Of a stretch of DNA of 64,000 bases, positions 1 to 64,000 are shown piece after piece. Origin of the DNA: Pleurocapsa minor GSE-CHR-MK 17-07R (GTDB lineage Bacteria; Chloroflexota; Anaerolineae; Aggregatilineales; Phototrophicaceae); the NCBI GenBank assembly GCA_019359125.1, contig JAHHHY010000002.1:496001-560000 (forward strand), in the 5' to 3' direction. The notes below the pieces were generated by a model, which worked only from the letters and a program-made list of their open reading frames with translations, was not told the DNA's origin and searched no databases. The position numbers were made by a program, and so were the translations under genes. Numbering within the stretch: the stretch's first letter is position 1; each line of letters starts with the position of its first letter.

Positions 1-92
1 GGCTTCAGGCGTCCCTCGATGATGGCAGTCCTGATCTGGTCGGCCACCTGCTCGCGAAGGGTTTGTGCCTGAATCTGCCTGAAAACATTCAT
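1..92 (-). CDS. GntR-family transcriptional regulator (N-terminal fragment, cut by window edge)
   Basis: Only the first 30 residues are inside the window. They begin with an ATG at 92 and include a stretch (LREQVADQIRTAIIEGRLKP) that is the hallmark start of the winged-helix domain of FadR/GntR-type regulators. The gene is divergent from the sugar transport operon that starts at 334. A perfect 12-bp palindrome of the GntR type lies 40 bp upstream of this start, so the protein probably controls itself and the operon. The effector-binding domain is outside the window, so the subfamily cannot be decided. Confidence 0.8.
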   Translation of the reverse strand, partial: MNVFRQIQAQTLREQVADQIRTAIIEGRLK

Positions 93-131
93 AACGTTTC
101 ACAAAAGTCTTTTCACCGTAACAGATCGCAG

Positions 132-143
132 ATTGTATACAAT
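132..143. promoter_or_regulatory. Palindromic operator, GntR type
   Basis: ATTGTATACAAT is a perfect 12-bp palindrome that fits the TNGT-N-ACNA consensus known for FadR-subfamily GntR regulators. It lies between the GntR gene (start 92, minus) and the sugar operon (start 334, plus). It is the best candidate for the binding site of that regulator. Nothing else of note was seen in the 241-bp divergent spacer. Confidence 0.6.
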
Positions 144-333
144 ATACTGCCGACCGCTACAAACTGATGCGGATTGGCTGCAATCTTTATGCACTATGAC
201 TAATTTGTCGGCTGGATAACGCGCCAAATCGGGCGATATGTTGGCAAATACCGCGTCCTGAGCGACAATCAGGGGTCTCAAAGCGCAAATGATTTGTACA
301 GGCAAAATAGTTTCGTGTGAAGGGAATTCCAAT

Positions 334-1290
334 ATGTCTCGCAGGAAATTTCAGGGATTCATCAGTGTAGTGTTTATCGTGGCCGCATTGCTCTCTTTCG
401 GCGCGGCGGGCATCGTGGCGCAGGATGACATCACCGTGGCAGTCGTCACACCCTACCTGGCCCAGCCCGGCACCCAGTTCATGGTTGAGGCTTTCCAGGC
501 TGCCGGTGAGGCCAACGGCTGGACGGTCAATGTGATCGATACCGCGGGCGACGTGGCCGCGGCGGTCAGCCGTCTGGAAGATGTGGCCGCGCAGGGCGTG
601 GACGCAATCGTCATTAACGTCGACCCGGCGCAGGTGTCGGTCGGTCTGGAAGCTGCGGCTGCCGCTGGCATCCCGGTCTTTGGCATGGACGCGGGTGCGG
701 ACGCCAACCTGGTGACCAACGTGACCAGCAACGGCTACGCAATGGCCGCCGAAACCGCGACCTATGTGACCGACCGCCTGAATGGCGTCGGCCGCATCGT
801 CATGTTCACCTTTGACCCGTATCCGCCGGTGCAGAAGCGCGGCATTATCGCTGACGCGATTTTCGCCAACAGCCCGGACATCGAAATCATCGACCGCGTG
901 ACGCCTGACGTGACCGACGGCGGCATCGCCGACAGCCGCGCACGCATGGAAGCAATCCTCGCCGCCAACCCCGAAGCGGGCAGCATCAGCGCGGTGTGGG
1001 CAGCGTGGGACCAGCCGGCGCTGGGCGCCCTGCAGGCGATTGAAGCTGCGGGCCGCGAAGGTGAAGGCATCGTCATCGTCGGCATCGACGCCAATCCGCA
1101 GGCGCTGGACGCCATCGCCGCGGGCAACGGCTTTGAGGCCAGCGTCGCCCAGGACTTCACCGGCATCGGTGGCACCGTGGCCGACGCCGTGGCGCGTCAT
1201 CTGGCGGGCGAGATCATCGGCCAGGGCGTGATCTATGTGCCCACCGTGCTGGTCACCGCCGCGAACGTAGCGGAGTTCATCAGCGAATAG
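334..1290 (+). CDS. Sugar ABC transporter substrate-binding protein (RbsB-like)
   Basis: This 318-residue exported protein binds a sugar outside the membrane and delivers it to the permease encoded downstream. It starts with Met-Ser-Arg-Arg-Lys, has a hydrophobic segment to about residue 25 and a cleavage-like AGIVAQ. It continues as a periplasmic-binding-protein type 1 (LacI/RbsB) fold with the usual pattern of VAAQGVDAIVIN and PVFGMD strands. The ATG at 334 is preferred over one at 289 because it is preceded by GAAGGGA at 319-325 and gives a normal signal peptide. It is the first gene of an operon with a double ATPase, a permease, a TrpA-like protein and a kinase. The sugar is not identifiable from sequence alone. 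Confidence 0.88.
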   Translation: MSRRKFQGFISVVFIVAALLSFGAAGIVAQDDITVAVVTPYLAQPGTQFMVEAFQAAGEANGWTVNVIDTAGDVAAAVSRLEDVAAQGVDAIVINVDPAQVSVGLEAAAAAGIPVFGMDAGADANLVTNVTSNGYAMAAETATYVTDRLNGVGRIVMFTFDPYPPVQKRGIIADAIFANSPDIEIIDRVTPDVTDGGIADSRARMEAILAANPEAGSISAVWAAWDQPALGALQAIEAAGREGEGIVIVGIDANPQALDAIAAGNGFEASVAQDFTGIGGTVADAVARHLAGEIIGQGVIYVPTVLVTAANVAEFISE

Positions 1291-1395
1291 AGCTATCCGG
1301 CCCTGCGACAGCAGTCAGGATAACCGTCGGGGGCGTGAAGCAAATTCATGCCCCCGATTTGCTTGAAAGAGAAGTTTGTTTCGGATCCAAAGCAT

Positions 1396-2934
1396 ATGAT
1401 GTCTTCCACGAATACGCCGCTGTTTGAGGTGCTGGGCGCGACTAAAGAGTTTGGCGCGACGCTGGCGCTGGAGGATGCCTCGCTGACGCTGCGCGCGGGC
1501 GAAGTGCATGCCCTGATGGGCGAAAACGGCGCGGGCAAAAGCACGCTCATCAAGGTGATGGCGGGCGTCACCCATGCTGACGCGGTCGCTTACCGGATGG
1601 ATGGCCGGCCCGTGCACATCGGCGGTGCGGCGGACGCTTTCAGGCTGGGCCTGCGCTTCATTCACCAGGAACTGAATATCGTGCCGCAGCTCAGCGTGGC
1701 CGAGAATATGCACATGGGCCAGCGTTATCCGCGCAGGCTGGGCATGTTCGTGCACTGGGGCGAGCTGTACCGCCGCTCACAGCAGGTGCTGGATACGTTG
1801 GGTGTGGGCTATATCTCGCCGCGTGCGATCATCGCCCGGCTGAGCGCAGGGGACCAGATGCTGGCCAAGATCGCCAGCGCATTTATGCCAGATGCAGGCG
1901 ATGCGTCGCGGCCAGCGCGGGTGTATGTGCTGGACGAGCCGACCGCCGCGCTGACCGGGGAAGAAGCCGAGCGCCTGTTTGGCGTAATTCAGGCGCTGAC
2001 CGCGCAGGGCTGTGCCGTGCTGTATGTCTCGCACCGCATGGACGAGATTTTCAGGATCGCCCAGCGTGTGACCGTCATGCGCGATGGCCGCGTGGTCAGC
2101 GAAAGCCTGATTGCTGACACGACGCCGGATGTGCTCATCCATGACATGACCGGCCGCACGCTGGAGACGCTGTATCCGCCGCGCCAGAGCGCCATTTCGC
2201 CTGAGCCACTGTTGTCGGTCGAGGGGCTGGTCACGACGAAAATACGCGCTGTCTCATTCACGCTGGCGCGCGGTGAAATCATGGGCGTCGCCGGCCTGAG
2301 TGCGTCCGGCCGCACCGAATTATTGCGTGCATTGATGGGCGCGGATCGAAAGCTGTCCGGACGGGTGGCGCTGCGCGGCAAGGTGGTCAACTGGATTTCG
2401 CCACGGCGAAGCTGGGATCGCGGGCTGGCCTATGTGCCCGAAGAACGCCGGTCGCAGGGGCTGGTGCTGTCGCGCAGCATTGAGGACAACGCCGTGCTGC
2501 CGCATCTGGATGCGTTCAGCCGGGGGCGCGTGTTTGTCAACCGGCGGCGTGAACGGCGCGAGACCGAGTCGCTGGCACTGGCCACCCGCCTGAAAGCGCG
2601 CCATCCGTCACAAGTCGTGCGCGAGCTGAGCGGTGGCAACCAGCAGAAGGTCGTGTTTGCGCGCGCGCTGGCGGGCAGGCCAGATGTGCTGCTGCTGGAC
2701 GAGCCCACGCGCGGCATTGACGTGAGCGCCAAACATGATATCTACCAGCTCATTCGCCAGAAAAGCGCGGACGGCTGCGGCGTGTTACTGGTCTCCAGCG
2801 ACCTGCCGGAGCTGATCGGCCTGTGTGACCGCATCCTGGTCATGCGTGCCGGGCGCGCCCATGCTGTCGTCAGCGCGGCCAATCTGACCCAGGCGGATCT
2901 GCTGCGGCTTTGCTATGGAGAGAAGATTTCGTGA
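1396..2934 (+). CDS. Sugar ABC transporter ATP-binding protein (RbsA/MglA-like, two NBDs)
   Basis: The protein has about 512 residues with two nucleotide-binding domains in tandem, as in RbsA, MglA and XylG. The first has a clear Walker A (MGENGAGKST) and Walker B ending in DEPTAALT. The second has the degenerate Walker A usual for the C-terminal half (GLSASGRTELL), a good signature (ELSGGNQQK) and DEPTRGID. The first-half signature is weak (RLSAGDQM). The start is uncertain: in-frame ATGs occur at 1348, 1396 and 1399, and I chose 1396 because the ATPase fold begins soon after it. The stop overlaps the GTG of the permease. Confidence 0.9.
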   Translation: MMSSTNTPLFEVLGATKEFGATLALEDASLTLRAGEVHALMGENGAGKSTLIKVMAGVTHADAVAYRMDGRPVHIGGAADAFRLGLRFIHQELNIVPQLSVAENMHMGQRYPRRLGMFVHWGELYRRSQQVLDTLGVGYISPRAIIARLSAGDQMLAKIASAFMPDAGDASRPARVYVLDEPTAALTGEEAERLFGVIQALTAQGCAVLYVSHRMDEIFRIAQRVTVMRDGRVVSESLIADTTPDVLIHDMTGRTLETLYPPRQSAISPEPLLSVEGLVTTKIRAVSFTLARGEIMGVAGLSASGRTELLRALMGADRKLSGRVALRGKVVNWISPRRSWDRGLAYVPEERRSQGLVLSRSIEDNAVLPHLDAFSRGRVFVNRRRERRETESLALATRLKARHPSQVVRELSGGNQQKVVFARALAGRPDVLLLDEPTRGIDVSAKHDIYQLIRQKSADGCGVLLVSSDLPELIGLCDRILVMRAGRAHAVVSAANLTQADLLRLCYGEKIS

Positions 2935-3932
2935 ATACCACCCCGTCTATACCCCATCCCGCACGACAGATCGGCCGCATCCTGCGCCGTTTCGGCACGC
3001 TGATCGGCTTTTTTGCCATCGTGCTGTTCTTCTGGTCGCAGCGGCCGGATACCTTTATGACCGTGCGCAACTGGCTAAATATCACCCAGCAGATCAGCAT
3101 TTTAGGCGTGGTCGCCTTCACCATGACGGTGGTCATGGTCATGGGCGACTATGACCTGAGCGTGGGCGCGATGGCCAGCCTGGGCGGTATCGCTGCGGCG
3201 CTGCTCTTTCAGCAGGAAATGCCGGTGCTGACCGGTATCGCGGTCGCGCTGCTGATCGGCGTCGCCGGCGGCCTGCTGAACGGCGTGCTGGTGTCGCTGG
3301 TGGGCATTACGCCATTTGTCGCCACGCTGGGCATGCTGACGGTGTTCAGCGGGGTCGCCTTCTTCATCAGTGAAGGCGAGACTATTTTTGGCCGGGCGAT
3401 TCCCGAGCAGTTCAGCGACTTTGCGCGCGGCGGCATCCCGCTGGGCACGATTGGCGAGCAGGCCGTCCTGCTGCCCAACCTGACGATCGTGGCGCTGCTG
3501 GTGCTGCTGGCGGTGTGGGTGCTGCTGGAGCAAACGACCTTTGGCCGCAGGCTGTATGCTATCGGCGGCAACAAAGAGGCGGCCCGGCTGGGCGGCGTGC
3601 GCCTGCGCCTGTTGCGCCTGATCGCGTTTGCGGTGACGGGCGTGGGCGCGGCCGTGGCAGGGCTGATGCTGGTCAGCCGGCTGGCCAGTGCCAATCCCAC
3701 GCAGGGCGATGGCCTGATGCTGGACGCCATCGCAGCCGTGTTCCTGGGCATGACCATGAGCGAGGAGGGCGAGCCGCATGTGCTGGGCACGCTGGTGGGC
3801 GTGCTGATCCTGGGCGTGCTGCGCAACGGCCTGACGCAATTGGCCATCGACAGCTATGTGCAGCAGATCCTCACCGGGGCGATCATCATCCTGGCGGTCA
3901 CACTCAGCCGCCTCATCAGAAGGGCATCGTAA
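2931..3932 (+). CDS. Sugar ABC transporter permease (RbsC-like)
   Basis: This is a roughly 333-residue polytopic membrane protein of the BPD_transp_2 family. It has the glycine-rich FVATLGMLTVFSG segment and the conserved loop with YAIGGNKEAARLGGV that contacts the ATPase. I place the start at the GTG at 2931, because its GTGA overlaps the TGA of the ATPase gene and GGAGAGAAGA lies just upstream. An ATG at 2910 would add only seven residues. It forms the channel for the sugar bound by the upstream binding protein. Confidence 0.88.
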   Translation: MNTTPSIPHPARQIGRILRRFGTLIGFFAIVLFFWSQRPDTFMTVRNWLNITQQISILGVVAFTMTVVMVMGDYDLSVGAMASLGGIAAALLFQQEMPVLTGIAVALLIGVAGGLLNGVLVSLVGITPFVATLGMLTVFSGVAFFISEGETIFGRAIPEQFSDFARGGIPLGTIGEQAVLLPNLTIVALLVLLAVWVLLEQTTFGRRLYAIGGNKEAARLGGVRLRLLRLIAFAVTGVGAAVAGLMLVSRLASANPTQGDGLMLDAIAAVFLGMTMSEEGEPHVLGTLVGVLILGVLRNGLTQLAIDSYVQQILTGAIIILAVTLSRLIRRAS

Positions 3933-3936
3933 GCCT

Positions 3937-4731
3937 ATGGGCACCAATCCGCTGCTGGAGACGCTGCGCGACATCCGGGCATCCGGCCGCATGGCGCTGT
4001 GCGGGTATTTTCTGGCCGGTTATCCCATGCCCGAACAGTTCTTTCATGTGGCCCGCGCCTCGCGCGAGCTGGATGTGATCGAATTTGGCATCCCCACGCC
4101 GACGCCCGTCATGGACGGGCCGGTGATTGCGCGGGCGCACGAAGTCGTTATTCACGAGCGCGGCCTGGGCGCGGAAACGGCGCTGGCGCTGATCGGCGGC
4201 CTGCGCGATTTGCGTCAGCCGCGCTTTGTCATGACCTACGCCGATGTCGGACGCGGACTGGATGGCTTTCTGCGCCTGTGCCTGACCAATGATATTCACG
4301 GCATGCTGGCGCCTGACCTGCGCCTGGATGAGACCACCTTTGTCGTCACCATCGCGCACGCGCTGAACTTATGCCTGTTTTCGCTGCTGGATGCCCGCGC
4401 TGATGATGCCGCGCTGGCCCATGCGGTCGATCATTCGGATATCGTGTATCTGAAAGCATCGGTCGGGCCGACCGGCACCGCCGCCGATTTGTCGCGTGCG
4501 GGCGAACTGTATGCCACACTGGAAAGCGCGATTATGCGCATCCGGCAGCGTCGGCCGGGCATGCCGGTGGCAGTGGGCATCGGCCTGCAAACGCCGGAGC
4601 AGGTGGCCGCGCTGGCCGCGCTGGATGTCGATATGGCGATCGTGGGCACGCGCATTATTGAGCACGTGCAGCAGGGAGAGGCCGCGCTGACCGCGTATAT
4701 CCGCGAGATGCGCGCCGCGACCCTGCTGTAA
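3937..4731 (+). CDS. TrpA-like TIM-barrel protein (tryptophan synthase alpha family) in a sugar operon
   Basis: The 264-residue protein aligns along its length with tryptophan synthase alpha. The catalytic pair Glu49 (in DVIEFGIP) and Asp60 (in VMDGP) falls at the same residue numbers as in E. coli TrpA. The family motifs MTYADVG, GMLAPDL, the phosphate-loop-like GIGLQTPEQV and IVGTRI are recognisable. The FSDP segment of true TrpA is replaced by TPTP, and no trpB is nearby. It starts 4 bp after the permease and 22 bp before an FGGY kinase. TrpA carries out a retro-aldol cleavage that yields glyceraldehyde 3-phosphate. An analogous sugar-phosphate aldolase role is therefore plausible, but this is inference. 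Confidence 0.72.
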   Translation: MGTNPLLETLRDIRASGRMALCGYFLAGYPMPEQFFHVARASRELDVIEFGIPTPTPVMDGPVIARAHEVVIHERGLGAETALALIGGLRDLRQPRFVMTYADVGRGLDGFLRLCLTNDIHGMLAPDLRLDETTFVVTIAHALNLCLFSLLDARADDAALAHAVDHSDIVYLKASVGPTGTAADLSRAGELYATLESAIMRIRQRRPGMPVAVGIGLQTPEQVAALAALDVDMAIVGTRIIEHVQQGEAALTAYIREMRAATLL

Positions 4732-4752
4732 ACCAAAACTGGAGGCGTAAAC

Positions 4753-6249
4753 ATGCTGTGGCTGGCATTTGATGTGGGCACGACCGGCCTGAAGGCTGGC
4801 CTGGTGCGCCAGTTGGAAGATGGGACGTTGACACTGGAGGCGCACGAAATGCGCCCATATGCCACCCATACCGGTGCGGCAGGCGTGGTCGAGCAGGATG
4901 CGCGCGACTGGTGGCGGGCCGCTGTCGAGGCCTGCCTGACGCTCTATCGCAATTCCGGTGAGCAGCCGGACGCCATCGCCCTGACCGGGCAGATGCAGGA
5001 TACCATCCTGCTCGACAGCGCCGGAGAGCCGGTCCGTCCGGTCATCCTGTACAGCGATTCCCGCGCTGTGAATGAATCCGAGACGCTGTCCGCCGCGCTG
5101 GATATGGCTGCGCTGGGCGAGAGTGTGGGCAGTGAACAGGGGCCCGGCGGCCTGCTGCCCAAGCTGATGTGGCTGACGGCCAACGAGCCGGAGTCGGCGG
5201 CACGGACGGCACACCTGCTGCTGGGCGCCGCTGACGTGCTGGCTCTGCGCATGACCGGGGCTGCGTGCAGCGATTCCACCACGGCCAGCACGACCGGCCT
5301 GATGCATCTCGCGGCGGGCGACTGGCAGCCGGAAAGCGTCTTTGCTGCCGCGGGCCTGTCCGACTGGCGGGCGAAGCTGCCGAAGCTTGTGCGCGGCGGG
5401 TCGCAGGTGGGGACATTGGGGGAAGATGCGGCCGAGGCGCTGGGGATTCAGGCAGGCATCCCGGTCTATCTGGGTGCTGGCGACGCAGGCTCGACCACAA
5501 TTGGCGCGGGCTGCGGCGAACCGGGACACGCCTATCTGTATGTGGGCACCAGCGGCTGGGCGGCGATGTCGGTCCCGGTTGAGGCGCGGCCGCCGCTGGC
5601 ATCAGGCGTGTTTGCGCTGGCGCACCCGGACGCATCGCGTCTGTTTGTGATTGCGCCGCTGCTGACGGCGGGCGGCAATCTGGCCTGGATTCGCGGCGTG
5701 ACCGGGTCGACCGGCGTGCCCTATGAAGACGTGATTGCCGCTGCGGTTGAACGTGAGCCGACGCGCCTGCTCTATCTGCCCTATTTGACGGGCGAGCGCT
5801 CGCCGTTTACCGACCCGGCGGCGGCGGGCGCATTCATCGGCGTGCGGGCCCAGCATACGCCCGCCGATCTGACGCGTGCGGTGCTGGAGGGCGTGGCGAT
5901 GGCCTATCGGCATATTCTCTCGTCCGTGCTGGCGACGCTGCCCGCCAATGGCCTGCTGATGACCGGCGGCGGGGCGCGCTCTGCGGCATGGGGACAGATT
6001 TTCGCGGATGTGCTGGGCATCCCGGTGCGCCGGGCTGCCGCGCTGGAACACACTGGCCTGCTGGGTGCAGTCGCGACTGCGCAGGCACAGCAGGGCGATA
6101 ATGGGGCGTATGCCCGACTGGCTGCTGTCGAGGATGCGGCGTATATCGAGACCCCGCGGGAAGCATGGCGCGCGCATTATGACGCGCAGTTTGCGCTGTA
6201 TGCGCAGGCTTATCCGGCGCTCAAGGCGATCTTCGCTGCCCAGGCCTGA
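4753..6249 (+). CDS. FGGY-family carbohydrate kinase (xylulokinase-like)
   Basis: The protein has 498 residues, the usual length for xylulokinases. It begins with the phosphate-binding FDVGTTGLKAGL, has ALTGQMQD near residue 80, the catalytic-Asp region GAGDAGSTTIG, and a C-terminal adenosine motif MTGGGARSAAWGQIFADV. GGAGGCG at 4741-4747 precedes the ATG. It is the last gene of the sugar operon and would phosphorylate the imported sugar or a derivative. The exact substrate (xylulose, ribulose or other) cannot be told from motifs. The strong hairpin after it ends the operon. Confidence 0.87.
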   Translation: MLWLAFDVGTTGLKAGLVRQLEDGTLTLEAHEMRPYATHTGAAGVVEQDARDWWRAAVEACLTLYRNSGEQPDAIALTGQMQDTILLDSAGEPVRPVILYSDSRAVNESETLSAALDMAALGESVGSEQGPGGLLPKLMWLTANEPESAARTAHLLLGAADVLALRMTGAACSDSTTASTTGLMHLAAGDWQPESVFAAAGLSDWRAKLPKLVRGGSQVGTLGEDAAEALGIQAGIPVYLGAGDAGSTTIGAGCGEPGHAYLYVGTSGWAAMSVPVEARPPLASGVFALAHPDASRLFVIAPLLTAGGNLAWIRGVTGSTGVPYEDVIAAAVEREPTRLLYLPYLTGERSPFTDPAAAGAFIGVRAQHTPADLTRAVLEGVAMAYRHILSSVLATLPANGLLMTGGGARSAAWGQIFADVLGIPVRRAAALEHTGLLGAVATAQAQQGDNGAYARLAAVEDAAYIETPREAWRAHYDAQFALYAQAYPALKAIFAAQA

Positions 6250-6265
6250 CGCGACATACAGGATA

Positions 6266-6310
6266 TAAAAAAGGCCGGTCTCCCATCCACCTGGGGGCCG
6301 GCCTTTTTGT
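6266..6310. terminator. Bidirectional intrinsic terminator
   Basis: AAAAAGGCCGG and CCGGCCTTTTT form an 11-bp stem flanked by A and T runs on both strands. It sits between the convergent FGGY kinase and DEAD-box helicase genes and can serve both. Confidence 0.85.
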
Positions 6311-6333
6311 TGGTTGTGCTGCGCGTGCAGATA

Positions 6334-7749
6334 TTAGGCGGTTGTCAGCGACTTGGATTCGCTGGACTGGCCATTACGACGACGGCGGTTGCGTCCGCCT
6401 TCACCACCACGGCCTTCGCCGGACGATGAGGAGTTCCCGCGCTGGCCGCCGTAGCTGCTGCCCGACGAGCCGGAGCCGGCCGAACGCTCGCGGCGTTCAC
6501 CCGAACCGCTGCGGTCGGAGCTGCTGCGCTGCGGGCGACCCTGGCCGTTGCGCGGCGCGTGGTTCTGCGGATTCTGGCGGCGCGGCGGGGCGGTCAGGCC
6601 GGGGGCATTGGCCGCGGCGTACGACATGTACGGGTGATCGGTCACGACATTGATGTCGATGCGGATCAGCTTGATGATGTCGCGCAGCAGCTTGCGCTCC
6701 TCGGCATCGCAGAAGGCGAAAGCCGTTCCGCTGGCCCCGGCGCGCGCAGTGCGGCCGATGCGGTGCACATAGCTTTCCGGCTCATACGGCAGTTCGTAGT
6801 TGATGACATGCGTGATGTTGTCCACGTCGATGCCGCGTGCCGCGATATCGGTGGCCACCAGCACGCGCGTCTTACCGCGCTTGAAGCTGTCGAGCGCCTT
6901 TTCACGGGCACCCTGCGACTTGTTGCCGTGGATGGCGTCCGCGCTGTAGCCGGACTTCAGCAGGGCTTCAACCAGCTTGTTGGCGCCGTGCTTGGTGCGC
7001 GTGAAGACGAGCACGCGGGCGGTGCTGGCATCGCTCAGCAGATGCTCCAGCAGGGCGCGCTTGTTGCTCTTGTCGACGAAGTAGACAGACTGCTCAATCT
7101 TCTCGACGGTGGTGGCCTGGGGCACAACTTCCACGCGCACGGGATTCTTCAGCATGTGCGCGGCCAGATCCTGGATGGCGTCCGGCATGGTGGCCGAGAA
7201 CAGCAGCGTCTGGCGTTCGCGCGGCAGTGTGGCGATGATCTTGCGCACGTCATTGATGAAGCCCATGTCAAGCATACGGTCGGCTTCGTCCAGCACAAAC
7301 ACTTCGACGTTGTTCAGGCGCACGAAGCCCTGTTCCATCAGGTCGAGCAGGCGGCCGGGCGTGGCGACGAGAATCTCGACACCGCGGCGCAGCGCGTCCA
7401 CCTGGGGGTGCTGGCCCACGCCGCCGAAAACGACGGTGCTGCGCATGCGCAGGTTTTTGCCATAGGCATTAAAGTTTTCCGCAATCTGGGAGGCCAGTTC
7501 GCGGGTGGGCGACAGTACCAGCACGCGAATCGCGCGGGGTGCACGCGGCTGCGACTGGGACAGGCGCTGGAGGATAGGCAGGGCGAAAGACGCTGTCTTG
7601 CCCGTGCCGGTCTGGGCGATGCCGACCAAGTCACGGCCTTCCAGCACGTGGGGGATTGCCTGTTCCTGAATGGGGGTGGGGGTGGTATAGCCCTGCGCCT
7701 TGACGGCGCGCAGAAGCGGTTCGATCAATTGTAAGTCGTGAAACAGCAT
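6334..7749 (-). CDS. DEAD-box ATP-dependent RNA helicase (RhlE-like) with RGG-rich tail
   Basis: This 471-residue helicase unwinds RNA and probably helps ribosome assembly or RNA decay. Motifs in order: Q motif ([10 protein letters not shown]), Walker [18 protein letters not shown] ([13 protein letters not shown]), SAT, ARGIDV and [10 protein letters not shown]. From about residue 390 the tail is low-complexity, rich in Arg, Gly, Ser and Asn, as in many bacterial RNA-binding DEAD proteins. The ATG at 7749 puts the Q-motif phenylalanine right at the N-terminus, as usual. The divergent neighbour is a DegV protein. Confidence 0.93.
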
Positions 7750-8074
7750 TGGACCTCGGGTTAGTTAGGTAGTGCCAATGCGAACCAGTTTTGTTAGTCG
7801 TGGCACTTGAATTCAGAGTGGTGGAAAGAGGTTCTCGGGGTGGATGATGCCGCGTCACAGAACGACCGGCATCCGAATTGATACGTTTCCGTGCGTCATC
7901 ATAGCACACATTGTGCATTTTGTGACAGGCAATCTGTGCGATGCGCCGATGAATATATGAGCGTACACTAAACAGTGGCTAAGGGATTGCCCCATGATCG
8001 GTCATACCCCGCATCATCCGGTAGAATGCGGGGTTATATGATTTACCTATAATTACGCAGATTGGATAACCCTG
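7750..8074. other. Divergent intergenic region with a hairpin and a -10 element
   Basis: This is 325 bp without a convincing gene. A perfect 9-bp inverted repeat (ACCCCGCAT/ATGCGGGGT) spans 8006-8034. A consensus TATAAT at 8048-8053 sits 21 bp before the DegV GTG start. No clear -35 was found, because the hairpin occupies that position. No tRNA or recognised riboswitch is seen. The helicase leader on the other strand is AT-richer than its surroundings. Confidence 0.5.
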
Positions 8075-8935
8075 GTGAAACTGATTACTGACAGCGCTGG
8101 CGACCTTACCCCGGCAGATATTCAGGAATATGGCGTCGATGTCATTCCCCTGTTCATCACTTTCCCGGACGGGGAAGTGTCGACCAACGATATTACTCCC
8201 GACGCATTTTATGACCGGTTAAGATCAATTGTGCCGCAGGTGCCCACGACGTCTCAGCCGTCAGTGGCCAGCTTCACAGATCGCTATAAAGCGGCCCTCG
8301 CGACCGGCGAAGATGTGCTCTCGATCCACATCTCGTCTGGCCTGAGCGGCACCTACAGCACATCCGCGCTGGCCGCCCGCCAGACGGACCCGACGCGCAT
8401 CACCACGATTGACACGCTCACGCTCAGCAACGGGCAGCGTTTTCAGGTGCTGGCCGCCGCGATGGCCATCCGCAAGGGCTGGTCTGTCGCCCAGATCAAG
8501 ACCAAGCTGGACGCCATCCGCGCTGAAACCGAGGTCATTTATACGCTGGAAACGCTGGATTATCTGGCACGTGGCGGGCGTATCGGCCGCGTGCAGGGGC
8601 TGCTGGGCGGCCTGCTGCAGATCAAGCCTGTCATCCATGTCGAGCACTCTGACGGCAAGTACGACACGATTGCGCGCGTCCGCACCGTCAGCCAGGGACT
8701 GAGCACCATCGTCAGCCACGTCAAAGGGCTGTACGGCGATCAGCCTGTCTGGGCCAGCGTGATGCACGGTCAGTGGCAGGAAAAGGCCGACACCCTGACC
8801 GAAATGCTGAAAGAAACCCTGAACATCACCCGCGCCGAGACGCTGCGCATCTCGCCCGCGCTGGGCGTGCATACCGGCCCCGGCATCGTCGGCTGCTGCG
8901 TGGTCCCGGCCAAGCACTTCGACGATCTGGTCTAG
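8075..8935 (+). CDS. DegV family fatty-acid-binding protein
   Basis: The 286-residue protein matches the DegV family, which in Firmicutes includes FakB, the lipid-presenting subunit of fatty acid kinase. It opens with KLITDSAGDLTP and carries VPTTSQPSV and HISSGLSGTY motifs that line the fatty-acid head-group site, then DTLTLSNGQ and LDYLARGGRIG. The start is a GTG at 8075, directly after a TATAAT -10 element, so the leader is short. No FakA partner is in the window. Confidence 0.88.
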   Translation: MKLITDSAGDLTPADIQEYGVDVIPLFITFPDGEVSTNDITPDAFYDRLRSIVPQVPTTSQPSVASFTDRYKAALATGEDVLSIHISSGLSGTYSTSALAARQTDPTRITTIDTLTLSNGQRFQVLAAAMAIRKGWSVAQIKTKLDAIRAETEVIYTLETLDYLARGGRIGRVQGLLGGLLQIKPVIHVEHSDGKYDTIARVRTVSQGLSTIVSHVKGLYGDQPVWASVMHGQWQEKADTLTEMLKETLNITRAETLRISPALGVHTGPGIVGCCVVPAKHFDDLV

Positions 8936-8959
8936 CCAGCCGCGCACCATCTTCTGATA

Positions 8960-9006
8960 AGCAAAAAGCGCACGTCCCGGAGTATAGGGACGTGCGCTTT
9001 TTGCTT
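8960..9006. terminator. Bidirectional intrinsic terminator
   Basis: A perfect 19-bp stem (AGCAAAAAGCGCACGTCCC and its complement) with an 8-nt loop lies between the convergent DegV and DUF2188-type genes. A and T runs are built into the stem on both sides. Confidence 0.9.
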
Positions 9007-9012
9007 TGGGGA

Positions 9013-9420
9013 CTACTCTGTGCGTTTGACGATCGGCTGCACTTCATCCAGCAGCGAAACATGATCGACAATCTCGCCGTGCTCATCGTGGATGATGACA
9101 TCTGCGCCGGCGTTGCGCGCCAGCATGATGGCCTGGTCGCGCGCCTGCTGCACATCCGGCAGCACCGACATGGCCTGCGCTGCATTCATCTGGCGCACGG
9201 CCCAGCCTTCCGGATGCGGCACCACGTGGAAATTATCGCGCCAGTCTTTTTTGTCGATGCCTTCCGCCCACTTTTTGGACTGGGAGATCGCGATCGGGAT
9301 GGCGCTTCCTTCAGGATAGCCTTCCTCCAGCAGCGCATTCGCAATTTCAATGGCCTTCAGGCGAATGCGGTCCGCGAGGTTCTTCATCGCGTCTGGGTAG
9401 TTGCGGGGTGTCCAAGGCAT
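9013..9420 (-). CDS. DUF2188-domain protein of unknown function
   Basis: This is a 135-residue soluble protein. The first half (PWTPRNYPDAMKNL, then KAIEIANALLEEGYPEGSAIPIAI) resembles small stress-type proteins that accompany DUF2188. The second half (NFHVVPHPEGWAV, then ARNAGADVIIHDEHGEI) matches the DUF2188 beta-alpha-beta pattern. AAAGGAG precedes the ATG. No catalytic residues are evident and the function is unknown. Confidence 0.75.
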   Translation of the reverse strand: MPWTPRNYPDAMKNLADRIRLKAIEIANALLEEGYPEGSAIPIAISQSKKWAEGIDKKDWRDNFHVVPHPEGWAVRQMNAAQAMSVLPDVQQARDQAIMLARNAGADVIIHDEHGEIVDHVSLLDEVQPIVKRTE

Positions 9421-9540
9421 GGAGCGTCTCCTTTGCGCCCAGGGGCGCAGTAATCACTGTCCGCAGCATATCAGCCGCATCACCTTGGCGGTATCGACAT
9501 CTGGCAGGTTTCAAGATGGGTGAGCTGGTGGATATTGCGT

Positions 9541-10098
9541 CTAGCGCGTGGCCCGGGTGGGGATGTTCTGGCGAAACAAGCGCCACAGCGCCGCGCCGCT
9601 GACGATCTGGAACAGCAGCGCGCCCGATGCACCGAAAATCACGAAGCTCTGGTTGACCGATGTGGTGATGACCTGCGCTGTCACGAACCACGCGACCGGG
9701 AACAGCACGGTCAGCAGCGGCACCCAGGCCAGGCTGAAGCGGACAACCGGGCGCATGACCAGCCATTGCGCGGTGCCCAGCATCAGCCCTGTGACCGGGG
9801 CGCGCAGCACAATGTCGTTCACGGCTGTGCTGGCCCCGAACAGTGCCGTCGCCAGCCCGACACCTGCGCCCAGCCCGATACCCGTCGCGAGAATCCAGGC
9901 AGGCCTGCCCAGCGATGTGCCGCGCAGTGCCAAATATTGCCCGCCGCCGATGACCAGCCCGGCAATGAAGCCACCCGCCAGCCCTTCCAAGGCGTTGTCC
10001 ATGCCGCCGCCGATCAGCGTGACGGCCAGCAGTCCGGCAGGCGGGAAGGCGAGAAAGGCGATAATCCAGTAGATGATCCAGCGATTACGTTTGTTCAT
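9541..10098 (-). CDS. Integral membrane protein of unknown function
   Basis: The 185-residue protein has about five hydrophobic segments, including a glycine-rich stretch (GGFIAGLVIGGGQYLALRG) and a repeat-like LGTAQWLVM. I chose the ATG at 10098 because AAGGAG precedes it. The same frame stays open upstream, but that part lies over the neighbouring gene. It is the last gene of a three-gene minus-strand set led by a TetR regulator, so its expression is probably controlled by it. No family was recognised. Confidence 0.7.
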   Translation of the reverse strand: MNKRNRWIIYWIIAFLAFPPAGLLAVTLIGGGMDNALEGLAGGFIAGLVIGGGQYLALRGTSLGRPAWILATGIGLGAGVGLATALFGASTAVNDIVLRAPVTGLMLGTAQWLVMRPVVRFSLAWVPLLTVLFPVAWFVTAQVITTSVNQSFVIFGASGALLFQIVSGAALWRLFRQNIPTRATR

Positions 10099-10154
10099 GA
10101 TGACGCTCCTTAAGCGTGTGCTGTGTTGTGAGAAGGTGAGAAGTTCAGGGTGAA

Positions 10155-10832
10155 TCAGGCGACGAGCAGCAGGATGCCAGCGGCGATCAGCCACAGCGAC
10201 CACAGGATGTAGCTGATGGCATTGATGGCTCCGGCGGGTTTCCAGCCGGCAGGCTCCAGCAGGCCGGCCATCACGCCCAGGGCCGAGATGATCCCGAAGA
10301 TGCCCATGATGGCGCCGAAGACGGGCGTCGTGAACATCATGATGCTGACGAGAATCGTCCATGCGCCGGTGAAGATGAAACCGAGATGCTCGCCCACCAC
10401 CACGCCCACATACTGATGGAAGGCGTTGAATACCACGCCGATGGCATCGCGCTGGGCGGGGGTGGCGTCTGCCGCCTGATACTGACGGGCCAGCACGGGC
10501 ACCAGCAGCGGCCATCGCAGCAGGCCCATCGCCTGCAGCAAGCCGCTCAGCACGCCCACAATGGCCGAAATCACCGCCAGCAGCGGGAATTGTTCCGCGA
10601 ACACCGCATAGACCAGCAGGGCCATCGGCGCGGCCAGCAGCGCCGTCAGGGCGAAGGCGTACCACAGCAGGGCCAGGCGGCGGCCGCCTTCGAGGAATTT
10701 CGACAGGATGTGGTCGGTCGGCTTGCGCAGGATGGCGGGATATTCGTAGCTCTTGCCGAGCATGAAAAACAGCACGTTAAAGGCAACAGGCAAAGCGATC
10801 AGAACCAGACCTGTGATCTTGAACAGCGTCAT
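10155..10832 (-). CDS. Integral membrane protein of unknown function
   Basis: The 225-residue protein has about six predicted membrane segments, starting with FKITGLVLIALPVAFNVLFF. AGGAG lies before the ATG at 10832. It sits between a TetR regulator (start 11487) and a second membrane protein (9541-10098), all on the minus strand. It resembles small uncharacterised membrane proteins found next to TetR regulators. I cannot name a family with confidence. A transport or membrane-stress role is a guess. Confidence 0.75.
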   Translation of the reverse strand: MTLFKITGLVLIALPVAFNVLFFMLGKSYEYPAILRKPTDHILSKFLEGGRRLALLWYAFALTALLAAPMALLVYAVFAEQFPLLAVISAIVGVLSGLLQAMGLLRWPLLVPVLARQYQAADATPAQRDAIGVVFNAFHQYVGVVVGEHLGFIFTGAWTILVSIMMFTTPVFGAIMGIFGIISALGVMAGLLEPAGWKPAGAINAISYILWSLWLIAAGILLLVA

Positions 10833-10905
10833 GAGAATGCTCCTATGTGGATGGGGCCGGAGGGCTTCCGGCAGTTGTATAAAGGAGAGGGAAGACTGCT
10901 GCCGG

Positions 10906-11487
10906 TTATGCCCCGGCCAGATAAGGTTGCAGGGTGAACATCATCAGGTCGATGCCGCGCTGAATCTGCGCCTCGTCCACGATGTCACCGCTGATTTCCA
11001 CACTTGCGAACCAGAACTCGCTGATCAGCCAGCACAGGTCGGCCAGTTGCCCAGCGTCTTTCGTAGATGCGGTCAGCAGGCCGATTGCCGATAAAGCACT
11101 GACAATCTCGTGAAAGCCTGCGTAGCCGCGCTGGCGTACTGCGATATAGCGTTCGGCCAGGGCAGCGTCCTGGCGCAGCAGCGCGATAATCTCGCGGTAG
11201 ATGAAGCTGTAGCGGCGCATGATGGCAAAGTTTGCGTGCACCAGTCGGCCGACAAAATCCACCGAGAGCTGACTGATGTCGTCTGGCATGGCGAAGGCGA
11301 CGTCCCATTCCCCGAACAACTGCTCGAAGATGGCGCGGATGATTTCGTCTTTGTTGCGGAAGTGGTAGTACAGGTTGCCAGGGCTCATCGACAGCGCTTC
11401 CGCGATGTGGTTGGTGGAGACCGCGCCGGTGCCGTGTGTGTTGAACAGCGTTAGTGCGGCGTCGAGGATCCTGGACTTGGTGTTCAT
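10906..11487 (-). CDS. TetR-family transcriptional regulator
   Basis: The protein has 193 residues. The N-terminal HTH is typical (SRILDAALTLFNTHG, then the recognition helix region MSPGNLYYHFRNKDEI). The C-terminal part is a variable ligand domain. AAAGGATAAAC precedes the ATG. Two 16-bp near-identical palindromes just upstream are its likely autoregulatory sites. The next genes on the same strand encode two membrane proteins that it probably controls. Confidence 0.9.
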   Translation of the reverse strand: MNTKSRILDAALTLFNTHGTGAVSTNHIAEALSMSPGNLYYHFRNKDEIIRAIFEQLFGEWDVAFAMPDDISQLSVDFVGRLVHANFAIMRRYSFIYREIIALLRQDAALAERYIAVRQRGYAGFHEIVSALSAIGLLTASTKDAGQLADLCWLISEFWFASVEISGDIVDEAQIQRGIDLMMFTLQPYLAGA

Positions 11488-11502
11488 GTTTATCCTTTCT
11501 GG

Positions 11503-11518
11503 TAGAGCAATTGCTCTA
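11503..11518. promoter_or_regulatory. TetR operator 1
   Basis: TAGAGCAATTGCTCTA is a perfect 16-bp palindrome beginning 16 bp upstream of the TetR start codon. It shares the outer TAGAG/CTCTA arms with a second palindrome 28 bp away. Confidence 0.7.
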
Positions 11519-11530
11519 ATGAATGAAGAA

Positions 11531-11546
11531 TAGAGTATTTACTCTA
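11531..11546. promoter_or_regulatory. TetR operator 2
   Basis: TAGAGTATTTACTCTA has arms TAGAGTA/TACTCTA around a TT centre. Its centre lies 28 bp from that of operator 1, which puts the two sites on roughly opposite or slightly rotated faces of the helix. Twin sites of this kind are common for autoregulated TetR proteins. Confidence 0.65.
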
Positions 11547-11626
11547 AACTGTCAAGGGGTCAGTTTTTGGGTTGCTGGTGTGGGGCGTTTGGTCACAAGA
11601 GTATGCGAGAAGCGAGTGGGTTCGGA

Positions 11627-11654
11627 GTAGGGGCTTGGCATGCCAAGCCCCTAC
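11627..11654. repeat. 28-bp perfect palindrome (interspersed REP-like element)
   Basis: The 14-base arm GTAGGGGCTTGGCA is followed directly by its exact complement. The element lies in the 236-bp spacer between the TetR operators and the 3' end of the flavoprotein gene and has no U-run typical of a terminator. Similar palindromes of the form GTAGGGGC..GCCCCTAC are scattered through some Chloroflexota and cyanobacterial genomes, as far as I recall. Only one copy is in this window. Confidence 0.6.
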
Positions 11655-11782
11655 GGATGCAGGAACCAGGTGTGTTTCACGCTTGAAACTAAAGGGTACT
11701 TGGGACGAAGATAGTATAAAAAGTGCACTAACGGGCGCCTCGCTGGGCGTCCACCAGGCAATCAACCACGGTGCTATTTGCC

Positions 11783-13024
11783 CTATACGCTCACCCCGGC
11801 CAGGTATCCGCTGGACCATGCCCACTGGAAATTGTAGCCGCCGATGCGGCCGTCCACGTCGCAGATTTCGCCGCACAAATACAGGTTCGGCCGCACGACG
11901 CTCTCCATCGTCTCCAGCTTGATTTCACTGAGGGGCACGCCGCCCGCCGTGACCTCGGCATAGGTATAGCCGCGTGTGCCGGTCACGGGCAGGTCGCACG
12001 CGGTCGCCACGGCCACCATCTGTCGACGCTGTGCCCGCGTGAGCTGATCGGCCGGGGCAGAGCCATCGGCACCGGCCTGTTCGCACAGCGCGCGCGCCAG
12101 CCGTTCCGGCAGCCCCAGGTCCATCAGCAGGCGGGCCGAGGACACGCGCCGGGTATTGAGCAGGTGCGCCTCGAAGCTTTCGGCGGTGAACGATGGCAGC
12201 CAGTTGATGACCAGCTTCGCTTGCGCGTCGTCCATTTGAGCATCCTGCAAATGGCGGCTGATATCGAGCACAGCGGGGCCGCTCAGCCCGAAATGCGTGC
12301 ACAGCATGTCGTCGGTGAAGCTGATCAGCCGCTTGCCGGTGCCTGCATGTACGGACAGCGTGGCAGGAGTGCTGATGCCGCTCAGGGTGGTCACCCAGTG
12401 CCCGGCAGGCAGCGTCAGAGGGACGAGCGCGGGCATCACGCGGTCGGTGATGGTGTGGCCCAGATGCCGGGCGATCACGTAGCCGCCGCCGTCAGAGCCG
12501 CTCTTGGGCAGGCTTTTGCCGCCGGTGGCCAGCACCACCTTGCGGGCAAACAGCTCGCCCCATTCGCCGTACACGCGAAAGTACTCCTCGCCTTCCAGCC
12601 ATTTCACATTGTCCACGCGAATGGGGTAGCGCACATCCACACCCACGCGCTTGACCTCTTTCACCAGCGCATTGAGTACAGTCTTGGCCTTGTCGGTGGT
12701 GGGGAACAGCTTGCCAGTCTCCTCGCGCTTGAGCTCGACGCCCAGGTCAGCGAAAAACTCGGTCGTCTGCGCGACATCGAAGCGGCGCAGCACCTTGCGG
12801 ATCGCGTTGCGCGAACTGCCAGAATATTCGTCTCCGGTGATGACGTCATGTGTGACGTTGCAGCGCCCGCCGCCCGCCACCAGGATCTTCGCGCCCAGCG
12901 TCTTGGCGCCGTCCAGCAGCACGATTCTGCGGTAGCGGTTGGTCACGCCGGCCCAGATGCCCGCGAACATCCCGGCCGCGCCCGCGCCGATGATGGCGAT
13001 GTCGACTTTCTCGCGCCGCGCCAT
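11783..13024 (-). CDS. NAD(P)/FAD-dependent oxidoreductase, HI0933/BaiN family
   Basis: The 413-residue flavoprotein starts with the dinucleotide-binding IIGAGAAGMFAG and then has the family signature GGGRCNVT near residue 55. A C-terminal region with PNLYLCGEICDVDGRIGGYN closes the FAD site. Family members include YhiN and the bile-acid reductase BaiN, but most have no proven substrate. It follows the aminotransferase gene with only 2 bp between them, so the two are probably co-transcribed. Confidence 0.88.
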   Translation of the reverse strand: MARREKVDIAIIGAGAAGMFAGIWAGVTNRYRRIVLLDGAKTLGAKILVAGGGRCNVTHDVITGDEYSGSSRNAIRKVLRRFDVAQTTEFFADLGVELKREETGKLFPTTDKAKTVLNALVKEVKRVGVDVRYPIRVDNVKWLEGEEYFRVYGEWGELFARKVVLATGGKSLPKSGSDGGGYVIARHLGHTITDRVMPALVPLTLPAGHWVTTLSGISTPATLSVHAGTGKRLISFTDDMLCTHFGLSGPAVLDISRHLQDAQMDDAQAKLVINWLPSFTAESFEAHLLNTRRVSSARLLMDLGLPERLARALCEQAGADGSAPADQLTRAQRRQMVAVATACDLPVTGTRGYTYAEVTAGGVPLSEIKLETMESVVRPNLYLCGEICDVDGRIGGYNFQWAWSSGYLAGVSV

Positions 13025-13026
13025 CG

Positions 13027-14139
13027 CTACGCTCCCAGCACGTCGCGCAGGGCGGACGAGATATTCGATAAGCCAGCTTTCATCTCCTCGTCGCCCGGCC
13101 AGCCAAAGCCGACGCGCATATGATGGCGGTCCGCCTCGAACCAGTGGCCGGGGCCGGTCTGCGTTTTATAGTGTCCGTTCAACTGCTCATAAAATGCGTC
13201 CAGGTTGATATTGAGGTCAGGACGGATGCGCGGGAAGCACACCACGCCGCCCTGCGGCTCGGCCCACTGCATCAGCGGTTCCTCGGCCATCCAGTCGCGC
13301 ACGAGGGCGAATTTGCGCGCGATATCGGCTTTGATGCGCGCCAGATGGGCCGGCTTTTCGCGCAGATACTGATACGCCACTTCTTCGTCCAGCACCGACC
13401 CACTGATGAAGATTTGCTCTTTGGCGGCCAGGAACAGCTCCATCAGCGCCGGATTCTGCGTCATCAGCCAGCCCATGCGAATCCCCGGCAGGCCGTAGGT
13501 TTTGCTGAGCGACGACACGCCGATCACGCGGTCGGACAGCGATGCAGCCAGCGGTAGCACCGATGCATAGCCCATCTCGCGATAGGTCTCGTCGACAAGC
13601 AGCAGCGTGTTTTTCTGCTCGATCATGTGCACCAGCCGGCGCAGGTCGCTTTCCGGCAGCATCATGCCGGTGGGGTTGTGCGGCAGGGTGATGCTGACGT
13701 ATTTTGTGCCGGGCCGGATGCGCGCCGCCAGCGCATCGACATCCAGCGCCCAGCCGTCCTCAAACGAGAGCGTGTGCAGCTCGATATCGGCGCCAATCTG
13801 GCGGGGCGTCTCGATGTTGGTAGCGTAGTTGGGATACACCACCACGACATGGTCGCCCGGCTGAAGCAGGCTGGTGGCGATGATGAACAGCGCAGCGGCT
13901 GCGCCCACCGTCATCAGCACATGCTCTGGCCAGAGCACGTTTGATTCCTGCGTCAGCAGCGCGCGCAGCTCTGGCTTGCCATAGTGGTCGCTGTACATCA
14001 GCACCAGCTTCGACAAGTCCAGATTCAGGTCCGCAAAGCGGACATCGGTGACAGAACTTTCGGCCAGATTGCAGGCAATGGCGTTGTAGCCAAGCTGCTC
14101 CGGGGATTCGATTTCGATGGGCATACGGCGGTAACGCAT
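13027..14139 (-). CDS. Class I/II pyridoxal phosphate aminotransferase
   Basis: This 370-residue fold type I PLP enzyme has a Schiff-base lysine, Lys213, in SLSKTYGLPGIRMGW. Asn155 in the PHNPTG motif and Asp183/Tyr186 in LVDETYREMGY contact the cofactor. The N-terminal region is short. Start codons at 14139 and 14124 are both possible. The substrate is unknown; the family includes aspartate/aromatic transaminases. It is upstream of, and probably in one transcript with, the BaiN-like flavoprotein. Confidence 0.87.
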   Translation of the reverse strand: MRYRRMPIEIESPEQLGYNAIACNLAESSVTDVRFADLNLDLSKLVLMYSDHYGKPELRALLTQESNVLWPEHVLMTVGAAAALFIIATSLLQPGDHVVVVYPNYATNIETPRQIGADIELHTLSFEDGWALDVDALAARIRPGTKYVSITLPHNPTGMMLPESDLRRLVHMIEQKNTLLLVDETYREMGYASVLPLAASLSDRVIGVSSLSKTYGLPGIRMGWLMTQNPALMELFLAAKEQIFISGSVLDEEVAYQYLREKPAHLARIKADIARKFALVRDWMAEEPLMQWAEPQGGVVCFPRIRPDLNINLDAFYEQLNGHYKTQTGPGHWFEADRHHMRVGFGWPGDEEMKAGLSNISSALRDVLGA

Positions 14140-14221
14140 GGGCTATCCTGTCAGGTGGCTGGAATGCGCGTAAGTGTAGCGCATGTTGGCCGGGCGCGGG
14201 GAGTGAGGGCTTCACTGATGC

Positions 14222-14269
14222 TTGACAGGATGCCTAAATTGATAATAATAAAATTTGATGCATATCAAA
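14222..14269 (+). promoter_or_regulatory. Promoter and operator of the ArsR-type regulator
   Basis: A consensus -35 (TTGACA, 14222-14227) is followed after 16 bp by AATAAT (14244-14249). Just after the -10, TTTGAT and ATCAAA (14254-14259, 14264-14269) form an inverted repeat that would cover the transcription start. That is where an autorepressor such as an ArsR protein would bind. A strong AAGGAG follows. Confidence 0.6.
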
Positions 14270-14284
14270 ATAAGGAGGATGCAT

Positions 14285-14884
14285 ATGAGCGTATCACAGG
14301 AGCGTGCGCTGCTGGAGTTGTTCAAAGTCCTGGGGGATGACAGTCGATTTCAGATGCTCAGGCGCTTGCAGCGCGATGAGCTGAACGTGGGCGACCTGGC
14401 GCAGGCCGTCGATCTGAGCGAGCCGACCGTCTCACATCATCTGGCGCGCCTGCGCGATGCCGGGTTGGTTACGCTGCGCATGAATGGCACCCAGCGTTTT
14501 TATCGGGTCAGCGACAGCGGCATCGCCCGGCTGAAACGGCTGGTGGAGCAGATCGATCAGGTCCCGCCAGAGCCGGAGCCGGAACAGGATAACAGCTGGA
14601 TCGATGCGCTGGACTGGAGCGACGAGGACAAGCGCGCGCTGCGCGAGCATACCTCCGGCGGGCGCATCACTGTGCTGCCGGCCAAGCGCAAGAAACAACT
14701 CGTCATTTTGCGCTGGCTGGCGACCAAATTCACAGCCGGCATGACCTATACCGAAAAAGAGGTCAACGCGATCATTCGCGAGGTATACGCCGAAGACTTC
14801 GTGGTGCTGCGCCGTGACCTTGTCGACATGGGCTATTTGCGTCGCGAAAAAGGCGGCGGCAGCTATTGGGTGGAAGCCGAATGA
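14285..14884 (+). CDS. ArsR-family HTH regulator with DUF2087 domain
   Basis: The 199-residue protein has an N-terminal winged helix of the ArsR/SmtB type (LFKVLGDDSRFQMLRRL, then a recognition helix with EPTVSHHLARLRDAGLV). After an acidic proline-rich linker near residue 100 comes a C-terminal DUF2087 domain (VNAIIREVYAEDFVVLRRDLVDMGYLRRE region). No cysteine metal site is visible in the HTH, so metal sensing is not indicated. The ATG at 14285 is chosen because AAGGAG at 14272 is correctly spaced from it, not from 14279 or 14255. Confidence 0.88.
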   Translation: MSVSQERALLELFKVLGDDSRFQMLRRLQRDELNVGDLAQAVDLSEPTVSHHLARLRDAGLVTLRMNGTQRFYRVSDSGIARLKRLVEQIDQVPPEPEPEQDNSWIDALDWSDEDKRALREHTSGGRITVLPAKRKKQLVILRWLATKFTAGMTYTEKEVNAIIREVYAEDFVVLRRDLVDMGYLRREKGGGSYWVEAE

Positions 14885-14910
14885 GGCTGTCCGATAGGTT
14901 CAGCCAGCAG

Positions 14911-14941
14911 GACGCGCCGTTACTACTCCGGCGCGCCCTTT
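14911..14941 (+). terminator. Intrinsic terminator after the ArsR-DUF2087 gene
   Basis: GACGCGCCG and CGGCGCGCC form a 9-bp stem with one mismatch, followed by CTTTGTG. It lies 26 bp after the stop and just before the convergent dehydrogenase end. Confidence 0.55.
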
Positions 14942-14944
14942 GTG

Positions 14945-15877
14945 TCAGGGATGGGCCGCCGACCACGCCAGCAGATTGTCAAATGCAGCACGAAAGTACA
15001 ATTCGTAGCTGTCGCGCTCGACATAGCCGAGGTGCGGCGTACAGATGGCATTGTCCAGCGCCAGCAGCGCATGGCCGACGGCGGGCTCGTCTTCAAACAC
15101 ATCGACGGCGGCCCAGCCAGGCCGACCGGCACGCAGCGCCCCCACCAGCGCCCCGGGTGCGATCAGCTCGGCGCGGCTGGTGTTGACGAGGATGGCGTCC
15201 GGCCGCAGCGCCTCCAGATCGTCCGCGCCGACGATGCCGCGCGTGCCCGCCTCCAGCCGCAGGTGCAGGCTGACGATATCGCTCGACGCGAATAAGTCGC
15301 GCTGGCTGGAGACCGTCTCCAGGCCATCGGCGGCCGCCCGCGACAGCGATCCTTCGCGCCCCCAGACCAGCACGCGCATCCCGAATGCGCGCCCATATCC
15401 CGCCACCAGCGCCCCGATCTTGCCATAGCCGAAGATGCCCAGCGTCCGCCCGTGCAGCGCGACGCCCAACGGCGCCGTCTGCCAGCGACCGGCTTTCAGC
15501 GCGCTGATTTCCTGGGGCAGGCGGCGCGCAGCGGCCATGACCAGCGCCCAGGTGAGTTCTGCCGGGGCTACGGGCGAGCCGACCCCGACCAGTACGGTGA
15601 CGCCATGTGCCGCGCAGGCGTCCATGTCGATATGCGCCGCCCCGCGCCCGGTCTGGCTGATGACCTTCAGGTCCGGCAGGCGCTCAAGCAGCGCGGCGCT
15701 GATCGGCGTGCGTTCGCGGATGAGCACCAGCGCGTCGGCCGGGGCGAGGCGCGCCGCCAGCGCATCCAGGTCTTTCACGGTGTCGTTGTACACGGTGACG
15801 CGGTGCGCCGACAGGCTGCCGAAGCAGTCCAGCCCGCGCACGGCATCCTGATAATCGTCGGGGATGATGATGTGCAT
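14945..15877 (-). CDS. D-2-hydroxyacid dehydrogenase (NAD-dependent, SerA/PdxB-like fold)
   Basis: The 310-residue protein has the NAD-binding GIFGYGKIG at 147-155 and the family's catalytic triad, seen as Arg235 (NTSRAELI), Glu264 (VFEDEP) and His282 (TPHLGY). It lacks the regulatory ACT domain of long SerA proteins. It starts 3 bp after the LivF gene and so appears to be the last gene of the branched-chain transporter operon. Interconversion of a 2-keto acid and a D-2-hydroxyacid would fit an operon that imports amino acids, but the substrate is unproven. Confidence 0.88.
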   Translation of the reverse strand: MHIIIPDDYQDAVRGLDCFGSLSAHRVTVYNDTVKDLDALAARLAPADALVLIRERTPISAALLERLPDLKVISQTGRGAAHIDMDACAAHGVTVLVGVGSPVAPAELTWALVMAAARRLPQEISALKAGRWQTAPLGVALHGRTLGIFGYGKIGALVAGYGRAFGMRVLVWGREGSLSRAAADGLETVSSQRDLFASSDIVSLHLRLEAGTRGIVGADDLEALRPDAILVNTSRAELIAPGALVGALRAGRPGWAAVDVFEDEPAVGHALLALDNAICTPHLGYVERDSYELYFRAAFDNLLAWSAAHP

Positions 15878-15880
15878 CGG

Positions 15881-16603
15881 TCAGCCCATGTAGGCGCGCT
15901 TCACGCGCTCGTCATCAATCAGGCGAGAGGTATCGTCGTGGAAGGCGATCTTGCCGGCCTCCAGCACATAGCCGCGGGCAGCCGTTTGCAGCGCAAGATG
16001 GGCATTTTGCTCCACCAGCAGCACGGTCACGCCGTCCTGCTGGTTCAGCTCGCGGATGATGCGGAAGATTTCCAGCACGATGATTGGCGCCAGCCCCAGC
16101 GACGGCTCGTCCAGCAGCAGCAGGCGCGGGCGGCTCATCAGGGCGCGGGCGATGGCCAGCATCTGCTGTTCGCCGCCGCTCAGCGTGCCGGCAAGCTGTT
16201 TGCGTCGTTCTTTCAGGCGCGGAAAACGCTCAAACTGCTGTTCAAGGTCAGCATGAATGGCGGCGTTATCGTGGCGCACATACGCGCCCAGATTCAGATT
16301 GTCCTCCACCGTCAGGCGCGACAGCACGCGGCGACCTTCGGGCACATGGGCGATGCCCTGTTTGACCACCACATCCGGCCGCAGTTTGAGCAGGTCGTTT
16401 CCCTCGTACGACATGTCGCCTGAGCGCACGCTGACGATCCGCGAGATGGCGCGCAGCACGGTGCTCTTGCCCGCGCCATTGGCCCCGATCAGCGTGACGA
16501 TTTCGCCCGGATACACGTCGATATCGACGTTCTTCAGCGCCTCAATCGCGCCATAATTCACACACAGGTTTTTGATCTGAAGCATGGGTGTGGCGGCGCT
16601 CAT
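15881..16603 (-). CDS. livF: Branched-chain amino acid ABC transporter ATP-binding protein LivF
   Basis: The 240-residue single-domain ATPase has Walker A GANGAGKST, signature LSGGEQQML, Walker B LLLDEPSLGLAP and H-loop LLVEQNA, typical of LivF. Its start overlaps the stop of livG by 4 bp. It powers uptake together with LivG for the LivH/LivM channel. Confidence 0.92.
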   Translation of the reverse strand: MSAATPMLQIKNLCVNYGAIEALKNVDIDVYPGEIVTLIGANGAGKSTVLRAISRIVSVRSGDMSYEGNDLLKLRPDVVVKQGIAHVPEGRRVLSRLTVEDNLNLGAYVRHDNAAIHADLEQQFERFPRLKERRKQLAGTLSGGEQQMLAIARALMSRPRLLLLDEPSLGLAPIIVLEIFRIIRELNQQDGVTVLLVEQNAHLALQTAARGYVLEAGKIAFHDDTSRLIDDERVKRAYMG

Positions 16604-17370
16604 CCTTCATCTCCCAGATACGCTTCGATGACGGCCGGGTCCGCTTGCACCTGCGCCGGATTGCCCAGCGCGATGAGCTGGCCGAAGTTGAGCACCGCGA
16701 TACGGTCGCACAGGCCCATCACCATTGGCACATTGTGCTCGATCAGCACGACGGTGAGCGCAAATTTCTCTTTCACCTCGCGGATGAAGCCACTTAGCCC
16801 GGCTTTTTCGTTCGGGTTCATGCCGGCACCCGGCTCGTCCAGCAGCAGCACCTGCGGCTGCAGGGCCAGCGCACGGGCGATTTCCAGGCGGCGCTGGTCG
16901 CCATACGGGAAATTGCGCGCCACGGTCTCGGCGCGGTCGGCCAGATTGACCATATCGAGCAGGTGCAGCGCCTGTTCACGCACGTGGCGTTCTTCACGGC
17001 GGGCCTTGGGTGTGCCGATAATGCCAGAGAAGACGCCGCTGCTGGTGTGCACATGCTGGGCGACCATGACATTTTCCAGCGCGGTCAGGTTGCCAAACAG
17101 GCGGATATTCTGAAACGTGCGGGCGATGCCTTTGGCGGCAATCTGATGTGGTCGCTGATGGGTGACATCCTGGCCCATCAGGAACAGCTTGCCGCTGGAA
17201 GGGTGGGTCAGGCCGGTGATCAGGTTGAACAGCGTGGTCTTGCCCGCGCCGTTGGGGCCGATCAGCCCGAAAATTTCGTCGCGCTGCACGGCAAATGAGA
17301 CGTCATTGACGGCGATCAGGCCGCCGAAGCGGCGCGTAATGCCGGTGACTTCGAGGATGGTTTCAGGCAT
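16600..17370 (-). CDS. livG: Branched-chain amino acid ABC transporter ATP-binding protein LivG
   Basis: The 256-residue ATPase has Walker A GPNGAGKTT, the LivG-specific GIARTFQNIRLF segment, a Walker B region DEPGAGMNPNEK and LIEHNVP. The LSGG signature is replaced by NFPYGDQRRLE, a change that is usual in LivG proteins. It is separated from livM by 4 bp and overlaps livF. Confidence 0.92.
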   Translation of the reverse strand: MPETILEVTGITRRFGGLIAVNDVSFAVQRDEIFGLIGPNGAGKTTLFNLITGLTHPSSGKLFLMGQDVTHQRPHQIAAKGIARTFQNIRLFGNLTALENVMVAQHVHTSSGVFSGIIGTPKARREERHVREQALHLLDMVNLADRAETVARNFPYGDQRRLEIARALALQPQVLLLDEPGAGMNPNEKAGLSGFIREVKEKFALTVVLIEHNVPMVMGLCDRIAVLNFGQLIALGNPAQVQADPAVIEAYLGDEG

Positions 17371-17374
17371 GGTT

Positions 17375-18409
17375 TCAGCCTCCCCCGGTTGGTGGCAGCG
17401 GGGCGGACGCCTTCTTCTTGCGTTTGAGCAGCTCCGGCGTCAGCAGGCCCTGCGGGAAAGACAGCACGCCGAATGCGATCAGGAAGCCATAGATGACCAG
17501 GCGCCCGTCGCGCAGGAAGGCTGCCAGAAAGTCAGGCAGGCCATCGATGCCGGCCACCTGACGCAGCACTTCCGGCAGCGCGGTCAGCAGCAGCGCGCCC
17601 ACGACAGGCCCCAGGAACGTGCGCGAGCCGCCGATGATGACGTAGGCCAGAATCAGGATGCTGGCGTCGAAGGTGCCCTGGCGCGCATTCCACGTATTCA
17701 GCACGTGGGCGGTCATCGCGCCGGCCATACCAGCCATCACCGCACCCATCGCGAACGCCAGCACCTTGTGATACGTCGGGTTGATGCCCATGGCGGTCGC
17801 GGCCAGCTCGTCCTCGCGCAGGGCGATGAAGGCGCGCCCCACGCGGGAACGCTCCAGCCGGTACACATACGCCATGCACAGCAGCAGAAACGGCAGCGCA
17901 ATCACGATATAGCTAAATTTGGTCGCGTCGGTGGGGAACGGCTGGGGGATGCCGAAGATGCCGATCGCGCCGCCGGTAATCGGCAAATTGAGCGAGACCA
18001 CGCGCAGCACTTCCACGAACGCGATCGTCGCCAGCGCCAGGTAGATGCCGCGCAGGCGCAGCGCAGGCAGGCCGATCAGGATGGCCACCAGCCCGCAGAG
18101 CAGGCCGCCGATGACCATTTCGACCAGCACCAGCCCGATGGGAAAGCCCTGTCCGGTCGGCGTCAGCGGAAACACGGTCGCCAGCCAGGTGACGAATGAT
18201 TGCAGCGGTTCGGGAAATGTCGTGCCCGGCGCGGGCAGAAATTTCTGCGTGGACAGCACCGCGGCCACATAGCCGCCGATAGCGAAGAAGCCCGGCGTCG
18301 CCAGCGAGAGCTGACCGGCCATGAGCGGCAGGTACAGCGAGAGCGCCAGCACCGCCTGCAGCATCATCATGATGATCAGGAATCCGTAAGTCGTGATGAA
18401 TTGGTCCAC
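17375..18409 (-). CDS. livM: Branched-chain amino acid ABC transporter permease LivM
   Basis: The 344-residue membrane protein has about nine hydrophobic segments. The LivM hallmark GRAFIALREDELAATAMGIN forms the ATPase-coupling loop, and VIIGGSRTFLGPVVGA lies in a later helix pair. The tail has a short Lys-rich stretch and ends in PPTGGG. It pairs with LivH. Confidence 0.92.
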   Translation of the reverse strand: MDQFITTYGFLIIMMMLQAVLALSLYLPLMAGQLSLATPGFFAIGGYVAAVLSTQKFLPAPGTTFPEPLQSFVTWLATVFPLTPTGQGFPIGLVLVEMVIGGLLCGLVAILIGLPALRLRGIYLALATIAFVEVLRVVSLNLPITGGAIGIFGIPQPFPTDATKFSYIVIALPFLLLCMAYVYRLERSRVGRAFIALREDELAATAMGINPTYHKVLAFAMGAVMAGMAGAMTAHVLNTWNARQGTFDASILILAYVIIGGSRTFLGPVVGALLLTALPEVLRQVAGIDGLPDFLAAFLRDGRLVIYGFLIAFGVLSFPQGLLTPELLKRKKKASAPLPPTGGG

Positions 18410-18414
18410 AGCGC

Positions 18415-19386
18415 CTACACCTTGGTGATCTGCGCGCGGCCCAGGATGCCCTGTGGGCGCACCAGCAGCACGATGAACAGGATGGCGAAGGCGATCGCGT
18501 CTTTGTAGGCCACGGCCGACGCAGGCAGCAGATTCTCGGCGATGCCGATCACCAGCCCGCCCAGCACCGCGCCGGGAATATTGCCCATGCCGCCCAGCAC
18601 GATGACAGCCAGCCCTTTAAGGCCGAACGCGATGCCAAAATACGGCCCGGTGATGGTCACGCTGAGGCCGACGAGCGTGCCCGCGATGCCGCCGACGAAA
18701 CCGCTGATGAAGAATGTCAGCACGATCAGCCGGTCCGTATTGATGCCGAGTAAACTTGCCGTGGTGCCGTCTTCAGACACAGCGCGCAGGGCACGGCCGG
18801 TCTTGGTCTTGTTGATGAACAGCGTCAGCCCGACCAGGATGATGAGCGAGATAATCGCGATCACGATCTGCACGGTGCGCACAATCAGCGGCTTTTCCGG
18901 CGTGCCAAAGTTGATCGACGGTGGCAGGCCAGCCAGCACCGACGACGGATAACTGTAGGCCTCCGCGCCGACAAAATACTGGATCAGATTGACCAGCGCG
19001 ACCGCCATGCCCAGGCTGCTCACCAGCGTCAGCAGCGGGTCGGCGCCGCGCCTGCGCAGCGGCCTGAAGGTGGTGCGCTCGATCAGCACGCCCACCAGCC
19101 CGGCCAGCACGCCGCCAGCGATCAGCGCCAGCGGGAAGGGCAGGCCGAACGGAAGCTGTGCGTTGGCGAAAATGCCGTTGAAGCCGAAACGCGAGCCGAT
19201 CAGCGCATAGGTGAAATATGCGCCCATCGTAAAAACGGCTCCGTGGGCGAAATTAATGATGCCGAGGATGGAGAAAATCAGCGTGTAGCCCAGCGCGAAG
19301 ATGGCATATACGCTGCCGATAGACAGGCCATTGATGAGCTGCTGTAAAAGCGTTGTTAGTTCCATGGGCTGAAGTTGTCCCGCCAC
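18415..19386 (-). CDS. livH: Branched-chain amino acid ABC transporter permease LivH
   Basis: The 323-residue polytopic permease has the coupling loop GRALRAVSEDGTTASLLGIN and the LivH motif VLGGMGNIPGAVLGG. The GTG at 19386 gives an extra MAGQLQP; an ATG at 19365 (MELTTLLQQ) is equally possible and resembles most family members. A hairpin in the spacer to livK probably limits read-through. Confidence 0.92.
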   Translation of the reverse strand: MAGQLQPMELTTLLQQLINGLSIGSVYAIFALGYTLIFSILGIINFAHGAVFTMGAYFTYALIGSRFGFNGIFANAQLPFGLPFPLALIAGGVLAGLVGVLIERTTFRPLRRRGADPLLTLVSSLGMAVALVNLIQYFVGAEAYSYPSSVLAGLPPSINFGTPEKPLIVRTVQIVIAIISLIILVGLTLFINKTKTGRALRAVSEDGTTASLLGINTDRLIVLTFFISGFVGGIAGTLVGLSVTITGPYFGIAFGLKGLAVIVLGGMGNIPGAVLGGLVIGIAENLLPASAVAYKDAIAFAILFIVLLVRPQGILGRAQITKV

Positions 19387-19423
19387 ACATGTTCAGACAG
19401 CCGGATGAATGAGCAGGTAAAAC

Positions 19424-19453
19424 ACAGAGGGACGCACACGGGTGCGCCCCTGT
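19424..19453 (-). terminator. Hairpin between livK and livH (attenuator or mRNA-stabilising)
   Basis: ACAG-GGG-CGCAC arms pair across the loop with two single-base bulges. It lies in the 101-bp spacer between the binding-protein gene and the permease genes. Such hairpins commonly keep binding-protein mRNA more abundant than permease mRNA. Confidence 0.5.
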
Positions 19454-19487
19454 CTGTTATGTCTTCATCTGAACCGCAGCGGATGCC

Positions 19488-20708
<1,221 letters not shown>

Positions 20709-20883
20709 CGTTTTATGAACCTTTCAGTAAACATAGTCAGCTTAATTTTGATACGGTATGACCCACGAAATTATAGCTTCATCAGACCGTAAAACAATAA
20801 ACGAAAATTGTGCAGTTTGCCCTGCATTATCCGGTTCTGCTGTCGCGTTTTGTGCGCTCAGCAGCAGCCCTATACGGGGGTGG

Positions 20884-21405
20884 TCAGTCCGTCAGGCCCA
20901 GCTCGGCATCCAGCTCGGCACGGCGCGCGGTCACACGCTCGTTGTGCGCGCGCTGCTCGTCGGTCCACCACAGGCGGATGTAGGCGAGGGTGTCGGCGAT
21001 ATCCTGGTCGGTCATCGCGCCCTCGTAGCCTGGCATGGGATACTGCGCCAGCGGGTTGGGGATGCCGCGCAGAATGACATCGCGCAGCAGTTGATCGGGG
21101 TGTTCCCAGGTGTGGCCGGTCGCGTCCTGTGCCGGCACGAGGATCATGCCCATATCCAGCGTATTCTGCACGGTGCTGGCCAGCTGGCCCTCACCGTTAT
21201 AGCCGTGGCAGTGGGCACAGCGCAGATTATAGTGATACTGGCCGTTTTGCAGGCCGGTATCGCGCATAATAATCAGGTCGCGCTCCGGATTTGACGTGGG
21301 CTGCATAGCCAGCGGCGTGGCCGGGCTGCTGTTTACGCCGGAACAGGCGCCAACCAACAGCGCAATCAGGAGAAAAATAGTGGGCAGAAGGAGTCGTGTC
21401 ATCAT
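20884..21405 (-). CDS. Monohaem cytochrome c lipoprotein
   Basis: The 173-residue protein has a lipoprotein signal (LLIALLVGACSG, lipid Cys at about residue 20) and a single haem-binding CAHCHGYNGEG. A distal methionine is likely in YPMPGYEGAM, and LAYIRLWW fits the last helix of class I cytochromes. I chose the ATG pair at 21405/21402, after which the signal peptide follows. The longer frame to 21660 runs over the divergent promoter. The start faces the DUF305 gene across a shared spacer that holds the 17-bp element. It is probably an extracellular electron carrier. Confidence 0.87.
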   Translation of the reverse strand: MMTRLLLPTIFLLIALLVGACSGVNSSPATPLAMQPTSNPERDLIIMRDTGLQNGQYHYNLRCAHCHGYNGEGQLASTVQNTLDMGMILVPAQDATGHTWEHPDQLLRDVILRGIPNPLAQYPMPGYEGAMTDQDIADTLAYIRLWWTDEQRAHNERVTARRAELDAELGLTD

Positions 21406-21444
21406 GGCGAACACTATATACCGAGAGGGGCGCGAATACAAATC

Positions 21445-21488
21445 AGGCCATTTGGCGTATTGGCCCGCATGTATGGCACGCCTAGACT
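21445..21488 (+). promoter_or_regulatory. DUF305 gene promoter with 17-bp shared element
   Basis: AGGCCATTTGGCGTATT (21445-21461) matches, at 16 of 17 bases, the reverse complement of 31837-31853 in the HMA/LuxR-YHS spacer. Its last two bases begin a -35 (TTGGCC, 21460-21465), followed after 17 bp by TAGACT (21483-21488). The same geometry is found at the HMA promoter. The inverted arms AGGCCA/TGGCGT have one mismatch. Confidence 0.6.
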
Positions 21489-21523
21489 GAAGCACCAACC
21501 ATGAATGATCTGGAGGAAATCTG

Positions 21524-22156
21524 ATGCATATATTCTTACGCTGGGGTACATGTCTGGCGGTAGCAGCCACAGTATTCGTGGGCGGGATGGGTCTCGTCAG
21601 TGCGGATGAGCCGGTGGAAGGCCGCATCGGCCGGGCCGAGCTGCGCTTTCTGGAAGGCATGATCGATCATCATCAGATGGCGATCGATATGTCGAATCAC
21701 TGCCTGGACAATACTGAAGATGCCGGATTGCTGGCGATTTGCCAGGCGGTGATTGATGCGCAGAGCGCCGAAATTGCGCAGATGCAGGCATGGCTGCTGG
21801 CATGGTACAACACGGCATATACGCCGATTTCTATGGTGCAGCCTGCCGGCGCGATGGGCGATATGGAAGGCATGGACCACAGCACCATGAACATGCAGCC
21901 GGCTGACGCGCCGTTCACCGACATGGCCATGATGATGGGCATGATGGCCGGTTTCGACCGCTTTGAGGGCGAGGACTATGTGGATGCGTGGCTGGAATCG
22001 ATGATCGATCACCACGATGACGCGATTCACATGAGCGAGCGGCTGCTGGCGCGCGTTGGCGATGCTGGCCATGCTGAGCTTGTCGCGCTGGCGCAGGCCA
22101 TCATCGACGCCCAGAGCGCCGAGATTGCCGGGTATGAGGCTTTGCTGGCGGGCTGA
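21524..22156 (+). CDS. Exported DUF305 protein with two DUF305 repeats (probable copper binding)
   Basis: The 210-residue protein has a signal peptide ending near SADEP. Two homologous halves follow, each with a MIDHH motif: FLEGMIDHHQMAIDMS and LESMIDHHDDAIHMS. Each half also has an AIIDAQSAEIA-type helix. A Met/His-rich linker near residues 105-145 (GDMEGMDHSTMNMQ, MAMMMGMMAG) is suited to Cu(I). CopM of Synechocystis is a DUF305 copper-binding protein, so metal binding outside the cell is a reasonable inference. GGAGGAAAT precedes the ATG. Confidence 0.88.
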   Translation: MHIFLRWGTCLAVAATVFVGGMGLVSADEPVEGRIGRAELRFLEGMIDHHQMAIDMSNHCLDNTEDAGLLAICQAVIDAQSAEIAQMQAWLLAWYNTAYTPISMVQPAGAMGDMEGMDHSTMNMQPADAPFTDMAMMMGMMAGFDRFEGEDYVDAWLESMIDHHDDAIHMSERLLARVGDAGHAELVALAQAIIDAQSAEIAGYEALLAG

Positions 22157-22173
22157 TGCTGGTGCAATACAAA

Positions 22174-22217
22174 TAAGCAGCGGCGCCACGATGACTATCT
22201 CGTGTCGCCGCTGTTAT
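22174..22217 (+). terminator. Intrinsic terminator after the DUF305 gene
   Basis: AGCAGCGGCG-CCACGA and TCGTG-TCGCCGCTGTT form a long stem with a small mismatch and a short loop, followed by ATTG. It lies between convergent DUF305 and YtxH-like genes. Confidence 0.7.
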
Positions 22218-22244
22218 TGCCTGCTATTTGAATTGCCTCACGCG

Positions 22245-22484
22245 TTAGTTGCGCGTAATTTCCTGCTGCAAGCGCTGGGCTTCCTTCTGGACGTCGCTCA
22301 CAACCTTCTCGACATTCTCGCCGATCTGGTGGCGCACGTCGCGGCCCGGGCGCTCGGCCATCAGCAGCGCCATCAGGGCGCCGATGCCCAGCCCAACCAC
22401 AGTGGCCAGGATGACCAGGGCGGTACGTTCACGATTGGCGCGCACTTCGGCGTCACGGCTGTAGTAAACACGATCAGTATTCAT
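22245..22484 (-). CDS. YtxH-like small membrane protein
   Basis: The 79-residue protein has one membrane segment (TALVILATVVGLGIGALMALLM) followed by a charged amphipathic helix (IGENVEKVVSDVQKEAQRLQQE). This layout matches the YtxH/gas-vesicle-GvpP-like family linked to general stress in Firmicutes. AGGGAGAG precedes the ATG. The function here is not known. Confidence 0.75.
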   Translation of the reverse strand: MNTDRVYYSRDAEVRANRERTALVILATVVGLGIGALMALLMAERPGRDVRHQIGENVEKVVSDVQKEAQRLQQEITRN

Positions 22485-22749
22485 CTGGTTCTCTCCCTGA
22501 ATCCGGCATTTCCTTCAGTATAAGCCCGTGCCGGTGCCGCCGAATGACACAGGCGGAATATTTTACACTGGCCCAGGCGGGTGATCGCCAGATAGTCCGG
22601 TTGGGGGATACTGTCTGTTGCCTTCCTGCAAATAGGTCACATGGGCCATCCCGCCTGACCGAAAGCAGACTATAAATGGACCAGTTATAGTGTGTGTGTA
22701 ATCTCTTCTTCCGGTTTTGTTTTCATCTTCCTGCAAGGTCGCACGCAAC

Positions 22750-25074
22750 ATGGCCCGACTGAGCGAAATGCCATTTCTGCATACCCCGATTCGCTATGCC
22801 CTGGCGCTGGTGCTGCCTGTCGCCATGCTGGCCATCACGCTAACGCTGTGGCCTATCCTGAATGACTCGCCCTTTCTGCTGTTTTTTGCGGCCGTCAGCC
22901 TGACCGCCTGGCTGGGCGGTTATGGTCCAGGCCTGGCATCGGTGCTGATATCCGTGTTGCTGGTAGATTTTTTCCTCACGGAACCGCGTTATCGCCTGCC
23001 TGATTCGCCGCTGGACCTGGTGCAAACACTGATGTTTGCGTTTGTCGCCGTGCTGATCAGCTGGCTGGGGCTTCAGCGCAGGCGCAGCATTGGCGCCACT
23101 GAACGTGCCCGCGATGAGATGAAGGTCATCATAGAATCGGTGTCCGATGCGATTACAGCCCAGGACCCGCAGGGGACGGTACTGTTTGCCAACGATGCGG
23201 CTGCAAAGCTGCTGGGGTATACGTCTACGGCGTTGGTCATGGGGCAGACGGGCACAGTGCTGCGTCCCCGTTATGCGATGGTCGATGAGGCAGGGAACGA
23301 ATTTCCTTATGAAAAGCTGCCGCGCTTTGAGGTGCTTAAAACCGGACTTCCCGCCGAGGCGACCTTCCGCATGCGCCCGATAGAGGGCCCGGAACGCTGG
23401 ATTGAGCTGAAGACATCTCCTGTGTTTGAGGCCGATGGCAGCACGGTGCGCATGGTGGTGAACATCTTCCGGGATATCACGCGGCAGAAAGAGATTGATC
23501 TGAAACTCGCCCACGCCCGTGCCCGTATCCAGAGTGTAATGGATCATCTGGGTACGTTTGTGCTGCTGTTATCGCAGCAGGGCGATGTGATTGACGTGAA
23601 TTCGACCGCGCTTGCCTGGCTGCGCCTGCCGCTGGAAGACATCCTTGGCCAGAATGTGGCGCAGGCAAACTGGTGGACAAACGGCCCGGTCAGCGAAACG
23701 GAAATCAAACGGGCGCTGGAGCGGGCGCTACAGGGCGATCAGGTGCAGTTTGACGTCGTCATGCGCATCGATGACGACACCCAGCGCTATGTTGAGGTAC
23801 GGCTGGTTGCAATTCTTGACCCATCTGGCCAGGTGGAATTTGTGCTGCTGTCGGGGATAGATGTCTCCGACCGCAAGCGTAAAGAGGAACGCCTGGGCCA
23901 GCTGACGCTGCTGCTGGATGCCCAGCGCCAGCGTCTGAATCGCATCCTCAACAGCGTGCCAGGCATGATTTTTGAAACGTCCGGTGGGGACAATATCGCC
24001 ACCCAGCGTTATGAGTTTGTCAGCGATCAGGTGTCAGCTTTGCTGGGCTACTCGCCCGTAGAAATCATTGGAAAGCCCAGCCTGTGGATGGGCATGGTGC
24101 ATCCGGAAGATTGGGAACGCGCGGTTGCCGAATCAGAACGGATTTATCGCAAGGGTGAGGTGGGCATTGTCAGCTTTCGCTGCGTGCGGCGAAATGGCGA
24201 GACCGTGCACGTAGAAGTGCATATGCAGACCGATTTCAACGAGTCTGGCGAGCCGGTGGGCACCACGGGCGTGATGATGGACATCACCGAGCGCAGCCAG
24301 GCCGAATCCGCGCTGTCCGAGTATGCCCGTGAGCTGCGCCGTTCGAACAATGAGCTGGAGCAGTTTGCCTACATCGCATCGCATGACCTGCAGGAGCCGC
24401 TACGCATGGTCACCAGTTATTTGCAGCTCATCGAGTCGCGCTATAACAATGCGCTGGACGCCGATGGCCGCGACTTCATTCGTTTTGCGGTGGATGGTGG
24501 CAACCGCATGAAGCGCCTGATTCAGGACCTGCTGACCTATTCGCGGGTGAATCGCGAACGCACGATGCCTACCGAGGTGGACAGCGCAGCTGCCCTGCGC
24601 ACTGCACTGCAAAACATGCAGGTCACAATTGACCAGATGCAGGCCGTTGTCGACGTGGTCGGTGTGCTGCCGATGATCAGCGCAAATGAAAGCCAGATTA
24701 TCCAGTTGTTCCAGAATCTGGTGGGCAACGCGCTCAAGTTTGCCCGGCCGGGCATCCCGCCACGGGTGCGTATTTCCGCCGAGCGCCGACTGAACGAGGT
24801 CGTGTTCAGCGTGGCGGATAATGGCATCGGCATCGAACCGCAGTATCTGGACCGGATTTTTGTGATTTTTCAACGGTTGCACAGCCGTGATAAATATGAG
24901 GGAACAGGCATTGGCCTGGCGATCTGCCGCAAGATTGTCGAGACGTATAGCGGACGGATCTGGGCCGAATCTGTTGAGGGTGAAGGTTCGACGTTTTACT
25001 TCAGCCTGCCCCTGAAGATGAACAAGTGGAGCTACGACAGGCTCTTGACTGAAGACTCATTGGAGCACACATAG
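22750..25074 (+). CDS. Membrane PAS-domain sensor histidine kinase (DUF4118, PAS x3, HisKA, HATPase)
   Basis: About 774 residues. The N-terminus has three or four membrane segments of the KdpD-like DUF4118 type (ending LISWLGLQRRR). Three PAS/PAC units follow, at about 110-240, 250-375 and 385-515. The phospho-acceptor His545 sits in ASHDLQEPLRM, the phytochrome-type HisKA variant. HATPase_c boxes are LVGNALKF, VADNGIGIEP and GTGIGLAICRKIVE. An ATG at 22717 is also possible, but neither start has a strong ribosome site. It precedes an Rcp1-like receiver, the usual partner of this kinase type. Confidence 0.9.
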   Translation: MARLSEMPFLHTPIRYALALVLPVAMLAITLTLWPILNDSPFLLFFAAVSLTAWLGGYGPGLASVLISVLLVDFFLTEPRYRLPDSPLDLVQTLMFAFVAVLISWLGLQRRRSIGATERARDEMKVIIESVSDAITAQDPQGTVLFANDAAAKLLGYTSTALVMGQTGTVLRPRYAMVDEAGNEFPYEKLPRFEVLKTGLPAEATFRMRPIEGPERWIELKTSPVFEADGSTVRMVVNIFRDITRQKEIDLKLAHARARIQSVMDHLGTFVLLLSQQGDVIDVNSTALAWLRLPLEDILGQNVAQANWWTNGPVSETEIKRALERALQGDQVQFDVVMRIDDDTQRYVEVRLVAILDPSGQVEFVLLSGIDVSDRKRKEERLGQLTLLLDAQRQRLNRILNSVPGMIFETSGGDNIATQRYEFVSDQVSALLGYSPVEIIGKPSLWMGMVHPEDWERAVAESERIYRKGEVGIVSFRCVRRNGETVHVEVHMQTDFNESGEPVGTTGVMMDITERSQAESALSEYARELRRSNNELEQFAYIASHDLQEPLRMVTSYLQLIESRYNNALDADGRDFIRFAVDGGNRMKRLIQDLLTYSRVNRERTMPTEVDSAAALRTALQNMQVTIDQMQAVVDVVGVLPMISANESQIIQLFQNLVGNALKFARPGIPPRVRISAERRLNEVVFSVADNGIGIEPQYLDRIFVIFQRLHSRDKYEGTGIGLAICRKIVETYSGRIWAESVEGEGSTFYFSLPLKMNKWSYDRLLTEDSLEHT

Positions 25075-25092
25075 AGCGAGGCCGAAATTCGC

Positions 25093-25521
25093 ATGGCAGA
25101 CATCATCAAGATTCTACTGGTAGAGGATAATCCTGGCGACGTGCGCCTGACGCAGGAAGCGCTGCGTGACAGCGCGCTGGCAAATCGGATGTACGTGGTG
25201 AATGACGGGGAAGAAGCGCTGCAGTTTTTGCGCAACGAAGGCCCCTACAAAGCGATGCCGCGACCGGATATTGTGCTGCTGGACCTGAATTTGCCGCGTA
25301 AAGACGGGCGCGAGGTGCTGGCCGTCCTGAAACATGACGATGCCCTGCGGTCGATCCCCGTGATCGTGCTGACCACCTCTGATGACAGCTGGGATATCCG
25401 CAAGGCATACGACCTGCATGCGAACTGCTATATCACCAAACCTGTGGACTATGGAGAGTTCATCCATATCATCCGCATGATCGAAAACTTCTGGTTCAAT
25501 ATTGCCAGCCTGCCAAACTAG
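25093..25521 (+). CDS. Single-domain response regulator (Rcp1-like)
   Basis: The 142-residue receiver has acidic residues in LLVEDNPGD, phospho-acceptor Asp in [14 protein letters not shown], Thr in VLTTSDD and Lys in YITKPVDY. There is no output domain. The [16 protein letters not shown] signature is typical of Rcp1 proteins that pair with phytochrome-like kinases. It lies 18 bp after the kinase gene, so phosphotransfer from that kinase is likely. Confidence 0.93.
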
Positions 25522-25569
25522 CGACTGGCCCAGCGCCTGCCCGCATATCTTCTGGAAAGAGTTAGCGTC

Positions 25570-27129
25570 TTGTATAGTGATCGTGCACTGAATGTCATGC
25601 TGGTGGAAGATAATCCGGGGGATGCGCGCCTGATTCAGGAAATGCTGAAGGTGGAGGCGAGCAAGTTCAACCTGCACACCTACCCAACATTGTCTGAAGC
25701 GATAGCTGCTGTGGGCACGGTGGAGCCGCATGCCGTTTTGCTTGACCTGCTGTTACCCGACAGCCACGGCCTGGACACGCTGCGGAGGATGCTGGCCGCC
25801 TGCCCAAAGACTGCCATCCTGGTGCTGACGGGCATGGTCGATCAGGAGCTGGGGGTGCGCGCAGTCGATGAGGGGGCGCAGGATTATCTGGTCAAAGGAG
25901 AGGTGGATACCCGCCTGCTGTCGCGCGCGATTCGCTATGCTGTGCAGCGCAAGAAGGTGGAGCAGGCCGAGCAGGAGCAGCGCCGCTTTGCCGAGGCGCT
26001 GGCCGAGACCGCCCGCCTGCTGACCAGCACACTGGAGCTGAGCGATGTACTCGACCGCATCATGGGCGCCTTAAAACAGGTGGTGCCCAATGATATGAGC
26101 AACATCATGCTGCTGGACCGCGACGAGATGGTCGCGGTCGTGCGTCGGCGCGGGTATGGCGATGATGGAAATGGACCACGCGAAGAAGAAGATCTGCTTG
26201 ATCTGGACGAAATTCCCATCCTGAAGCAGATGCTGACGACCCGCCAGCCGCTTTGGATTGAAAATCTGATGCTGACGGGCGATGCCCTGACGCCGATCAT
26301 GTATTTTGGCTTGCAGCATGGCATGCAGGCCTATGCTGGCGCGCCGATTATCGCCCGTGGGCGCGTGCTCGGCTTCCTGAATGTTTACTGCAAGGAAGCA
26401 CGCGCCTATGGCACCGTGGCCGCCGGACAACTGCTGTCGTTCGCGGAACAGGCGGCCGTGGGGCTGGAAAATGCGCGCCTGTTTCAGCAGGCGGCAAAGC
26501 TGGCGGCTGCTGAAGAACGCCAGCGCCTGGCGCGCGACCTGCACGACTCGGTCAGCCAGACGCTGTTTACGACATCCGCCCTGGCTGAGAGCGCGCTGCG
26601 CCAGTGGGAGGCCAATCCGGCCAGGTCGCATGAACTGCTGAAAGATGTGTATCGGCTCAGCCAGGCAGCTCAGGCCGAAATGCGCGTGCTGCTGCTGGAG
26701 CTGCGCCCGCACACGATCGCGTCGATGGGGCTGAACAGCCTGGTCAGCCAGCTCGTGAAGCCAATTCATGTGCGGCGCGGCCTGGACATTCAGGTTGCGC
26801 TGCCGGAAAAGATTCATCTGCCGGCGCGGGTGCAGACCAGCCTGTACCGCATCGTGCAGGAAGCCCTGAACAATATCGAGAAACATGCGCTGGCGTCCCG
26901 CGTCGAAATTTGCCTGACAGTGGACGACGCGCAGACCGTGCTGCGGATCACCGATGACGGCCAGGGCTTCGTGACGCTGGACGTGCGCGAGGGCAGCATG
27001 GGGCTGGGCATTATGAATGAGCGTGCGCAGGCTCTGGGCGGCGTGCTTTCGCTGGACAGCGTGCCCGGCCAGGGTACGACAATCACTGTAACACTGGATA
27101 CGGTCGCATTGATGGCCGATGAGGAGTAA
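25570..27129 (+). CDS. Receiver-GAF-HisKA_3 hybrid kinase (NarX-like output)
   Basis: The 519-residue soluble protein has an N-terminal receiver ([12 protein letters not shown], Asp in AVLLDLLLPDSHG). A GAF domain at about 145-310 follows. Then comes a HisKA_3 dimerisation box with His325 (RLARDLHDSVSQ) and an HATPase with YRIVQEALNNIEKHA and GLGIMNERAQALGG. The start is a TTG at 25570 with GGAAAGAG properly placed; the next Met is at 25597. The N-terminal receiver suggests input from the upstream kinase and output to the NarL regulator downstream. Confidence 0.9.
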   Translation: MYSDRALNVMLVEDNPGDARLIQEMLKVEASKFNLHTYPTLSEAIAAVGTVEPHAVLLDLLLPDSHGLDTLRRMLAACPKTAILVLTGMVDQELGVRAVDEGAQDYLVKGEVDTRLLSRAIRYAVQRKKVEQAEQEQRRFAEALAETARLLTSTLELSDVLDRIMGALKQVVPNDMSNIMLLDRDEMVAVVRRRGYGDDGNGPREEEDLLDLDEIPILKQMLTTRQPLWIENLMLTGDALTPIMYFGLQHGMQAYAGAPIIARGRVLGFLNVYCKEARAYGTVAAGQLLSFAEQAAVGLENARLFQQAAKLAAAEERQRLARDLHDSVSQTLFTTSALAESALRQWEANPARSHELLKDVYRLSQAAQAEMRVLLLELRPHTIASMGLNSLVSQLVKPIHVRRGLDIQVALPEKIHLPARVQTSLYRIVQEALNNIEKHALASRVEICLTVDDAQTVLRITDDGQGFVTLDVREGSMGLGIMNERAQALGGVLSLDSVPGQGTTITVTLDTVALMADEE

Positions 27130-27136
27130 TAAAGCG

Positions 27137-27787
27137 ATGACTATGATGAGCGAAAAAGTCCGGGTCCTGATTGTCGATGATCACGATATGGTGCGGCGTG
27201 GCTTGCAGGTGCTGCTGGAAAATTATGACGATATTCAGGTGGTGGGCGAGGCCAACAGCGGTGATGCCGCGGTGGCGCAGGCGCATCACCAGCAGCCGCA
27301 TGTGGTGCTGATGGACGTCATCATGCCGCGTATGTCTGGCATCGATGCGATCGCCCCGGTGCGCGTGGCCGCCCCGAACGCGCATATCATCATGCTGACC
27401 AGCTTCGACAATGACCAGAATGTGCAGGATGCGCTGAAGGCCGGTGCCGTTGGCTATCTGCTGAAGAATGTGACCGGTGATGAGCTGGCTGGCGCGATCC
27501 GCAAGGCGGCATTGGGACAGGGCACGCTGGCGCCGGAAGCTGCACAGGCGTTGATCCGTGCGGCGACGCGCCCGCCTGCGCTGGGCAAAGACCTGACCGA
27601 ACGCGAACGCGAAGTGCTCAGCCATATGCTGGGTGGGCTGAATAATCGCGAAATTGGCGAGGTGCTTGTCATCAGCAGCAGTACCGTGAAGAACCATGTC
27701 AGCAGCATCCTCAGCAAGCTGGGCACGACCAGCCGCACACATGCGGTGGCGCTGGCGATCGAGCATCATATTGTCGAGCCACAGTGA
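27137..27787 (+). CDS. NarL/LuxR-family DNA-binding response regulator
   Basis: The 216-residue protein has a receiver (LIVDDHDMVRRG, Asp in VVLMDVIMPRMSG, Lys in GYLLKNV) and a C-terminal LuxR HTH (LTEREREVLSHMLGGLNNREIG, then STVKNHVSSILSKL). It follows the HisKA_3 kinase by 7 bp and is its probable partner. The ATG at 27137 is preferred because GAGGAG lies 10 bp upstream. It is the transcriptional output of the cluster; target genes are unknown. Confidence 0.93.
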   Translation: MTMMSEKVRVLIVDDHDMVRRGLQVLLENYDDIQVVGEANSGDAAVAQAHHQQPHVVLMDVIMPRMSGIDAIAPVRVAAPNAHIIMLTSFDNDQNVQDALKAGAVGYLLKNVTGDELAGAIRKAALGQGTLAPEAAQALIRAATRPPALGKDLTEREREVLSHMLGGLNNREIGEVLVISSSTVKNHVSSILSKLGTTSRTHAVALAIEHHIVEPQ

Positions 27788-27839
27788 GGCAGATTTGGTG
27801 GCGGCGCTCATCAGCGATGAGCGATACAGGATGCAAAAT

Positions 27840-27871
27840 AAAACGGATGCCCACTAGTGGGCATCCGTTTT
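27840..27871. terminator. Bidirectional intrinsic terminator
   Basis: A perfect 32-bp palindrome with arm AAAACGGATGCCCACT contains its own A and T tracts. It ends the signalling operon and also the convergent DUF1328 gene. Confidence 0.85.
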
Positions 27872-27896
27872 AGAAGGGGGAGAGGAAGTTGTCAGG

Positions 27897-28061
27897 TTAG
27901 ACGACGCGGCGGCGACCGAAAATCAGCGACACCACGAACAGGATGATGAACAGCACAAACAGAATCTGTGCGATCGAGGCTGCCGTGCCTGCAATACCAC
28001 CGAAACCGAGCAGACCCGCGACAACTGCCACCACCAGGAAGAGAATTGACCAGCTAAGCAT
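27897..28061 (-). CDS. DUF1328 small membrane protein (YtjA-like)
   Basis: The 54-residue protein consists of two hydrophobic helices: [22 protein letters not shown], then [20 protein letters not shown] and an RRR end. This is the standard DUF1328 form. AAAGGAAAA precedes the ATG at 28061, which I prefer over a longer frame to 28142. The family is widespread, often stress-linked, and of unknown function. Confidence 0.87.
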
Positions 28062-28284
28062 GAGTTTTCCTTTCGAGAATACAACGTGTACGACCACTTG
28101 CTTTATATACTCAAGGATACGGCTTGTGCTGGCGCGGGTCATGGGCGTGAAGACGCTTTTCTGAATGGGTCAGGTGGGTGGGATGCACGCATGCCGATGG
28201 TGCCTGATGGTACTGGCTCAGGTGTGTGATCTGCATTATCCTGCTTGAGCCTCATCCTGCTGATTTTTCTCTGAGAGGGTTCGC

Positions 28285-29208
28285 TTGACACATCTGGAGT
28301 CCGCAACGGCGCCGTCACCAGCGCCTGTTCAACCACGCTTGAAAATCACCCGTGCCGGACTGCTGACGGCCGTCTATCTGGCTCTGCCGATGCTGCTGTG
28401 GGCTTCTGCCTTTACCGCCATTCGCGTCGGGCTGACGGGCTATGCGCCGGTCGAGCTGGCGTTCCTGCGCTATCTGTTCGCCTCGGCCGTGCTGATACTC
28501 GTGGCGCTGGTCACGCGCATGCCGCTGCCACAGGTTCGCGATATCCCATTCCTGTTTGTATGCGGGGCGATTGGCTTTGGCCTGTACAGCGGCGCGCTGA
28601 ATGCCGGTGAACAGTCCGTCAGCCCGGGCACGGCCAGCTTCATCATCTCGTCTGAGGTGGGCGTCATCGCGGTGCTGGCCGCGGTCTTTCTGCGCGAACG
28701 GCTGCCGCGTCTGGGCTGGATCGGCGTGGTGCTGTGCATCGCTGGCGTGGCGCTGATTTCGCTGACGGCCGATGGCGGCTTCGAGCTGTCGGTGGGGGCG
28801 CTGCTGGTATTTGTAGCCACGCTGTCGATCAGCGTGTTCACCGTCATCCAGAAGCCGCTGCTGCGCCGCTACTCTTCGCTTCAGTTCACGACCTATGCTA
28901 TCTGGGGCGGGGCGATCAGCCTGTTCTTCTTCTCGCCCAATGCCTTCACGCAGCTCGCCAGCGCGCCCACAGACGCGACGATTGCCGTCCTGTACATGGG
29001 CATTTTCCCCGGCATCATCGCCTACTGGTCATGGTCGCAGGCGCTGAAACGCATGGATGTCGCGCGGGCGGGCAGCTTTCTGGCGCTGGTGCCGATTGCG
29101 GCTCTGGCGATTGCCTGGCTGTTCCTGGGGGATGTGCCGCCGCTGATGGCTTTGCTGGGCGGGGCGATTGTGCTGGTCGGCGTGCTGCTGGTGAACCGGC
29201 GTGGCTGA
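28285..29208 (+). CDS. EamA/DMT-family transporter
   Basis: The 307-residue protein has ten predicted membrane segments formed by two EamA repeats. Repeat one starts with LPMLLWASAFTAIRVGL and carries the conserved RY/FLRYLFASAVL. Repeat two ends with FLALVPIAALAIAWLFLGDVPP and ALLGGAIVLVGVLLVNRRG. The start is a TTG at 28285 with GAGAGG upstream. Metabolite or drug efflux is typical; the substrate is unknown. Confidence 0.88.
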   Translation: MTHLESATAPSPAPVQPRLKITRAGLLTAVYLALPMLLWASAFTAIRVGLTGYAPVELAFLRYLFASAVLILVALVTRMPLPQVRDIPFLFVCGAIGFGLYSGALNAGEQSVSPGTASFIISSEVGVIAVLAAVFLRERLPRLGWIGVVLCIAGVALISLTADGGFELSVGALLVFVATLSISVFTVIQKPLLRRYSSLQFTTYAIWGGAISLFFFSPNAFTQLASAPTDATIAVLYMGIFPGIIAYWSWSQALKRMDVARAGSFLALVPIAALAIAWLFLGDVPPLMALLGGAIVLVGVLLVNRRG

Positions 29209-29226
29209 CGGCGTGTGTGGATTATG

Positions 29227-29276
29227 AAAAAAGCGGGCCGCAGAAGGCAATATGCCCACTGCGGCCCGTTTGTTTT
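29227..29276. terminator. Bidirectional intrinsic terminator
   Basis: GCGGGCCGCAG and CTGCGGCCCGT form the stem, with AAAAAA before and TTTGTTTT after. It separates the convergent EamA and Gfo/Idh/MocA genes. Confidence 0.85.
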
Positions 29277-29289
29277 GCGCTGACGCTGG

Positions 29290-30456
29290 TTACAGCAGCG
29301 GGGTGACGGCCTCCCATGCCCCGCTGGCCCACGATCGTTCCATCGCGGCATTGACCTCGGCAACTTTCAGGGCTTCGGGCAGCCCAACGCTGTGCTGCCG
29401 CCCTGCCACGACGGATTCGAGGAACTTGAACGCCTCGATCACTTTCAGGTCTTCATAGCCAATCGGGTTGCCATCGCCCGGCACGAAATTGCCGTGATTT
29501 GGATACTTATCCCCGCTGAGCAGCGTGACGAAACCGTCATGCTGCGCGTCGCGCTGATACACCGACAGCTCGTTCATGCGCTCGAAATTCCAGCCCAGCG
29601 CGCCCTGCGTGCAGTTCACATCGAAGGTGAAATTACTTTTCGGCCCTACGACCGTGCGGCAGGCGTCCAGCGTGCCGATGGCCCCGTTTTCAAATTCCAC
29701 CAGCGCGCCGGCATAGTCTTCGTTGCCCACTTTACCCTTCGGATCGTCGGGATTGCCGGTGCCGTAGTGCGTGCCTTTGCCGGGAATCGGAATCGGGCGC
29801 TCTTTGATGAAGGTGTGATTCTGGCCGACGACGCGGGTGATGCGCCCGGCCAGGAACAGCGTCATATCCACCACATGCGACATCAGGTCGCCCAGCACAC
29901 CGGAACCGGCAATCTCGCGGTCGAAGCGCCACGTCAGCAGGCCGAGCGGATTCGCGCCGTACATCGAGAAAAAGCGCCCGCGCCACAGCTCAATCGGCCC
30001 GATCTGCCCGCTTTCCAGCAGATGCTTGGCATGCTGCACCAGCGGCACCCAGCGATAGTTGAAGCCCACCCCGCTGATGATGCCTGCCGCACGTGCGGCG
30101 GCCTCGGCCTGGGCGGTCTCCAGCGGGGTGCGCCCGACTGGCTTCTCGCAGAAGATGTGTTTTCCGGCGGCAGCAGCGGCCTGTACGATTTCCACATGCA
30201 GGTCGTTGGGCGTGCAGATGCTCACCACCTGTACGTCCGGGTGATTGATCACGTCCTGCCAGTTGCCCGTGCTGTGTTTGAAGCCGAGCGTATCGCGGGC
30301 GCTCTCGGCGCGGGCGGGCACGTTGTCGCTGCAAATGACGAGGTTGGGGCGGATGCCTGCTTCAGGGAAACGCAGCGGCACGCTCAGGTAAGACCGGCTG
30401 TGCGCCTGTCCCATCCAGCCCATGCCGATGACTCCGATGTTGATGGTTTGCGCCAT
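29290..30456 (-). CDS. Gfo/Idh/MocA-family oxidoreductase
   Basis: The 388-residue protein has an N-terminal NAD(P)-binding fold (INIGVIGMGWMGQAHSRSY) with the catalytic-lysine motif FCEKPVGR near residue 100. A C-terminal Gfo-type beta-sheet domain follows (SGVLGDLMSHVVDMTLFLAGRI). Members oxidise sugars or inositols. It lies 66 bp after the phosphonoacetaldehyde hydrolase gene on the same strand, so co-transcription is possible but a shared pathway is not obvious. Confidence 0.9.
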   Translation of the reverse strand: MAQTINIGVIGMGWMGQAHSRSYLSVPLRFPEAGIRPNLVICSDNVPARAESARDTLGFKHSTGNWQDVINHPDVQVVSICTPNDLHVEIVQAAAAAGKHIFCEKPVGRTPLETAQAEAAARAAGIISGVGFNYRWVPLVQHAKHLLESGQIGPIELWRGRFFSMYGANPLGLLTWRFDREIAGSGVLGDLMSHVVDMTLFLAGRITRVVGQNHTFIKERPIPIPGKGTHYGTGNPDDPKGKVGNEDYAGALVEFENGAIGTLDACRTVVGPKSNFTFDVNCTQGALGWNFERMNELSVYQRDAQHDGFVTLLSGDKYPNHGNFVPGDGNPIGYEDLKVIEAFKFLESVVAGRQHSVGLPEALKVAEVNAAMERSWASGAWEAVTPLL

Positions 30457-30522
30457 GTGAAGAAGTCCTTCTTTCTGAAAAATGTCTGTGCAATCTGTTT
30501 GTTCGTTTTTGTGCGCGGCCGT

Positions 30523-31326
30523 TCAGCCGGGTCTCTCGCCAGCCGCCAGCCGAGCCTCAATATCCTCCAGCAGCGCGGGCACGTCACCGATGCCATCGAC
30601 CACATAGTCAGCAGCAGACAGGCTGGCACGGGCCGCTGCCAGCGCCGCCTGAACCTGTGCGTCCGGCGCGGCCTGCATCTCGTCTGGCGTCATGCCCAAC
30701 TGATTGCCGGTTTTGGCCAGCGCAATTGTCCACATGCCGGCGTTGCGGCCTTCTTCGATATCCACCGGCGTGTCGCCAATTTTGATGCAGCGCCAGAGCG
30801 GATACACATCCAGCAGCTCGGCATTGCGAAAGCACATGTAGGGGGAGGGGCGCCCGGCGCGCACTTCGTCAGAGGCGACGTTTGCGTCTGGAATGAAGCC
30901 CTGTTCGGCGGTCAGCGCGACCAACGGATTCATCATGGCGCGGGTGTAGCCGCTGCACGTGCCGATTTTCATGCCGCGTGCGCGAAACGCATCGATGGCG
31001 TCCAGCGTGCCCGGAATTAGCGTGCTGTGCCGGGCAATCGCCTCAATCTGGTGCGGCACGAATTCGGCGTACAGCGCGTCTACGTCCGGCTCGCCGGGCA
31101 GATGGCCGTGTGCCTGCTGCCAGCGCGCCTGCACCTCAGGGGAAAACATGACGGCGCGGATGTGGTCGCGTTTGCCACGCCCCATGGGCCCGCGTGCCTC
31201 GGCGGCGCTGATGTCCACGCCGTACAGGGCAAACATCTGCACAAATACGCTGGTCGGCGCGACACAGCCATAGTCCACCGTGGTTCCGGCCCAGTCGAGC
31301 ACCGCCGCCAGCAGGGAATGGGTCAT
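30523..31326 (-). CDS. phnX: Phosphonoacetaldehyde hydrolase
   Basis: This 267-residue HAD enzyme splits phosphonoacetaldehyde into acetaldehyde and phosphate. The nucleophile is Asp11 (LDWAGTTVDYG). Lys52 in MGRGKRDH aligns with the Schiff-base Lys53 of the Bacillus cereus enzyme, and Met48 is also conserved. HAD motifs IGDTPVD and GRNAGMW are present. No PhnW aminotransferase is adjacent; the aminotransferase at 13027 lacks clear PhnW character. The aldehyde may come from elsewhere in the genome. Confidence 0.9.
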   Translation of the reverse strand: MTHSLLAAVLDWAGTTVDYGCVAPTSVFVQMFALYGVDISAAEARGPMGRGKRDHIRAVMFSPEVQARWQQAHGHLPGEPDVDALYAEFVPHQIEAIARHSTLIPGTLDAIDAFRARGMKIGTCSGYTRAMMNPLVALTAEQGFIPDANVASDEVRAGRPSPYMCFRNAELLDVYPLWRCIKIGDTPVDIEEGRNAGMWTIALAKTGNQLGMTPDEMQAAPDAQVQAALAAARASLSAADYVVDGIGDVPALLEDIEARLAAGERPG

Positions 31327-31509
31327 CTTCGTCCGTCTTTCTGTTTCGCTGATGCATAAGCGACGCAGATTATGGCGCGGAAAGCGGCGTTACGCACGCA
31401 TTACTGTCGGGCAGCATACGCGTCTATGAGGGAAAGCGAGGGCTGATAAGCTGAGAAGAAAAGTCTTCCTGCGGATGGCGAACGCGCAGGGAAGGAGAAA
31501 TATAAAACA

Positions 31510-31539
31510 GCCTGCCGTGGGATAAAGCCCACGGCAGGC
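31510..31539 (-). terminator. Intrinsic terminator after the HMA gene
   Basis: GCCTGCCGTGGG and CCCACGGCAGGC form a perfect 12-bp stem. On the minus strand it is followed by TGTTTTATATTT, so it terminates the HMA transcript. The 183 bp between it and the phnX start hold nothing recognisable. Confidence 0.85.
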
Positions 31540-31559
31540 CGTTAATTACAGACTGGTGC

Positions 31560-31769
31560 TTACGCCTGCGCGGGCGCGTAGTCGATTTCGGTCAGGCGGG
31601 TTTCGATTTCCTGCCACGAGGCGGGGGCGGCCCATTTCACCGTGACCATCTTGCTGTCGCGGTCGGCCTTGACCTCGCTCACACCTGCCACCTGGGCGAT
31701 TTCATTCTGAATGGTGCGCACGCAGCCGTCGCAGCCAATATTGGGCACCTGAAAGGTCTTGCTGTCCAT
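31560..31769 (-). CDS. Heavy-metal-associated (HMA) domain protein, CopZ-like metallochaperone
   Basis: The 69-residue protein is a single ferredoxin-like HMA domain. The metal-binding loop is IGCDGCVRTI, in place of the more usual MxCxxC. IAQVAGVSEVKAD and VTVKW strands complete the fold. It probably carries Cu(I) or a similar soft metal in the cytoplasm. It is divergent from the LuxR-HTH/YHS gene, and its promoter carries the 17-bp element shared with the DUF305 gene. No metal-transporting ATPase is in the window. Confidence 0.88.
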   Translation of the reverse strand: MDSKTFQVPNIGCDGCVRTIQNEIAQVAGVSEVKADRDSKMVTVKWAAPASWQEIETRLTEIDYAPAQA

Positions 31770-31809
31770 CGTTGGTTCACTCCCGTTGCATCATCGTTGC
31801 GCTGATACC

Positions 31810-31838
31810 AGATTACCACCGGAATGGCGCGCGGTGAA
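31810..31838 (-). promoter_or_regulatory. HMA gene promoter
   Basis: On the minus strand TTCACC (31838-31833) is followed after exactly 17 bp by TAATCT (31815-31810). The first two bases of the -35 are the last two of the 17-bp element. The arrangement is the same as at the DUF305 promoter. Confidence 0.55.
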
Positions 31839-31853
31839 TACGCCAAATGGCGT
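31837..31853. promoter_or_regulatory. Shared operator element between HMA and LuxR-YHS genes
   Basis: AATACGCCAAATGGCGT contains a perfect inverted repeat ACGCCA-AA-TGGCGT (31840-31853). Its centre is about 78 bp from both divergent start codons. A TATACT (31870-31875) on the plus side could be the -10 of the LuxR-YHS gene, in which case the element overlaps that promoter's -35. A near-identical copy lies upstream of the DUF305 gene. Confidence 0.6.
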
Positions 31854-31924
31854 GCTGTTTCCGGTGCGGTATACTGATATTCAATCAGACAATCGTATTG
31901 CGCGCCGTCTTACAGGATGCATCT

Positions 31925-32290
31925 GTGACTGATTTCCCCGAATTACTGAATTCCCTGACCGAACGCGAACGCGAAGTGCTGGACTATGCGTCGCGCGGGA
32001 TGACCAACAAACAAATCGGTGCGACGCTGTTTATCTCCAGCCGCACCGTGCAGGGCCACTTACAGCATGTGTTTGAAAAGCTGGGCGTGGGCACGCGCAC
32101 CGAAGCTGTCGCGCTGATGCTGCAATATGCCGAGACAGCCATGGTGCGCGATGTCGTGTGTGGCCGCATGATCGACCCTGCGAAAGCGTTTGCCGTGCGC
32201 GAAAAAAACGGACAGCAGTATTTCTTCTGCTGTCCGCTGTGCCTGAAAGAGTTTGATGCTGACCCGGATCGCTATCTGGCTGCGACCTAG
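31925..32290 (+). CDS. LuxR-type HTH fused to a YHS metal-binding domain
   Basis: The 121-residue protein has an N-terminal LuxR/GerE helix-turn-helix at about 10-70 (LTEREREVLDYASRGMTNKQIG, then TVQGHLQHVFEKLGV). A C-terminal YHS domain at about 75-120 follows, with Cys79, Met82, Cys102, Cys103 and Cys106 (DVVCGRM and FFCCPLC). There is no receiver or autoinducer domain. The GTG at 31925 with AGGA upstream is preferred over an ATG at 31847, which would overlap the operator. YHS domains occur in copper ATPases and other metal proteins. I infer a one-component metal sensor acting on the adjacent HMA gene. Confidence 0.82.
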   Translation: MTDFPELLNSLTEREREVLDYASRGMTNKQIGATLFISSRTVQGHLQHVFEKLGVGTRTEAVALMLQYAETAMVRDVVCGRMIDPAKAFAVREKNGQQYFFCCPLCLKEFDADPDRYLAAT

Positions 32291-33210
32291 CGCACGACCG
32301 GGAAGGCGTCGCGCGCCATGTTGGTGTCGATGAACGGCCCGGCGTCGCCGGTGGTGGCGAAGTGATACAGCGAGGCCTGGAAGACACCGTTGACCGCGCC
32401 GGTCAGCAGGCTGAGCGCGCTCAGCGCCAGCACCACCAGGATGACGGCGATCACGATCAGCGCGACCGAGCCGGTGGCGACCGCAGCGCCCACAATCAAC
32501 GCGCCGACGGCAATGACGGCCACCCACAGCAGGCAGGACATAAAACCGATCGCGGTGGAGCCGGTGAAACCTTCGCCCCACGTCTGCTTGAACAGCGCGA
32601 AGCTGCGCTTCATCGAGTCGATGACGCCCACGTCCTCGGCGACGATGACCGGAATCGCGAAGAAAACGATTACCGACCAAGCGCCCTGGATGATGCTGGC
32701 CACGATGGCAGCCAGGATGGCGCCGACGATGCCGTTGTTGCGGCCGCTGTCGCGGATGGCGCGGGCGATGCTGCCGATGGTCGCGCTGATGAAGGCGTAA
32801 ATCAGAATCTTGGGCAGGCGCGCCATGGCGATATTGATGCCGTCGCGCACGGTGGCCTGTTCGCCACGGATCATCTTCATCACTGCGCCCACCAGCGCCA
32901 CATTCGAGAAGATGCTGATGGCATAGCACACAAACGAATACACGAAGAACAGAACGGCGCCGATCACCTGCTGGCTATCCGCCAGGACAGGCTCGCCGCG
33001 CACATTGCTCGCTGCCGGGATGCCGCCAGACGCGATGAAAATCGTCGCGATGGGCACCATGAACAGGATCGTCGCGATGATGATGGCAATTGCTGAGATG
33101 ACCGGAAACATCAGGAGCTGCGGATTGGAGCGCACGGCATTCCAGCTTTGGCGGCCCAGCTCCAGGCCATTATTAATTTTCTGACTCATTCCCCCACGGC
33201 GGTTGAACAT
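32287..33210 (-). CDS. DUF6159-like integral membrane protein
   Basis: The 307-residue protein has about six hydrophobic segments. The soluble start (GLELGRQSWNAVRSNPQLLMFPVISAI) is typical of a family of uncharacterised bacterial and archaeal membrane proteins, which I believe is DUF6159. A GLSWATFLAIPVIVAEDVG-like segment (VIVFFAIPVIVAEDVGVIDSM) is present. GAGGAACC precedes the ATG at 33210. Its 3' end overlaps the convergent LuxR-YHS gene by 4 bp. Confidence 0.75.
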   Translation of the reverse strand: MFNRRGGMSQKINNGLELGRQSWNAVRSNPQLLMFPVISAIAIIIATILFMVPIATIFIASGGIPAASNVRGEPVLADSQQVIGAVLFFVYSFVCYAISIFSNVALVGAVMKMIRGEQATVRDGINIAMARLPKILIYAFISATIGSIARAIRDSGRNNGIVGAILAAIVASIIQGAWSVIVFFAIPVIVAEDVGVIDSMKRSFALFKQTWGEGFTGSTAIGFMSCLLWVAVIAVGALIVGAAVATGSVALIVIAVILVVLALSALSLLTGAVNGVFQASLYHFATTGDAGPFIDTNMARDAFPVVR

Positions 33211-33414
33211 GGTTCCTCGTCCTGACTGGTAAGCGGCAGAGCGCCTGAAAAATATACTTTTTGCAGTATAGCACCGTTATGTTTCCGTGCAGGCATCAAT
33301 GAATACGGGTGATGACAGTCGCAGAATCGGATAGACCGACTGGGTCCACCTGGCGTGACATGATGCGGACAACGCCCTACACTGGTCTTGTTGACATGCT
33401 GAAAGGCTGACCTG

Positions 33415-34908
33415 ATGTTGAATCCAACACCCACCGACGTGCAGACCCGCTCCCTCGATCCGCAGGACTGGGAGGCCACCCGCGCGCTGGCCCACCAGAT
33501 GCTGGATGACATGCTGACCTATTTGCAGACCGCTGGCGAACGCCCCGCCTGGCAGCCGATGGACAGCGCGGCGCGGGCGCCCTTTGCCGGGCCGCTGCCC
33601 GATCAGCCGCAGGGGCTGGAGCAGGCCTATCACGATTTTGTGGACACTGTGCTGCCGTATCCGCTGGGCGACACACACCCGCGCTTCTTTGGCTATGTGA
33701 ACAGCAATGGCACTGTCGAGGGCATGCTGGCGCAGATGCTGGCCGCTGGCATGAACAGCAATACCGGCGGGGCAGCGCACGCGGCCAATCTGGTGGAACA
33801 GCAGGTGATCGACTGGATGAAGGGCGCGTTTGGCTATCCCGCTGAATCATCTGGCGTGCTGACCAGCGGCGGCAGCATGGCCAACCTGATCGGACTCGCG
33901 GTGGGGCGGCATGTGCACGCCGAGAAGCTGGGCGTCGCGGTACGCAAGACCGGCATGCAGGGCATCCCCCTGCGCATGCGCGTGTATGTGTCTGCCGAGA
34001 CGCACAGCTCGGTGCAGCGCGCCGTCGAGACGCTGGGCATGGGCACGGACAGCATGTGCGTGATTCCCGTGGACGCTGATTTCCGCATGGATATCGCGGC
34101 GCTCGAGGCCGCCATTGCGGGCGACCGCGCCGCCGGGCTGCATCCGTTCTGTATCGTGGGCAGCGCAGGCACCACCAATACTGGCTCATTTGACGACCTG
34201 GAGGCGCTGGCGGACATCTGCGCCCGTGAAGGCCTGTGGTACCACATCGACGGCGCGATTGGCGCGGTCGGGGCGCTGTCTGAGCACATGGCGCCGCTGG
34301 TGAAGGGCATGACCCGCGCCGACTCGCTGGCATTCGATATGCACAAGTGGCTGTTTGTGAACTATACCGTGGGCTGCGTGCTGGTGCGTGATGCCGCCGC
34401 CCATCGGGCGACATTTGCGCTGACGCCGCCGTATCTGAAGCGCGCCGAGCGCGGCCTGGCGGCTGACGGCGTGTGGTTCAGCGACTATGGCGTGGAGCTG
34501 TCGCGCGAGTTTCGCGGGCTGAAGGTCTGGATGATGCTGAAAAGCCAGGGCGCGGCCCGCTTTGGCGAAATGATTGACCAGAACAATGCGCTGGCGGCAT
34601 ATCTGGCGGCGCTGGTCGATGCCGATCCGCTGATGGAACGGCTGGCCCCGGTGGCCATCCACGTGGTCAATTTCCGCTATGCGCCCGCCGGCCTGACGGA
34701 AAGCCAGCTTGATGCGCTGAACGACCGTATCGTGATCGAAATTCAGGAGCGCGGCATCGCGGTGCCCACGCGCACCGTCGTGCGTGGGAAATACTCGATT
34801 CGCGTGTGTGTGAATAACCACCGCACTACGTCCCAGGATATTCGCATCCTGTTTGACGCCGTCAAATCACTGGGTGCAGAGCTGCTTGCTGAAATGGCCC
34901 AGGGCTGA
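33415..34908 (+). CDS. Pyridoxal-dependent decarboxylase (aromatic-L-amino-acid/glutamate decarboxylase family)
   Basis: The 497-residue group II decarboxylase has the Schiff-base lysine in AFDMHKWLFVNY. The PLP-stacking His is in SAETHSSVQRAV, and the conserved GTTNTGSFDDLEAL and YHIDGAIGAVG (Asp binding the pyridine nitrogen) are present. The length matches the AADC/tyrosine decarboxylase family. AAAGG lies before the ATG. It would release CO2 from an amino acid to give an amine; the substrate is not clear. Confidence 0.9.
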   Translation: MLNPTPTDVQTRSLDPQDWEATRALAHQMLDDMLTYLQTAGERPAWQPMDSAARAPFAGPLPDQPQGLEQAYHDFVDTVLPYPLGDTHPRFFGYVNSNGTVEGMLAQMLAAGMNSNTGGAAHAANLVEQQVIDWMKGAFGYPAESSGVLTSGGSMANLIGLAVGRHVHAEKLGVAVRKTGMQGIPLRMRVYVSAETHSSVQRAVETLGMGTDSMCVIPVDADFRMDIAALEAAIAGDRAAGLHPFCIVGSAGTTNTGSFDDLEALADICAREGLWYHIDGAIGAVGALSEHMAPLVKGMTRADSLAFDMHKWLFVNYTVGCVLVRDAAAHRATFALTPPYLKRAERGLAADGVWFSDYGVELSREFRGLKVWMMLKSQGAARFGEMIDQNNALAAYLAALVDADPLMERLAPVAIHVVNFRYAPAGLTESQLDALNDRIVIEIQERGIAVPTRTVVRGKYSIRVCVNNHRTTSQDIRILFDAVKSLGAELLAEMAQG

Positions 34909-34955
34909 CGGCGGGCAGACCAACATTTGTTTTGAGATTGCGTATCAATACAGTC

Positions 34956-35001
34956 TTGCCAGGGCGGGAATATTCCTCAATAATGATACTTTGTATCATT
35001 A
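34956..35001 (+). promoter_or_regulatory. Promoter with Zur/Fur-like palindromic operator
   Basis: TTGCCA (34956-34961), a 17-bp spacer and AATAAT (34979-34984) form a promoter. A 21-bp perfect inverted repeat, TAATGATAC-TTT-GTATCATTA (34981-35001), begins inside the -10. A repressor bound there would block transcription. Its form resembles Fur-family (Zur) boxes, and the genes after it are typical zinc-starvation genes. AAAGGAG follows at once. Confidence 0.7.
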
Positions 35002-35013
35002 AAGGAGTTTCCT

Positions 35014-35274
35014 GTGAGATTGACACGCATCCGGCTGGAACGTCGGCCATCTGCCAGGCCGCACGAACTTAGCCCTACCAAAATGGCGGGTTTTTCCGCA
35101 AAATACACGTTTGCGCCAGATCACGCGCGCACGCTTTGTCGGGCTGACAGGGCTGGCGCATCTGGTACTGGCAGGATGGGCACGGCATCAACCGTGCGCC
35201 CGCCTCAGCCAGCACGACTGACATCACTTTGGGGATATCCCGCGCGGGATACAGACTGCGCGGTGATCGAATGA
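35014..35274 (+). CDS. Small unknown ORF at the head of the zinc-starvation operon
   Basis: This 86-residue frame starts with GTG at 35014, six bases after an ideal AAAGGAG that abuts the operator, and its stop is 12 bp before rpmB. The product is basic, rich in Arg, Ala and Thr, and matches nothing I know. It has one Cys, no signal peptide and no evident domain. It could be a real small protein, a leader peptide or chance. If it is not coding, the 378 bp between 34909 and 35286 hold only the operator and a leader. Confidence 0.35.
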
Positions 35275-35286
35275 GGAGCGTTCATT

Positions 35287-35532
35287 ATGGCAGGCAAGAC
35301 GAAAATCACGGGAGTGAAGCCGCAGTTTGGCAACGCACGCAGCTTCTCGATGCGCGCCACCCGTCGCAAGTTCAACCCGAACATTCAGAACAAGCGTATT
35401 TACGTGCCGGAGATCAACGACTTCGTGCAGGTGCGCATCACGGTCTCGGAGCTGAAGACGATCGACAAGATCGGCCTGCAGGCCTTCCTGGATCGCCGTG
35501 GCGTCACGCTCAAGAGCCTGATCGGGAACTAG
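35287..35532 (+). CDS. rpmB: Ribosomal protein L28, zinc-independent (C-minus) paralogue
   Basis: The 81-residue protein matches L28 through [29 protein letters not shown] and the C-terminal [14 protein letters not shown]. The N-terminal position that holds a CxxC in zinc-ribbon L28 reads KTKITG, so the zinc ligands are missing. Such C-minus paralogues are known to be induced by zinc starvation in other bacteria, replacing zinc-binding copies and freeing zinc. The Zur-like box upstream and the COG0523 GTPase downstream support this. GAGGAG precedes the ATG. Confidence 0.85.
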
Positions 35533-35555
35533 CTGCACCATCCACCCGGCGCCGC

Positions 35556-36755
35556 CTGCCCGTCACAGTGCTGTCGGGTTTCCTCGGCGCTGGTAAAACA
35601 ACGCTGCTCAATCACATCCTGCATAACCGGGAAGGTCTGCGTGTCGCGCTTATCGTCAACGATATGAGCGAGATCAACGTGGATGCCCGGCTTGTGCGGG
35701 ATGCTGATGTTTCTCTCAGCCGTACCGACGAACAACTGATTGAAATGACCAACGGGTGCATCTGCTGCACACTGCGTGAAGACCTGCTGGTTGAAATTGA
35801 CCTCCTGGCGCGCGCGGGCCGTTTCGACTATCTGCTGATTGAATCATCAGGTATTTCAGAGCCGCTGCCTGTCGCCGAGACGTTCACGTTCGAGAGCGAA
35901 GAAGGCGGCACGCTGGCCGATATCGCGGCGCTGGACACGATGGTGACGGTCATCGACGCGCTCAATTTTCCGCGTGACTACCGCTCGTCAGAAGACCTGG
36001 GCGAACGGCTGGATGAGGTGGATGAGGAAGATCAGCGCACGATCGCGGAACTGCTGGTCGATCAGGTTGAATTTGCCGATGTGCTGATCATCAACAAGAT
36101 CGACCTGGTGCCTGCTGCCCATGTGGACCGGCTGGAGGCGCTGCTGCGTCGGCTGAATCCGCGCGCACGCATCCTGAGGGTGACGCGGGGCGGGGTCGCG
36201 CTGGCGGATATCCTCAACACCGGCCTGTTTGACTTCAATAACGCCGCGCAGGATCCGGCGTGGCTGCGCGAGGCCCGCGGTGAGCACGTGCCCGAAACCG
36301 AAGAATACGGCATCTCCAGCTTTGTCTATCGCGCCCGTCGGCCGTTTCACCCGGGCCGGCTGATGGATGCCCTGGAAAGCGATGCACTGGACTGCGTGGT
36401 GCGCTCCAAAGGGCTGATTTGGCTGGCGACGCGCTTTAATGACGCAGGCGAATGGTCGCAGGCCGGGCAGGTCGTCAGCCTGACCAGCGGTGGACAATGG
36501 TGGTCGGCGTCGCCGCGTAGCGAATGGCCGCAGGATGCCACGCTGCTGACGGAGATCGAATCGGTCATGGACGGCGAATTTGGCGACAGGCGGCAGGAAC
36601 TGGTCGTCATCGGCGAGCACATGGATCATCAGGCGGTGCGCGCCGCGCTGGATGCCTGCCTGCTGACGGATGCCGAGTTAGCGCGCGGACCACGCGCATG
36701 GCGCCGCCTGCGCGACCCGTTCGCTGCCGCCTGGGACGCTGGCGCGGAAGGGTAA
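35556..36755 (+). CDS. COG0523/CobW-family GTPase (zinc metallochaperone type), start unclear
   Basis: About 399 residues. It has a G1 loop [11 protein letters not shown], the metal-binding GCICCTLR (CxCC) of COG0523, IINKID (G4) and a CobW C-terminal domain. Zur-controlled members such as YciC and ZigA deliver zinc under starvation. The frame is open upstream with no ATG, GTG or TTG between the rpmB stop and the first strand LPVTVLSG. The coordinate given is a CTG at 35556. A GTG at 35568 would cut the first strand, and an ATG at 35271 would add 95 residues read out of frame through rpmB. The true start, a frameshift, or a sequencing error is unresolved. Confidence 0.82.
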
Positions 36756-36756
36756 A

Positions 36757-36804
36757 CACAAAGGGGTGGGCACTGTGATTGCAGGCGCACCCCTTTTGTT
36801 TTTC
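36757..36804. terminator. Bidirectional intrinsic terminator
   Basis: AAAGGGGTG (36760-36768) pairs with CACCCCTTT (36788-36796), followed by TGTTTTTC. It separates the zinc operon from the convergent DNA polymerase gene. Confidence 0.75.
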
Positions 36805-36820
36805 GTGACTACTCAGTCGC

Positions 36821-39667
36821 TTACAGCGCGACGTCTTCCATCTCGCGCCAGTTCTGGCCGATGCTGGCATTCGTCTTCAGCGGGACCGTCAGGTCTGCGG
36901 CGGACTCCATCACCCGCACGACCAGCGCGGCCGTGTCGTGCGCGGCTGCATCCGGCGTCTCGACCACCAGTTCGTCGTGCACCTGAAGCAAAATGCGCGC
37001 ACCCGTGCCCGCCTTGCGCAGCTCGTCATGCAGCGTGATCATTGCCCGCTTGATGATGTCGGCGGCCGTGCCCTGAATCGGCATATTGATCGCTTCGCGC
37101 TCGGCGGCCTGCTTGAGCTGGCGATTGCCGGAACCCTGTAATGCGGGGAAGGTGCGCCGACGCCCGAACAGCGTGCACAGGTAGCCATTTTCCCCGGACG
37201 CAAGCTGCTTGGCGCGCGTGAGATACTGCTTCACTTTGGGCAGGCGCGCGAAGTATTCGTTGATGAAGGCATCGGCTTCATGCAGCGTCAGGTCGCTGTC
37301 ACGCGACAGCCGGAACGCGCCCATGCCGTACAGGATGCCGAAATTGACGCGCTTGGCGAAGCTGCGCTGTTCTTTGGTGACCTGCTCAATCGGGATGCGG
37401 TTGACCAGCGCGGCGGTGGCGGCGTGGATATCCTGCCCCTGATGGAAGGCTTCCAGCAGCGTGGGCTCCTGGGTGATGTGCGCCATGATGCGCAGCTCCA
37501 CCTGGCTGTAGTCGACCGAGAGCAGCTTCCAGCCCTCCTGCGCGATGAAGGCGCCGCGCACCTCGCGGCCGGTTTCCGTGCGGATGGGGATGTTTTGCAG
37601 GTTCGGATTGCTGCTGCTCATGCGGCCGGTGCTGGTGCCGGTCTGGTTGAAGCTGGTGTGCAGGCGGCCCGTGCGCGGGTGTATCAGCGCGGGCAGGGCA
37701 TCGACATACGTGCCTTTCAGCTTGCTCAGCTCGCGGAAATTGAGAATTTTGTCGATGATGGCGTGGTCACCGCGCAGGTCTTCCAGCACATCGGCGGCTG
37801 TCGAGAAACCGTGCGTGGTCTTGCGGATGCCTTCGGCCTTCAGGCCCAGCACACCAAACAGGATGTCATTGAGCTGTTTCGGGCTGTTGATGTTGAAGGG
37901 CCCGCCGGCCATGCCGTGAATTTCGGTCTCAAGGTCGGCCAGCATGACCTGCAATCTGCCGCTCATCTCTTTCAGGAAGGCAGTATCCAGCAGCACGCCG
38001 GTCTGCTCCATCGCCATCAGCACGGGCAGCAGCGGCATTTCCAGCGTTTCCAGCACGTCGATGACGGTGGGCGCGGGCTCCTCCCACAACGGGTCCTGCG
38101 CGGGCGACTGCGCCGCAAGTTCTTTCAGGTCGGCATCCAGCTTTTTCGTCAGCAGCCAGGTGCATACTGCGTCCGCGCCGGCATAGGGCGCGGCTGTCTC
38201 AATCGGCACCTCGGCCATCGAAATCTGGTTTTTGCCCTTGCCGATCAGTTCGCTGATTTCGGTCATCATGACGTGCAGATCGCGCGCTGCCAGCTTCTTC
38301 AGGCCCAGATAGCTACTCAGCGGGTCGCGCACCCACTCCATCACCATTGTGTCATAGGTGATCGGGGTGATGCTCAGGCCGTGCTGTTCCAGCAGCAGCG
38401 CGTCGTAATTGGCATTGTGCGCCACCTTTGGGATGGCCGGGTCCGTCAGGGCAGGGCGCAGCGCCGCAAACACGACTTCGATGGGAAGCTGTGTCCCCTC
38501 GCGATGGCCAACGGGTACGTACCAGCCGTGTTCGCCATCGACCGAAAATGACAGCCCGACGAGATCGTCGAGCATCGGGTCGATGCCGGTGGCCTCGGTG
38601 TCGACGGCGATCAGCGTTGCCTTCGCCAGCGCGTCGGCGAGCGCATCCAGACCGGCCAGATCCTGCACAATCGTGGTCGGATACAGCGCGGGCGTCGCGA
38701 CCGGCTCCGGCGCAGCGACCGACTCGCCAAACATCGACATCTGGGCAGGCCCGCTGCCTGACCTGGACGCGCTGGTTGAGGGTGATGCCGTCCCGGTCAT
38801 CTTGTCGAGGGTCTTCAGCAGGCTGGTGAATTCCAGCGTGCGGAACAGCGCTTCCAGCCCCTCGCGCTCGACTGGCTTCAGCGCGCAGGCCTCCAGCGAG
38901 AACTCAAACTCAACATCGCGCAGGATGGTGGCCAGGCGTTTGCTGATGTCGGCCATCTCGCGGCCAGCCTCCAGCTTTTTGCGCGTGCCCTCTTTAATCT
39001 CGGCCAGATGCGCGTAGATGCCCTCGACGGTGCCGTACTGCTGAAGCAGCGTCGTCGCGCCTTTGCGGCCGATGCCGGACACGCCGGGGATATTGTCGCT
39101 GGTATCGCCTTCCAGCGCCTTCAGGTCGATCAACTGGAGCGGATCCAGCTCGTACTTGGCGCGGAACTTCGCCGTGTCATACAGCTCGTCGGGCACACCG
39201 GCCATCGGGATATACAGGCGCACGCGGGTATGCTCATCAAGAAGCTGAAGCAGGTCGCGGTCGCCCGAAAAGACGATGCTTTCCGCGCCCTGTTCGGCGG
39301 CGATGCGGGTGGCTGTGCCGATCAGGTCGTCGGCCTCGTGATTGGGCTTCATCATCAGCGGGATGCCGAAGGCGCGCACGATGTCGAGCAGGTAAGGAAG
39401 CTGGACTTCAAAGTCTTCGGGGGTGGCTTCGCGATGGGCTTTGTAGGCCGGATAGTACTCGTCGCGGCCGCTCAGGCCTTCGTCAAAGGCGACGGCCATA
39501 TACACGGGGCGCTCTTTTTCCAGCACATCGATGATCGTGCGCGTGAAGCCGTAAATCGCGCTGGTGATGATGCCGGTGCTGGTCTTGAGCGGTCTGCCGT
39601 TGTTGGCGAAATAATGCCGGTAGGCCAATGCGTGGCCATCGAGGACATAGAAAAGTGGTCGCGCCAT
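36821..39667 (-). CDS. polA: DNA polymerase I
   Basis: The 948-residue protein has three domains. The 5'-3' exonuclease occupies about 1-290 (FYVLDGHALAYR, SGDRDLLQLL, LKALEGDTSDNIPGVSGIG). The 3'-5' exonuclease occupies about 340-530 and keeps the acidic motifs VDTEATG, HNANYDALLLE and YAGADAVCTW, so proofreading is likely active. The polymerase has motif A DYSQVELRIMAHI, motif B RSFAKRVNFGILYG and motif C QVHDELVVE. It fills gaps in repair and Okazaki fragment processing. Confidence 0.96.
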   Translation of the reverse strand: MARPLFYVLDGHALAYRHYFANNGRPLKTSTGIITSAIYGFTRTIIDVLEKERPVYMAVAFDEGLSGRDEYYPAYKAHREATPEDFEVQLPYLLDIVRAFGIPLMMKPNHEADDLIGTATRIAAEQGAESIVFSGDRDLLQLLDEHTRVRLYIPMAGVPDELYDTAKFRAKYELDPLQLIDLKALEGDTSDNIPGVSGIGRKGATTLLQQYGTVEGIYAHLAEIKEGTRKKLEAGREMADISKRLATILRDVEFEFSLEACALKPVEREGLEALFRTLEFTSLLKTLDKMTGTASPSTSASRSGSGPAQMSMFGESVAAPEPVATPALYPTTIVQDLAGLDALADALAKATLIAVDTEATGIDPMLDDLVGLSFSVDGEHGWYVPVGHREGTQLPIEVVFAALRPALTDPAIPKVAHNANYDALLLEQHGLSITPITYDTMVMEWVRDPLSSYLGLKKLAARDLHVMMTEISELIGKGKNQISMAEVPIETAAPYAGADAVCTWLLTKKLDADLKELAAQSPAQDPLWEEPAPTVIDVLETLEMPLLPVLMAMEQTGVLLDTAFLKEMSGRLQVMLADLETEIHGMAGGPFNINSPKQLNDILFGVLGLKAEGIRKTTHGFSTAADVLEDLRGDHAIIDKILNFRELSKLKGTYVDALPALIHPRTGRLHTSFNQTGTSTGRMSSSNPNLQNIPIRTETGREVRGAFIAQEGWKLLSVDYSQVELRIMAHITQEPTLLEAFHQGQDIHAATAALVNRIPIEQVTKEQRSFAKRVNFGILYGMGAFRLSRDSDLTLHEADAFINEYFARLPKVKQYLTRAKQLASGENGYLCTLFGRRRTFPALQGSGNRQLKQAAEREAINMPIQGTAADIIKRAMITLHDELRKAGTGARILLQVHDELVVETPDAAAHDTAALVVRVMESAADLTVPLKTNASIGQNWREMEDVAL

Positions 39668-39773
39668 GTTTGCCTGCCTGAGAAGTAGACCGCCGGAAGC
39701 TGCTCAATCCGGCGGTTTTCTGCGAACATGTGAGCGATTATAACCCGAAAAACGGGGGCGTGCGCGCTTTGGT

Positions 39774-42620
39774 TTACATGCGCTCCAGGCTGACGAGCTG
39801 GCGAATTTCTTCTTCGTCCAGCGGCCGCCCGGGGGTGACGACCACGTAGCTGCTGGCCCACAGGCTGTCTGGTGCGATCGACTTGTTCTGGGCGTGGGCG
39901 ATATGGGCGGCGCGCTGCTTCAGGTCGCGGGCGACGCGGTAGGGCGGTTCATCGCCGGGGACATCGGCCAGCACATACACGTACTCGTCGTTGGCGCGAA
40001 TCTCGCGCACATTCCACAGCTGCTCGCGCAGCTGCACCTTCAGGCCGCTGCGGATGGCCTGGGCGGTCGGCCTGGGCAGCGTGGCCGTCGGCTCGCGCAG
40101 CACCCACACAAACGCCAGCGGCGTGCGGTCGATGCGCTCGTCCAGCTCGTAATGCCCTGTCTGGCTGACCTGCATTGTGCCATCGTCGGCCACCACAGCC
40201 AGCTGACCCTGTTCTTCAATCAGGTTGTCGTCTTCGTCATAAGCCGGTTCTGCCACGTCGGGCACGGCCTTCAGCGCGTTCAGCAGCCGGTCGGACTGCT
40301 GGCGGATGGCAGTCAGGCGGGTGCTGCCGGAGATGATGATCGTCAGCGACATATCATCGACGGTACGGCGGCCGTAGATCAGATAGCGTTTGCCGGTCGA
40401 ATCCAGGTCGCCATAGCGCACGCTGACGCCAGTGGCCGGGGCATCCCAGCGATGATTCAGTCCGTCCGCCAGCTCGAGCAGTTCTTCGCGCGGCATGCGG
40501 CCCGCGTAGGCGACGATCTGGTTGTCGCGCGTGATCAGTGTGGCATCGGCGGCCATCTCCAGCGAGGCGGTCGTCAGGCTGAGCGCAAGCTGGGCGATAT
40601 ACGGATCATCGATATGGGTGGTTTCGATTTCCGGCTCGGCGGGCGGGGCTTCAACCTCGTAGGCGGCCATGCGGTCGAATTCGGTGTCATAACCGGGGAT
40701 GCGCGGCGGCTCGGCCATGACGGGCTCGGCCGCGGCAGGGACTTCTTCCGGCATAACAGCCGGTGCGGCCACTTCGGGCGTATGTTCTTCGGGCAGGTCT
40801 TCCCAGGCCAGGGTGGGCGCGGCTTCTTCTTCCCATACATCGGCCTGGTCTTCAGGCAGCTCGGCGGGCGGCGCATCGTCCCACGAGACGAGGGTTTCCT
40901 GCAGCGAGACATCGACAAACGGCGCCTGTGACGAATTCGGCAGGGTGGTCTGCGCGTACCCGTCCACATCTTCGGGGCGGGCGTCCATTTCTTCCAGCAG
41001 CTCATCGAAATCGCCCGGCAGTTCGTCGTGCATCGTCGGCTGTTCGGCGGTGACTTCGCCAACGCCAGGCTGATGCGGCATGGTGACATCGGCGGCTGGC
41101 GCTTCGGGCAGCGTATCGGGCTGTTCGCGCTTTGCGATGCGTTCGCTCAGCGAGCCTTTCTGCCTGATTTCTTCCTCGCGCACCCACGAGGGCAGCGGCT
41201 GGACATTCGGCTTGTGGTCGGGAAGCTGGGCTTCGATGCTGTCGAGCAGGTCACTGATCGAGAAGGTCTCGGACGGCTGGCTGGGGTCGAGCGCGGTTTC
41301 CAGAATCACGCGCGCGGGCGTGGATTCTGTCGGCGTGGCCGAGAAGTTCAGGCTGTCGAAGTCGTATTCTTCTTTGGACGGCACACCAGTTGACGAAATA
41401 CCGAGGTCGGCTTCCAGCTCATTCAGGAAGTCGTCCGTATCGTCACCCGGCCTGGGGCGCCCGGCATGCTGATCGAGCAGCGCATCCAGTTCTTCGTCGG
41501 TGACAGCCTCGCCGCGCAGGATCGACAGCACATTCTTGAATCCGCTGTCGTTGATGCCGGTGATCAGGTCGCCGACGGTGCCGCTGTCTTCAAACGACGG
41601 CATCGGCGGCTCATCGGCGGCCATGCGTTCAGACGGCGTTTCTTCTGGATATTCGGGCAGGTCTTCTGGCGTGACGGCTTTCAACTGGTCGGTCGAGCGT
41701 TTGCGCTCGATCTGTTCCACCAGCGAGTCCATGCCGGAGGCCAGGGTAAATTCGAGGAACTGCTGGCGCGCGGGCAGCGGTTCCTGGGGCTTTTCACTGC
41801 GCAGCGAATCCAGCATGTCATCGAAGGTGTTGCGCTGGCGGGCCTGGGTGCTCTCCGGATCGATGCTGTTCAGGACATCGTTGAATTCATCGGCGGCGGC
41901 CTGTGCGTCGTATTCTTCTTCCGGCGCGCTGTCAAACAGGTCGACCGACGGATCACCCGCCCAGCTTGTCAGGTCAGCGAATAATGCAGTCGGGTCGACG
42001 GATACGCCAGGCGATTCGAGCGTGGCGCGGGTGTCGGGAAATGCAAAGTCACCAAAGGCATCCGGCTCGTCATCGTCATCAGGATTGGCGGGGAAAGGCG
42101 CCAGCGGCACGCCAAAATCCGGCTCAGGAAAGTTGCTCTGTTCGCGGGTTTTGGGCAGCACGTCGGTTTTGCCGGCTTCCGGCGCTGTCGGCACAATGCG
42201 CGTCAGCAGGCCGGTCATTTCTTCTTCCGGTTCCGGCGATGGAGGGGGCGTCAGGGTGCCCGTGCGCCGCACCGTGACGATATTGTCGATCAGGGGAATC
42301 AGGTCACGGGCCGAGAAACGCGATTCCACAGCGCCCTGCAATCCCAGCGCGCTCTGCACCGACTCTGCCACCATCGGGGTGGCGATGATCGGGATATTCG
42401 CCTGGGTATCGCGCAGCAGCACCACGATTTCGTCGCCCGATGCGGACGGCATCTCGAAATCGACGACGGCGATATCCTGTGGATGAGACGCCAGGTACTC
42501 TACCGCTGAATCCACCGATACAAACGGATGCACGTCAAACCGTTTGGTGCGCTCAAGCGCCTGCTTGACGGTGACCGCGAAAGACAGCTGTCGGTGAATG
42601 AGCAGTATGGTTGTTGACAT
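39774..42620 (-). CDS. Receiver-like / acidic linker / roadblock-like / degenerate Y1-transposase-like protein
   Basis: The protein has 948 residues. Residues 1-120 look like a receiver (TILLIHRQLSFAVTV, DIAVVDFEMPSASGDE), though the acid pair at the first strand is missing. Residues about 130-670 are long, acidic and low-complexity (rich in Glu, Asp, Pro), probably disordered. Residues 673-790 resemble a roadblock/LC7 or PAS-like unit (ATLITRDNQIVAYAGRMP). Residues 837-948 resemble an IS200/IS605 Y1 transposase: FVWVL strand, EYVYVLADVPGDEP where DHVHLLV is expected, VARDLKQRAAHI, and LWASSYVVVTPG. The HUH histidines are replaced by Tyr (880, 882). I infer an exapted, catalytically dead domain with a regulatory role. 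Confidence 0.72.
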   Translation of the reverse strand: MSTTILLIHRQLSFAVTVKQALERTKRFDVHPFVSVDSAVEYLASHPQDIAVVDFEMPSASGDEIVVLLRDTQANIPIIATPMVAESVQSALGLQGAVESRFSARDLIPLIDNIVTVRRTGTLTPPPSPEPEEEMTGLLTRIVPTAPEAGKTDVLPKTREQSNFPEPDFGVPLAPFPANPDDDDEPDAFGDFAFPDTRATLESPGVSVDPTALFADLTSWAGDPSVDLFDSAPEEEYDAQAAADEFNDVLNSIDPESTQARQRNTFDDMLDSLRSEKPQEPLPARQQFLEFTLASGMDSLVEQIERKRSTDQLKAVTPEDLPEYPEETPSERMAADEPPMPSFEDSGTVGDLITGINDSGFKNVLSILRGEAVTDEELDALLDQHAGRPRPGDDTDDFLNELEADLGISSTGVPSKEEYDFDSLNFSATPTESTPARVILETALDPSQPSETFSISDLLDSIEAQLPDHKPNVQPLPSWVREEEIRQKGSLSERIAKREQPDTLPEAPAADVTMPHQPGVGEVTAEQPTMHDELPGDFDELLEEMDARPEDVDGYAQTTLPNSSQAPFVDVSLQETLVSWDDAPPAELPEDQADVWEEEAAPTLAWEDLPEEHTPEVAAPAVMPEEVPAAAEPVMAEPPRIPGYDTEFDRMAAYEVEAPPAEPEIETTHIDDPYIAQLALSLTTASLEMAADATLITRDNQIVAYAGRMPREELLELADGLNHRWDAPATGVSVRYGDLDSTGKRYLIYGRRTVDDMSLTIIISGSTRLTAIRQQSDRLLNALKAVPDVAEPAYDEDDNLIEEQGQLAVVADDGTMQVSQTGHYELDERIDRTPLAFVWVLREPTATLPRPTAQAIRSGLKVQLREQLWNVREIRANDEYVYVLADVPGDEPPYRVARDLKQRAAHIAHAQNKSIAPDSLWASSYVVVTPGRPLDEEEIRQLVSLERM

Positions 42621-42674
42621 AACAGAATTATAACGCTCTCAGTCCATTCGGCAACTTCAGGCGCAGGGATGATG

Positions 42675-42706
42675 GACGGGGACCTGTGGCAGGCCCCCGC
42701 CCCGTC
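42675..42706 (-). terminator. Possible hairpin after the CARDB lipoprotein gene
   Basis: GACGGGG and CCCCGTC form a 7-bp stem with an 18-nt loop in the spacer after the lipoprotein stop. There is no U-run, so it is a weak terminator candidate. Confidence 0.35.
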
Positions 42707-42712
42707 TGACCC

Positions 42713-43915
42713 TTACGGATTGGCATTCACATTGACTTGCAGCGTGGCCATATTGTTGGCTTCGCTGATTTCGTTGATCTGGCTGAGCGAGTCGGTGCGG
42801 GCGATGACCGTGAACGTGCCCGCTGCCGAGAAGGCAAGATCGCCCGACAGGATGATGCTTTCGCCCGGCAGCAGGTTGGCGACCACGCCGATGGGGATGA
42901 CGATCCCGCTGCCCTGCACCTCAAGCGTGGTGGTGAACTGCGGCGCGGCCTGCGACTGCCCGGTATTGGTAATCGTGACCGAGAAGGTCGCGCTGACCGG
43001 GGTATTGCCCGCGCCCAGCGTGATCGGATTCGGCCCGATGATGCTGGTCACCACCAGGTCGGCCGGGCCGGGGGTGGCTGTGGCGGTCGGCGGTTGCGCC
43101 GTCAGCGTGAGCGTGTTGGTCGGCGGAATCAGCGTGAAAGTAGCCGTTGGCGGCACAGGAACCGGCGTCGATGGCGGCGCGATGATCGGGATGAGCGCGC
43201 AGTTGCCATACAGTGTCGTGAACGGCGCGTTGACCCAGCCCGTCTGAATGGCCGTCACGCGGATCTGCAGCCAGTCGTTGGCGGAGGTGCGGCCAGACAG
43301 CGGCACGACCGAACCGGCGGCCAGCACACTGATGACCGGGAAATTCGTGCCCGGGCCGCTGCGCACATTCAGGCCAATATTGACCAGCGCACGGCAGGTG
43401 GGGTCATTGGGATTGATCGTCGGGATGTTGGGCTGCTGTGCCTGGGTCGCGGTGACCTGCGCCTGCGTCTGGCGCACATTGATCGTGACGACGGCAGGCT
43501 CACTGGCCACATTGGCGCGATAGGCGGTGGCGGTAAGCTGCACCGAGCCAGCCGCATTGGGCGTAAATTCCAGCAGCGCGTTCAGGCTGCGGTTGCCATC
43601 CGGCGCTTCAGACTGCGCGCTGTCCACCACATTGCCATTCACGCTCAGCGTGATGCGCGTGATGCCAATGGTGTCGGTGGCGCTGACGCTGACCGGAATC
43701 GGCGAGCCGAGCGTGAATTCAGCATTATTGAGCGGCGACAGAATGCTGATGACCGGCTTCTGATTGGCCAGCTGCGTGGCAGTCGCATCGACCTGCTGTT
43801 GCAGCTCGCGCTGGGAGATCAGGTTGCAGGCCGACAGCAGCGATGCCATACACAGGATCAGCAGAATTGTGGTGACGCGGCTGAGGCGTCTTTTTGAAAG
43901 CTGTTTTGCCATCAT
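42713..43915 (-). CDS. Secreted lipoprotein with Ig-like, SH3b and CARDB modules
   Basis: About 400 residues. The lipoprotein signal ends in MASLLSAC, with lipid Cys near residue 30. A beta-sandwich follows (PVISILSPLNNAEFTLGSPI, cadherin/Ig-like), then a bacterial SH3 unit (GLNVRSGPGTNFPVISVL). After a Thr/Pro-rich linker comes a CARDB adhesion-like domain (ADLVVTSIIGPNPITLGAGN). I chose the ATG at 43915 over 43951 because AGGGAAGAACG precedes it. It is probably anchored on the outer face of the membrane and may bind cell wall or polysaccharide. Confidence 0.85.
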   Translation of the reverse strand: MMAKQLSKRRLSRVTTILLILCMASLLSACNLISQRELQQQVDATATQLANQKPVISILSPLNNAEFTLGSPIPVSVSATDTIGITRITLSVNGNVVDSAQSEAPDGNRSLNALLEFTPNAAGSVQLTATAYRANVASEPAVVTINVRQTQAQVTATQAQQPNIPTINPNDPTCRALVNIGLNVRSGPGTNFPVISVLAAGSVVPLSGRTSANDWLQIRVTAIQTGWVNAPFTTLYGNCALIPIIAPPSTPVPVPPTATFTLIPPTNTLTLTAQPPTATATPGPADLVVTSIIGPNPITLGAGNTPVSATFSVTITNTGQSQAAPQFTTTLEVQGSGIVIPIGVVANLLPGESIILSGDLAFSAAGTFTVIARTDSLSQINEISEANNMATLQVNVNANP

Positions 43916-44035
43916 CGTTCTTCCCTGAGTGTGGGCCTGCGTGCTGCACAATGGCTAGATTCTAGCATAGTGTTTCTGTAAGCGTGTAAAAGTAACCCTG
44001 TTTCAGGGGGCAGGCTGCCCGCCTGTCACGCGGGG

Positions 44036-44070
44036 AAAATAAAACGGGGCACAGTCTGCTGCGCCCCGCC
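44036..44070 (-). terminator. Intrinsic terminator after the V4R gene
   Basis: On the minus strand CGGGGC and GCCCCG form a stem, followed by GTTTTATTTT. It ends the V4R transcript 27 bp after its stop. Confidence 0.75.
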
Positions 44071-44096
44071 TGATGCCTCACTAGATGCTGAACCGT

Positions 44097-44729
44097 TTAC
44101 GGCTCCAGATTCTTCCAGATGATGTAGCGGCCCATGTCGTCACCCTTGCCAATGCAGGTCGACATATCCACGCGGAAATCGCGCCCGCCGGAGACCCATT
44201 TCAGGCCTTCCTGAAGCAGCCCCTGGCCCATATAGCAGACCGGCTTGTCCACTTTGCGGTTCCAGCACATCGGGCAGCGTTCCAGGGTGTAGATGATCTT
44301 GTCGGAGCCTTCTTCATAGACATTGGAGATCTGGTCGCTGAACTGGGTGAAGATGTGCGCCAGCGAGGGCACGCCCACACGCAGCTTGGCAGACAGCGGC
44401 AGCACGCGGAAGGCCAGGTCACCCACGCCCGCCAGCGCGCCAAACGAGCGCAGGCCGCCAGCGAAAATCGCACGACCGGCGCGCATCGCCAGGCCACGAC
44501 CGCCGCGCGCCCCGAACATGTCTTCAAGGGCCACGTTCAGCGCAGTGAAGTCGGCAAAGTCAAACTGCTTCTCAAGATTGTCGGGTGGCAGCTTGTCGAT
44601 GTAGTCCAACAGCTTGGCATGTGTCAGGATGGCATTCAACCCGTTACGCCCCATCACGTCTTCCATCGCTTCGATGGTCAGGCGGGCGAACTTATTCGGA
44701 TAATAATATCCGCTTTTCTCCGGTGGCAT
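44097..44729 (-). CDS. V4R (4-vinyl reductase-like) domain protein
   Basis: The 210-residue protein has an N-terminal helical part (YPNKFARLTIEAMEDVMGRNGL). The V4R region at about 95-205 has clustered cysteines: RCPMCWNRKVDKPVCYMGQGLLQEGL and STCIGKGDD. This pattern is shared with bacteriochlorophyll 4-vinyl reductase BchJ and with ligand-sensing V4R domains. No photosynthesis genes are nearby, so a small-molecule or metal-binding sensor role is more likely. The ATG at 44729 with GGAGG upstream is better than the GTG at 44753. Confidence 0.75.
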   Translation of the reverse strand: MPPEKSGYYYPNKFARLTIEAMEDVMGRNGLNAILTHAKLLDYIDKLPPDNLEKQFDFADFTALNVALEDMFGARGGRGLAMRAGRAIFAGGLRSFGALAGVGDLAFRVLPLSAKLRVGVPSLAHIFTQFSDQISNVYEEGSDKIIYTLERCPMCWNRKVDKPVCYMGQGLLQEGLKWVSGGRDFRVDMSTCIGKGDDMGRYIIWKNLEP

Positions 44730-44926
44730 CTGCCGGTTCCTCCAGTTGGTCACGCGGGCACGCGCCTGTCAGTTCAGGGACATCGAGCGCGTGTTTCATA
44801 AGGACGCTGAACTATGTCTGAGTATACGCTATATCGGGTTAGTTCCCAACTTAAGACTCTGCGCCATCAAGTGACCAGTTTTCAGGTGGCGGCAGCAGGC
44901 GCATGTGTCGGCGGGCAGCAGCAGGG

Positions 44927-46510
44927 CTATCGCTTGCCAGCGCGGATGCCGGTCAGCTCAAAGACGGTGGCGGTGGCCTGCCGGCCTTTGATCTTGAATT
45001 CGCCCAGCGGGGTCGTCTCCACGGCCGAGCCAACGCGCTCCAGGGTGCCGCTTTCGATCAGAATTTGTCCCGGGCGGGCGGCTTCCTGCAGGCGCTTGGC
45101 CAGATTGACGACATCGCCCACCGCGGTGTAATTCATGGCGCAGTCGGTGCCGATATAGCCGACGACAGCCTCGCCGGTGTGGATGCCGATGCTGAACGAC
45201 AGGCCGTCACCGCGCTGGGCGGCCAGTTCCCGTGTGGCCTGCTGCAATGTGAGCGCAGCCTGAAGCGCAGACAGCGTGTGCTGGGGCTGGTCTTCGGGCG
45301 CGTTGAAAATTGCCATCAGGCCGTCACCCATATATTTGTCCAGCGTGCCGCCATAGCTCATGATGGTGTTGGCCGCCAGGCTGAGATAATCGTTCAGCAT
45401 CTCAACCACGCGCTCTGGTGGCAGGTTTTCGGCGAAGGCGGTGTAGCCGCGAATGTCGGTGAACAACACGGTGATCTCGCGCCGGTGGCCGCCCAACTGC
45501 AACAGCTCGGGATTGTCGAGAATCTGATCGACCACCTGCGGCGGCACAAAACGCTGAAACAGGCTGCGGATGCGGCCTTTCTCGTTTTCTTTTTGCTGGC
45601 GCAGGGCTTCCATGGCGCGCGCATTCTGAATCGAGATGGCGGCGTAGTCGGTCAGCGTGGAGAGCAGGGCCGCCTGATGCTTGCTGAACACGCCGCCCGC
45701 CAGCGGCGAGCGCACGCCCAGCACGCCGATTATCTGTTCGCGCAGGACAAGCGGCACATAGGCCAGCGCGGGCGATTTGCTGCCATTTTCGCCGCCCGCC
45801 AGCATCGGCTGTCCGGTTTCTATGACGCGCAGCGCCGCCAGGTCGTTGGCTTCCTGGCTGACGGACTCTGGTTTTTGCCCGCGCGTCTTCTGCGCCTGGC
45901 AGATCAGCTTGCGGCCATTGGCGATATACAGATAGGCTTCGTCGGCGTTGGTCAGGCGCGAGGCGGCATCGACAATGCGCGGCAGCAGCTGATCCATTTC
46001 GACCAGTGCGCTCACGCTCTTGCCCACGCTGTAGAGCACATTTAACTCCTGCAGGCGGGTTTGCAGCTCGCGGTTGCTGCTGATGAGGCGTTCGGTCAGG
46101 GCTTCTTTTTCACGCTGCAGGCGGATATTGCTCAGCGTGCGCTCGATGCTCATCACCATTTCTTCAACGGTGAACGGCTTCGGGATGTAATCCTGCACGC
46201 CCAACCGATACACATCCACGGCGACTTCTTCCGAGCCGTAGAAGGTCATCAGGATGACGGGAATGGCGAACCCGCGCTGCTGCATATGCTGGAGCATCTC
46301 GATGCCGTTCATGCGCGGCATCTGATAGTCCAGCAGGATCAGGTCTGGATTATATTTGGAGATCATCGCCAGGCCTTCGACGCCATCGCGCGCCATCAGC
46401 GGCTGATAGCCGTTCGGCTGCAGCACATATTCTGCGATGAAATCGCGATTTTCCTGCCCGTCGTCGACGACGAGGATTTTTTCTCCGGCCAACAGTCGCC
46501 CCGCATACAC
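44927..46510 (-). CDS. Receiver-GAF-class III adenylate/guanylate cyclase
   Basis: The 527-residue protein has an N-terminal receiver (ILVVDDGQENRDF, Asp in LILLDYQMPRMNG). A helical segment and a GAF domain at about 170-310 follow. The C-terminal cyclase homology domain has metal Asp in VLFTDIRGYTAF, Lys/Asp in LDKYMGDGLMAIF and the transition-state region AVGDVVNLAKRL. The catalytic set looks complete for an active nucleotide cyclase, probably making cAMP. The start codon is a GTG at 46510 and is uncertain. The V4R gene follows on the same strand after a 197-bp gap. Confidence 0.9.
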   Translation of the reverse strand: MYAGRLLAGEKILVVDDGQENRDFIAEYVLQPNGYQPLMARDGVEGLAMISKYNPDLILLDYQMPRMNGIEMLQHMQQRGFAIPVILMTFYGSEEVAVDVYRLGVQDYIPKPFTVEEMVMSIERTLSNIRLQREKEALTERLISSNRELQTRLQELNVLYSVGKSVSALVEMDQLLPRIVDAASRLTNADEAYLYIANGRKLICQAQKTRGQKPESVSQEANDLAALRVIETGQPMLAGGENGSKSPALAYVPLVLREQIIGVLGVRSPLAGGVFSKHQAALLSTLTDYAAISIQNARAMEALRQQKENEKGRIRSLFQRFVPPQVVDQILDNPELLQLGGHRREITVLFTDIRGYTAFAENLPPERVVEMLNDYLSLAANTIMSYGGTLDKYMGDGLMAIFNAPEDQPQHTLSALQAALTLQQATRELAAQRGDGLSFSIGIHTGEAVVGYIGTDCAMNYTAVGDVVNLAKRLQEAARPGQILIESGTLERVGSAVETTPLGEFKIKGRQATATVFELTGIRAGKR

Positions 46511-46703
46511 TACGTCTGGTCACTAACAGTATACGTCATGTATGCCGCGTGCAAGCGTAACGCTGCAAAATAGTGATTGCTGGGACTAAAGTACACAGGC
46601 CAGTCGGGGGTGCATGACCGCTGGCCTGCACGGGCATTGTGGGCCATACTGGGTGACAATTTGCATCTGTTTCTGAAAATAGCGTGGTAAGGATGAGGGT
46701 GGG

Positions 46704-47171
46704 ATGATAACCGGCCAGCGCGTTAACCCGAAAGGCACACGGGTGTACATGGGCACCATCACAGCGGCTGACCTGCACGAGTCACTGCAGCAGGTCGCTA
46801 CTGAATGGCAGGTCACGGCTGGCCTGGTCACGCTGCTGGGCACGCTCTACGATGCCGAACTGACGGCCATCGATCTGGACAGCCAGACGCGCACCCCGCC
46901 GGTCAGCCTGAGCGGGACACTGGAAATCGTGGGCGGCCACGCCACCATCAGCCGGATGGCCGATGCGCCGCATGTGCATGCCCATCTGGTGCTCAGCACC
47001 CGCACCGGGGACGACATGGCCAGCATCGCAGTGTATGCCGGCCATGTGTCAAAAGCGCGTGTCCACGCGGTTGAATTTGTGCTGACGGCCTATGACGGCG
47101 TGCCTGTCGAACGGGCCATCCATGCGCGCAGCGGCCTCAATCTGTGGAAGCTGCCCACGATCGGTCTGTGA
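46704..47171 (+). CDS. PPC/DUF296-domain protein
   Basis: The 155-residue protein is a single PPC (DUF296) domain. Motifs are GTLEIVGGHATISRM, then HVHAHLVLSTRTGD and AGHVSKARVHAVEFVLT. The HVHAH and GH histidines resemble the metal site seen in bacterial PPC structures. Plant homologues are AT-hook DNA-binding proteins; bacterial ones have no fixed role. AAGGATGAGGGTGGG precedes the ATG. The 193-bp spacer from the cyclase start shows nothing clear. Confidence 0.82.
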   Translation: MITGQRVNPKGTRVYMGTITAADLHESLQQVATEWQVTAGLVTLLGTLYDAELTAIDLDSQTRTPPVSLSGTLEIVGGHATISRMADAPHVHAHLVLSTRTGDDMASIAVYAGHVSKARVHAVEFVLTAYDGVPVERAIHARSGLNLWKLPTIGL

Positions 47172-47177
47172 CGCGCA

Positions 47178-48764
47178 TCAGCCCGCCGAGACGATGCCAA
47201 TCAGGTAGTAATCCGCGCCGTTGCCTTCGGCTGTGTAGCCGATGGTGCCGTTATAGTCCACCAACCAGAAGCCGATGCTGCCTTCGCAGAATGGGCCATC
47301 CATCACGCGGATGATCGAGCCGCCGGGGATATCCATCAGGATCACCGCCGAAGTGGAGGGCAGGGCACGCAGGCGATTGGGCTGGCCGGGCGTCACCTGG
47401 GCATCCATGTTCGGGGCCAGCAGCGGGGTGAAGCCGGTGCAGGTGGTCGTCGCGATGCTGCCGGAAGTGGGCGCTGCCGGTGCAGACGCTGCCCCCAAGC
47501 TGGGCATCGGCGGCGCGAAGCCCGTGCCCGTCAGCGGATCGGCATAGGCGACATCAAAGCTGGCATTCAGATAACTGCGCGGCACGGCACTGGTTGACGT
47601 ATCGAGTGTGGACAGGCCGGTATCGCTGACCACCCACGTTTGCAGGAACTGTGTGCCGATGGCCGAGTCTGGCGCCGACGACAGCCAGCCAGACGGCGTG
47701 CCGTGGATAAACAGACTGTTGGGCGGCGGCGTCACATTTGCCCGCCCGCCCGCGCGATCAAGCAGGAACCAGGTCGCGCTGGCCTCCGGCGCGACCATAT
47801 AGCGTGCGCCATTGTTCACCCATGAAGCCGCATTCCACAGCGAGATAAGCGAATTGTCCTGAAAGACGACCGGCAGCGATGCCGCTGTGTCCCATGAGGG
47901 CAGCGGTCCAAGCCCATACCCAATCACATTGGGCACCGGGAACATGCCTTCAATGGGGTCAAACGGGAACGCGCTGTTCTGCACCGGATACAGATACTCG
48001 CCTGTGCTGGGCAGCACATCGCCAAAGGCTGTGAAATAGCGGCCCGTGCCCAGCACCACGGCATTATTGACCGGGTTCCAGTAGCTGTATTCGCCATCGA
48101 GGCGGCCTTCGCAGGCATAGCAGTTGTCCGCGAAGGCCACCAGCCCGCCCACCCACGGACCCATCACCGTCCAGGCCACCGGGAAGTCGAGGCCCATGGC
48201 GGCGGCCAGCTCGGTGCCCAGAATCTTGCCGGCAATCGTGTTGGCGCGCGGGTCCCAGGTCAGCATGCCGCCCGCAATCGGATACTCGGTGCCTTCGGTA
48301 AAGCCCACATAGGTGAGCGACAGATGGTCGGAAATCGGGTCAAATCCACCAAAAGCCACGGCTGAAATCGGGAAATCCGCCGGGATGGAGACGGGCGAGA
48401 TCACGCCGGTTTCGGTGTTCAGCACATTGACCGGCGAGACGATGCCGGTTGAATTGGCGAAGGCCATAGCGACGTAGCGGCCGTCCCGCGAGGCGACCAC
48501 ATCGTTCAAGTACGAGCCGACGCCATCAAAGCGCGGCGCATAGTCTGCCGGATACATGGCTGCCGAGATCGGGCGCGTCTCAAGCACGTTGGTCCCGTCG
48601 TTCAACAGGATAAAGCCGTCCGTGCCAGTGCCATCCGCAGCCGGGCTTTCGTAGTACAACCAGGTCACCCACGCGGGATCCTGTGCCGCTGCACCGCCCA
48701 GCCCGGCAGCGAGCATCAGAATCAGCAGCAGGCTGATCAGAGAGAAACGCTTGGTCATAGTCAT
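47178..48764 (-). CDS. Secreted protein of unknown function with C-terminal SH3-like domain
   Basis: The 528-residue protein has a signal peptide (MTMTKRFSLISLLLILMLAAGLGGAAAQ). The body contains repeated beta-rich segments (WLYYESPAADGTGTDGFILL, NDVVASRDGRYVAMAF) suggestive of a WD40-like or TolB-like propeller. The last 80 residues (PNRLRALPSTSAVILMDIPGGSIIRVMDGPFCEGSIGFWLVDYNGTIGY region) resemble a bacterial SH3 domain. AAGGA lies before the ATG at 48764; a longer frame to 48878 is unlikely. It is a probable extracellular protein of unknown role. Confidence 0.8.
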   Translation of the reverse strand: MTMTKRFSLISLLLILMLAAGLGGAAAQDPAWVTWLYYESPAADGTGTDGFILLNDGTNVLETRPISAAMYPADYAPRFDGVGSYLNDVVASRDGRYVAMAFANSTGIVSPVNVLNTETGVISPVSIPADFPISAVAFGGFDPISDHLSLTYVGFTEGTEYPIAGGMLTWDPRANTIAGKILGTELAAAMGLDFPVAWTVMGPWVGGLVAFADNCYACEGRLDGEYSYWNPVNNAVVLGTGRYFTAFGDVLPSTGEYLYPVQNSAFPFDPIEGMFPVPNVIGYGLGPLPSWDTAASLPVVFQDNSLISLWNAASWVNNGARYMVAPEASATWFLLDRAGGRANVTPPPNSLFIHGTPSGWLSSAPDSAIGTQFLQTWVVSDTGLSTLDTSTSAVPRSYLNASFDVAYADPLTGTGFAPPMPSLGAASAPAAPTSGSIATTTCTGFTPLLAPNMDAQVTPGQPNRLRALPSTSAVILMDIPGGSIIRVMDGPFCEGSIGFWLVDYNGTIGYTAEGNGADYYLIGIVSAG

Positions 48765-48954
48765 CGATCCTTCAGTGTGACAGCATAAACGGGTGCGTGT
48801 GGCTCCCACAGGCACCTCTCCACTATAGCCTGATTTGCTTATTCCTGTAGGACGCTGTCCCTGGGCAAATGGTTCCACGCGGGCAACAAGAGTTGCCTCA
48901 TGCGAACAAATGACCTAAACTTTAGCTGGGTCAGCCTGGAGTCTGGAAAAGATC

Positions 48955-49521
48955 ATGACACGTGCATTTGATGCTTTGCAGGCACTGCTGGAAGATGCGT
49001 CGCTCCGTGAGGATGTGACGGATGATGAAGCGAAGCCGTTGTTTGACTGGGCGGCGGAGCAGCTCAAGCGGCTGGATGCTGAAAATGCTGACGACGAACA
49101 GTTTGAAACGGCTGTTGGCGCGATTCGCCGGATCGTCAAATCACTGAACTGGGTGGTGGGCCGTCGCACCTATGCGGGCGCGGAGTCACTGGCCGGATTT
49201 CTGGGCAAGGCTGCGACAGCGGCGCAGGAAGCCGGGCTGAATCCGCCGACGCTGCCATTCTCGGCGCAGGCGCTGGAGGCCCGCGAAGATGGCCCGGCGC
49301 TGATGGGCGAGCTGCTGGCCAGCATGTCTGGAACGGCCGCACAGGCGGCAGTCGGCCCGGTCGCAGCGCAGGCCGAGCAGTCGCCCGCTGCCCCTGAACC
49401 TCAGGTGGATGAGCCGGAAAATCTGGGCTGGCTGCGCGCCCGCCGCTGGGGTGGCGTGTTCGGCGGCGGTGGACAATATGGACAGGATAGTCCCGATGGG
49501 GACAGAGGAGAAACCGAGTGA
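48955..49521 (+). CDS. Hypothetical helical protein upstream of a PLD gene
   Basis: The 188-residue acidic protein is mostly helical in its first 115 residues (FDALQALLEDASLREDV, LFDWAAEQLKRLDAENADDEQFETA). An Ala/Pro-rich linker and a Gly-rich end (WGGVFGGGGQYGQ) follow. No signal peptide or known domain is seen. Its stop overlaps the GTG of the PLD gene (GTGA), so translation is coupled and the two products probably work together. Confidence 0.7.
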   Translation: MTRAFDALQALLEDASLREDVTDDEAKPLFDWAAEQLKRLDAENADDEQFETAVGAIRRIVKSLNWVVGRRTYAGAESLAGFLGKAATAAQEAGLNPPTLPFSAQALEAREDGPALMGELLASMSGTAAQAAVGPVAAQAEQSPAAPEPQVDEPENLGWLRARRWGGVFGGGGQYGQDSPDGDRGETE

Positions 49522-50744
49522 CGCGTAAATCTTCAGGCACGAGCAGCAGGAAAACCACGGGCAAAGGCTCGTCACAGCAGCTAACCCTGCCCGGACTGAT
49601 TACCGCGCTGGTCGTGGGTATCGCGGCACTGGTCATTAATCAATGTTCGGGCGGCACGCCGGTCACGACACCGCCCACGCCCACACCGACGGTGTCGGCA
49701 CAGCTTCCGCCTGCAACAGGCGATGTGCAGCTGATCGAGCTGCCCATGGGCACGGGTGCGCAGCAGGGTTTCTGGCAGGTCTTTTTCACCATTCCCAGCC
49801 GCAGCCGCAATCCGGCTGACTACGGCGGCGGCGTCGATATTCCGGTGGCGGCTGCTATTGACGCGACCCAGCGCACGCTGGATTTCGCGGCGTTCGAGTT
49901 CAATAACGCGGTCATCACCGAGGCCATCCTGCGGGCGAAGGCGCGCGGCGTGCAGGTGCGCATGGTCACTGACAGCGAGCACGGACTGGAAGACGAAGAT
50001 TCCACCGTCGACCAGTTGATTGCAGCCGGGATTCCGGTGGTGGCCGATACGCGCACCGCCTTCATGCATGACAAATTCATGATCCTCGACGGCGCGACTG
50101 TCGTGACCGGTTCGTGGAATTTCACCGTCAACGATACCTATCGCAACAACAATAACGTGCTGATTTTGCGCAGCCGGAATGCCGCGCTGAACTATCAGGC
50201 CGAGTTTGACGAGATGTTCGTCAACGGGCAGTTTGGCCCGCGCTCGCCGCGCAATACGCCGTTCACCACCTTCACGCAGGACGGCATCCCGATGGCGTTC
50301 TATATGGGTCCGGAAGATCGCCCGATGGATGCGTTGGCCGAGGCCGTCAGCAATGCGCGTGAGTCGATCCGCTTCATGGCGTTTTCCTTCACGCACGATG
50401 CATTGCAGGCCGCCATGCTGACCGAGGCCGAAAATGGCATCGACGTGCAGGGCATCTTTGAGCGCACGGGCAGCGAAACGGCTGCCGCCGCACTGACGCC
50501 CATGTTGTGTGCGGGCGTTGCCGTGCGCCAGGACGGCAATCCGTTTGTGCTGCATCACAAGGTCGTGATTGTGGACGAGCGCATCGTCATCAGCGGCTCA
50601 TTCAACTTTTCAGACAACGCTACACAGTCGAACGACGAGAACCTGGTCATCATCGATGATCCTGTCCTGGCCGCGCAATACCTGGCGGAATATGACCGCC
50701 GCTGGGCTGAAGCCAGCGCCCCGGCCAACATCACCTGTCCCTAA
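49518..50744 (+). CDS. Membrane-anchored phospholipase D-like protein (two HKD motifs)
   Basis: The 408-residue protein has a Ser/Lys-rich N-terminus, one membrane segment at about 25-42 (LPGLITALVVGIAALVI) and a Thr/Pro linker. Two PLD catalytic motifs follow: His184-x-Lys186 (FMHDKFMILDG, then GSWNF) and His346-x-Lys348 (LHHKVVIVDERIVISGSFNF). Both are complete, so it could be an active phosphodiesterase such as a lipase or nuclease. With basic residues before the segment, the catalytic part is likely outside the cell. It is coupled to the upstream helical protein and lies 21 bp before a HerA-like ATPase. Confidence 0.87.
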   Translation: MTRKSSGTSSRKTTGKGSSQQLTLPGLITALVVGIAALVINQCSGGTPVTTPPTPTPTVSAQLPPATGDVQLIELPMGTGAQQGFWQVFFTIPSRSRNPADYGGGVDIPVAAAIDATQRTLDFAAFEFNNAVITEAILRAKARGVQVRMVTDSEHGLEDEDSTVDQLIAAGIPVVADTRTAFMHDKFMILDGATVVTGSWNFTVNDTYRNNNNVLILRSRNAALNYQAEFDEMFVNGQFGPRSPRNTPFTTFTQDGIPMAFYMGPEDRPMDALAEAVSNARESIRFMAFSFTHDALQAAMLTEAENGIDVQGIFERTGSETAAAALTPMLCAGVAVRQDGNPFVLHHKVVIVDERIVISGSFNFSDNATQSNDENLVIIDDPVLAAQYLAEYDRRWAEASAPANITCP

Positions 50745-50765
50745 CCTGAGCCTGGAGCAGATTTG

Positions 50766-53510
50766 ATGCCATTTATTGAAGCACCCACCAACTTTTATCT
50801 GGGGCGGCACTATGACCCGGCCAGCAAGACGCGCCTGCCGGAAGTCGCCTACTACGACTCGCGCCATCTGACGACCCACGCGATCGTCGTCGGCATGACG
50901 GGCAGCGGCAAGACCGGCCTGTGTATCTCGATACTGGAAGAAGCGATCCTGGACAATATTCCGGCGATCATCATCGATCCGAAGGGCGATATCGCCAACC
51001 TGATGCTGGCTTTCCCGGATATGAAGCCGGCTGACTTTGAGCCGTGGGTGAATATCGACGATGCCCAGCGCGCCAATATGGAGATTCCTGAATTTGCCCG
51101 CCTGACCGCCGACAAGTGGCGCAAGGGCCTGCAGGACTGGGGCATCCCGCCAGAGCGCCTGAGCTGGCTGAAACATGCCGGCCGCGTCAGCGTGTATACG
51201 CCCGGCTCAGAGGCCGGCCTGCCAGTGAGCATCCTTGCCTCGCTGAAAGCGCCAAAAGACGGCTGGGCGGATCATGAAGAAGAGTACCGCGAGGAAATCA
51301 GCGGCATCGTGACCGCGCTGCTGGGGCTGATCGGGCGCAGTGCCCAGCCGGTGCAGGACAAGGAACACGTGCTCATCAGCAACATCTTCGAGTACGCCTG
51401 GTCGCATGGCAATGACCTGACGCTTCAGGATCTGGTGATGCAGGTGCAAAAGCCGCCATTCGACAAGCTGGGCGTGTTTGGTGTGGACGAGTACCTGTCG
51501 GTGCGCAACCGCGGCAAGCTGGCCGGTGACCTGAACAACATTCTCGCCTCGCCGTCGTTCCAGTCGTGGATGACGGGCGCGCCGCTGGACATTCAGAGCT
51601 TTTTGTACACGCCTGAAGGCCAGCCGAAAGTCTCGATTTTCTATCTGGCCCACCTGACCGAGCCGGAACGCCAGTTCGTGATGACGCTGCTGCTGGAGAC
51701 GATGACGGTGTGGATGCGCCAGCTCAGCGGCACCACCAGCCTGCGTGCGCTGCTGTACATCGACGAGATGTTCGGCTATTTCCCGCCGTATCCGTTTAAT
51801 CCGCCGACCAAGACGCCGCTTCTGCGTATGCTCAAACAGGCGCGCGCGTTTGGCGTCGGGCTGATTCTTGCCACGCAGAACCCTGGTGATCTGGACTACA
51901 AGGGCCTGAGTAACACCGGGACCTGGTTCATCGGGCGCCTGTCGACGGACAATGACCGTCAACGGCTGATGGCCGGCCTGCAAAGCATGAACAGCGCCAT
52001 GGATGAAAACAACCTCAAGGTGCTGAACGCCCTGATTGCCGACCTGGACCCGCGTACCTTCCTGCTCAGCGACGTGCATGACCCGGAAAGCCCGTATGTA
52101 TTCCAGACGCGCTGGACGATGAGTTTCCTGCGCGGCCCGCTGACGCGCCAGCAGGTGGGCATGCTGATGGCCGATCAGAAAGTGACCATGCGCCAGGAAC
52201 TGGGCACGGTGGCTTTCCGCCCGGCCGCGCCCACCTACAGCGTCGCGCCCGGCCGGACATATGGGTCACAGGTAGCTGGCTTCCGCTCGGTCGCTCCGCC
52301 GCCACAGCCATCTGATTTGCCTGCGCCGCCGCCCGCCCTGCCAGAAATGCCGGCTGAAATCGCGCCACCTGCGCCGCAGTGGGCTCCGCCGCCTGAAGCA
52401 CCGCCCACGTATACGCCGCAGCAGGCGGCCCCGCCGATACCGCCTGCGCAGACGATGCTGGCCCAGGCACAGCAGCCTTCACAACCCGCCGCGCCCCGGC
52501 AGCGCTCTGGCGGTTACAGCGGGCAGCGGCCATCGTTAAGCGCCGATATCCCGCAGTATTTTCTGCCGCACAGCGTGGCCGCGTCGCAGGCCCTGGGCCA
52601 GTGGCAGGCGCAGACCGGGTTCTTCGCGCAGGCTGCCGAGACAGCGCCCGCTTATCGCCCGGTGCTGATGGCGCAGGCGGCGGTGCGTTTCAGCGACCGC
52701 AAGTCGAATACCTACACGGTGCGCCTGTTCGCTTACCAGATTCCCGAGCTTGACCGCACCGGCCTGCTGCACTGGAATGACTACGCCACCGCGCCGGTGG
52801 ATACACGCGCCGTGAGTGCAGACCCGCTGACCACCGGCCTGTTTGGCAGCGTGCCCGCCAGCCTGAGCGACCCCAAACGGCTGGTCGCACTCAAGCGTGA
52901 GATGGTCGATATGCTGTACAGCACGGCGCGCATCGCCATTCCGTTCAGCCGCGAGCTGGGCATCTACGGCTCGCCTGATGGGGACATCAATGCCTTTCGC
53001 GGTCAGGTGCAGCAGGCCGCCCGCGAAGCGCGTGACGCCGCGCTGGATGCCCTGACGCGCAAGTATGAAACCCAGTTTGATGCCTTCAACGACAAGATGC
53101 GCCGTTTTGACACACGCGTGCGCGCCCAGCAGGCCGAGCTGGCCACCAACAAGCGCATGAAGACCCTGACGACGGGCGAGGCGATCCTCGGCCTGATGCA
53201 GGGGCGCACGGCTTTCACGCTCAGTCGCATGAACATGGCCGAATACTGGAAGCAGCGCACCGAGGGCGATCTGAATATGAATCAGCTGCAGAAGCAGCAG
53301 ATGCAGGAAGAAATTGACGAGCTTCAGGAGCGCTTTCAGGCGGACTGCGACGCGCTGAACCAGAAGTGGGCGCAGGTCGCCGTCACTATCGACGAGCAGC
53401 CGGTCACGCCGTACAAGAAAGACATCGTCGTCGAGCTGTTTGGCATCGGCTGGCAGCCCTACTGGTATACGGAAGCCGGTGGTCAAGCGGTGCTTTTGGC
53501 GGGATTCTGA
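50766..53510 (+). CDS. HerA-like (DUF87) ATPase with proline-rich linker and coiled coil
   Basis: The 914-residue protein has Walker A GMTGSGKT at 43-50 and a PKGDI motif. Walker B with Asp333-Glu334 (LLYIDEMFG) and the sensor region ILATQNPGDLDYKGL place it with HerA/FtsK-type motors. A Pro/Ala-rich linker lies at about 500-590. The C-terminal region (about 590-914) is unknown and includes a coiled coil (LQKQQMQEEIDELQERFQAD). The TTG-ATG start is resolved to ATG 50766 with GGAG at 50753. It is likely to move or anchor DNA or protein, in partnership with the PLD protein. Confidence 0.85.
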   Translation: MPFIEAPTNFYLGRHYDPASKTRLPEVAYYDSRHLTTHAIVVGMTGSGKTGLCISILEEAILDNIPAIIIDPKGDIANLMLAFPDMKPADFEPWVNIDDAQRANMEIPEFARLTADKWRKGLQDWGIPPERLSWLKHAGRVSVYTPGSEAGLPVSILASLKAPKDGWADHEEEYREEISGIVTALLGLIGRSAQPVQDKEHVLISNIFEYAWSHGNDLTLQDLVMQVQKPPFDKLGVFGVDEYLSVRNRGKLAGDLNNILASPSFQSWMTGAPLDIQSFLYTPEGQPKVSIFYLAHLTEPERQFVMTLLLETMTVWMRQLSGTTSLRALLYIDEMFGYFPPYPFNPPTKTPLLRMLKQARAFGVGLILATQNPGDLDYKGLSNTGTWFIGRLSTDNDRQRLMAGLQSMNSAMDENNLKVLNALIADLDPRTFLLSDVHDPESPYVFQTRWTMSFLRGPLTRQQVGMLMADQKVTMRQELGTVAFRPAAPTYSVAPGRTYGSQVAGFRSVAPPPQPSDLPAPPPALPEMPAEIAPPAPQWAPPPEAPPTYTPQQAAPPIPPAQTMLAQAQQPSQPAAPRQRSGGYSGQRPSLSADIPQYFLPHSVAASQALGQWQAQTGFFAQAAETAPAYRPVLMAQAAVRFSDRKSNTYTVRLFAYQIPELDRTGLLHWNDYATAPVDTRAVSADPLTTGLFGSVPASLSDPKRLVALKREMVDMLYSTARIAIPFSRELGIYGSPDGDINAFRGQVQQAAREARDAALDALTRKYETQFDAFNDKMRRFDTRVRAQQAELATNKRMKTLTTGEAILGLMQGRTAFTLSRMNMAEYWKQRTEGDLNMNQLQKQQMQEEIDELQERFQADCDALNQKWAQVAVTIDEQPVTPYKKDIVVELFGIGWQPYWYTEAGGQAVLLAGF

Positions 53511-53518
53511 AAGTTGCA

Positions 53519-53536
53519 GCCTCACTATAATGAGGC
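53519..53536 (+). promoter_or_regulatory. -10 element within an inverted repeat before the LysM gene
   Basis: GCCTCA-CTATAA-TGAGGC holds a consensus TATAAT (53526-53531). It lies between the HerA-like stop and the LysM gene. It may be the promoter of the latter, with the repeat serving as a regulator site or a weak hairpin. Confidence 0.4.
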
Positions 53537-53569
53537 TATCAGACCGATAAAAAGAGAAGGAAAACCCGC

Positions 53570-54526
53570 ATGAAAAATCGGCGTGTTCTGGCGGGGATGC
53601 CGCTGTGCGTCGCCCTACTGCTGGCGCTGTTTGCGCTGCTGCCCGCTGCATCTGTTTTTGCGCAGGACAATCTGCTGCGTGACCCCGGCTTTGAAGGCCC
53701 GTATGTGAACCGGGGGCGCAGCACGCTGAATACCCCGGAGGCGTGGCCGCTGTGGATACAGAATGGCCCGACCGGGCAGGTGTGGGAAAACCGCGCCGAC
53801 CTGGTGTATGCCTTCCCGCACTGCACGGCCCCGCAGGTGCTGTCTGGCCCGTGTTCGCTGAACATCAACGGCGGGTTTGCCACGTGGAACGCAGCGGTCT
53901 TTCAGCAGGCGACCGTGCCCAACAATTCCAATCTGGTCGGTTCAGTCGGCGCATGGGTGCAGACCTGCAATTCGCGCGACAGCAATAACAACTTTGTCGG
54001 CTTTGCCTGCGGCTCAGCGGTGGAAAGCGGCGTTTTCGTGCGCGTCGGCATCGACCCGACCGGCGGTGTGGACCCGTCCAGCCCGGCCATCGTGTGGGGT
54101 GCGCCGATTGCCCCGCATGACCGCTGGGAAACCGCCAGCGTCAGCGCGACTGCACGCGGCAGCCTGGTGACCTTCTTCATCTATACCAGCATGACCTGGC
54201 CGTCGGACTTCAACAACCGCTGGTACGACAATGCTTCTCTCGTTGTGGGTGGGGCAGGTGGCAGCGCAGGCGTGACGACCGGTACTTCCGGGAACAGCGG
54301 CACGACCACCCGTCCCACACCGCGCCCGACCTCGGCGCTGCCCGTGCGCCAGCCCGCCGAAGCCAGCGGCGCGCAGTATCACACCGTGCAGTATGGCGAC
54401 ACCCTGAGCGGCATCGCCCTGATTTATCAGGTCTCGCTCAATCAGGTGCTGACGCTGAATAACCTGACGATGGCTCAGGCGCGCAATGTGCCGGTCGGCA
54501 CGCGCCTGCTGATTCGCCGCGCATAA
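53570..54526 (+). CDS. Secreted LysM-domain protein with N-terminal carbohydrate-binding-like module
   Basis: The 318-residue protein has a signal peptide ending near ASVFAQ. A galactose-binding-like beta-sandwich follows (LLRDPGFEGPYVNRGRST, then TFFIYTSMTWPSDFNNRWYDNASL). A Thr/Ser/Gly linker and a C-terminal LysM domain (HTVQYGDTLSGIALIYQVSLNQVL) complete it. It probably binds peptidoglycan or other glycans at the cell surface. GAAGGAAAACCCGC precedes the ATG. Confidence 0.87.
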   Translation: MKNRRVLAGMPLCVALLLALFALLPAASVFAQDNLLRDPGFEGPYVNRGRSTLNTPEAWPLWIQNGPTGQVWENRADLVYAFPHCTAPQVLSGPCSLNINGGFATWNAAVFQQATVPNNSNLVGSVGAWVQTCNSRDSNNNFVGFACGSAVESGVFVRVGIDPTGGVDPSSPAIVWGAPIAPHDRWETASVSATARGSLVTFFIYTSMTWPSDFNNRWYDNASLVVGGAGGSAGVTTGTSGNSGTTTRPTPRPTSALPVRQPAEASGAQYHTVQYGDTLSGIALIYQVSLNQVLTLNNLTMAQARNVPVGTRLLIRRA

Positions 54527-54548
54527 GTGTATTTTTCTGAGGGAGTGC

Positions 54549-54887
54549 ATGACAGAACCGATTACCTATGACGACTTTGCGAAGGTGGATGTGCGCTGCG
54601 GGGAAATCGTGGAGGTGCAGGACTTTCCCCGCGCCCGCAATCCTGCCTACAAGGTGAGGGTGTATTTTGGCGAGGAGATTGGCCATCGCTGGTCATCCGC
54701 GCAGATCACCAGTTACGACAAAGACTGGCTGATCGGCCAGCAGGTCATCGCGGTGGTGAATTTTGCGCCGAAGAATATCGCCGGATTCCTGTCGGAGTGC
54801 CTGATTCTGGGCGTGCCAACGGAGGAAGGCATCGTGAGCATTCTCCAGCCCAGCAAGAAAGCGGTGGTGGGCGCGAAGATGTTCTAG
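54549..54887 (+). CDS. csaA: CsaA-like tRNA-binding-domain protein
   Basis: The 112-residue protein is a single OB-fold tRNA-binding domain. Conserved pieces include YDDFAKVDVRCGEIVEVQDF, RARNPAYKVRVYFG, WSSAQIT and VVNFAPKNIAGFLSECLILG. It matches CsaA in both length and motifs. CsaA dimers act as export chaperones in Bacillus and can bind RNA-like ligands. GGGAG precedes the ATG. Its end is 4 bp from the convergent prmC gene. Confidence 0.9.
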   Translation: MTEPITYDDFAKVDVRCGEIVEVQDFPRARNPAYKVRVYFGEEIGHRWSSAQITSYDKDWLIGQQVIAVVNFAPKNIAGFLSECLILGVPTEEGIVSILQPSKKAVVGAKMF

Positions 54888-54891
54888 CCGC

Positions 54892-55752
54892 CTACGGCAT
54901 CAGCATGTGCAGGTGACGGTCATGGCCCGCGTAGTCATAGATGATGTGCGCGGCCAGATCGTCACCAAAGCGTTCCCGCGCTGCGGCCAGCACGTCAGCG
55001 CCCTGTCCCGCCCCGAATTCCAGCAGCGCCAGCCCGCCAGGTCGCAGCACGCCGCGCATCTGCCCCAATAGCTCACGAATCAGATCCAGCCCGTCGATGC
55101 CGCCATCCAGCGCCAGCATTGGCTCATGTCGGCTGACATCCAGCTCTTGCACGACATCCCGCGGGATATAGGGGAGGTTCGCCATCAGCAGGTCCAGCCT
55201 GACCGACTGCGCGATCAGCGGCTCCAGCAGGCTGCCGTGATGCCAGGTGATACGCCCGCTCACGGCGTATTTTTCGGCATTTTGCTGCGCGACGGCCAGC
55301 GCATTTCCCGACACATCCACGGCATGCACGTGCGCCAGCGGCCGATGCTTCGCAAACGTGACCGCCAGCGCGCCGCTGCCGGTGCCGATATCGGCCGCGC
55401 TGACCGGCTGATTGACAGGCGCGAAGGCCAGCGCCGCCTCCAGCAGCAGCTCTGTCTCCGGTCGCGGAATCAGCACCGCAGGCGTGACGATCAGGTCGAG
55501 GTCAAAGAATCCCCGATGACCGAGCAGATAGGCGATTGGCTCTCCGTCTGATGCGCGGGCGACCAGGTGCTGAAATGCCGTGTACTCGGCATCTGTCAGC
55601 AGGTGCTCAGGATGGGCGAACAAATAGGGGCGGTCCCTGCCCAGCACATGGCACAGCAGCAGGTCGGCATCCAGCGCGGGGGTGGGGGAGCTGGACGCCA
55701 GGCGAGCTATCGCGTTTTTGCGCACATGATAAATCGTGTTTGGGCTGTCCAC
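54892..55752 (-). CDS. prmC: Peptide chain release factor N5-glutamine methyltransferase
   Basis: The 286-residue enzyme methylates the GGQ glutamine of RF1 and RF2. The N-terminal helical domain has DADLLLCHVLGRDRPYLFAHPE. The SAM site reads DIGTGSGALAVTFAK and the catalytic motif is NLPYIP. IPRPETELLLEAAL is the PrmC-specific segment. The start is a GTG at 55752. No release factor gene is in the window. Confidence 0.93.
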   Translation of the reverse strand: MDSPNTIYHVRKNAIARLASSSPTPALDADLLLCHVLGRDRPYLFAHPEHLLTDAEYTAFQHLVARASDGEPIAYLLGHRGFFDLDLIVTPAVLIPRPETELLLEAALAFAPVNQPVSAADIGTGSGALAVTFAKHRPLAHVHAVDVSGNALAVAQQNAEKYAVSGRITWHHGSLLEPLIAQSVRLDLLMANLPYIPRDVVQELDVSRHEPMLALDGGIDGLDLIRELLGQMRGVLRPGGLALLEFGAGQGADVLAAARERFGDDLAAHIIYDYAGHDRHLHMLMP

Positions 55753-55763
55753 TCATGCACCTA

Positions 55764-56465
55764 TCACAGCGCAGATGCAAATGTCGCCAGGCGGGCCGCC
55801 GCATTTTCGGTCATCGGCTGGCCGTGGCCAAAGCAGATGATGTCTGGTTGCAGCGATGCCAGTCGTTTGGCCGACTGTTTCGCAGCGGCTTTGTCGGCCG
55901 TGAAGGCGCTGAAGCCAATGCGCAGGCCCCACGGCGGCAGGTCTGCCAGCGCGTCGCCGCAAATCAGGACTTTGCGTTCTGGCTGCCACAGCGCAATCTG
56001 GCCAGGGGTGTGGCCGGGCGCAAAGACGACGCGCAGGCCGCCAAAGCTTTCGGCGATGGTCTCGTTGTCGGCCACGTCGCGGTCAACCGGCGTGCCGGGC
56101 ATGGTTTGTGGCGGGCCAGACATCATCCGGTTGACAAAGTTCAGCGATTCGCGCGGCGGCATCACGACGGGCGCCTTGCCTTCCACCATGGGCCGCTCGA
56201 CAAACGAGGCGATAACCTCGGCGCCGGTAGCCTGTTTCAGGGCGGGCAGGCTGCCAACGTGGTCCGGGTGTGCATGCGTGATGATGATGCGGCGCACCTG
56301 TCCTGGCGCGTGTCCGTGTTCGGCGAGCTGCTTCAGGATTTTGCCCCCGGCACTGCTGATGCTGCTGTCGATCAGCGTCAGGCCGCCATCACTGTCCACT
56401 GTGAGGTAGACGCGGCCGACCAACAGCCCGGAAAACGTGAAAAGCCCGTCCGTAATTTGTTTCAT
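55764..56465 (-). CDS. MBL-fold metallo-hydrolase
   Basis: The 233-residue protein has the zinc-binding HAHPDHVG motif (His-x-His-x-Asp-His) near residue 62. A further His lies in FAPGHTPGQIALW, an Asp in ICGDALAD and a final His in CFGHGQPM. The full two-metal set is present. Substrates in this broad family vary (glyoxalase II-like, lactonase, others). It lies between an EamA exporter and prmC on the same strand. Confidence 0.88.
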   Translation of the reverse strand: MKQITDGLFTFSGLLVGRVYLTVDSDGGLTLIDSSISSAGGKILKQLAEHGHAPGQVRRIIITHAHPDHVGSLPALKQATGAEVIASFVERPMVEGKAPVVMPPRESLNFVNRMMSGPPQTMPGTPVDRDVADNETIAESFGGLRVVFAPGHTPGQIALWQPERKVLICGDALADLPPWGLRIGFSAFTADKAAAKQSAKRLASLQPDIICFGHGQPMTENAAARLATFASAL

Positions 56466-56528
56466 CGCTGGCCTCGCTGCTGCGTGTGCGTTGTTGCGAA
56501 CAGATTGTAGCCCAATGTCCGGCTGCGG

Positions 56529-57458
56529 CTAGTCTCTGGCATGGGTCTGATGCAGCAGTACCAGCGCAGCCACGATCATGGCGCTGCCGACGATTTGCAG
56601 GATGCTGATGCTTTCCCCGAGAAAAACGACTGAGCCGGCAAAGCCGAACACCGGAATCAGCAGCAGGAACAGCGCCGCCCGCGACGCAGGCAGCCGCTTC
56701 AGCGCAAACAGGTAGCACAGGAAAGCGGCCGCATACTGCACCACACCCGTCAGCGCCGCGAATGCCCACTGTGCAGGCTGGATGTGCGAGACATCCTGCC
56801 AGCCCTGCACGAGGCTGCTGACTGCCATGACCGTGATCGCGCAGGCCAGACCGAAGGTCTGCTGCGAGGCGGCCAGCGGCACCGGATGCAGGCTGAACAC
56901 GCTTTTTCGGCTGAAGATGACATATAGCGAGGCGGCCAGCACCGCGCCCAATTCCAGCAGGTCTCCGGTGATGCTGGCCGCACCGCCCCCGGTCTCCGCA
57001 TAGGCTGTCGAGACGATGATCGTCCCGGCGATGGCCATGCCCGCCAGCAGCCACGCCCGCACCCGCACAATTTCCCTGAGAAAGACCGCCGCAATCGCCA
57101 TCACGAAAACGGGCTCCAGCGTGCCAATCACACTGGCGTTGCTGGCCGACGTGAGCTGAAGTCCCACTGCCCCCAGCACATAGGCCAGGCCAGGTTCCAG
57201 CAGGCCTGGCCAGCCATGCAGCAGCAGCGCCGGATGATACGGGGCTCTCACCACCAGGGTCGCCAGCCACAGCACGGCGATGCTGGCGGTAAGCTGCGTC
57301 ACCAGCAGCGGCAGCGGCGGAAAAACACCCAGGGCAGCCTTGCTCATCACGGTGCCCATGCCCCAGCACGCTGCCGAGCCGATCATGAGCACGGCACCAG
57401 TCTGCGCGTTAGTCCATGTCTGATAGCCGGTTAGAACTTTTACGAGACCGTTTGCCAT
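56529..57458 (-). CDS. EamA/DMT-family transporter controlled by a divergent CGNR regulator
   Basis: The 309-residue protein has ten membrane segments in two EamA repeats (SAACWGMGTVMSKAAL and GAVLAASLYVIFSRKSVF mark their starts). It is divergent from a CGNR regulator, with a long palindrome between the genes. This is the usual arrangement for an exporter under local control. The substrate is unknown. The MBL hydrolase gene follows after 63 bp. Confidence 0.88.
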   Translation of the reverse strand: MANGLVKVLTGYQTWTNAQTGAVLMIGSAACWGMGTVMSKAALGVFPPLPLLVTQLTASIAVLWLATLVVRAPYHPALLLHGWPGLLEPGLAYVLGAVGLQLTSASNASVIGTLEPVFVMAIAAVFLREIVRVRAWLLAGMAIAGTIIVSTAYAETGGGAASITGDLLELGAVLAASLYVIFSRKSVFSLHPVPLAASQQTFGLACAITVMAVSSLVQGWQDVSHIQPAQWAFAALTGVVQYAAAFLCYLFALKRLPASRAALFLLLIPVFGFAGSVVFLGESISILQIVGSAMIVAALVLLHQTHARD

Positions 57459-57475
57459 ATAACCATTTGTTGTAT

Positions 57476-57510
57476 AATTAGACAGTTAGGTAAACTATAA
57501 CTGTCTAATT
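57476..57510. promoter_or_regulatory. Long inverted repeat operator between EamA and CGNR genes
   Basis: AATTAGACAGTTA (57476-57488) and TAACTGTCTAATT (57498-57510) are perfect 13-bp arms with a 9-bp spacer. The element is AT-rich in a GC-rich region. It occupies the promoter region of both divergent genes and is the best candidate site for the CGNR protein. Confidence 0.75.
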
Positions 57511-57539
57511 GAGTATTCAAAAGTTAGAAAGTGATCAGC

Positions 57540-58184
57540 ATGCATAAACGTGATCTGCGCGATGATGACTGGAATCCGGTGGGCGGCGACCCTGCCCTGA
57601 ACTATGGCAATACAGTTGAAATTGACGAAGGTGTGGTCGATGTGGAGTGGCTGCACAGCTACGTGGATGTGGTGTATTTCACCGTGTCCAGCGGCCTGCT
57701 GGCGCCCGATGACGCCGACAGCCTGAATGATGCGCTGCGCTTTGCCAGTGGTGCCGAGCATGAACAGCTTTTTGAGCAGGCGCTGCACCTGCGCCACACC
57801 ATCCGCCAGATTTTTGCGGCACATGCGCAGGGCGAAAAGCCCAGTCCGCTGGATGTGGTCGAGCTGGGGAAATGGCTGGCACAGGCAGGGCAGCTACGCA
57901 AGCTGGGGCTGAAGGATGGCGACGCCCAGTGGATCTGGCGCGACCAGGGCAACCTGCTGGCGCCGTTGTATCGCATCGCGTGGGCGGCCGCCGAGCTGCT
58001 GACGGGCGATCATGTCGATCAGGTGCGCCAGTGTGAGGCTGGGGACTGCGACCTGTTGTTTGTCGATGTCACGCGCAACCACAGCCGCCGCTGGTGCAGC
58101 ATGGACGACTGCGGCAATCGCGCCAAAGCGCGACGGCATTACGAGCGCGTCAAAAAGAAGAAGCAGTCGGCTGGCAGCGGCTAG
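57540..58184 (+). CDS. CGNR zinc-finger regulator with ABATE domain
   Basis: The 214-residue protein has an N-terminal ABATE-like helical domain (GDPALNYGNTVEID onward). A C-terminal CGNR zinc finger is at about 165-210: CEAGDCDLLFVDVTRNHSRRWCSMDDCGNRAKARRHY in outline, giving Cys-x4-Cys and Cys-x4-Cys ligands. Such proteins are mostly transcription factors. A GTG at 57531 is an alternative start. It faces the EamA exporter across the 13-bp-arm palindrome. The stop overlaps the convergent nitrilase gene by 4 bp. Confidence 0.88.
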   Translation: MHKRDLRDDDWNPVGGDPALNYGNTVEIDEGVVDVEWLHSYVDVVYFTVSSGLLAPDDADSLNDALRFASGAEHEQLFEQALHLRHTIRQIFAAHAQGEKPSPLDVVELGKWLAQAGQLRKLGLKDGDAQWIWRDQGNLLAPLYRIAWAAAELLTGDHVDQVRQCEAGDCDLLFVDVTRNHSRRWCSMDDCGNRAKARRHYERVKKKKQSAGSG

Positions 58185-58942
58185 TCCGCCAGGTAGCGGG
58201 GATACCCGCGCTTGGCCGTGTCTGCCGCTGTCAGGTCGATATCGATCGTCACAAACGGGCTGATGGCCGAGGTTTCCGCCAGCACATCACCCTCCGGGCT
58301 GATCACCCACGAGCTGCCGCCGAACAGGCCGTCGGGGCTGACTCGGTTGGTCGAGACGAGGAACGCGCCTGCGATGAATGCCGCAGAGATAGCCCCGGCC
58401 TGCCATTTGGAAAGACTGACCGCTTCAGTGCAGCGCGGAGACACGATCAGGTTGGCGCCCTGCGTGCCCATCTGCCGTGCCGCATGCATGAACCACATAT
58501 CGCTGCAGATCATGAAGCCGGCGCGCATCTCTCCAAGCGTCGTGAGCGGAAAACGCTTGTCGCCCCGGCTGTACCAGCGCGCCTCGAAGAAGCCTGCCTC
58601 GTCGGGTAGATACGACTTGCGCGCCCCGATGTGCGTCGTCCCGTCCTGCCACACAAAGCCCGCGTTATAGATGTTCCCGTCATCGCCTCTGACCAGCGTG
58701 GAGCTGGTCACCATCGGCGCGCTCAGCGCCCCCAGTTCGGCCAGTCCCCGTTCATGAGCCTGAACGATACTTTCCAGCACGGCCTCGTCACGGGTGTCTT
58801 CGATGAAGCTCCACGCGTGAAAAATCAGCTCTGGCAGCACGACCAGGTCGCTTTTTTCCTTTTGGACATGGCGGCGCAGGTCGTGCCACTCCTGCTCAAA
58901 GGCAAAGCGGTCATCTGAAAGCTGGGTGATGGTCACGCGCAT
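58181..58942 (-). CDS. Carbon-nitrogen hydrolase (nitrilase superfamily)
   Basis: The 253-residue protein has the catalytic triad Glu38 (LPELIFHAW), Lys109 (ARKSYLPDEAGFFEA) and Cys146 (FMICSDMWF). The architecture is a single alpha-beta-beta-alpha nitrilase domain. It hydrolyses an amide or carbamoyl substrate; members include omega-amidase and N-carbamoyl amidases. It lies 7 bp after the radical SAM gene on the same strand, so they are probably co-transcribed. Confidence 0.9.
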   Translation of the reverse strand: MRVTITQLSDDRFAFEQEWHDLRRHVQKEKSDLVVLPELIFHAWSFIEDTRDEAVLESIVQAHERGLAELGALSAPMVTSSTLVRGDDGNIYNAGFVWQDGTTHIGARKSYLPDEAGFFEARWYSRGDKRFPLTTLGEMRAGFMICSDMWFMHAARQMGTQGANLIVSPRCTEAVSLSKWQAGAISAAFIAGAFLVSTNRVSPDGLFGGSSWVISPEGDVLAETSAISPFVTIDIDLTAADTAKRGYPRYLAD

Positions 58943-58949
58943 GATCGGC

Positions 58950-60428
58950 TTAGAACCCCGTCGTTTCCGGGCGGCGGTAGTGAATCATGCGTTGCAGCGC
59001 CTTCAGCTCATACGGCCACTGGTAGTAGCCCAGCTTGTAGCGCCAGCCGCTGAGCGCCTTCAGCAGATGCCGATAGTTGCCGTTCAGACGCATATCGGTG
59101 ACTGTGGGATAGTAGGCATTGATCACGCTCTCGAAGCTGCGCACGCGGCGGCGCGTCGAGTCTTTGAACCACGGCGTGCTGGGGTCACGCCGCATCGAGA
59201 ACTTGGCCCATTCTTCGCTGGCCCATTCGTCCAGGCTGGTTGGGAACTTGAAGCCCAGTTTTTCGGCCTCATCCAGCAGGATGCTGCCTTCCTGCGGCAC
59301 GGGCGTGTAGATGTACAGCACCAGCTCGGTGGCCGGATTGATCTGTTTCAGCTTGCGGATGAAGGCGATCGTCTTTTCGATGTCCTCGCGCGGGTCGGGC
59401 GGATTGCCCATCACGAACGACAGCTCCGGCACGATGTTATAGTGCTTCATGCGCTCCACCAGCGCCAGCGTGGCATTGGTGCTGCTCTTGCCGCCCTTGT
59501 TCATGCGCTTCAGCGTCTCGTCGTCGCCGCTCTCCGCGCCCATGAAGATCATCTTGGCGCCGCTGCGCTTCATCTTTTCCCACGACGCATCACTGTAGCT
59601 CATCAGCGTGTCCACACGGCCGAGGCCCCACCACTGAATGCCCTTGTCGGCGATGCGCTCGGAAAACTCGGCCGTGCGCCCTTCGTTGACGAAGAAGTCC
59701 ATGTCGTGGAATTCCAGGCCGTTGATGCCCCAGTTATCCTGCAAATGGGTGACGATACTGGCCACGCGCTCGGCGCTTTCGGGCAGCCAGCGCCGGTTGG
59801 CCAGCGCCACCACCGCGCAAAAGTTGCAGGCAAACGGACAGCCGAAGCTGGTGTTGTGGTTCAGCACGCGTGTGCCCAGGTACGAACTCCCGACATATTT
59901 CGAAACGTCGATGCGGTCATAGGGGAACCACGGCAGGCTGTTCATGGGCACGTTGGGCGCGCGCTCATTCACATGCGGGCCGCCGTTCTTGTAGCCCAGC
60001 GACATAATCTCGGTGATCGCGCCGCCGTGATGCAGCATATCGACAAACTGGCGGAAGGGCGCTTCGCCCTGTCCCTGGATGATGTAATCGACGCAGTCGC
60101 TGTTCAGGATGACTTCGGCGTGCTGGGTGGGGAAATAGCCCCCCCACAGGATGGTCAGATCTGGCAGGGCGGCTTTCACGCGCTTGCATACGGGCACGGC
60201 CTGGCGCAACTGCGGGCCGGGCATCACCGTGACCGCCAGCAGTTTCGACTTGGTAGCGCGTGCGCGCTCGATAATCTTTGCGGCGGGGTCGGCTTCCAGA
60301 TTCCCGTCAATGAATTCCACGTCGTAATCCGCCGCGATTACTGCCGCCACCGCCATCAGGGACAGGGGCAAACGCTGCTTTCCAGGGGACGTGCTGATGG
60401 GATTGTAGAAGAGGACGGTGTGGCGCAT
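58950..60428 (-). CDS. B12-binding-domain radical SAM protein
   Basis: About 492 residues. The N-terminal cobalamin-binding-like domain (SLMAVAAVIAADYDVEFIDGN, then ILWGGYFPTQHAE) is followed by a radical SAM core. The core has the CxxxCxxC cluster in GCPFACNFC and GLEFHDMDFFV. The layout is like BchE, HpnP and related oxidases or methylases. The ATG at 60428 is used because GGGAG precedes it and the domain starts there; a frame to 60488 would extend past the divergent promoter. The product is unknown. Confidence 0.88.
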   Translation of the reverse strand: MRHTVLFYNPISTSPGKQRLPLSLMAVAAVIAADYDVEFIDGNLEADPAAKIIERARATKSKLLAVTVMPGPQLRQAVPVCKRVKAALPDLTILWGGYFPTQHAEVILNSDCVDYIIQGQGEAPFRQFVDMLHHGGAITEIMSLGYKNGGPHVNERAPNVPMNSLPWFPYDRIDVSKYVGSSYLGTRVLNHNTSFGCPFACNFCAVVALANRRWLPESAERVASIVTHLQDNWGINGLEFHDMDFFVNEGRTAEFSERIADKGIQWWGLGRVDTLMSYSDASWEKMKRSGAKMIFMGAESGDDETLKRMNKGGKSSTNATLALVERMKHYNIVPELSFVMGNPPDPREDIEKTIAFIRKLKQINPATELVLYIYTPVPQEGSILLDEAEKLGFKFPTSLDEWASEEWAKFSMRRDPSTPWFKDSTRRRVRSFESVINAYYPTVTDMRLNGNYRHLLKALSGWRYKLGYYQWPYELKALQRMIHYRRPETTGF

Positions 60429-60538
60429 CGCGAGGACTCCCGGTGAACTATTTGCCACAACTGTAAGCGGCTTTCTGCTTCTGCGCAAACACGCTAAACT
60501 TTGGCCTCCATGAAGCGACGGATGACCGACCAGATCAC

Positions 60539-60961
60539 ATGAGCATTCTCACCACCATCGACCTGACGAAAGCGTGGCGCGTCGAGTATTTTGAGCACGA
60601 CCCGGACCTGTACGAATTTGCCTCGGACCCGCAGCCGGTGGCCGATATTTCGGCCTGGTCCGCCGAGCGCAGGTTTGACGACACCTGGGCTGCTCTGCTG
60701 TCGACGACTTTCTTTATCCAGCCGGTCGACGCCTGCATCTCCTACTGGCTCTCGTTTGCCCACACCTGCGCGGAAGTGATCCTGTATATCAATGACCGGC
60801 GCATTGGCCCGTTTTCCGGCGAGGTGCTGGTCGATGTGACCGATTATGTGTGGCTGGACGACAATGTGCTGCAACTTCGTGTGGACTGCGGCGATTGCGC
60901 GTCTGACGGGCAGTTCGGCGAGATTTCGCTGCTGATGACCCCGTGCGACGAGCAGCCCTGA
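60539..60961 (+). CDS. Hypothetical beta-rich protein (jelly-roll-like)
   Basis: The 140-residue protein has a pattern like the sugar-binding jelly roll of glycoside hydrolase family 2: AWRVEYFEHDPDLYEF, ADISAWSAERRFDDTW, then AEVILYINDRRIGPFSGEVLVDVTDYV. Here it stands alone without a catalytic domain. No signal peptide is present. A ten-codon ORF (60510-60542) ends over its ATG (ATGA), so translation may be coupled. Function unknown. Confidence 0.7.
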   Translation: MSILTTIDLTKAWRVEYFEHDPDLYEFASDPQPVADISAWSAERRFDDTWAALLSTTFFIQPVDACISYWLSFAHTCAEVILYINDRRIGPFSGEVLVDVTDYVWLDDNVLQLRVDCGDCASDGQFGEISLLMTPCDEQP

Positions 60962-60983
60962 GCAGGCTTCGCGGGGGTGTGGA

Positions 60984-61013
60984 TTGACGTTATTTTTGCA
61001 ATCCCTGTACAAT
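60984..61013 (+). promoter_or_regulatory. Promoter of miaB
   Basis: TTGACG (60984-60989) and TACAAT (61008-61013) are separated by 18 bp. The miaB ATG lies at 61048. Confidence 0.6.
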
Positions 61014-61047
61014 ACGGCCAACCTGAACGAGTGAAACGGCATACATC

Positions 61048-62436
61048 ATGCGGTATCTGATTCAAACATTTGGCTGCCAGATGAACACGGCAGATTCCCA
61101 GCGCCTCGCTTCTGAACTGGAGCTGATGGGCCATACGGCCACAGACAACCAGCAGGAGGCGGATATCCTGGTGGTGAATACGTGCGTGGTGCGCCAGTCG
61201 GCCGAAGACAAGGCGATGGACTGGATTTACCGCACGCGCCACATGAAGCAGCAGTTTCCCGACAAGGTGGTCGGTGTGATGGGCTGCATGGTGGGCGTGC
61301 GTGACCCGATCAAGCTGCGCAAAAAGCTGCCGCATGTGGATGTCTTCATGGCCCCGAGCGACCCGCAGCCGATGGTCGATTTCCTGAAGGAACGCATGGA
61401 CGAAGGCGAGACGCTGGCGCTGGAAGCTGAGCTGCGCGCCCACCGCGAGCAAATTCAGGACGGCGATATCGTGCTGCCCACGCACGAACAGGGCAGCCTG
61501 ATTTCCGCCCATGTGCCGGTGGTGTATGGCTGTTCACATGCCTGCACGTTCTGCATCATCCCGAACCGGCGCGGCGTGGAGCGCAGCCGCAGCGTGGGCG
61601 AAATTACCGCGCATGTGCGCAGCCTGGGCGCGCAGGGCGTGAAAGAAGTCACCCTGCTGGGCCAGATCGTCGACCGCTATGGCAAGGACATCCCCGACGG
61701 CCCCGACCTGGCCGACCTGCTGCGCGTGATTCACGGCGTGGCCGAGGAAACCGGCATCCTGCGCATCCGCTTTCTGACCAGCCATCCGAACTGGATGAGC
61801 GACCGGATTCTGGATACGGTGGCCGAGCTGCCGCGCCTGATGCCGCAGATTGAAGTGCCGGTGCAGGCCGGTGACGATGCCGTGCTGGAGAACATGAAGC
61901 GCGGCTACACCATCGACCAGTATCGTGCGCTGGTGGGGCGCATCCGCGACCGCATCCCCAATGTCGCCATCCACACCGATATCATCGTCGGCTTTTGCGG
62001 CGAAACCGAAGCGCAGTTTATGGGCACGCACGACCTGCTGGCCGAGCTGAAGCTGGACAAGGTGCATCTGGCGCGCTACAGCCCGCGCCCGAATACCGTC
62101 AGCGAGCGCCGCATGGTCGATGATGTGCCGGAAGAAGAGAAGGAACGCCGCTTCCACGTCATCAACGACTTGCAGGGCCAGATTCAGGCCGAGAAAAATG
62201 CCGTCTATCTGGGCCAGCAGGTGGAAGTGCTGGTGGAAGACCGCCAGCATGGGCGCTGGCGCGGGCGCACGCCGCAGAACAAGCTGGTCTTCTTCGATGA
62301 TGAATCGACCGACTGGCGCGGCAAGCTGGCCAACGTTGAGGTCACCTGGACCGGCCCGTGGAGCATGGTCGCGCGCCTGCCCGGTGCCGAGATGCCCAGT
62401 ATGGCCAGCGAGCCGATCCCGGTTTTCGTGGGTTAA
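61048..62436 (+). CDS. miaB: tRNA-2-methylthio-N6-dimethylallyladenosine synthase
   Basis: The 462-residue enzyme adds a methylthio group to i6A37 of tRNAs. The N-terminal UPF0004 domain has the auxiliary-cluster cysteines in FGCQMNTADS, VNTCVVR and VMGCMVG. The radical SAM cluster is in YGCSHACTFCIIPNRRG. A C-terminal TRAM domain ends the protein (VEVLVEDRQHGRWRGRTPQNKLVFF). All expected motifs are intact. The gene stands alone with its own promoter and terminator. Confidence 0.94.
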   Translation: MRYLIQTFGCQMNTADSQRLASELELMGHTATDNQQEADILVVNTCVVRQSAEDKAMDWIYRTRHMKQQFPDKVVGVMGCMVGVRDPIKLRKKLPHVDVFMAPSDPQPMVDFLKERMDEGETLALEAELRAHREQIQDGDIVLPTHEQGSLISAHVPVVYGCSHACTFCIIPNRRGVERSRSVGEITAHVRSLGAQGVKEVTLLGQIVDRYGKDIPDGPDLADLLRVIHGVAEETGILRIRFLTSHPNWMSDRILDTVAELPRLMPQIEVPVQAGDDAVLENMKRGYTIDQYRALVGRIRDRIPNVAIHTDIIVGFCGETEAQFMGTHDLLAELKLDKVHLARYSPRPNTVSERRMVDDVPEEEKERRFHVINDLQGQIQAEKNAVYLGQQVEVLVEDRQHGRWRGRTPQNKLVFFDDESTDWRGKLANVEVTWTGPWSMVARLPGAEMPSMASEPIPVFVG

Positions 62437-62448
62437 GGTGAGTTGTAT

Positions 62449-62474
62449 GGGCGGAGTGAATCCGCCCTTTTTGT
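62449..62474 (+). terminator. Intrinsic terminator after miaB
   Basis: GGGCGGA-GTGAA-TCCGCCC is followed by TTTTTGTTTT, a strong terminator on the plus strand. Confidence 0.88.
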
Positions 62475-62507
62475 TTTCTTAGGCCTGTTGCAACCGTATC
62501 CGGTTCC

Positions 62508-63305
62508 TCAGCGGTACGCCGACCGAAAGGCCCCCGGTGGCTGGCCGCAGATGCGCGTGAATGCCTCGTAAAAGCGACTTTGTGAGCCGAACCCGACATC
62601 CAGCGCGATGCTGGCGACGCTGGCGTCTGTCAGCACGAGCAGGCGCTGGGCATGCGCCACCCGGTGCTGCGTCAGGTAATCGAGCATGGTGGCCTGATAG
62701 GCGCGGCGAAAGACCTGCATGGCGTAATTCGGGTGCAGGCTGGCTGCCCGCGCGATATCGGCCACGGTGATCGGCTCGGCATAGTTTGCGGCGATGTACT
62801 GTGCCATCTTTTCGGCCGCGTCGGCCACACTTGCGCTGAAAACAGTGCGCGGATAGGCCGTCAGCGCGGCCCGGCGAAACCAGGCTTCCAGCTCCAGCAG
62901 GATGATGCTCTGGAAACGATCCGGTGCCGCGCCCATGTCCTCGGCCCAGCGCCGAAACAGCAGCGTGTCCAGCGCCGACGGCTCGGCTGAAATGATCGGA
63001 TGCCCCTCCATCATGCGGCGCGTGAACGCCGTCGGCAGATTCCAGCGCAGAAACCAGGCCAGCGGCAGCGTGATGCAGGTGAAGCGCGTCTGGGGTGCCA
63101 CGTCGATGAGCTGGTGCGGCATCGCGCCCCAGAAGGCGGCCCGTGCGCCAGCCCCGATGCTGATGTGCGAACCGCCGAACGAATAAGTCAGCCCGCCAGT
63201 CTCCACCAGATTGAGCTCAATTTCGCTGTGGCGGTGGGCGACCTGCATGATTTCGGGGGAGCGCGCCTCGATCGTCAGGCCAAAGGTGCTATGGACAGGC
63301 TGCAT
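62508..63305 (-). CDS. AraC-family transcriptional regulator
   Basis: The 265-residue protein has an N-terminal cupin ligand domain (EIMQVAHRHSEIELNLVETGG). Two C-terminal HTHs follow: ITVADIARAASLHPNYAMQVFRRA, and VASIALDVGFGSQSRFYEAFTRICGQPPGAFR. The ATG at 63305 is chosen since the frame upstream to 63398 runs into the divergent promoter and is not family-like. It is divergent from the PhyH dioxygenase gene, which it probably controls, perhaps in response to a sugar-like ligand. Confidence 0.88.
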   Translation of the reverse strand: MQPVHSTFGLTIEARSPEIMQVAHRHSEIELNLVETGGLTYSFGGSHISIGAGARAAFWGAMPHQLIDVAPQTRFTCITLPLAWFLRWNLPTAFTRRMMEGHPIISAEPSALDTLLFRRWAEDMGAAPDRFQSIILLELEAWFRRAALTAYPRTVFSASVADAAEKMAQYIAANYAEPITVADIARAASLHPNYAMQVFRRAYQATMLDYLTQHRVAHAQRLLVLTDASVASIALDVGFGSQSRFYEAFTRICGQPPGAFRSAYR

Positions 63306-63412
63306 CTTAGGATCTCGGAATAAAATGCAAGGATTCAGGAAGATTATACGCGAAAGTAGTGTTACTTTTAAGGCGTTGCCCGGATCATAGCTCAGCACAG
63401 GATCGCCGCACG

Positions 63413-64000
63413 ATGTCCTACCACCTCACGCCAGAACAGCTCGCTTTTTATGATAAGAACGGCTATCTCGTCCTGCGCAACTGGATTCCCCAGGACCTGC
63501 TGGAGCGCCTGCAGTATGCCGGCCGCGAATGGATCGCCGAGGGACAGCAGGCCGGGCCAGATCATCCGGACTATCAGGACTATAACTTCGCCGAACGCGG
63601 TGGCAGCCGCCGTATGTGGCGCGTGAACTACGTGCACAACAAGCGCCAGCCCGCCTCGCTGGAGCTGCTGGGCAGCCCGCAGGTGCTGGAAGTGGCTGAA
63701 AGCATGTGCGGCCCCAACTTCGTGCCTACGTATGAATCGATGGTGTTCAAGGAAGAAGGCGACGGCGCGGCTATCACCTGGCATCAGGACGCGGTGCATC
63801 CGCGCAAATATCGCATCTTCAACTATGACTTGTATCTGGATCACTCGCGTTCCGGCCAGGGCGCGCTGTGGGTGGTGCCCGGCTCGCAGGTGGGCAAGCA
63901 TGATGTGTGCGCGATTGCTGACACTTATGGCTGGGCGGTGCCCGGCGCGATCGAAGTGGAAATGGCCCCTGGCGATGTACTGCTGCACGATGTGATGGTC
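63413..64000 (+). CDS. Phytanoyl-CoA dioxygenase (PhyH) family protein (3' end beyond window)
   Basis: The 196 residues present start at an ATG at 63413 and run open to the window end. The family's Fe(II) ligands are visible as His124 and Asp126 (TWHQDAVHP) and a distal His192 (DVLLHDVMV). The N-terminus (LTPEQLAFYDKNGYLVLRNWI) is typical of PhyH proteins. It uses 2-oxoglutarate and oxygen to hydroxylate an unknown substrate. The divergent AraC regulator suggests inducible expression. Confidence 0.87.
   Translation, partial: MSYHLTPEQLAFYDKNGYLVLRNWIPQDLLERLQYAGREWIAEGQQAGPDHPDYQDYNFAERGGSRRMWRVNYVHNKRQPASLELLGSPQVLEVAESMCGPNFVPTYESMVFKEEGDGAAITWHQDAVHPRKYRIFNYDLYLDHSRSGQGALWVVPGSQVGKHDVCAIADTYGWAVPGAIEVEMAPGDVLLHDVMV

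Follow-up and report, generated by a model that had tools for sequence, protein, structure and literature searches.

A TrpB-less TrpA paralogue beside sugar transporter and kinase genes in Anaerolineae, tentatively a Schiff-base aldolase

Textbooks present TrpA, the alpha subunit of tryptophan synthase, as an enzyme of one reaction and one partner, TrpB. What, then, does a TrpA-like protein do in an operon for the uptake and phosphorylation of a sugar? The gene in question lies in a 64,000 nucleotide stretch of a Chloroflexota genome (here called the window; contig JAHHHY010000002.1, positions 496,001 to 560,000), at the left edge of which there are five codirectional genes, all on the forward strand. 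They encode a sugar solute-binding protein (SBP; Peripla_BP_4, CUT2/RbsB type, Pfam 138.9 bits; 334–1290), a sugar ABC transporter ATPase of the RbsA type with two ABC domains (Pfam ABC_tran, two stretches; 1393–2934), an RbsC-type permease (Pfam BPD_transp_2, 142.9 bits; 2934–3932), the 264 aa TrpA-like protein (3937–4731), recognised by its Pfam match, orthologues, alignment columns and a structure model, and a xylulokinase-like FGGY carbohydrate kinase (4753–6249). The TrpA-like gene starts 4 bases after the permease stop, and the kinase gene starts 21 bases after the TrpA-like stop. A family SBP, a double ATPase and a permease, the components of a CUT2 (RbsABC-type) importer, are all present; the best NCBIfam model for the ATPase is PRK10762 RbsA, with a score under its cut-off. 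The kinase includes both FGGY domains (FGGY_N 159.9 bits, FGGY_C 99.5 bits). Gene order and domain matches thus bear out the first-pass annotation, which had seen the TrpA-like gene flanked by an RbsABC-type transporter and an FGGY kinase and had noted that it has no TrpB partner; trpB is absent from the genes read around it. An inverted repeat (AAGCAAAT...ATTTGCTT; 1338–1364), found by eye between the SBP and ATPase genes, may lower transcription past the SBP gene.

The TrpA-like protein matches Pfam Trp_syntA over residues 12–249 with 109.4 bits (cut-off 27), but falls short of the TIGR00262 trpA equivalog cut-off (94.1 versus 102.35 bits), for which the genome's own TrpA scores 247.5 bits. 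The genome holds two Trp_syntA matches, of 283.6 and 109 bits, and the two proteins share 27% identity. The genome's own trpA sits on a different contig, clustered with trpB and trpF-, trpC-, trpD- and trpG-type genes, where trpA and trpB are separated by a gene for a 149 aa protein that matches no model at 1e-30. Seven of the eight genomes found to contain the TrpA-like gene hold a second TrpA scoring 268.8–286.6 bits, against 98.9–117.5 bits for the TrpA-like proteins (trpB beside TrpA was checked at three loci, L026, L057 and L100). In the eighth, G473, the TrpA-like match was the only one seen, and this is a MAG that is 84% complete and in approximately 850 contigs. The case that would have made the gene an ordinary trpA, namely that it is the only one in its genome, therefore fails in seven of eight genomes, the eighth being incomplete.

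A profile of the orthologues used at E 1e-35 found the gene in 8 of 154 genomes of the order (among candidates scored per genome). The orthologues are 53–64% identical to the window protein and occupy the same operon position in all eight genomes. The order SBP-ATPase-permease-TrpA-like-kinase is kept at 8/8 loci, three of which are cut by contig ends (L039 at the SBP, L023 and L042 at the kinase), and the SBPs of the other seven operons are 63–82% identical to that in the window, one of them being a 68 aa fragment at a contig end. Genome searches covered Chloroflexota (154 genomes of the order, a class sample of 396 and a phylum sample of 400), and in the phylum sample at 1e-30 the window genome alone was returned (among candidates scored per genome). 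A scan of 84,980 species with two short patterns, which are missing from two of the eight known orthologues, returned five loci, all in Anaerolineae or Ardenticatenia MAGs; by our matching these correspond to G473, G486, G018, G045 and G488 of the order search. No match was found in the viral contigs searched, and the single match in the plasmids searched is an ordinary trpA. The family is small and, within the genomes searched, confined to Anaerolineae MAGs.

In a tree of TrpA homologues, the eight orthologues form one clade (100/100 support, branch length 2.37) with all 30 TrpA rows opposite; L008 and L022 were dropped from the TrpA rows (tblastn without match). Phylogeny and genome context, the check that the first-pass annotation had called for, give a separate clade that is always found in the sugar operon. 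NG86 dN/dS values are 0.06–0.33 in 21 of 28 orthologue pairs, with dS at least 0.94 and hence near saturation; dS was not computable for the seven pairs that include L031. The gene's presence there is more than chance, given that eight genomes have it in this position and that dN/dS is low. These data support the view that the protein is a TrpA paralogue that has diverged, has no TrpB and belongs to a conserved operon for the uptake and phosphorylation of a sugar.

The protein shares with TrpA (PF00290) the catalytic Glu and Asp, the Thr-Gly of loop 6 and the G-x-G and G-S/T phosphate motifs. E49, D60, Y171, T179 and G180 are invariant in all eight orthologues and in 28/28 Chloroflexota TrpA rows, as expected from the earlier observation that Glu49 and Asp60 of TrpA are at identical positions. 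The phosphate-loop pattern is likewise present, but in altered form, with GIG (214–216) for GFG and GT (237–238) for GS. The FSDP segment, said to be missing, is indeed missing from 8/8 orthologues (27 of the 28 TrpA rows read PFSDP and the remaining one PHSDP), and the N-P that follows the beta-3 tyrosine in 28/28 TrpA rows is deleted from all eight (two residues). PMC8187860 reports that TrpA Asn104 and its neighbours covary with the beta subunit, so the loss of FSDP and N-P fits a life without TrpB. Four further columns separate the two groups. Residue 173 is Lys in all eight orthologues (K173; codon at 4453–4455 on the forward strand, placed from the ORF start), but Val (25) or Leu (3) in the 28 TrpA rows and Val, Val and Ala in three TrpAs from the PDB. 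D152, T238 and K/R239 are each found in all eight orthologues and are replaced by Ala, Ser and Ala, respectively, in 28/28 TrpA rows. R106 and T100 are also invariant in the orthologues, yet occur in three and six TrpA rows and are not diagnostic. A profile–profile alignment with TrpA gave the same register as the row alignment. In the class sample at E 1e-28, 12 genomes besides that of the window passed, and 12/12 are ordinary at the K173 column. Judged from its sequence, the TrpA-like protein represents a real and conserved TrpA subfamily that has diverged and whose active site is changed; we infer a function for it below. The invariant K173 and D152 and the N-P deletion go beyond the first-pass annotation, as does the finding that many operons with the same other genes lack this one.

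An AlphaFold2 model built from six sequences has a mean pLDDT of 84.5 and a pTM of 0.86. Confidence is lower locally, with an average of 68 for the block 171–180 that includes K173 and values below 50 for residues 104–106. The predicted strand beta-2 covers 47–51, with E49 mid-strand, and beta-6 covers 169–173, with K173 as its last residue. The 50 chains listed in a VIA-align search all belong to TrpA or to the homologous BX1, the best with Z 30.6 and an rmsd of 2.5 over 252 aligned residues. Matching TrpA numbering by the T183-G184 motif, we take K173 to correspond to Leu177 and Y171 to Tyr175. In the simulations of PMC8187860, Leu177 is packed against Phe212 and against Ile20 of the beta subunit, which would put the matching K173 at the rim of the active site. 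By analogy with Leu177, the K173 side chain would face inward.

In TrpA, a retro-aldol reaction frees glyceraldehyde 3-phosphate (G3P): Glu49 accepts the proton of the hydroxyl group, with the protonated indole ring serving as electron sink. A general statement on this reaction is found in the abstract of PMC11574760. A ketose phosphate carries no indole and would need an imine or a metal instead, to which an inward-facing lysine on beta-6 would be the class I answer. The Schiff-base lysine of class I aldolases sits on beta-6, and in KDPG aldolase the pair is Glu45/Lys133. According to PMC2728841, class I aldolases, KDPG aldolase and DERA among them, share a structurally conserved catalytic lysine. 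The invariance of K173 makes a sugar-phosphate aldolase more plausible.

From family, gene context, paralogy, invariant residues and predicted strand position, we infer a substrate, an imine and products (a triose phosphate or similar, and a small carbonyl compound), and we propose, tentatively and with a little less than even confidence, that a TrpA paralogue has become TrpB-free and acts as a Schiff-base aldolase on the product of the FGGY kinase. The CUT2-type transporter would import a sugar or sugar alcohol, and the kinase would add a phosphate to the far end of the imported compound, which is most likely a ketose. The TrpA-like barrel, working without TrpB, would then split a C-C bond of the kinase product. 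Its phosphate would be held in the beta-7/beta-8 site inherited from TrpA, and K173 at the end of beta-6 would make an imine with the substrate carbonyl, the iminium taking over as electron sink from the indole ring of indole-glycerol phosphate. E49 would accept the carbinol proton as in TrpA, with D60 and D152 assisting. The cleavage would be a side branch, since many operons are without the gene. It is also possible, though we hold this with more reserve, that a class I sugar-phosphate aldolase was born within the TrpA family, the lysine at the end of beta-6 replacing the indole electron sink while the Glu and the phosphate site of TrpA were retained, so that the active site came by convergence to the Glu/Lys arrangement seen in KDPG aldolase.

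KDPG aldolase (Eda, PF01081), DERA and LsrF have a phosphate-binding barrel with a Glu on beta-2 and a Lys on beta-6, and the TrpA-like protein resembles them in its predicted strands. Sequence kinship with KDPG and other class I aldolases is not detectable: hmmscan (E up to 0.001) returned Trp_syntA and a sub-threshold His_biosynth match and none to PF01081, and in a profile alignment with KDPG aldolase sequences from 13 of 20 loci (27.8% probability) the lysines were out of register and the strands shifted. The logic of the operon is that of the Lsr system (LsrACDB, LsrK, LsrF), with a CUT2-type importer, an FGGY kinase and a phosphate-binding barrel enzyme, but here the barrel is of the TrpA rather than the LsrF type, there is a single permease gene and the kinase scores low as an AI-2 kinase (102.2 bits; model cut-off 528). 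A literature search at the level of terms, titles and the starts of abstracts found no paper on a TrpA-like aldolase or on trpA with a sugar transporter or kinase in Chloroflexi.

We favour a Schiff-base aldolase, and the main rival is that K173 is a mere substrate ligand. Here the kinase product would be acted on by other chemistry (an isomerase, an epimerase, a dehydratase or a non-imine lyase that uses E49/D60), with K173 only binding phosphate or carboxylate. K173, D152 and K/R239 make the indole pocket polar and partly basic, and binding alone would explain that; in addition, a weak ribulose-phosphate-epimerase-like barrel (64.5 bits, cut-off 212.6) is encoded near some kinases that lack the gene, as at L153. 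However, E49 and D60, the pair with which TrpA cleaves a C-C bond, are invariant in 8/8 orthologues, and an acid–base pair together with an inward-facing lysine suits a retro-aldol reaction. We regard other chemistry as rather unlikely.

Close kinases (E <1e-80, 44–53% identity) are found in 35 of the 154 genomes of the order, and a contig-end fragment in G494 (L042) makes 36; the next best kinase group is at 1e-72 and approximately 36% identity. The TrpA-like gene is beside this kinase in 8/8 cases, while 28 of the 36 kinase genomes are without it. The hypergeometric probability of this co-occurrence, which ignores relatedness, is 4.6e-6, or 2.0e-5 without the L042 fragment. When tblastn was run at the loci of 20 of the 28 kinase-only genomes, no TrpA-like sequence was found at any of the 20. 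The SBP, ATPase, permease and kinase genes are complete in 14 of these loci; of the others, two have the kinase without a transporter, one has the permease and kinase, one the ATPase, permease and kinase, and two are cut by contig ends. At L156 and L157, the close kinase is kept and no transporter adjoins it. As 14 of 20 kinase-only loci are otherwise complete, the kinase product can evidently be used without the TrpA-like protein. The TrpA-like gene is always beside the kinase and the kinase is often alone, and this one-way dependence points to a dispensable branch on the kinase product.

In the kinase tree, kinases with and without the TrpA-like gene are interleaved. Its seven TrpA-positive rows need six changes (mean of 6.6 in shuffled data, with 181/500 as low) and come together as a single group in none of 200 bootstrap trees; the bootstrap has not settled, and the starred branches force only two of the six changes. 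The simplest account is one insertion between the permease and the kinase followed by repeated loss, and transfer may also have occurred. The idea that the enzyme would add a new step to the catabolism of the operon's sugar is weakened, as a gene missing from 28/36 kinase genomes, with the kinases interleaved, cannot be essential.

That same dispensability, with the other four genes complete at 14/20 loci, would suit an aldolase whose substrate is not the kinase product but another metabolite, or a side product admitted by the transporter, operon membership then reflecting regulation. Against this, the gene is found only beside this kinase, and we consider such a role improbable. It is quite doubtful that the protein is a non-catalytic or regulatory TrpA relative, or the gene a decaying one: the patchy occurrence (8/154) would agree, but the residues of the active site do not vary and dN lies well under dS. 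A second true TrpA, or an indole-3-glycerol phosphate lyase like BX1, is very improbable; Trp_syntA membership, the retained catalytic Glu and Asp and the presence of BX1, a TrpB-independent TrpA homologue, among the structural matches listed are what it has in its favour, but the equivalog shortfall, the separate high-scoring TrpA in 7/8 genomes, the loss of FSDP and N-P and the altered residue columns, with a lysine and aspartates in the pocket (the lysine at the end of beta-6 in the orthologues), in a sugar operon rather than a setting of indole chemistry, led us to reject it.

If the Schiff-base aldolase reading is true, the locus would show how a retro-aldol barrel can swap its electron sink through few substitutions, and would add an aldolase family now annotated as 'tryptophan synthase subunit alpha'. 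A natural comparison is at hand, since dependence on the kinase runs one way: the same operon with and without the TrpA-like gene.

The kinase falls below the TIGR01312 XylB equivalog cut-off (280.9 versus 380.25 bits), and the TGQMQ and LYSD-R motifs are found in 32/32 kinases of the group compared, with TGQMQ unaltered in those next to the TrpA-like gene. The corresponding motif is GQMH in the PDB xylulokinases 2itm and 5vm1 and GQMQ in 3hz6 from C. violaceum. XylB-type signatures begin with Met-His (PMC3245297), so this kinase, with GQMQ, may have a substrate other than xylulose. Kinases with G-[QS]-M-Q, YSD-R and GT-[ST]-GW motifs were seen at 4753–6249 of the window, at L057:8500-9951 and in 3hz6, and by sequence the G-[QS]-M-Q kinases look like a subgroup apart from XylB. 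The best PDB matches of the SBP are 3l49 and 4wt7. The latter was solved with allitol, according to PMC10318746, and by analogy allitol is only a lead to the SBP substrate. A hexulose such as allulose, which would fit the release of G3P, is a guess.

Other neighbourhoods were considered as sources of clues. A plasmid operon of Rhizobium sp. BG6 (SBP 72%, ATPase 52% and permease 68% identical) has no TrpA-like gene and a different kinase, and amidohydrolase genes and a gamma-glutamyltransferase-like gene adjoin it; it points to no clear substrate and was set aside. On a Nitratireductor plasmid (L057:5015-7114, reverse strand), approximately 1.4 kb separates annotated trpB and trpA genes from an operon for a kinase and a CUT2 transporter. 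A link to indole or tryptophan through this trpBA pair of Nitratireductor sp. OM-1 was unusable, as the stretch begins at the record start in the two other Nitratireductor records.

Immediately to the left of the window (L025:1-10093, reverse strand; G000 contig 5, 486000–496092) is a divergent operon that includes homologues of OiaK, OiaX (RuBisCO-like) and the D-apionate lactonase ApnL, all scoring under their NCBIfam cut-offs. A GntR regulator and a second RbsABC-type transporter are also encoded in this operon. It is likely, judging by these homologues, a D-apionate pathway in an Anaerolineae genome. As the homologues are below cut-offs and none was found near the other orthologues in the stretches read, we treat this operon as a mere neighbour and not as part of the system. 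Downstream of a kinase operon that is without the TrpA-like gene (L153:9072-14669, forward strand) are E2-like and fused E1-like genes, a DeoR/LsrR-like regulator and the divergent ribulose-phosphate-epimerase-like barrel, all below cut-offs, and by eye similar sets are present near L154, L167 and L168.
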